From Desulfuromonas sp. (GTDB lineage Bacteria; Desulfobacterota; Desulfuromonadia; Desulfuromonadales; SZUA-401): 18,337 nt of DNA. The stretch lies in the NCBI GenBank assembly GCA_002869605.1, contig PKUI01000031.1, positions 1 to 18,337 on the forward strand. Reading direction: 5' to 3'. The notes beneath the pieces were generated by a model. The model was given only the letters and a program-made list of their open reading frames with translations. It was not told the DNA's origin and did not search any database. Shown here piece after piece: positions 1-18,337 of this stretch; the stretch's first letter is position 1; each line of letters starts with the position of its first letter. The position numbers and the translations under genes are program-made.

Positions 1-1140
1 GACACCCCGCTCCTTGAGCTTGGAGATCACCCCCTCGGCACGGTAGTCGTCGGCCATCACGTCGGGACGCAGACCATGCTGCTGCAGCGCCTCGGCGGTC
101 TTGGGGCCGACCACCGCCACCTGCGTGCCGAACAGAGCACGCACGTCGAGGCCAAACGTGGAGAGGCGCTGGAAGAACGCCTCCACGGCGTTGACCGAGG
201 TCAAAATCAGCACGTCGATCTCGGTCAGCTGCTGTAGCGCCGCATCGAGTTCCGCGTAACTCTTTGGCGGAATAATCTCGATCACCGGGCAGGCGATCGG
301 CTCGGCCCCTGCGGCCTGCAACAAGCTGCCAAAGACCCCGGCCTGGGCGGCAGTGCGGGTCACCAGCACGCGCTTGCCGAACAGCGGTCGGTTGTCGAAC
401 CAACGCAGCGATTTGCGCAGGCCGACCACTTCGCCGATAAAGATCAGCGCCGGCGGCTTGAATCCTTCACCGCGCACCTTGCGCACAATGTTGGAGAGGT
501 CACCGACCAGGGTCTCCTGCCGCGGCGTGGTCGCCCAACGCACCACCGCCACCGGAGTCTGCGGATCGCGCCCATGAGCAACCAGCTGCTCGCAGATATT
601 CTCGAGATTGGCCATCCCCATGTAGAAGACCAACGTCCCCATGGAGGTCGAAAGCTTCTCCCAGTCGAGGCGTGAGAGCTTCTTGGCCGGGTCTTCGTGG
701 CCCGTGATAAAGCCGAGGGTAGTGGTGTGGTCACGGTGGGTCATCGGGATGCCGGCGTAGGCCGCGGCCGCCACCGCCGAGGTCACCCCCGGCACGACCT
801 CGAAATCGATGCCCGCCTCAACCAGCTCAAGAGCCTCCTCACCACCACGGCCGAAGACGAACGGGTCGCCCCCCTTGAGGCGCGCCACGACCTTGCCCTG
901 GCGAGCGTGTTCGATGAGCAGCTCGTTGATCTTCTCCTGGGGATGGTGATGCAGCCCCTTGCGCTTGCCGACATAAACCTTTTCGGCGGCGGGAGCTTCC
1001 TCGAGAAACGCCGGATTGGCGAGGTAGTCATAGACCACCACGTCGGCCTGACGCAGGCATTCAAGCCCCTTGAGGGTCATCAGTCCCGGGTCGCCCGGAC
1101 CCGCACCGATCAGATAGACTTTCCCCGGCTTCTGCGCCAT
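1..1140 (-). CDS. cobA-hemD: Uroporphyrinogen-III C-methyltransferase / uroporphyrinogen-III synthase fusion (3' end cut off)
   Basis: Bifunctional tetrapyrrole enzyme. The HemD half closes and inverts hydroxymethylbilane to uroporphyrinogen III. The CobA (SUMT) half methylates it twice with SAM to precorrin-2, the siroheme/cobalamin branch point. The frame is open from the ATG at 1140 to the window edge, giving 380 residues without a stop. Residues 1-240 are SUMT: the glycine-rich loop GAGPGDPG (12-19), [16 protein letters not shown] (87-102) and [17 protein letters not shown] (116-132). From about residue 251 ([13 protein letters not shown]) the HemD domain begins, and it is incomplete here. 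Fusions of this type are usually about 500 residues, so roughly 120 are missing (inference). The start has an AGGA site 7 nt upstream. It is last in the heme operon within the window, separated from hemC by 179 bp holding a palindromic element. Confidence 0.95.
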
Positions 1141-1166
1141 GGTCCGTTCCTGGTGTTTAAGGTGAG

Positions 1167-1191
1167 ACGGGGCAGGATGAACCTGCCCCGT
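1167..1191. repeat. GC-rich inverted repeat (10-bp stem, 5-nt loop)
   Basis: Perfect inverted repeat with arms 1167-1176 and 1182-1191 around the loop ATGAA. It lies between hemC and cobA-hemD, 27 bp before the cobA-hemD start. On the operon's (minus) strand no T-run follows it, so it is not a good intrinsic terminator. A T8 run lies at 1203-1210, but 11 bases away on the plus strand. It could be an mRNA-stabilising or processing hairpin in the operon transcript (inference). Confidence 0.55.
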
Positions 1192-1219
1192 AATAATGAT
1201 CATTTTTTTTACCACGGGG

Positions 1220-1314
1220 CGATCAAAAGCGTTCAGATGCAAGGCGCCCGCGAGATAAGGAGTGAGGCGTAGCGAAAGCTACGTCGCAGCGTCACAGATG
1301 GTGGCTTTTCATCG
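1220..1314. repeat. Palindromic intergenic element with terminal inverted repeats (possible dispersed repeat)
   Basis: The ends are an 11-bp inverted repeat with one mismatch: CGATCAAAAGC at 1220-1230 and GCTTTTCATCG at 1304-1314. At the centre is a hairpin, CGTAGC (1268-1273), loop GAAA, GCTACG (1278-1283), extended by two further pairs including a G-T. The whole is about 95 bp and fills most of the hemC to cobA-hemD gap. Only one copy is in the window. The architecture resembles short dispersed palindromic repeats that I recall from Geobacter-type genomes; that link is recollection, not checked. Confidence 0.5.
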
Positions 1315-1319
1315 ACCGC

Positions 1320-2282
1320 CTAGACGTCTTCCTTTTCGACGTTGAACGTCTCGCTCTCATACACCTCGTTAAGGATCTTGCCGGCCCCCTGGATCAGCAG
1401 GTCGTCGGCCAGCGAGGTGCCGAGGTGCTCGCACTCATCGACAGACCCGGAAACCGTCTTCTTCAGGCACTTGACGCCGTTGACGTCGGAAACGAAGCCG
1501 GTCAGGGCCAGCTGGTCGCCGCTGACCACGCCGTGGCAGGCGATCGGCACCTGGCACCCCCCCTCGAGCCGCTTGAGGAAGGCGCGCTCGCCGCGCACCG
1601 CCCAGTCGGTCTCGGGGTGGTTGAAGAAATCGATAAGGCTGTTGATCTCTTCGTCGTCGATGCGGCTCTCAAGCCCAAGAGCTCCCTGGCCGATGGCCGG
1701 AATCGAGAGATCGACCGGCAGGTACTCGCTGATCTGGCTCTCGAAGCCAAGGCGCTTCATGCCGGCCGACGCCAGGATGACCGCGTCGAGGTTGTCCTCG
1801 GTCAGCTTGCGGATACGGGTTTCGACGTTGCCACGGATATCGACCATCTGCAGGTCGGGACGGTGATGCAGCAGCTGAGCCTTGCGTCGCAGGGCACTGG
1901 TACCGATACGTGCCCCCTGGGGAAGGTCCTTCCAGCTCGTCACCCCGGGACGCAGGATCACGATATCGCGGCAGTCCTCGCGCTCGGTGATGCAACGCAG
2001 CCCCAACCCCTCGGGGAAGTAGGTCGGCACATCCTTCATCGAGTGCACCGAGATGTCGGTCTCACCGCGCAGCATCGCCTCCTGCAACTCCTTGGTGAAC
2101 AGCCCCTTGCCACCAACCATCGCCAGCGGTACGTCGAGGATCTTGTCCCCTTGCGTCTTGATCTTGGTCAGCGTCACCTCGAGGTCGGGATAGCGTTTTT
2201 CGAGCTCCGACTTGACCCAGTTGGCCTGCCACAGTGCTAGCGCGCTGGCCCGGGTACCGATGCGCAGAATCTTTTTCGCCAT
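1320..2282 (-). CDS. hemC: Porphobilinogen deaminase (hydroxymethylbilane synthase)
   Basis: Cytoplasmic enzyme joining four porphobilinogens into hydroxymethylbilane, the substrate of the HemD domain encoded next. The 320-residue product matches the family length of about 310. Hallmarks are the N-terminal IGTRASALALWQA (8-20), HSMKDVP with catalytic Asp84, the SALRRKAQ substrate-binding arginines (129-136), and EGGCQVPIA, whose Cys243 anchors the dipyrromethane cofactor. The start has a strong AAGGAGAT site about 13 nt upstream of the ATG. It follows hemA by 42 bp and is co-directional with it. The C-terminus ends in an acidic stretch (NVEKEDV). Confidence 0.98.
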   Translation of the reverse strand: MAKKILRIGTRASALALWQANWVKSELEKRYPDLEVTLTKIKTQGDKILDVPLAMVGGKGLFTKELQEAMLRGETDISVHSMKDVPTYFPEGLGLRCITEREDCRDIVILRPGVTSWKDLPQGARIGTSALRRKAQLLHHRPDLQMVDIRGNVETRIRKLTEDNLDAVILASAGMKRLGFESQISEYLPVDLSIPAIGQGALGLESRIDDEEINSLIDFFNHPETDWAVRGERAFLKRLEGGCQVPIACHGVVSGDQLALTGFVSDVNGVKCLKKTVSGSVDECEHLGTSLADDLLIQGAGKILNEVYESETFNVEKEDV

Positions 2283-2324
2283 GTCGACTATCTATCTCCT
2301 TGAAAGAGCGGGAACATGCCCACG

Positions 2325-3629
2325 CTAAAGTTTTTCATCACCCTCTTGGTCCTGATCGCCACCAGGCGCAGGAAGCTCGAACAGGGTCCGTACCGCGTCG
2401 ATGTAGGTATCTCCAGACGGATCGTCCTGGGCGCGCTTGAGGTTGGCAATCGGTGCATGCAACAGCTTGTTGATGATCGCGTTGGTCAGTGCCTCGAGCG
2501 CCTTGCGTTCGCTACCACCAAAGCTGCTGTTCTTACTCAGGGTCTTTTCCAGCTCCTGGCGCCGGATCTCGTCGAACTGCTTGCGCAGGGCGACGATGGT
2601 CGGCACGATATCGAGCTGCGAAAGCCACTTGTCAAACTGTACGATCTCCTCGTCGATGATCGCCTCGGCCTTCTTGGCCTCCTTGTGGCGCTGCTTGAGG
2701 TTGGCCTGCACCACCCCCTGCAGGTCGTCGACGTCGTAAAGATAGACGTTAGCGACATCGTTGATCGCCGGTTCGATATCGCGCGGCACCGCGATGTCGA
2801 TGAAAAACATCGGGCGGTTGCGCCGTTTCTTCAGGGTCTCCTCGACCTGATTGCGGTGCAGGATGTAGTCGGGAGCACCGGTCGAGGCAAGCACGATATC
2901 GGCCTGGTCGAGTTGCTCGGCAAACTGTTCGAAGGGGATAGCGCGCCCCTCGAACTCCGCGGCGAGCTTCTCGGCCCGCTCCAGGGTCCGATTGGTGACC
3001 AGCACCCGCGACACCCCGGAGTTTACGAAGTGGCGCGCCGCCAGTTCGCACATCTCGCCGGCACCGACCAGCAAGACCGTCTTGTCCTCGAGGGTATCGA
3101 AGATCTTGCGCGCCAGTTCGACCGCGGCAAACGACACCGACACCGCGTTGCTGGCAATCTCGGTCTCGTTGCGCACCCGCTTGGCGACCGAAAAAGCCTT
3201 GTGCAACAGGCGGTTGAGGATGATACCGACAGTCTTGAACTCGCTGGCGTAGCCGTAGGCGGTCTTGATCTGACCGAGGATCTGCGGTTCACCGATCACC
3301 ATCGAATCGAGACTCGCCGAGACCCGGTAGATATGGTGAATCGCCTCCTGTCCCTGGTAGGCGTAGAGGTGTTTCTCAAGATCCTCGAGATCGAGCTGGT
3401 GCCAGCTGGCGAAAAACCTGCGCAGCTGCTGCTCGGCGGCTTCCGGGTTGCGCGACACCGCGTAGAACTCCACGCGGTTGCAGGTGGAAACGATCACCCC
3501 TTCGTTGATGTCCGGCAGCTCCAGCAGCGCATGCAGGGGCTTCTCCATGGCGGTGGGGGGGAACGCAACCTTTTCACGGATTTCGACGGGCGCGGTCTTG
3601 TGACTCAGCCCTACGACAACGACATTCAT
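2325..3629 (-). CDS. hemA: Glutamyl-tRNA reductase
   Basis: First committed step of C5-pathway tetrapyrrole synthesis: NADPH reduction of glutamyl-tRNA(Glu) to glutamate-1-semialdehyde. The product has 434 residues, normal for GluTR. The N-terminus ([18 protein letters not shown], 3-20) is typical. The active-site nucleophile is Cys50 in [10 protein letters not shown]. The NADPH-binding motif [15 protein letters not shown] lies at 186-200. The C-terminal dimerisation helices follow, including NKLLHAP. The ribosome site is weak: AGG about 8 nt upstream, with GGAAG further out. It sits 35 bp after the ccsA-like gene and 42 bp before hemC. A long reading frame on the opposite strand is an antisense shadow of this gene. 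Confidence 0.98.
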
Positions 3630-3664
3630 TGAATCAACCTATTCTTCCGTAACAACGCCGGTTA

Positions 3665-4498
3665 CTAACCGCCAAAGGCCTTGAAGGTATGCTCACCTGC
3701 AAGCATCAGGCTGACGCCGAGGAAGGTGAACAGCACACAACCGAAGCCGATAATGGCGAAGATAGCCGCCCGTCTTCCCCGCCAACCAACCGTAAGCCGT
3801 CCATGCAGCAGTGCCGCATAAACGAACCAGGTGATCAGCGCCCAGGTCTCTTTGGGGTCCCAGCGCCAGTATCCCCCCCAGGCCGAGTTGGCCCAGACCG
3901 CACCGGAAATGATCGCCATGGTCAACAGTGGAAAACCGAACGTCAGGCAGCGGTAATTAATCGCATCGAGCGTCCCGAGAGACGGGAGCCGATAATAAAG
4001 TGCCGAAAATTTCTTACTCTTGAGCATCCGTTCCTGCAGCAGGTACATCACGCCCGCGCCGAACGCCATGGCGAACATGGCATAGCCGAAGAAAGCCAAC
4101 ACCACGTGGATCTGCAGCCACCAGTGCTGCAGCACCGGGTTGAGTCCTTCGCCACCCTTGGGCGCTATGCCGCTGAAAAGCATCAGCGCCAGGGCCAGAG
4201 GGACCAGGAACGCACCGAGTACCGTGCTGCGGTAGCGCAGGTCGAAAAGCAGGAAGACGGCGACAACCGTCCAGGCAAAAAACGACAGCGACTCCTGCAG
4301 ATTGGTCAAAGGCGGGTAGCCGATCTTGAAGTAATGCACCAGCATCGTGGCCAAGTGAACGACAAAGGTGCTGCGCAGCACCAGCAGGGCCATTTGACCA
4401 GCCCGCTCCTTGTGCTTGACGACATCGACCAGGTAAAGCACCGTAGCCACCACATATCCGAGCAATGTCAGTTTGAACAGAAGAAAAATGATGCTCAT
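3665..4498 (-). CDS. ccsA: CcsA/ResC-type cytochrome c assembly protein
   Basis: Integral membrane protein of System II cytochrome c biogenesis, thought to carry heme across the membrane and present it for attachment to apocytochromes. The 277-residue product has about eight hydrophobic segments. The tryptophan-rich WWD-type motif lies at 202-219 (WANSAWGGYWRWDPKETW), and conserved His residues are seen at 131 (QIHVVLAFFGY) and 232 (LLHGR), expected heme ligands in the family. Its ATG overlaps the upstream stop as ATGA (4495-4498), implying translational coupling. In Desulfuromonadales the gene in this position is often labelled HemX or CcsA; the symbol is therefore less certain than the family. 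Location beside hemA suggests coordination of heme supply with cytochrome maturation (inference). Confidence 0.9.
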   Translation of the reverse strand: MSIIFLLFKLTLLGYVVATVLYLVDVVKHKERAGQMALLVLRSTFVVHLATMLVHYFKIGYPPLTNLQESLSFFAWTVVAVFLLFDLRYRSTVLGAFLVPLALALMLFSGIAPKGGEGLNPVLQHWWLQIHVVLAFFGYAMFAMAFGAGVMYLLQERMLKSKKFSALYYRLPSLGTLDAINYRCLTFGFPLLTMAIISGAVWANSAWGGYWRWDPKETWALITWFVYAALLHGRLTVGWRGRRAAIFAIIGFGCVLFTFLGVSLMLAGEHTFKAFGG

Positions 4499-5163
4499 GA
4501 CGATTCCGTGGGAAAGGAAAGCTTAAGTTTGTCTAGGGACAGGTTACTCCCCAGAGTTTCGTTTATCAGACGCTCGATCCCGTCCCGATCATGCTTCGCG
4601 ACCAAGTCTGGTAAGCGCGCGTCCATCAATAGATGCATAACCGCAGGATTATACGTTTTCGCCTCATCGGGTGTCAACCGTCGACGCCTCAACGCCTGCG
4701 CCAGATCAGCGATAAACGCCCAGCTGTCATCAAACTCTCCGGCCAACCGGTCACGCAGTGCCGCAGCCAGGCCGGGATGGGAGCCGCCGCTCGACACGGT
4801 CATCAGCAGTTCACCACGGCGCAGCTGAGCCGGCAGGGAAAAATCCCCCCCCGTGGCATCATCGGCCCGATTGCACAACACGCCACGCTGGCTGGCCGCC
4901 GCCGCAACCTGCCGGTTCACCTCCGGATCATCACTCGCAGCAAAGGCGAGCAACGCGCCTTCGAGGTCATCCGGCACGAAGCGCCGTGCCAAGCGCTCGA
5001 CACCCTCCAGAGCACAGGCCGGTGCCGCATCCCGCGGCTCGACCAGTCGTACCCTGGCGGAGGACGCCAACAGCCCCTGAGCCTTGCGCAGACCGACGCA
5101 TCCGCCACCGACCACCACGCAGAGACGCTCCTTCAAGTTGAGTTGCACAGGATAGGCGCGCAT
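4495..5163 (-). CDS. Precorrin-2 dehydrogenase / sirohydrochlorin ferrochelatase (CysG N-domain, Met8-like)
   Basis: NAD-dependent oxidation of precorrin-2 to sirohydrochlorin, and possibly iron insertion to give siroheme, using the product of the CobA domain in the same operon. It has 222 residues, equivalent to CysG without its methyltransferase half. The N-terminal Rossmann motif is VVVGGGCVGLRKAQGLL (16-32). The catalytic-region Asp corresponds to Asp107 in DATGGDFSLPAQLRRGEL, by eye alignment with the Met8p/CysG signature. SSGGSHPGLAAALR follows. The MRAYPVQLNL start is typical; the GGAG ribosome site is only 3 nt from the ATG, unusually close. It follows the SIS gene by 9 bp and overlaps ccsA by 4 bp. 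Confidence 0.92.
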   Translation of the reverse strand: MRAYPVQLNLKERLCVVVGGGCVGLRKAQGLLASSARVRLVEPRDAAPACALEGVERLARRFVPDDLEGALLAFAASDDPEVNRQVAAAASQRGVLCNRADDATGGDFSLPAQLRRGELLMTVSSGGSHPGLAAALRDRLAGEFDDSWAFIADLAQALRRRRLTPDEAKTYNPAVMHLLMDARLPDLVAKHDRDGIERLINETLGSNLSLDKLKLSFPTESS

Positions 5164-5172
5164 AGACTCCTT

Positions 5173-5748
5173 TTAGATGCCGAAAAGTTCGGCCTCGACC
5201 AGCTGACAGAGCAGGTGGCAGGCGAAGAGCATTGCCTCGTCGCGGCGTGCGCTCGAGTCGGCATCACAGGTAAAAACGGCATCAACCTGCTCTCCCAGCA
5301 ACGGACTCCGGGCCGAGGCCAGCAACGCCGTGCGACAACCGATCTCGCTCGCCGCCTGCAGGCCGGCACTCAGCACATTATCCTGTTCGTCGCCGGCCAG
5401 GGCAAGAACCACGTCGTCCGCCGAAGCGATGGTCCGCAGCTGGCGGGCGAAGAGTTGCTCGATCTGGCCGTCACGGCCCAAAGCAGTGCAAAGAACTGTG
5501 TCGCTGGTCAAGGCCATGGCCGGCAGCGCCGGACGCTCGAGGTCGAGCCGGTAGACAAAGCGATTGGCGGCCAGGGAAGCCAATGCCGCGAGCGGTCCGC
5601 TGCCGATGATGAACAGGCGCTGACCGGCATGAAATTTTTCCACCAGCAGGTGGGCAAAGCTCTCGAGGTCGTCGCCACACTCATCGACCAGCTGGCGACA
5701 GCTTGCAGCCGTGGCCTCGGCCGCCCGTTCGAGCTTGTCTGATGCCAT
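5173..5748 (-). CDS. SIS-domain protein, divergent GmhA/DiaA-like
   Basis: The 191-residue protein has the single-SIS fold pattern of GmhA (phosphoheptose isomerase) and DiaA: an N-terminal helical segment, LFIIGSGPLAALASLA (45-60), LPAMALTSDT (75-84), DDVVLALAGD (111-120), then a C-terminal helix with HLLCQLVEAEL. The GmhA catalytic/metal positions look lost. Aligning by eye, the NGGSA loop becomes SGPLA, the His and Glu of the following helix become Leu59 and Arg63, and the Gln of the RIQE motif becomes Asp170; only the later His (178) remains. I therefore do not call it gmhA. The start at 5748 has AAGGAG 6 nt upstream; an upstream in-frame start to 5868 would span the promoter and is rejected. 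It is the first gene of the heme operon, 9 bp before the precorrin-2 dehydrogenase. Confidence 0.85.
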   Translation of the reverse strand: MASDKLERAAEATAASCRQLVDECGDDLESFAHLLVEKFHAGQRLFIIGSGPLAALASLAANRFVYRLDLERPALPAMALTSDTVLCTALGRDGQIEQLFARQLRTIASADDVVLALAGDEQDNVLSAGLQAASEIGCRTALLASARSPLLGEQVDAVFTCDADSSARRDEAMLFACHLLCQLVEAELFGI

Positions 5749-5787
5749 ATGTCTCTCCTTCACCCTCTGTTTAAATAAGGTAGGCGC

Positions 5788-5816
5788 ATGATAGAAACCA
5801 CCCCTCACGCTGTCAA
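5788..5816 (-). promoter_or_regulatory. Sigma-70 promoter of the heme/siroheme operon
   Basis: On the minus strand TTGACA (5811-5816), a 17-bp spacer and TATCAT (5788-5793) match the vegetative consensus at 11 of 12 positions. The predicted start near 5781 gives a leader of about 30 nt before the SIS gene, which carries AAGGAG 6 nt from its ATG. No other good promoter was seen within the operon. Confidence 0.8.
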
Positions 5817-5847
5817 GTAACGAAGACGCTGTGTCACAAAGTAACCC

Positions 5848-5875
5848 TTGATTTTTTCGACACGTCAACTATCAT
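5848..5875 (+). promoter_or_regulatory. Candidate trxA promoter
   Basis: TTGATT (5848-5853), a 16-bp spacer and TATCAT (5870-5875) lie upstream of trxA, with a predicted start near 5882 and a leader of about 45 nt. It is divergent from the heme operon promoter; the two -35 boxes are 31 bp apart, so one bound regulator could affect both (inference). Confidence 0.6.
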
Positions 5876-5927
5876 TTGTAGTCATTGAGACACCCGTTCG
5901 AGTGATATCACCAAAGGAGATTTTATA

Positions 5928-6257
5928 ATGGCTAGTGACAAAGTTATTGAGCTGTCGGATGACGGCTTCGAAAAAGACGTACTGCAATCGGACCTGCCAG
6001 TGCTGGTTGACTTCTGGGCTTCGTGGTGTGCACCGTGCAAGGCGATCGCACCGACGGTCGATGCCCTCGCCGACCAGTATGACGGCAAGGTCAAAATCGC
6101 CAAGCTGAACGTCGACGAAAACCCGGCCACCCCTGGCCAGTACGGCGTGCGCGGCATCCCGACCCTGATCCTGTTCAAGGATGGCCAGGTGGTCGACCAG
6201 GTGGTCGGCGCGGCGCCCAAGAACCAGCTCGAAGGACTGCTGAACAAGGCACTATAG
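5928..6257 (+). CDS. trxA: Thioredoxin
   Basis: Small cytoplasmic dithiol-disulfide oxidoreductase of 109 residues, the family length. The active site is WCAPC (Cys34, Cys37) rather than the commonest WCGPC, a variant known in other thioredoxins. Asp28 in LVDFWASW and the cis-proline Pro78 in GIPTL are present. A good AAGGAG site lies 10 nt before the ATG, and no signal peptide is seen, so it acts in the cytoplasm. It is a single-gene unit: its own promoter upstream and a strong terminator 25 nt after the stop. It is divergent from the heme operon. Confidence 0.97.
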   Translation: MASDKVIELSDDGFEKDVLQSDLPVLVDFWASWCAPCKAIAPTVDALADQYDGKVKIAKLNVDENPATPGQYGVRGIPTLILFKDGQVVDQVVGAAPKNQLEGLLNKAL

Positions 6258-6281
6258 AGCTGGTTCGCACCATGAGCACCC

Positions 6282-6312
6282 AAAAAGGCCCGGCAGATTG
6301 CCGGGCCTTTTT
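6282..6312. terminator. Intrinsic terminator, probably bidirectional
   Basis: Arms AAAAAGGCCCGGCA (6282-6295) and TGCCGGGCCTTTTT (6299-6312) flank a 3-nt loop. A T-run ends the hairpin on the plus strand, and the matching A-run gives a T-run on the minus strand. It lies between convergent trxA and darP and can serve both. Confidence 0.9.
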
Positions 6313-6361
6313 TATGGTTTTTTTTACAGCGGTGCACAAAACGTATGTTGACTCAAAAACC

Positions 6362-6880
6362 CTACTCCGCGGCCTCCTTCAGCATGCGGAAGATGTCCCG
6401 GTAAGCCTTCTTATCCTTCGAAGCGTGCACCGAACGGATCAACCCGCCTAGCTTGCGCAGGTTAAGGGCTGGAAACCGTTCCTGCACCTCGCTGAGAGCC
6501 TGGTCACCCTGCTGAAAATCGCACAACCGCTCGCGCAGCTCTTCGAGGTCGTGGAACGCGCGGACCTCCCGGTACTGGTCGGCGTGGTACCCTGCCAGCC
6601 AGACCTCGAGCTCGAGCCGTTCATCCTCGTATCGCCGCAACAGCCCGGCAAAATGCTTGAGCTGACGTTTGGCCCCACCCCGCCCCTTGGTGCCACGTGC
6701 AGCCTCGAGTTCACGGCGCAGTTCGGCATCCAGCGGCAGCTTGTCGAGCTGTGCCTCGGGCAGCTCCACCAGCTGGCGCGCGGTCTCCTCGACCGCCTTG
6801 GCCGCCCGCTTGGCTGCGGTGCGTCCACGCCCCTCGCTTTTCTCTTCCTCGTCCTTAAAACGATCGTACTCTTCGTCCAT
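6362..6880 (-). CDS. darP: Ribosome-associated protein DarP (YjgA, DUF615)
   Basis: Small charged cytoplasmic protein of the YjgA/DUF615 family, which in E. coli acts in late 50S subunit maturation. It has 172 residues, the expected size. Family features are the lysine/arginine-rich N-terminal helix (RTAAKRAAKAVEETARQL), LPLDAELRRELEAARGTKGR, the GGAKRQLKHFAGLLRRYE segment, and the C-terminal ALNLRKLGGLIRSVHASKDK. The N-terminus is very acidic ([13 protein letters not shown]). It is last in the dapF operon, and its ATG overlaps the dtd stop by one base (TGATG, 6878-6882). Confidence 0.92.
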   Translation of the reverse strand: MDEEYDRFKDEEEKSEGRGRTAAKRAAKAVEETARQLVELPEAQLDKLPLDAELRRELEAARGTKGRGGAKRQLKHFAGLLRRYEDERLELEVWLAGYHADQYREVRAFHDLEELRERLCDFQQGDQALSEVQERFPALNLRKLGGLIRSVHASKDKKAYRDIFRMLKEAAE

Positions 6881-7329
6881 CAGATCCTCTTGCGGCTATC
6901 GAGCAGGATCGTCACCGGCCCGTCGTTGACCAGATGCACCTGCATATCGGCCTGAAACACCCCGCTGGCGACCTGCAGGCCGCGTTCCTTCAGGGCGGTC
7001 ATATACTGTTGATAGATGTCGTTAGCCTGCTGCGGCGGCGCCGCATCGCTAAAACCCGGACGCCGTCCCTTGCGGCAGTCCGCAAGCAGGGTGAACTGCG
7101 AAACCGCCAGTACGCTGCCACCCACCTGGGCAAGGTCGAGATTCATCTTCCCCGCCTCATCCTCGAAGATGCGCAGACCTGCGGTTTTTTCGACCAGGTA
7201 GGCGAGGTCGGCTTCACTATCGCCCTGCTCAACCCCGAGCAGCACCAACAGCCCCCTCTCGATCCTGCCGACCACGTTACCGGCGACCTCGACGTGCGCC
7301 GCGGAGACACGCTGGATAACCGCACGCAT
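6880..7329 (-). CDS. dtd: D-aminoacyl-tRNA deacylase
   Basis: Proofreading enzyme that hydrolyses D-aminoacyl-tRNAs (and Gly-tRNA(Ala)), keeping D-residues out of proteins. It has 149 residues, the family length. Both signatures are present: SQFTL (77-81) and the Gly-cisPro motif in [11 protein letters not shown] (135-145), plus the canonical [17 protein letters not shown] start. The ATG abuts the nfo stop codon with no gap, and the stop overlaps the darP ATG by one base, so expression is probably coupled. Confidence 0.97.
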
Positions 7330-8181
7330 CTAGGCTTCACCCGCCAGTTCACGCAGCAACGCCAGGTTGCGCAGGTCCCACGCGCTGTCCTCCCCCTTGG
7401 GGGTTTCGAGGATCTTCGGCACCTCTACGAAACGCTGGTCCTGCATCAAAGCCCGGAAACCTTCGAGTCCGACCGCACCTTCGCCAAGCTGCTCGTGCCG
7501 GTCGACTCTCGATGAAAGCCCCTTCTTGCTGTCGTTGACATGAAAGGCCTGGATTCGGTCGACCCCAATCAACCGCTCGAACTCCTCCATGGTGGCAGCG
7601 TACGCTTCGGCGCTGGTCAGGTCATACCCGGAAGCCAGCGCATGGCAGGTATCGAAGCAGACTCCGAAACGACCACCCGACACCTGCTCCATGATCTCGG
7701 CGAGATGTTCGAAGCGCCACCCGAGGTTGGTCCCCTGTCCGGCGGTATTTTCGATCAACACCGTGACATCGTCCGGGGCCTCGGCAAAGATCTCCCGGAA
7801 CGACTCGGCCACCTTGGCGATGCCGGCCTCTTCCCCTGCGCCGAGATGCGAGCCGGGATGCATCACCAGCCCCGGGATGCCGAGCTGGGAACAGCGCACC
7901 AACTCATTGGCGAAGGCCGCCTTCGACTTCGCCCACTTCTCGTCGTCGGTCGCAGCGAGGTTAATCAGGTAGGTGTCATGGGCAATCACCGGACCGATCG
8001 GGCTCCTTTCCCAGGCTTCGCGAAACAGCCTGGCGTCTTCGTCACTGATCGGCTTGGCACGCCACTGGCTGGCGTTCTTGGTAAAAACCTGCATCGCGGT
8101 GCAACCGACCTCTTCACCGCGTGCAAAGGCGAGGTGCAGTCCGCCGGAGATCGACATATGCGCACCGATCGGTTGACTCAT
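7330..8181 (-). CDS. nfo: Endonuclease IV (AP endonuclease)
   Basis: Metal-dependent AP endonuclease of base excision repair, with 283 residues (E. coli Nfo has 285). All nine metal ligands of the trinuclear zinc site can be placed: His68, His108, Glu144 (IENTAG), Asp177 and His180 (FDTCH), His214 (FHVNDSK), Asp227 and His229 (DRH), and Glu259 (LETP). The N-terminal IGAHMSISGGL is typical. The ATG overlaps the stop of the HAD gene as ATGA (8178-8181). Confidence 0.98.
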   Translation of the reverse strand: MSQPIGAHMSISGGLHLAFARGEEVGCTAMQVFTKNASQWRAKPISDEDARLFREAWERSPIGPVIAHDTYLINLAATDDEKWAKSKAAFANELVRCSQLGIPGLVMHPGSHLGAGEEAGIAKVAESFREIFAEAPDDVTVLIENTAGQGTNLGWRFEHLAEIMEQVSGGRFGVCFDTCHALASGYDLTSAEAYAATMEEFERLIGVDRIQAFHVNDSKKGLSSRVDRHEQLGEGAVGLEGFRALMQDQRFVEVPKILETPKGEDSAWDLRNLALLRELAGEA

Positions 8182-8831
8182 AGTGCTTGCTCCCGTGGAA
8201 GAATAAAATGTTGAGTGATCGCTTCGGCGGCAGCCGCCGCATCGGCGACCTGCAGGTCGAAGCCGCTCTCCTGCGTGCCGCCATAAACCAGCACGGTCTT
8301 CATGCCGAGTTCGCGCGCCCGGACAAGATTGGCCGCCGAATCTTCAACCATCACGCAGCGCCGGGGGTCCGCCGCCAGGGTCTCGAGCACCCTGCGGTAC
8401 GGCTCGGGGTTCGGCTTCGGCATGTACGCAGCGATGCGGACATCGAAGATCTGGGTAAAATGGTGTCCGACGCCGAGAGCATCGAGCACCCGCGTGGCAT
8501 GCTCGCGAGAGCCGTTGGTAAACACGTGACACGGCGCATCGAGCGCCGCGAGGCTGCCTTGCAACCGCTCATCGGGGATAATGCGCGAGGCGATATCGAC
8601 ATCGTGCACGTAGTCAAGGTAAGCCTCGGGGTCGACCCGGTGATGCCGGATCAGCCCCTGCAGGGTGGCGCCGTAGTCCCTCCAGTAGCGACGCCGTAAG
8701 CCGTCGACCTCGGGTACGGGGATCGCCACCTCCTCGACCATGAAGCGATTGATACGCACGTCGATAAGCGAAAACAGGTCGTGCTTCGGGTCGTAGAGGG
8801 TGTTATCGAGATCGAACAGGACGGCTTCCAC
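8178..8831 (-). CDS. HAD-superfamily hydrolase, pyrimidine 5'-nucleotidase type
   Basis: Predicted phosphatase of 217 residues. HAD motif I is FDLDNTLYD with nucleophile Asp7 and Asp9, motif II is FTNGS (Thr105), motif III is Lys139 in MPKPNPEPY, and motif IV is VMVEDSAANL (Glu163, Asp164). The pattern fits the SDT1/phenylphosphatase-like pyrimidine 5'-nucleotidase group, probably a house-cleaning nucleotidase; the substrate is inference. I chose the GTG at 8831, which overlaps the HIT stop by one base (TAGTG) behind a GGGGGCGGG stretch. A longer frame from 8936 would run through the HIT gene and only adds low-complexity residues. Confidence 0.88.
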   Translation of the reverse strand: MEAVLFDLDNTLYDPKHDLFSLIDVRINRFMVEEVAIPVPEVDGLRRRYWRDYGATLQGLIRHHRVDPEAYLDYVHDVDIASRIIPDERLQGSLAALDAPCHVFTNGSREHATRVLDALGVGHHFTQIFDVRIAAYMPKPNPEPYRRVLETLAADPRRCVMVEDSAANLVRARELGMKTVLVYGGTQESGFDLQVADAAAAAEAITQHFILPREQAL

Positions 8832-9247
8832 TAACCCGCCCCCAGTGCCTTGCGGATCGCCTTGATCCGGGCGGCGTTCTCGTTGCTGCTCAGGTGCAGC
8901 TCCGCGTGCGCTTCGCTCCAGATCGGCCGGGGCCATAACGGATCGTCGGTGAAACGTGGCACCAGGTGCCAGTGGATGTGCGGCACCATGTTGCCGAGCA
9001 GCTCGTAGTTCATCTTGGCCGGCTGGAACAGTTCGGCGAGCGCTGCGGCGACCCGCACCATCTCCTCCATCACCCCCTGACGAACCTCGGGCTCGAGGTG
9101 AAAAAGCTCGGTGACATGCTCACGGGTGAACAACAGGCAGTAACCACGAAAATACTGGTCGCGGTTGAGGACCAGGCGTGAATATTTGCCTTCCCAGATT
9201 TGCAGGTCGGCATCATCCTCCCAGCGACTGCACATCACGCAACTCAT
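8831..9247 (-). CDS. HIT-family nucleotide hydrolase
   Basis: Histidine-triad protein of 138 residues. The catalytic HxHxH is VPHIHWHLVPRF (His90, His92, His94), and the N-terminal strand region RLVLNRDQYFRGYCLLF is typical of dinucleoside-polyphosphate (Ap4A-type) hydrolases. An N-terminal CVMC pair (Cys3, Cys6) may bind zinc together with later residues (inference). The start has GGGGAG about 11 nt upstream, inside what was probably dapF coding sequence: extending dapF past its TGA gives a stop that overlaps this ATG as ATGA. Confidence 0.92.
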   Translation of the reverse strand: MSCVMCSRWEDDADLQIWEGKYSRLVLNRDQYFRGYCLLFTREHVTELFHLEPEVRQGVMEEMVRVAAALAELFQPAKMNYELLGNMVPHIHWHLVPRFTDDPLWPRPIWSEAHAELHLSSNENAARIKAIRKALGAG

Positions 9248-9285
9248 TGTGGACTGTACTCCCCGGAAAAAACCTCGACGGCAGG
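9244..9285 (-). other. Severed 3' end of dapF (in-frame sequence after the TGA)
   Basis: Directly after the dapF TGA (9286-9288) the same frame continues with 13 codons, PAVEVFSGEYSPQ, and then a second TGA at 9244-9246. Together with a glycine at the first TGA this restores GPAVEVFSGE, which matches the conserved DapF C-terminus (E. coli ends GPATHVYDGFI, from memory). The second TGA overlaps the HIT ATG as ATGA, the coupling style used elsewhere in this operon. Confidence 0.85.
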
Positions 9286-10083
9286 TCAGGTCATGAAGAC
9301 CTCGCCGTCACCGCACCATTCCATCTCCAGGTCGCCACCGAGCAGGTGGTTGACGAGCTGCCCCTCGGTGCGCCCGGTCAGCACCCCGGCCACGGTCACC
9401 GCCGAGGCCCCGGTGCCGCAGGCAAGGGTTTCCCCCGCGCCCCGCTCCCAGGTACGCTGGCGTACCTCGCGACTGGAGAGCACTTCGACAAACTCGACGT
9501 TGATCCGCTGCGGAAAAGCCGGGTGGTTTTCAATGGCAGGACCATAGGTCGCCACCGGGAAGTTCGCGACATCGTCGACGAAGATCACGCAGTGCGGGTT
9601 TCCCATCGACACGCAGGTCACCGCGAAGATGCGATCGAGCACCTGCAGTCGCTGTTCGACGACCTCCCCCTCGCCCATGGTCACCACCGGGATTTCATGG
9701 GCATCGAGACGCGGACGCCCCATATCGACACGCACCTTGTCGACCCGGCCGTCATCGTTGAGGCTCAGTTTGAGCGACAGCACCCCGGCACCGGTCTCCA
9801 CGAGGATGGCGGTTTCGGCGACCAAGCCGTGGTCGTAGGCATACTTGGCCACGCAACGCACGCCGTTGCCGCACATCTCCGCCTCGCTGCCATCGGCATT
9901 GAACATCCGCATGCGCACATCGGCGCTCTCGCTGGGAAGGATCAGGATCAAACCGTCCGAGCCGACGCCGAAATGACGATCGCTGATCTTCCGCGCCAGT
10001 GTCGCCGGATCGTCGACCTGCTCCTCGAAACCGTTGACGTACACATAGTCGTTGCCGGCGCCGTGCATTTTGGTAAATTTCAT
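9286..10083 (-). CDS. dapF: Diaminopimelate epimerase, C-terminus cut by an in-frame TGA
   Basis: Converts LL- to meso-diaminopimelate for lysine and peptidoglycan synthesis. As read it has 265 residues. Catalytic cysteines are Cys71 (MCGNGVRC) and Cys222 (ACGTGA); [11 protein letters not shown] (6-16) and [13 protein letters not shown] (159-171) are family signatures. I start at the ATG at 10083, with GGAG 5 nt upstream; a GTG two codons earlier is possible. The frame stops at ...GEVFMT, just where DapF normally continues with a conserved GPA..V..G. The codon is TGA instead of an expected GGA or similar, and reading through gives 279 residues, the usual size. The last strand is therefore missing unless the TGA is an error or is read through. 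Confidence 0.93.
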
Positions 10084-10114
10084 AACCACTCCACGTTCGC
10101 GTTGTTATCAGGGT

Positions 10115-10143
10115 ATTATAGGTACATCGTCCCCCCTTCACAA
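10115..10143 (-). promoter_or_regulatory. Promoter of the dapF operon
   Basis: On the minus strand TTGTGA (10138-10143), a 17-bp spacer and a perfect TATAAT (10115-10120) lie 32 bp upstream of the dapF ATG. It is the only strong promoter seen for the six-gene unit dapF to darP. Confidence 0.7.
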
Positions 10144-10159
10144 GAGGAGCGATTGGAAC

Positions 10160-10188
10160 TTGACACCCTTTTCGCTGCAGGCAAAAAT
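10160..10188 (+). promoter_or_regulatory. Candidate promoter for the secreted-protein/MBL operon
   Basis: A perfect TTGACA (10160-10165), a 17-bp spacer and AAAAAT (10183-10188, four of six matches) precede the secreted-protein gene, giving a leader of about 30 nt. It is divergent from the dapF promoter, with the two -35 boxes 16 bp apart. Confidence 0.5.
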
Positions 10189-10224
10189 GCAGCCCGCTCA
10201 ACATCTCAACTCCAGGAGGCTTTC

Positions 10225-10689
10225 ATGCTACGCTGTGCCCTATCCGCCCTCGCCCTGCTTCTGAGCCTGTGCGTCACCGCGGGCGCCGTCAGTCTCGACG
10301 ACTTCGCACCGCGGGTGCAGGACCTGAATGTCACCGCGCACGCCGACCTGCCAGGCTTCAAGGCGACGCTCTCGAGCAGTTTCGGGGTTCCGGTACCGCG
10401 CATCGAAAAGCTGGTCGTTGCGCTCGGTTCGCCCGCCGACGCCTACTTCTGCCTCAAGCTCGGCCGACTCAGCGGGCACTCCATCGAACGGGTCCAGCAT
10501 GAATTCCAGGCCCACCGCGGCCAGGGCTGGGGGGTAATCGCCAAAAACCTCGGCATCAAACCGGGCTCCAAGGCCTTCCATGAGCTCAAGAATACGGAAA
10601 AGTTCAAGCAACAGCACAAAAACAAACACAACAACAAGAACCAGAACAAAAACAACAAGAGCAATAAAAACAAGGGCAAAAAGAAGTAG
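10225..10689 (+). CDS. Secreted protein with GWGVIAK...GIKPGS domain and Lys/Asn-rich tail
   Basis: Function not recognised. The 154-residue product begins with a signal peptide (basic MLR, hydrophobic core to about residue 18, AGA cleavage site near 21), so it should be periplasmic or exported; Cys16 lacks a proper lipobox. Residues 72-123 form a compact domain with YFCLKLGRLSGHSIERV and GWGVIAKNLGIKPGSKAF (101-118), a motif I recall from uncharacterised proteobacterial exported proteins. Residues 128-154 are a low-complexity tail of 11 Lys and 9 Asn among 27 residues, strongly basic and A-rich at the DNA level. The start is well marked by AGGAGG 5 nt before the ATG. Likely co-transcribed with the two genes that follow. 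Confidence 0.85.
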   Translation: MLRCALSALALLLSLCVTAGAVSLDDFAPRVQDLNVTAHADLPGFKATLSSSFGVPVPRIEKLVVALGSPADAYFCLKLGRLSGHSIERVQHEFQAHRGQGWGVIAKNLGIKPGSKAFHELKNTEKFKQQHKNKHNNKNQNKNNKSNKNKGKKK

Positions 10690-10710
10690 CCCGCGAAAGG
10701 AATAGCACAG

Positions 10711-10932
10711 ATGGCTTACAATCTTAAAACCAAGATCTGGCAGACCGGAGCCCTCGACTGGTGGGGCATGATCGGCGACGACGATGTCTACCTCGGCAGC
10801 CGCGAGTTCCCCCAACCTCCCGAAGAGGGGGACGAGTGGCTGGTGCTCAAGACCGGTGACGTGTTCAGGATTATCGACGGCGAAATCGTACTGATCGAAA
10901 AACGCGAAGTGCACAAGCCGGAGTGGCTGTGA
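10711..10932 (+). CDS. Small uncharacterised protein (73 residues)
   Basis: Not recognised. A soluble, acidic, tryptophan-rich protein with no signal peptide or membrane segment; predicted mostly beta (WWGMIGDDDVYLGS, WLVLKTGDVFRIIDGEIVLI). An AAAGGAA site lies 8 nt before the ATG. The 3' end overlaps the MBL gene start as GTGA (10929-10932), and it begins 21 bp after the secreted-protein stop, so it looks like a real middle gene of a three-gene operon. The coupling suggests a role tied to the MBL hydrolase (inference). Confidence 0.75.
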   Translation: MAYNLKTKIWQTGALDWWGMIGDDDVYLGSREFPQPPEEGDEWLVLKTGDVFRIIDGEIVLIEKREVHKPEWL

Positions 10933-11546
10933 ACCCCTCACTGACCATCATACAGATCGCGGCAGGGAAGATGAATAACTTCTCCTACCTGGTCTACTGC
11001 CCGGAAACAGGCGAGGGCATAGGTGTCGACCCCTCATTGGAACCAGACCATCTGCTCGAGGCCTGCCGCGAACATCAGGTCACGCTCAAGCTGCTGGTCA
11101 ATACCCATGGACACAACGACCACATCGCCGGTAACGACGCCATCCTCAAGGCGACCGGGGCCCGACTCGCAGCGCATCCCCTCGAAACCAAGGCCGACAT
11201 CGAGCTGGACGAAGGGAGCGTGCTCCAGGTCGGCCAAGGAAAGGTCAAGGTGCTGCACACTCCGGGACACACCCCCGGCTCGCTCACCCTCAACCCGCCC
11301 GGCGCACTGATCACCGGCGACACCCTGTTCGTCACCCGCTGTGGCCGGGCCGACTTCCCTGGCAGCGACCCGATTGCGCTCTATCACAGTCTGCAGCGTC
11401 TCGCCGGCTACCCTCCGGAGACCAGGGTCTACCCCGGACACGACTACGGCCCACAGCCGAACTCGACCATCGGCTACGAGCTGGAACACAACGAATATTT
11501 GCGCTGCCCTGATCTGGAGAACTTCATCCAGCTGCGCATGGGATAA
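10929..11546 (+). CDS. MBL-fold metallo-hydrolase, glyoxalase II / persulfide dioxygenase group
   Basis: The 205-residue metallo-beta-lactamase-fold enzyme has the motifs THGHNDHIAGN (His60, His62, Asp64, His65), HTPGHTPGSL (His110, His114), GDTLF (Asp131) and VYPGHDYG (His171). The sequence FVTRCGRADF followed by ALYHSLQRL and YPGHDYGP..ST resembles ETHE1-like persulfide dioxygenases and short GloB-like proteins; I cannot decide between sulfur and thioester chemistry. I chose the GTG at 10929, with GGAG 5 nt upstream and a GTGA overlap with the preceding stop; a GTG two codons earlier would leave no spacing. A strong terminator follows 16 nt after the stop. Confidence 0.88.
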   Translation: MNPSLTIIQIAAGKMNNFSYLVYCPETGEGIGVDPSLEPDHLLEACREHQVTLKLLVNTHGHNDHIAGNDAILKATGARLAAHPLETKADIELDEGSVLQVGQGKVKVLHTPGHTPGSLTLNPPGALITGDTLFVTRCGRADFPGSDPIALYHSLQRLAGYPPETRVYPGHDYGPQPNSTIGYELEHNEYLRCPDLENFIQLRMG

Positions 11547-11562
11547 TCATCCCCGAAGAATC

Positions 11563-11601
11563 GCAAAAGCCCCGCTTCGTCTAGCGAAGCGGGGCTTTTG
11601 C
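11563..11601. terminator. Intrinsic terminator with 17-bp perfect stem
   Basis: Arms 11563-11579 and 11585-11601 are perfectly complementary around a 5-nt loop. The stem contains GCCCCGCTTCG and is flanked by AAAA and TTTT, so it can act on both strands. It separates the plus-strand MBL operon from the convergent chemoreceptor gene. Confidence 0.88.
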
Positions 11602-11717
11602 AGTTTGCAACCTGATCACGTTCTCAGAGATCCAGATCTTTGGCTATTTTTTTGAAGCACCCTTACTGACACCGAAGCGCCTAACACGCTCTTCGCACCA
11701 GTAACCCGTTAGCCCAC

Positions 11718-13496
11718 CTAGAACTTTTCGAAGTCACTGTCGAGATGATCCTGGCGTGCCCCCTCGATCCTTTTTTGTGACGAGTCCTGGGCTGCGGAAG
11801 CCTTGTGACTCCGCACCGCGTACCCCCCGGAACCCGCCTGACCGGAACCGACGCCGCCCCCCGCTCCGATTGAAAAGTAAGAAATCATTGATGCCAATTG
11901 ATCTGATTGACTGGAAAGCTCTTCGGAGGTGCTGGCCATCTCTTCGGAAGAAGAGGCATTTTGCTGAATAACCGAATCCAGCTGCTGAATCGCCCGCGAT
12001 ATCTGCTCGGCACCGGCATCCTGCTCCCGGCTCGCGGCGCTGATCTCCTGCACAAGCTCGGCGGTACGCTGAATATTGGGGACCAGGGCACCCAACATCG
12101 ACCCTGCCTCTTCCGCCGCACCAACACTGGAAATGGACAATTCGTTGATTTCGGCAGCCGACTGCTGGCTCCGTTCAGCCAGCTTACGTACCTCTGCCGC
12201 GACCACGGCAAACCCCTTACCCTGCTCACCGGCACGCGCCGCCTCGATCGCCGCGTTAAGTGCCAACAGATTCGTCTGACGTGCAATCTCTTCGACGATG
12301 GTGATTTTCTCGGCGATCGCCCGCATCGCCTGAACGGTTGCATCCACAGCCTTACCGCTGCTTTGGGCTTCTCCGGCAGCCTGCACGGCGATCTTTTCCG
12401 TCAAGGCCGCGTTATCGGCGTTCTGCCGGATGTTCGCCGTCATTTCCTCCACGCTGGAAGAGGCTTCCTCGGCCGATGCCGCCTGCTCCGTGGCCCCTTG
12501 AGACATCTCCTCACTGGAGGCGCTCATGGCCTGTGCACCGGAGGTGACATTTTTGACCGAGTTATGGACCTCCCCGATGACTTCACGTAATTTTTCGACC
12601 ATGTTGCTCAATGAGCGACCAAGTTGATCCCTGTCGCTGGAAAGTTGAACGTCAACATCAAGGTTGCCGTTGGCAATCTGGTCGGCCAGCAATGCCTGCC
12701 TGTTCAAAGCTCCGGACATCCCGTTGAAAGCCGTGGCCAACTCGCCAAACTCGTCTCGACTAGCGATCTCTACGCGTTTCGTGAAGTCGCCGGCGGCCAC
12801 ATTGTTGATCGCCGTCAGGGTGGTCGATACAGCCCTTGATATCCCCGCGGAGATAAACCAGGCCAGCAGCCCACCGAGTAAAAAGCCGGTGACGGAGCAG
12901 GCAATGATCAGGGTCTTGGCGTTGGAAAAAGTGGCTTCGGCGGCTTTTTCGTGTTCCTGCACAATGGTCAGGGTCGATTCGGTTGCCCGGTCGAGGTAGG
13001 CCCGCATCTCATCGAATTTGGCGCTGGTCTCCCCCAGCGAAAGCTCCATCGCCCTTTGCTTTCCAGACTCGCTGCCTTCCCTCAAGGCGTCAATCACGTC
13101 CCTGGACGAAGCGGCCCATTCTTCGCGTGCCTTTTTGTAGCCGTTCACTTCGGCACTGGAGATGTTCTCTCCCGCAAGCGCGACAAATTGGCTCCAGCGA
13201 TCCTGCGATTGCTCGAAGTTCTCTTCGTACATCGCAACAAATTCTCCGAAGCGAGAGCCGTTGACATCACTAAATATCAATGAGCGCTCCGCGACCAGAA
13301 GCTGATGCAGATCTCGATCTGACTGGAGCAGCCTTTCAAGGCTCGGGAGCTGTTTGTCGGTAATCCCGTCCAGGTTTGCATTGATATTATCGGCGCTGCG
13401 CAAACCAACGGTACTGATGATCACCATAAATACTAGGACTCCAGAGAATCCCAGCAAAAGCTTTTTCCCAACCTTCAGATCCTTGAGCAACATCAT
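11718..13496 (-). CDS. Methyl-accepting chemotaxis protein with tandem HAMP
   Basis: Transmembrane chemoreceptor of 592 residues. Order: TM1 (about 11-32), periplasmic four-helix-bundle-type sensor (33-193), TM2 (194-216), HAMP (217-260), a second HAMP-like segment (about 270-310, [13 protein letters not shown] and DQLGRSL), then the cytoplasmic signalling coiled coil. The hairpin tip is at 403-442 ([38 protein letters not shown]). The C-terminus is a Gly/Ser linker ending DFEKF, reminiscent of the CheR/CheB-tethering pentapeptide but with Phe for Trp. The start at 13496 has GGAGG 6 nt upstream; a longer frame to 13694 runs through the promoter and is rejected. The ligand cannot be told. Confidence 0.95.
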
Positions 13497-13579
13497 GTGC
13501 TTCCTCCACGCCCGGGGACAAATAGGGCTTGTTCGTATTATGTTTTCGAACTTGGAACCGTCTTTTCCCCTCACGATAC

Positions 13580-13595
13580 AGCAAGTAGCATACCA
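13580..13595 (-). promoter_or_regulatory. Sigma-54 type promoter for the chemoreceptor gene
   Basis: Minus-strand TGGTATGCTACTTGCT carries the invariant GG and GC separated by exactly 10 nt and matches the -24/-12 consensus TGGCACG-N4-TTGCW at 10 of 12 defined positions. Predicted start is near 13569, about 73 nt before the ATG. Chemoreceptor and motility genes are often RpoN-dependent in this group of bacteria (established in general, inferred here). Confidence 0.55.
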
Positions 13596-13843
13596 CCCAC
13601 ATGAACCCTGCGTAACCAGCTGTTTCTTTAAGGCAAATGCGTACAAAAGTGCATATTCTAACGCTTCAACCTCCCGTAACCCAAACCACACCAAATGGCG
13701 TTAAGACAAGAAAACTCACGTGAATTCAGAACCTTGAGCTTGCGTAACGATCTGGACACCCGCAACCAGGGTTGCCCCCTTTGCCCCAGCAGCGGCAGAG
13801 AGTGTCATGAATGTGCTGGAGTGCCTGCCCCTCCAAACGTCGG

Positions 13844-13871
13844 CGCCCGTTTCGAACATCGAAACGGGGCG
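13844..13871. terminator. Hairpin downstream of the zinc-ribbon gene
   Basis: GCGCCCGTTTCG-type arm (13844-13854) pairs with CGAAACGGGGCG (13860-13871) around the loop AACAT, with one bulged G. It begins about 50 nt after the zinc-ribbon stop. No T-run follows on the minus strand, so termination is uncertain. Confidence 0.35.
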
Positions 13872-13919
13872 ACATTTTATCACAAGGCGGATCCCAAGCG
13901 CAGACCCGCGCCTTCAAGC

Positions 13920-14303
13920 TTACATGGTATCGAAGTCGTCCGCCTCAACCATGTCGCCACTTGTATCCAGGAACGAATCCTTTTGTGAATCCTTGACGAC
14001 TTCGACCTGATTATGCGCTACGGAACAGACCGTGCCGCAAATCGTGCATTCGTAAAGTTCTTCATGAAACTGGAAGGCCTGCAGGTCGGTTTCACGGCTG
14101 ACCATGCACCGACACGTCGGGCAGACGAAATCGGTGCTCACCGTCTGCTTTTTTTGCACGCGTCCCTTGATGATTTTCAACACCTCTCCTGAAAAGGTCC
14201 AAATCCCTCCACAGTCTCCGCATTCACGCGCATCTTGCGAGAATCCCTCGGCATGCAGATCGATCTCGACATGCTTCTTGCTTTTGCACAACGGACATTT
14301 CAT
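13920..14303 (-). CDS. Double zinc-ribbon protein, function unknown
   Basis: The 127-residue soluble protein has four CxxC knuckles: CPLC (3-6), CGDC, CPTC and CTIC. Paired in order they would make two zinc ribbons, one N-terminal (CPLCKSKK...ECGDCGGIW) and one central (VCPTCRCM...YECTICGTVC). The C-terminal third is acidic (SGDMVEADDFDTM) and probably disordered. I start at the ATG at 14303 because the CPLC knuckle follows at once; GGGAGG lies 10 nt upstream. A frame to 14522 adds 73 residues of no recognisable character. Possible roles are nucleic-acid binding or a structural zinc protein; nothing decides. Confidence 0.75.
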   Translation of the reverse strand: MKCPLCKSKKHVEIDLHAEGFSQDARECGDCGGIWTFSGEVLKIIKGRVQKKQTVSTDFVCPTCRCMVSRETDLQAFQFHEELYECTICGTVCSVAHNQVEVVKDSQKDSFLDTSGDMVEADDFDTM

Positions 14304-14424
14304 TGGCCTGGCACCTCCCATGAATTTATCGCTAGCTGCAGTCTCTAATTCAAAGTGTAGCCTATTTAGGCCCGACCAGCAAAACCCTGCCGTGCGCTCC
14401 CTGCCTGGAGAACACGCGGATTTT

Positions 14425-14451
14425 TTGTAAGCAGCTGGCTTTGTGTATAAA
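14425..14451 (+). promoter_or_regulatory. Weak candidate promoter for the AspT-type transporter
   Basis: TATAAA (14446-14451) with TTGTAA (14425-14430) 15 bp upstream, a short spacer; an alternative TTTTTG has 18 bp. It would give a leader of about 120 nt. The rest of the 275-bp gap between the zinc-ribbon gene and the transporter shows nothing recognisable. Confidence 0.3.
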
Positions 14452-14578
14452 ATTGATGTATTTAAAACAGCTGATTTCAATAGACTGATGGTCGAACGTT
14501 TTGGCGGGGCAGCCTTCTGCACCCCTTCCGCCTGTCATTCATCATCCGTACAACCCCTCACGACTCTCCGGAGGCCTC

Positions 14579-16183
14579 TTGACGACCCTGCTCGCCAATC
14601 ATGTTTTTCTGCTGTTCGTCATCATTATCCTTGGCGAAGGTCTCGGCCGTATCCGCGTCAAGTCGTTCAGTTTCGGCTCGGCGGCGATCATCTTCGTCGC
14701 CATGACCTTCGGCCACTTCGGCTACACCCTGCCGACGGAGTTTCAGACCCTAGGGCTAGTGCTGTTCATCTACACTGTGGCGGTCTCGGCGGGCCCCGGT
14801 TTCTTCAAATCATTCAGACGCCAGGGGGTCACTCTGGCGATCGGTGCGATCATCATCATTACCGCGGCGGCGCTGATGACTGCTGCCTGCTGCTGGCTGT
14901 TCGGTTTCGACGCGGCGACCGGCGCAGGCCTGTTCGCCGGCGCCCTGACCAGCTCACCCGGATTGGCGGTGGCCGTCGAAGCGGTCGGAGGAGATGCCGC
15001 GGCGGCCTACGGGGTCACCTATGCCGGCGGCATCATCAGCGTCATCCTGTTCGTCAACCTCCTGCCGCGCCTGCTGCGCATCGACATCGCCGCCGAAGAG
15101 GCCGCTATGAACCGAGAGCGGACCGAAGAGAGTCTCCCCTTCACCTATCACCACGTCGAGGTCACCAACGCCAACCTGTTCGGCAAGAGAGTCGTCGAGC
15201 TGAAGCTCAAGGAGATTGCGCCGATCGTGCTCACCCGCCTGCTGCGTATGGGGGCAACGGAGCCACTGCTGGTGACCGGCGACACGGTATTACAGGAAGG
15301 GGACCGGCTGCGCATCGCCGGACGCGAAAACGACCTGGAACGGATCGAGCTGTTCCTCGGCAAGGCGGTTGAGGGAGAGATCGCTTTCAATAAGGGGCTG
15401 ACCAAGAAGAGTATCATCGTCTCCAAGCAGAGTGCCGCCGGGGTCACCCTCGGCTTTCTCAATCTGCGCGAGACCTTTGGCGTCCAGGTGACGCGCATCA
15501 CCCGTAACGGCATCGACCTTCCCGCCACGCCGACCACCAAGCTGCATGTCGGTGACATCATTCACGCCGTCGGCGAGGAAGATGCACTCAAGAACGTCAG
15601 CCGTATCCTCGGCAACGACATGAAGCAGACCTACAGCGTCAGCATGCTGCCGATTCTGATCGGCCTGGTGGTCGGGTTCCTTTTCGGTCAGATCCCTTTC
15701 GACCTGCCGCTGGTGGGACACTTCTCCTTCGGTATCACCGGCGGAGTGCTGGTAGCGGGGTTGATCCTCGGGCATCTCTACAAGACCGGACCGTTTATCT
15801 GGGAGATGCCGACCACTGCCAACGAGTTCCTGCGCGAGCTCGGCCTGATGCTGTTTTTATCGACGGTCGGCACCAAGACCGGGGCGACCATCGTCGCGAC
15901 CCTCGCCGCTGTCGGACCGAAGCTGGTGGTAGCGGGGCTGATCGTGACGATTTTGCCGATGGTGATCTATGTCGTGGTGGGGAGGTTCGTGCAGAAGATC
16001 CCGTTTTTGAAAATGCTCGGGGTCCTGGCCGGTGGGATGACAAGCACCCCGGGACTGGCGGCGGCCAACAGCTACACCAGCTCAGCGTACCCCGCCTCGG
16101 CCTACGCCACGGTCTACCCGGTAGGCCTGATCGGCATGATCCTGATCACCAAGGCACTGGTCTACGTGCTGCAGCTGTTATAA
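14579..16183 (+). CDS. AspT/YidE-family transporter with two central RCK_C domains
   Basis: Integral membrane protein of about 534 residues in the aspartate:alanine antiporter/YidE/YbjL family. Two homologous membrane halves flank a soluble middle. The repeated signature is seen as AGALTSSPGLAVAVEA in the first half and AGGMTSTPGLAAAN in the second. The middle (about residues 185-355) holds two TrkA-C/RCK_C-like domains (LLVTGDTVLQEGDRLRIAG and KLHVGDIIHAVGEEDAL), likely sites for ligand or nucleotide control. The substrate is unknown; the family exchanges small carboxylates or amino acids. The start is a TTG at 14579 with GGAGG 4 nt upstream; a TTG at 14501 in frame lacks such a site. Convergent with gluQ and apparently monocistronic. 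Confidence 0.88.
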   Translation: MTTLLANHVFLLFVIIILGEGLGRIRVKSFSFGSAAIIFVAMTFGHFGYTLPTEFQTLGLVLFIYTVAVSAGPGFFKSFRRQGVTLAIGAIIIITAAALMTAACCWLFGFDAATGAGLFAGALTSSPGLAVAVEAVGGDAAAAYGVTYAGGIISVILFVNLLPRLLRIDIAAEEAAMNRERTEESLPFTYHHVEVTNANLFGKRVVELKLKEIAPIVLTRLLRMGATEPLLVTGDTVLQEGDRLRIAGRENDLERIELFLGKAVEGEIAFNKGLTKKSIIVSKQSAAGVTLGFLNLRETFGVQVTRITRNGIDLPATPTTKLHVGDIIHAVGEEDALKNVSRILGNDMKQTYSVSMLPILIGLVVGFLFGQIPFDLPLVGHFSFGITGGVLVAGLILGHLYKTGPFIWEMPTTANEFLRELGLMLFLSTVGTKTGATIVATLAAVGPKLVVAGLIVTILPMVIYVVVGRFVQKIPFLKMLGVLAGGMTSTPGLAAANSYTSSAYPASAYATVYPVGLIGMILITKALVYVLQLL

Positions 16184-16277
16184 ACACCGGGCACGTCCGT
16201 CCACATGGGGAGATCCACAAGCCGTTTTCAGCAAGCCCCTTGTCCTGGCGGTTGCCCATGGTCCCACCGATAAAAAG

Positions 16278-17201
16278 CTACCCTTGCGCCGACCAGACCA
16301 CCGGTTTCTCCGGCACATCGGCAAGGGTAAAATTCTCCCACCCCCAGGCCAGCAGTTCCTGCGGCGACGCCGCGGCCAGCTCCCCGGGCAGCTTTTGGCC
16401 CAGGAAAACCAGCGCCTCGTAGATGGCCCGGCCTGGCGAAACGTCTGGCGAGAGCGCCGCGCCGTGGCGCTTGCTGAGTTTCTCTCCTGTGGTATCGACC
16501 GCCAGCGGGATATGCACGTAGTCGGGCACCGGCAAACCAAGGCAGGCGTGCAGGTAGATCTGGCGCGGCGTCGAGCTGAGCAGATCCTCACCGCGTACCA
16601 CCTGGTTGACCCCGGCGGCGGCATCGTCGACCACCACTGCCAGCTGGTAGGCGAACAGCCCGTCGGCACGCTTGATGACAAAATCTCCCACTGCGCTGTG
16701 CAGGTGCTGCTCGCGCCGTCCGAAAACCCCGTCGCTGAAACAGACCGGATCGTTCGGCACCTTGATCCTGAGAGCACGCGGCTTGCGCCCGGCAGGCAGG
16801 CCATTGCGGCAGAGCCCGGGGTAAATCGGCCCCTCCTCTCCCGGGTGCGGCGCACTCGCCAGCACCTCCTTGCGTGTGCAACCACAGTCGAACAGAAGTC
16901 CCTTCTCGCGCAGCAGTTCGGCGGCCGCCTGGTACGCCGCGGTGCGCTGGCTCTGCCAGACGATCTCACCGTCCCACTCCAGCCCCAGGCGCTCCAAACT
17001 GCGCAGGATCTCGTCGGCTGCCCCGGGCACCACCCGCGGCGTATCGAGATCTTCCATGCGCAGCAACCAGCGCCCACCATGCTGGCGCGCCAGGCAGTAG
17101 CTGGCGACCGCCGCAAGCAGTGAGCCGAAATGGAGCGGTCCGGTCGGGCTCGGTGCGAACCGCCCCACGATGGGTTTTGGGGATTTCCCAGAGGGTCTCA
17201 T
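16278..17201 (-). CDS. gluQ: Glutamyl-Q tRNA(Asp) synthetase
   Basis: A truncated GluRS paralogue that attaches glutamate to queuosine 34 of tRNA(Asp) rather than charging a tRNA 3' end. The 307-residue product lacks an anticodon-binding domain, as expected. The HIGH-class motif is APSPTGPLHFGSLLAA (16-31), MEDLDTPR (49-56) binds glutamate, zinc ligands are Cys106, Cys108, Tyr127 and Cys131 (CGC...YPGLC), and the KMSKS equivalent is KLSKR (241-245). The ATG at 17201 has only a weak purine-rich site; upstream in-frame sequence to 17633 crosses the divergent regulator gene and is rejected. It stands divergent from the Rrf2 gene across 108 bp. Its 3' end faces the transporter with 94 bp between and no clear terminator. 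Confidence 0.93.
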   Translation of the reverse strand: MRPSGKSPKPIVGRFAPSPTGPLHFGSLLAAVASYCLARQHGGRWLLRMEDLDTPRVVPGAADEILRSLERLGLEWDGEIVWQSQRTAAYQAAAELLREKGLLFDCGCTRKEVLASAPHPGEEGPIYPGLCRNGLPAGRKPRALRIKVPNDPVCFSDGVFGRREQHLHSAVGDFVIKRADGLFAYQLAVVVDDAAAGVNQVVRGEDLLSSTPRQIYLHACLGLPVPDYVHIPLAVDTTGEKLSKRHGAALSPDVSPGRAIYEALVFLGQKLPGELAAASPQELLAWGWENFTLADVPEKPVVWSAQG

Positions 17202-17249
17202 GCTATCCGTATTCCAGTTAACCGATCGGAATTGGGGTGCACTTGTCGA

Positions 17250-17283
17250 TTGACACCCAAAGCGGTTAAGGTTATTTATAACC
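17250..17283 (+). promoter_or_regulatory. Promoter and possible operator of the Rrf2 gene
   Basis: TTGACA (17250-17255) stands 17 bp before TATTTA (17273-17278). Over the -10 region lies an inverted repeat GGTTAT-TT-ATAACC (17270-17283), perfect in its 6-bp arms. A symmetric site at this spot upstream of a DNA-binding regulator suggests autoregulation (inference). Confidence 0.5.
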
Positions 17284-17309
17284 CATTGTGTCTCGTTTAG
17301 GAGGAAACC

Positions 17310-17720
17310 GTGATTATTACCCGCGCCACAGAATACGCTATCCGCGCCGTCCTGCACCTTGCTGCACAGCCCGAGGGAGAGATTGTCCTCAAGAAGGACA
17401 TCTGCCGCGAGCAGGACATCACGCCGGCGTTTCTGACCAAGATTCTGCAGCCGTTGATCAAGGCCGGCGTGGTCGGCTCCCAGCGCGGCGTTGGTGGCGG
17501 ATTCTACCTGCTCAAAAAACCGAGTGAGATCAGCCTGCTCGATATCCTCGAAGCCGAGGAAGGTACACTCTATCTCAACCAGTGCCTGGTCGAGCCGGGC
17601 ACCTGCGAGCGGGACGCCTTCTGCCCGGTGCACGGAGCCTGGCGCGATATCCGCCAGGAGCTCTCATCCGTCCTCTCCAAGCATACCTTCCAGCAGCTAC
17701 TGAAGCGTAACAACCGCTAG
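17310..17720 (+). CDS. Rrf2-family transcriptional regulator, probably Fe-S binding
   Basis: Winged-helix regulator of 136 residues. The N-terminal ITRATEYAIRAVLHLA (3-18) and the recognition region FLTKILQPLIKAGVVGSQRG (41-60) with GGGFYLLK are standard for Rrf2/IscR/NsrR/CymR proteins. Three cysteines, Cys92, Cys99 and Cys105, stand in the IscR cluster-binding position with spacing C-x6-C-x5-C (E. coli IscR is C-x5-C-x5-C, from memory), so it probably senses iron-sulfur status, oxygen or NO. Start is GTG at 17310 with a perfect AGGAGG 5 nt upstream. The stop overlaps the convergent mnmH stop in CTAG (17717-17720). Targets are unknown. Confidence 0.92.
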   Translation: MIITRATEYAIRAVLHLAAQPEGEIVLKKDICREQDITPAFLTKILQPLIKAGVVGSQRGVGGGFYLLKKPSEISLLDILEAEEGTLYLNQCLVEPGTCERDAFCPVHGAWRDIRQELSSVLSKHTFQQLLKRNNR

Positions 17721-18337
17721 CTTTCGCTTCCCGCCACCAGCAACTCAACAGCGCGCTTGAGCTGCTCCAGACCGTCTGCCCACGACGCCATATCGATCTC
17801 CACCCGCCGCTCCGGACAGGTGTGCTGATAGAGCGGATCGTAGTAGTCGATCATCAGCTCACGTACCAGCTCACGCCACTCCCCGCGCTCCAGGTACGCC
17901 AGGAAACTCGCGATCTTCTTTTTACCGAGACGCTCGGTAAGCGCCTTGATCGGGCGCTCGAACAGTGCCGCCTGGGCTTCGCGTGCGGGGTAATCCTCGA
18001 GGATGATATCGATGCGCTGCTCCAGCGGGGTATCGATCCAGAGTGAGGTCTCGACCTGTAGTGCATCGTAGACCTGCTTCGGCAGGGCCAAGCGCCCGAT
18101 ATGACGGCTCTCCCCTTCGCTGAGGGCGTAGCCATCGACAGGAATGCGCCGCATGGCGTCCCACAGCAACGCCTCGAAATTCTTCTGCGTCGGCTGCCGC
18201 TCGAGCCCGACCCCACCGAAGGCGCTGCCGCGGTGACAGGCCAGCCCCTCGAGGTCGAGCACCGGGTAGTCCTGCGCCTGGAGCTCGTGCAGCAGGCGGG
18301 TCTTGCCGGTGCCGGTCAGGCCGCGCAACACCAGCAA
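17717..18337 (-). CDS. mnmH: tRNA 2-selenouridine synthase, C-terminal part (5' end outside the window)
   Basis: MnmH/SelU replaces sulfur by selenium in the wobble 2-thiouridine of tRNAs for Lys, Glu and Gln, using selenophosphate. The visible 206 residues are the P-loop half: Walker A GLTGTGKT at the very start, then the hallmark LDLEGLACHRGSAFG, and ALPKQVYDAL. The N-terminal rhodanese domain, which bears the catalytic Cys, lies beyond position 18337; the frame is open at the edge and the first visible codon (TTG) is internal. Its presence implies selenophosphate synthesis (SelD) in this organism. It is convergent with the Rrf2 gene, with no room for a terminator between. Confidence 0.95.
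   Translation of the reverse strand: MLVLRGLTGTGKTRLLHELQAQDYPVLDLEGLACHRGSAFGGVGLERQPTQKNFEALLWDAMRRIPVDGYALSEGESRHIGRLALPKQVYDALQVETSLWIDTPLEQRIDIILEDYPAREAQAALFERPIKALTERLGKKKIASFLAYLERGEWRELVRELMIDYYDPLYQHTCPERRVEIDMASWADGLEQLKRAVELLVAGSES

Follow-up and report, generated by a model that had tools for sequence, protein, structure and literature searches.

The window, by which we mean the whole 18,337-nucleotide stretch of DNA analysed here, carries on its minus strand a dapF gene, encoding diaminopimelate epimerase, with a HIT-domain gene downstream of it (Table 1). Translation of the frame from 10083 to 9247 gives ...GEVFMT, a stop, and then PAVEVFSGEYSPQ. The dapF product as it stands is therefore 265 amino acids long and ends in MT; the TGA that closes it (9288–9286 in the direction of the gene) is followed by a C, and a second TGA (9246–9244) overlaps the ATG start codon of HIT (9247–9245). 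Counted across the first stop, the frame comprises 279 codons. A frameshift rather than a substitution was considered and rejected, since the tail lies in the same frame and there is no net insertion or deletion. The stop also lies inside a perfect 5-base tandem repeat, TGACC TGACC (9284–9293, minus strand), which could reflect a slippage-templated change or chance.

Table 1. Coordinates of dapF, its in-frame stop and the adjoining HIT gene in the window.
Feature	Coordinates	Strand	Basis
dapF open frame (diaminopimelate epimerase), up to the first stop	9286..10083	-	265 aa + TGA; TIGR00652
In-frame TGA at conserved Gly codon	9286..9288	-	Gly in 120/120 listed homologues
13 codons after the stop, encoding the normal DapF C-terminal tail	9247..9285	-	Tail comparison, structure mapping
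Ancestral TGA stop of dapF (ATGA overlap with the HIT start)	9244..9246	-	Junction in 6/31 distinct related loci
HIT-domain gene, downstream of dapF	8831..9247	-	Pfam PF01230, 54.6 bits

The truncated protein scores 304.3 bits with the NCBIfam model TIGR00652, against a curated cut-off of 114.65, and the match covers profile positions 1–257 of 270, leaving the last 13 positions unmatched. It resembles DapF (TIGR00652, PF01678) along all 265 residues and contains both Cys motifs, MCGNG and LACGTG. C71 and C222 fall in invariant columns of an alignment of 26 sequences and, by homology, would be the catalytic pair (PMC5296763). In several DapF relatives a HIT gene follows dapF, as it does in the window. 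The difference from other DapF proteins lies at the end: the window stop sits at the very Gly that opens the last strand, such that the last 14 residues fall outside the open frame and the complete Gly-led C-terminal strand is absent from it.

Eleven other genes in the window (hemC, hemA, ccsB, dtd, nfo, HAD, HIT, darP, thioredoxin, GluQRS and an AspT-like transporter) match their family models over nearly their full length, and no second lesion was seen in these eleven. The same check is uninformative for cysG-N (161 of 205 profile positions matched), for an MBL protein whose best family falls below its cut-off, for MnmH, which is cut by the window end, and for a 200-amino-acid protein without an NCBIfam family (13920–14522). 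The open frame of the last of these, on the minus strand, has four CxxC motifs. The mnmH piece (17717–18337, minus strand) is the C-terminal part of a tRNA 2-selenouridine synthase gene; its match to NF008750, at 190 bits, falls under the cut-off of 241 as a partial sequence, and the presence of mnmH in the window suggests a selenium-using lineage. Adjoining dapF on the opposite strand is a frame of 154 amino acids (10225–10689, plus strand) whose start is signal-like and whose C-terminus is very rich in Lys and Asn. Scans of the window for tRNA, tmRNA and Rfam families (gathering threshold) gave no matches. An earlier note on this DNA had likened the ATGA overlap between dapF and HIT to coupled junctions elsewhere in the operon, and such junctions are indeed present: ATGA recurs at cysG-N/ccsB and HAD/nfo, and dtd/darP and HIT/HAD overlap in another form.

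A protein search scored at least 7999 relatives, of which we examined 120 listed homologues. The site of the stop is Gly in every one of these 120 (119 GPA and one GPS) and a stop in none, and the Gly is followed by exactly 13 residues in all but one of them (P0008, with 12). The closest among the listed homologues, P0001, is 90% identical to the window protein and intact at 279 amino acids. The earlier note had placed an in-frame TGA at a conserved Gly near the end of a 279-residue DapF, and its coordinates, reading and length are all borne out; it had also allowed that close relatives might all end at MT, and instead both the Gly and the tail are found in every listed homologue. With P0001 as query, we scanned 136 genomes of the order to which the nearest genome locus (L001) belongs, which similarity suggests is the window's own order. 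This search returned 141 matches in 131 of the 136 genomes. Internal stops occur in none of the 134 matches that cross the site, a set that includes two distant homologues (G053 and G056), and the other seven matches end before it. The sole stop recorded among matches in the order is a TAA in a partial match (1–206, in G081) that likewise ends before the site. The best genome locus is 73% identical to the window protein and the best locus in the order 76% identical to P0001, and at identities of only 73–76% the stop cannot be dated on DNA. As far as these comparisons reach, the stop is private to the window sequence, occurring in none of the relatives examined.

The earlier note had further supposed that a single GGA to TGA change explains the locus, which is an assumption. 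A one-base route to TGA needs GGA, and this is a minority Gly codon at the site: among 33 related loci we found GGC in 19, GGT in 9, GGA in 4 and GGG in 1. The pattern used for this count required Gly, and it therefore shows which Gly codon is used and not how universal Gly is; it matched 70 of 90 loci, the 20 unmatched loci that were left out all lie outside the set of 33, and two pairs among the 33 share a sequence, giving 31 distinct loci. Across 16 frames of the window, GGA accounts for 49 of 350 Gly codons, a count that includes some frames whose starts are over-long and that takes in HAD from one codon too early.

Beyond the stop, the first 10 residues of the tail are identical to those of P0001 and the last three differ. 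An ungapped comparison of these first 10 codons with the 31 distinct related tails yielded 56 nonsynonymous and 150 synonymous differences and 104 identical codons. Only synonymous differences separate the window from four of the 31 relatives (L002, L085, L086 and L089), with 0 nonsynonymous and 4 synonymous differences over the 10 codons in the case of L002. These substitution counts reflect mainly selection in the relatives. The earlier note's view that a normal DapF ending follows the stop is supported. Its observation that the second TGA overlaps the HIT start as ATGA is also upheld, and extends to relatives: the same junction with a HIT-like start was seen, reading translations by eye, in 6 of the 31 distinct loci (L001, L002, L003, L004, L008 and L087), which marks the second TGA as the ancestral stop. 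By these sequence comparisons, the tail is ancestral and undecayed. That its first 10 residues show no change from P0001 while the rest of the protein differs by ~10% suggests that the stop probably arose after most of this divergence, or is unreal, or leaves a tail that is still used. Taken together with the lack of a second lesion wherever family models allowed a check, the undecayed tail points to a recent event or to a consensus error. It also speaks to the notion of a naturally short DapF with downstream similarity by chance, which is refuted by the presence of the tail in 120 of 120 listed homologues and its match to the window's 13 codons.

By alignment, the 14 residues lost from the window DapF start at the published start of the segment with which the chain returns to the N-terminal domain. 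In the DapF of C. glutamicum, the N-terminal domain is described as Met1–Asp131 plus Gly268–Ile277 and the C-terminal domain as Met132–Thr267, with dimer contacts made mainly by strand β16, which joins the N-domain sheets (PMC5296763). Our inference is that β16 corresponds to the C-terminal strand and its Thr-Gly to the Thr-stop of the window DapF, the C. glutamicum protein standing outside our alignment. The N-domain of Anabaena DapF is likewise given as 1–123 plus 269–280 (PMC12039745), and the site Gly of P0001 aligns to chain position 269 of that protein (counted back from 278). The C-terminal strand is reported to make up most of the dimer surface in a related histidine racemase, an arrangement described as shared with other enzymes of the class (PMC11602996). 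The lost segment also includes the residue aligned to Tyr268 of E. coli DapF, where Y268A together with R36A is reported to disrupt dimerization and activity (PMC7144940, citing Hor et al. 2013); PDB 4ik0 has the change at 268 alone. The likeness to the E. coli Y268A protein is that the changed Tyr aligns to a Phe of the window's lost tail; the difference is that Y268A is a point substitution in a full-length chain, whereas the window protein is a truncation.

AlphaFold2 models, built from alignments of 25 and 26 sequences for two proteins that themselves differ by 10%, place a strand at 262–275 in P0001 and at 262–264 in the window protein. Mean confidence over residues 1–10 falls from 69 in P0001 to 44 in the window protein, as if the N-terminal strand had lost its partner, although this is only indicative; against it, overall confidence stays almost level, at 87.4 vs 86.5 for mean pLDDT and 0.85 vs 0.84 for pTM. 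If translated as written, the 265-amino-acid product would end before the strand that closes off the N-terminal domain and supplies much of the dimer interface, and it is probably inactive.

The underlying gene would be an ordinary dapF of 279 codons from an uncultured bacterium akin to the Desulfuromonadales, in which a stop private to the window sequence has taken the place of the conserved Gly codon. We rank an error in the consensus sequence as the most likely origin of this stop, with a probability of about 0.5; possible sources would be a miscalled base, template damage where coverage was thin, or an assembly that picked up a minor defective variant. The absence of the stop from all relatives examined, the intact tail and the lack of a second lesion in the eleven genes that could be checked count for such an error, and the fact that the loss strikes a segment that matters in structures argues against a real allele. 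On the other side, an ancestral GGC or GGT, the codons of 28 of the 33 loci, would differ from TGA by more than one base, and a single miscall would not account for that. Oxidized template is known to leave G-to-T changes, a consideration that speaks for error only if GGA was ancestral. A single lesion in 18.3 kb is equally what one real mutation looks like, and a real, very young nonsense allele ranks next, as a serious if somewhat less probable contender. The strain would then make a DapF of 265 amino acids that is probably a monomer with little or no activity, and would grow on leftover epimerase activity (from a leaky TGA or another racemase) or with much L,L-DAP. The intact surroundings, where checked, are consistent with a young allele, as would be the 5-base repeat at the site if slippage templated the change; that every relative examined is free of the stop tells against such an allele. 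Loss of dapF need not be lethal, and by calling the gene essential the earlier note goes too far as a general statement: in E. coli, a mutant with dapF deleted is reported to need neither meso-DAP nor lysine, still making some meso-DAP and accumulating L,L-DAP (PMC4227774). Set against this, dapF is among the genes with low insertion frequency in an E. coli TraDIS study (PMC5821084), so its loss carries a cost there.

A young allele could also be tolerated if another enzyme stood in for DapF. Distant DapF-like proteins (33–34% identity) occur beside a normal dapF in 2 of the 136 genomes of the order (G053:C21:94599-95408 and G056:C33:18309-19124), lending this some support; they are possibly other cofactor-independent racemases. 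The earlier note had named DapL and Ddh as bypasses, and on established pathway knowledge this is half right: the product of DapL is L,L-DAP, on which the epimerase must still act, and only Ddh is a true bypass. A Ddh profile found matches in 45 of 134 genomes of the order, six of them above 100 bits. Five of these genomes, including G001, have Ddh-like matches of 109–131 bits, below the cut-off of 180.6, which would be compatible with some bypass; just one genome of the 134 exceeds that cut-off, which weighs against the young allele.

The remaining readings would keep the stop and have the ribosome pass it. Functional readthrough, in which some ribosomes read UGA as an amino acid and produce a little full-length DapF, enough for growth, seems unlikely to us. 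UGA is considered a weak terminator when the next base is C, and a small leak is therefore likely if the window stop is real. The undecayed tail would fit readthrough, but a recent or erroneous stop is equally expected to leave it so. Bacterial in-frame stops common to orthologues, with purifying selection downstream, have been described, with TGA leaky (PMC7918605), and the window dapF resembles those genes in that one TGA interrupts a frame which stays intact beyond it; the focus of that study is on stops common to species, whereas no relative examined shares the window stop. With the stop in 0 of 120 listed proteins and 0 of 134 site-crossing genomic matches, nothing shows its maintenance, and Trp, the residue reported for leaky TGA (PMC7918605), would occupy a position where all 120 listed homologues have Gly. 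Readthrough is without positive support. More improbable again is a real strain in which the leaky UGA throttles DapF dimerization and so the supply of meso-DAP, most of the protein being inactive monomer and the few full-length chains forming the working dimers. Insertion of selenocysteine at the UGA would be very surprising. The machinery is plausible, with SelB over its cut-off in 114 of 134 genomes of the order and part of the selenium gene mnmH in the window, but the site is structural rather than an active-site Cys, and it is Gly, not Cys or Sec, in all 120 listed homologues. Moreover, folding against shuffled controls found no stable SECIS-like hairpin just after the UGA: three folds of the region (41–73 nt) were less stable than the shuffle mean (z +1.71, +0.91 and +0.71). 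Atypical SECIS elements have been reported (PMC12013277). Nothing beyond the dapF codon itself speaks for TGA as a sense codon in the source organism, and this can be set aside almost entirely: TGA is the terminator of cysG-N, dtd and HAD, each of which overlaps the start of the gene after it, and the ancestral dapF stop is itself TGA, which disfavours an altered code at the scale of the window.

Since the 265-amino-acid product easily passes the DapF model, annotation alone would probably not flag the stop, and a gene caller would record such a private stop as a slightly short protein. A consensus error remains our preferred reading; if the stop is real, the locus would offer a natural experiment on bacterial survival when DapF has lost its dimer strand, or when an enzyme for a cell-wall precursor is supplied by reading through a stop.
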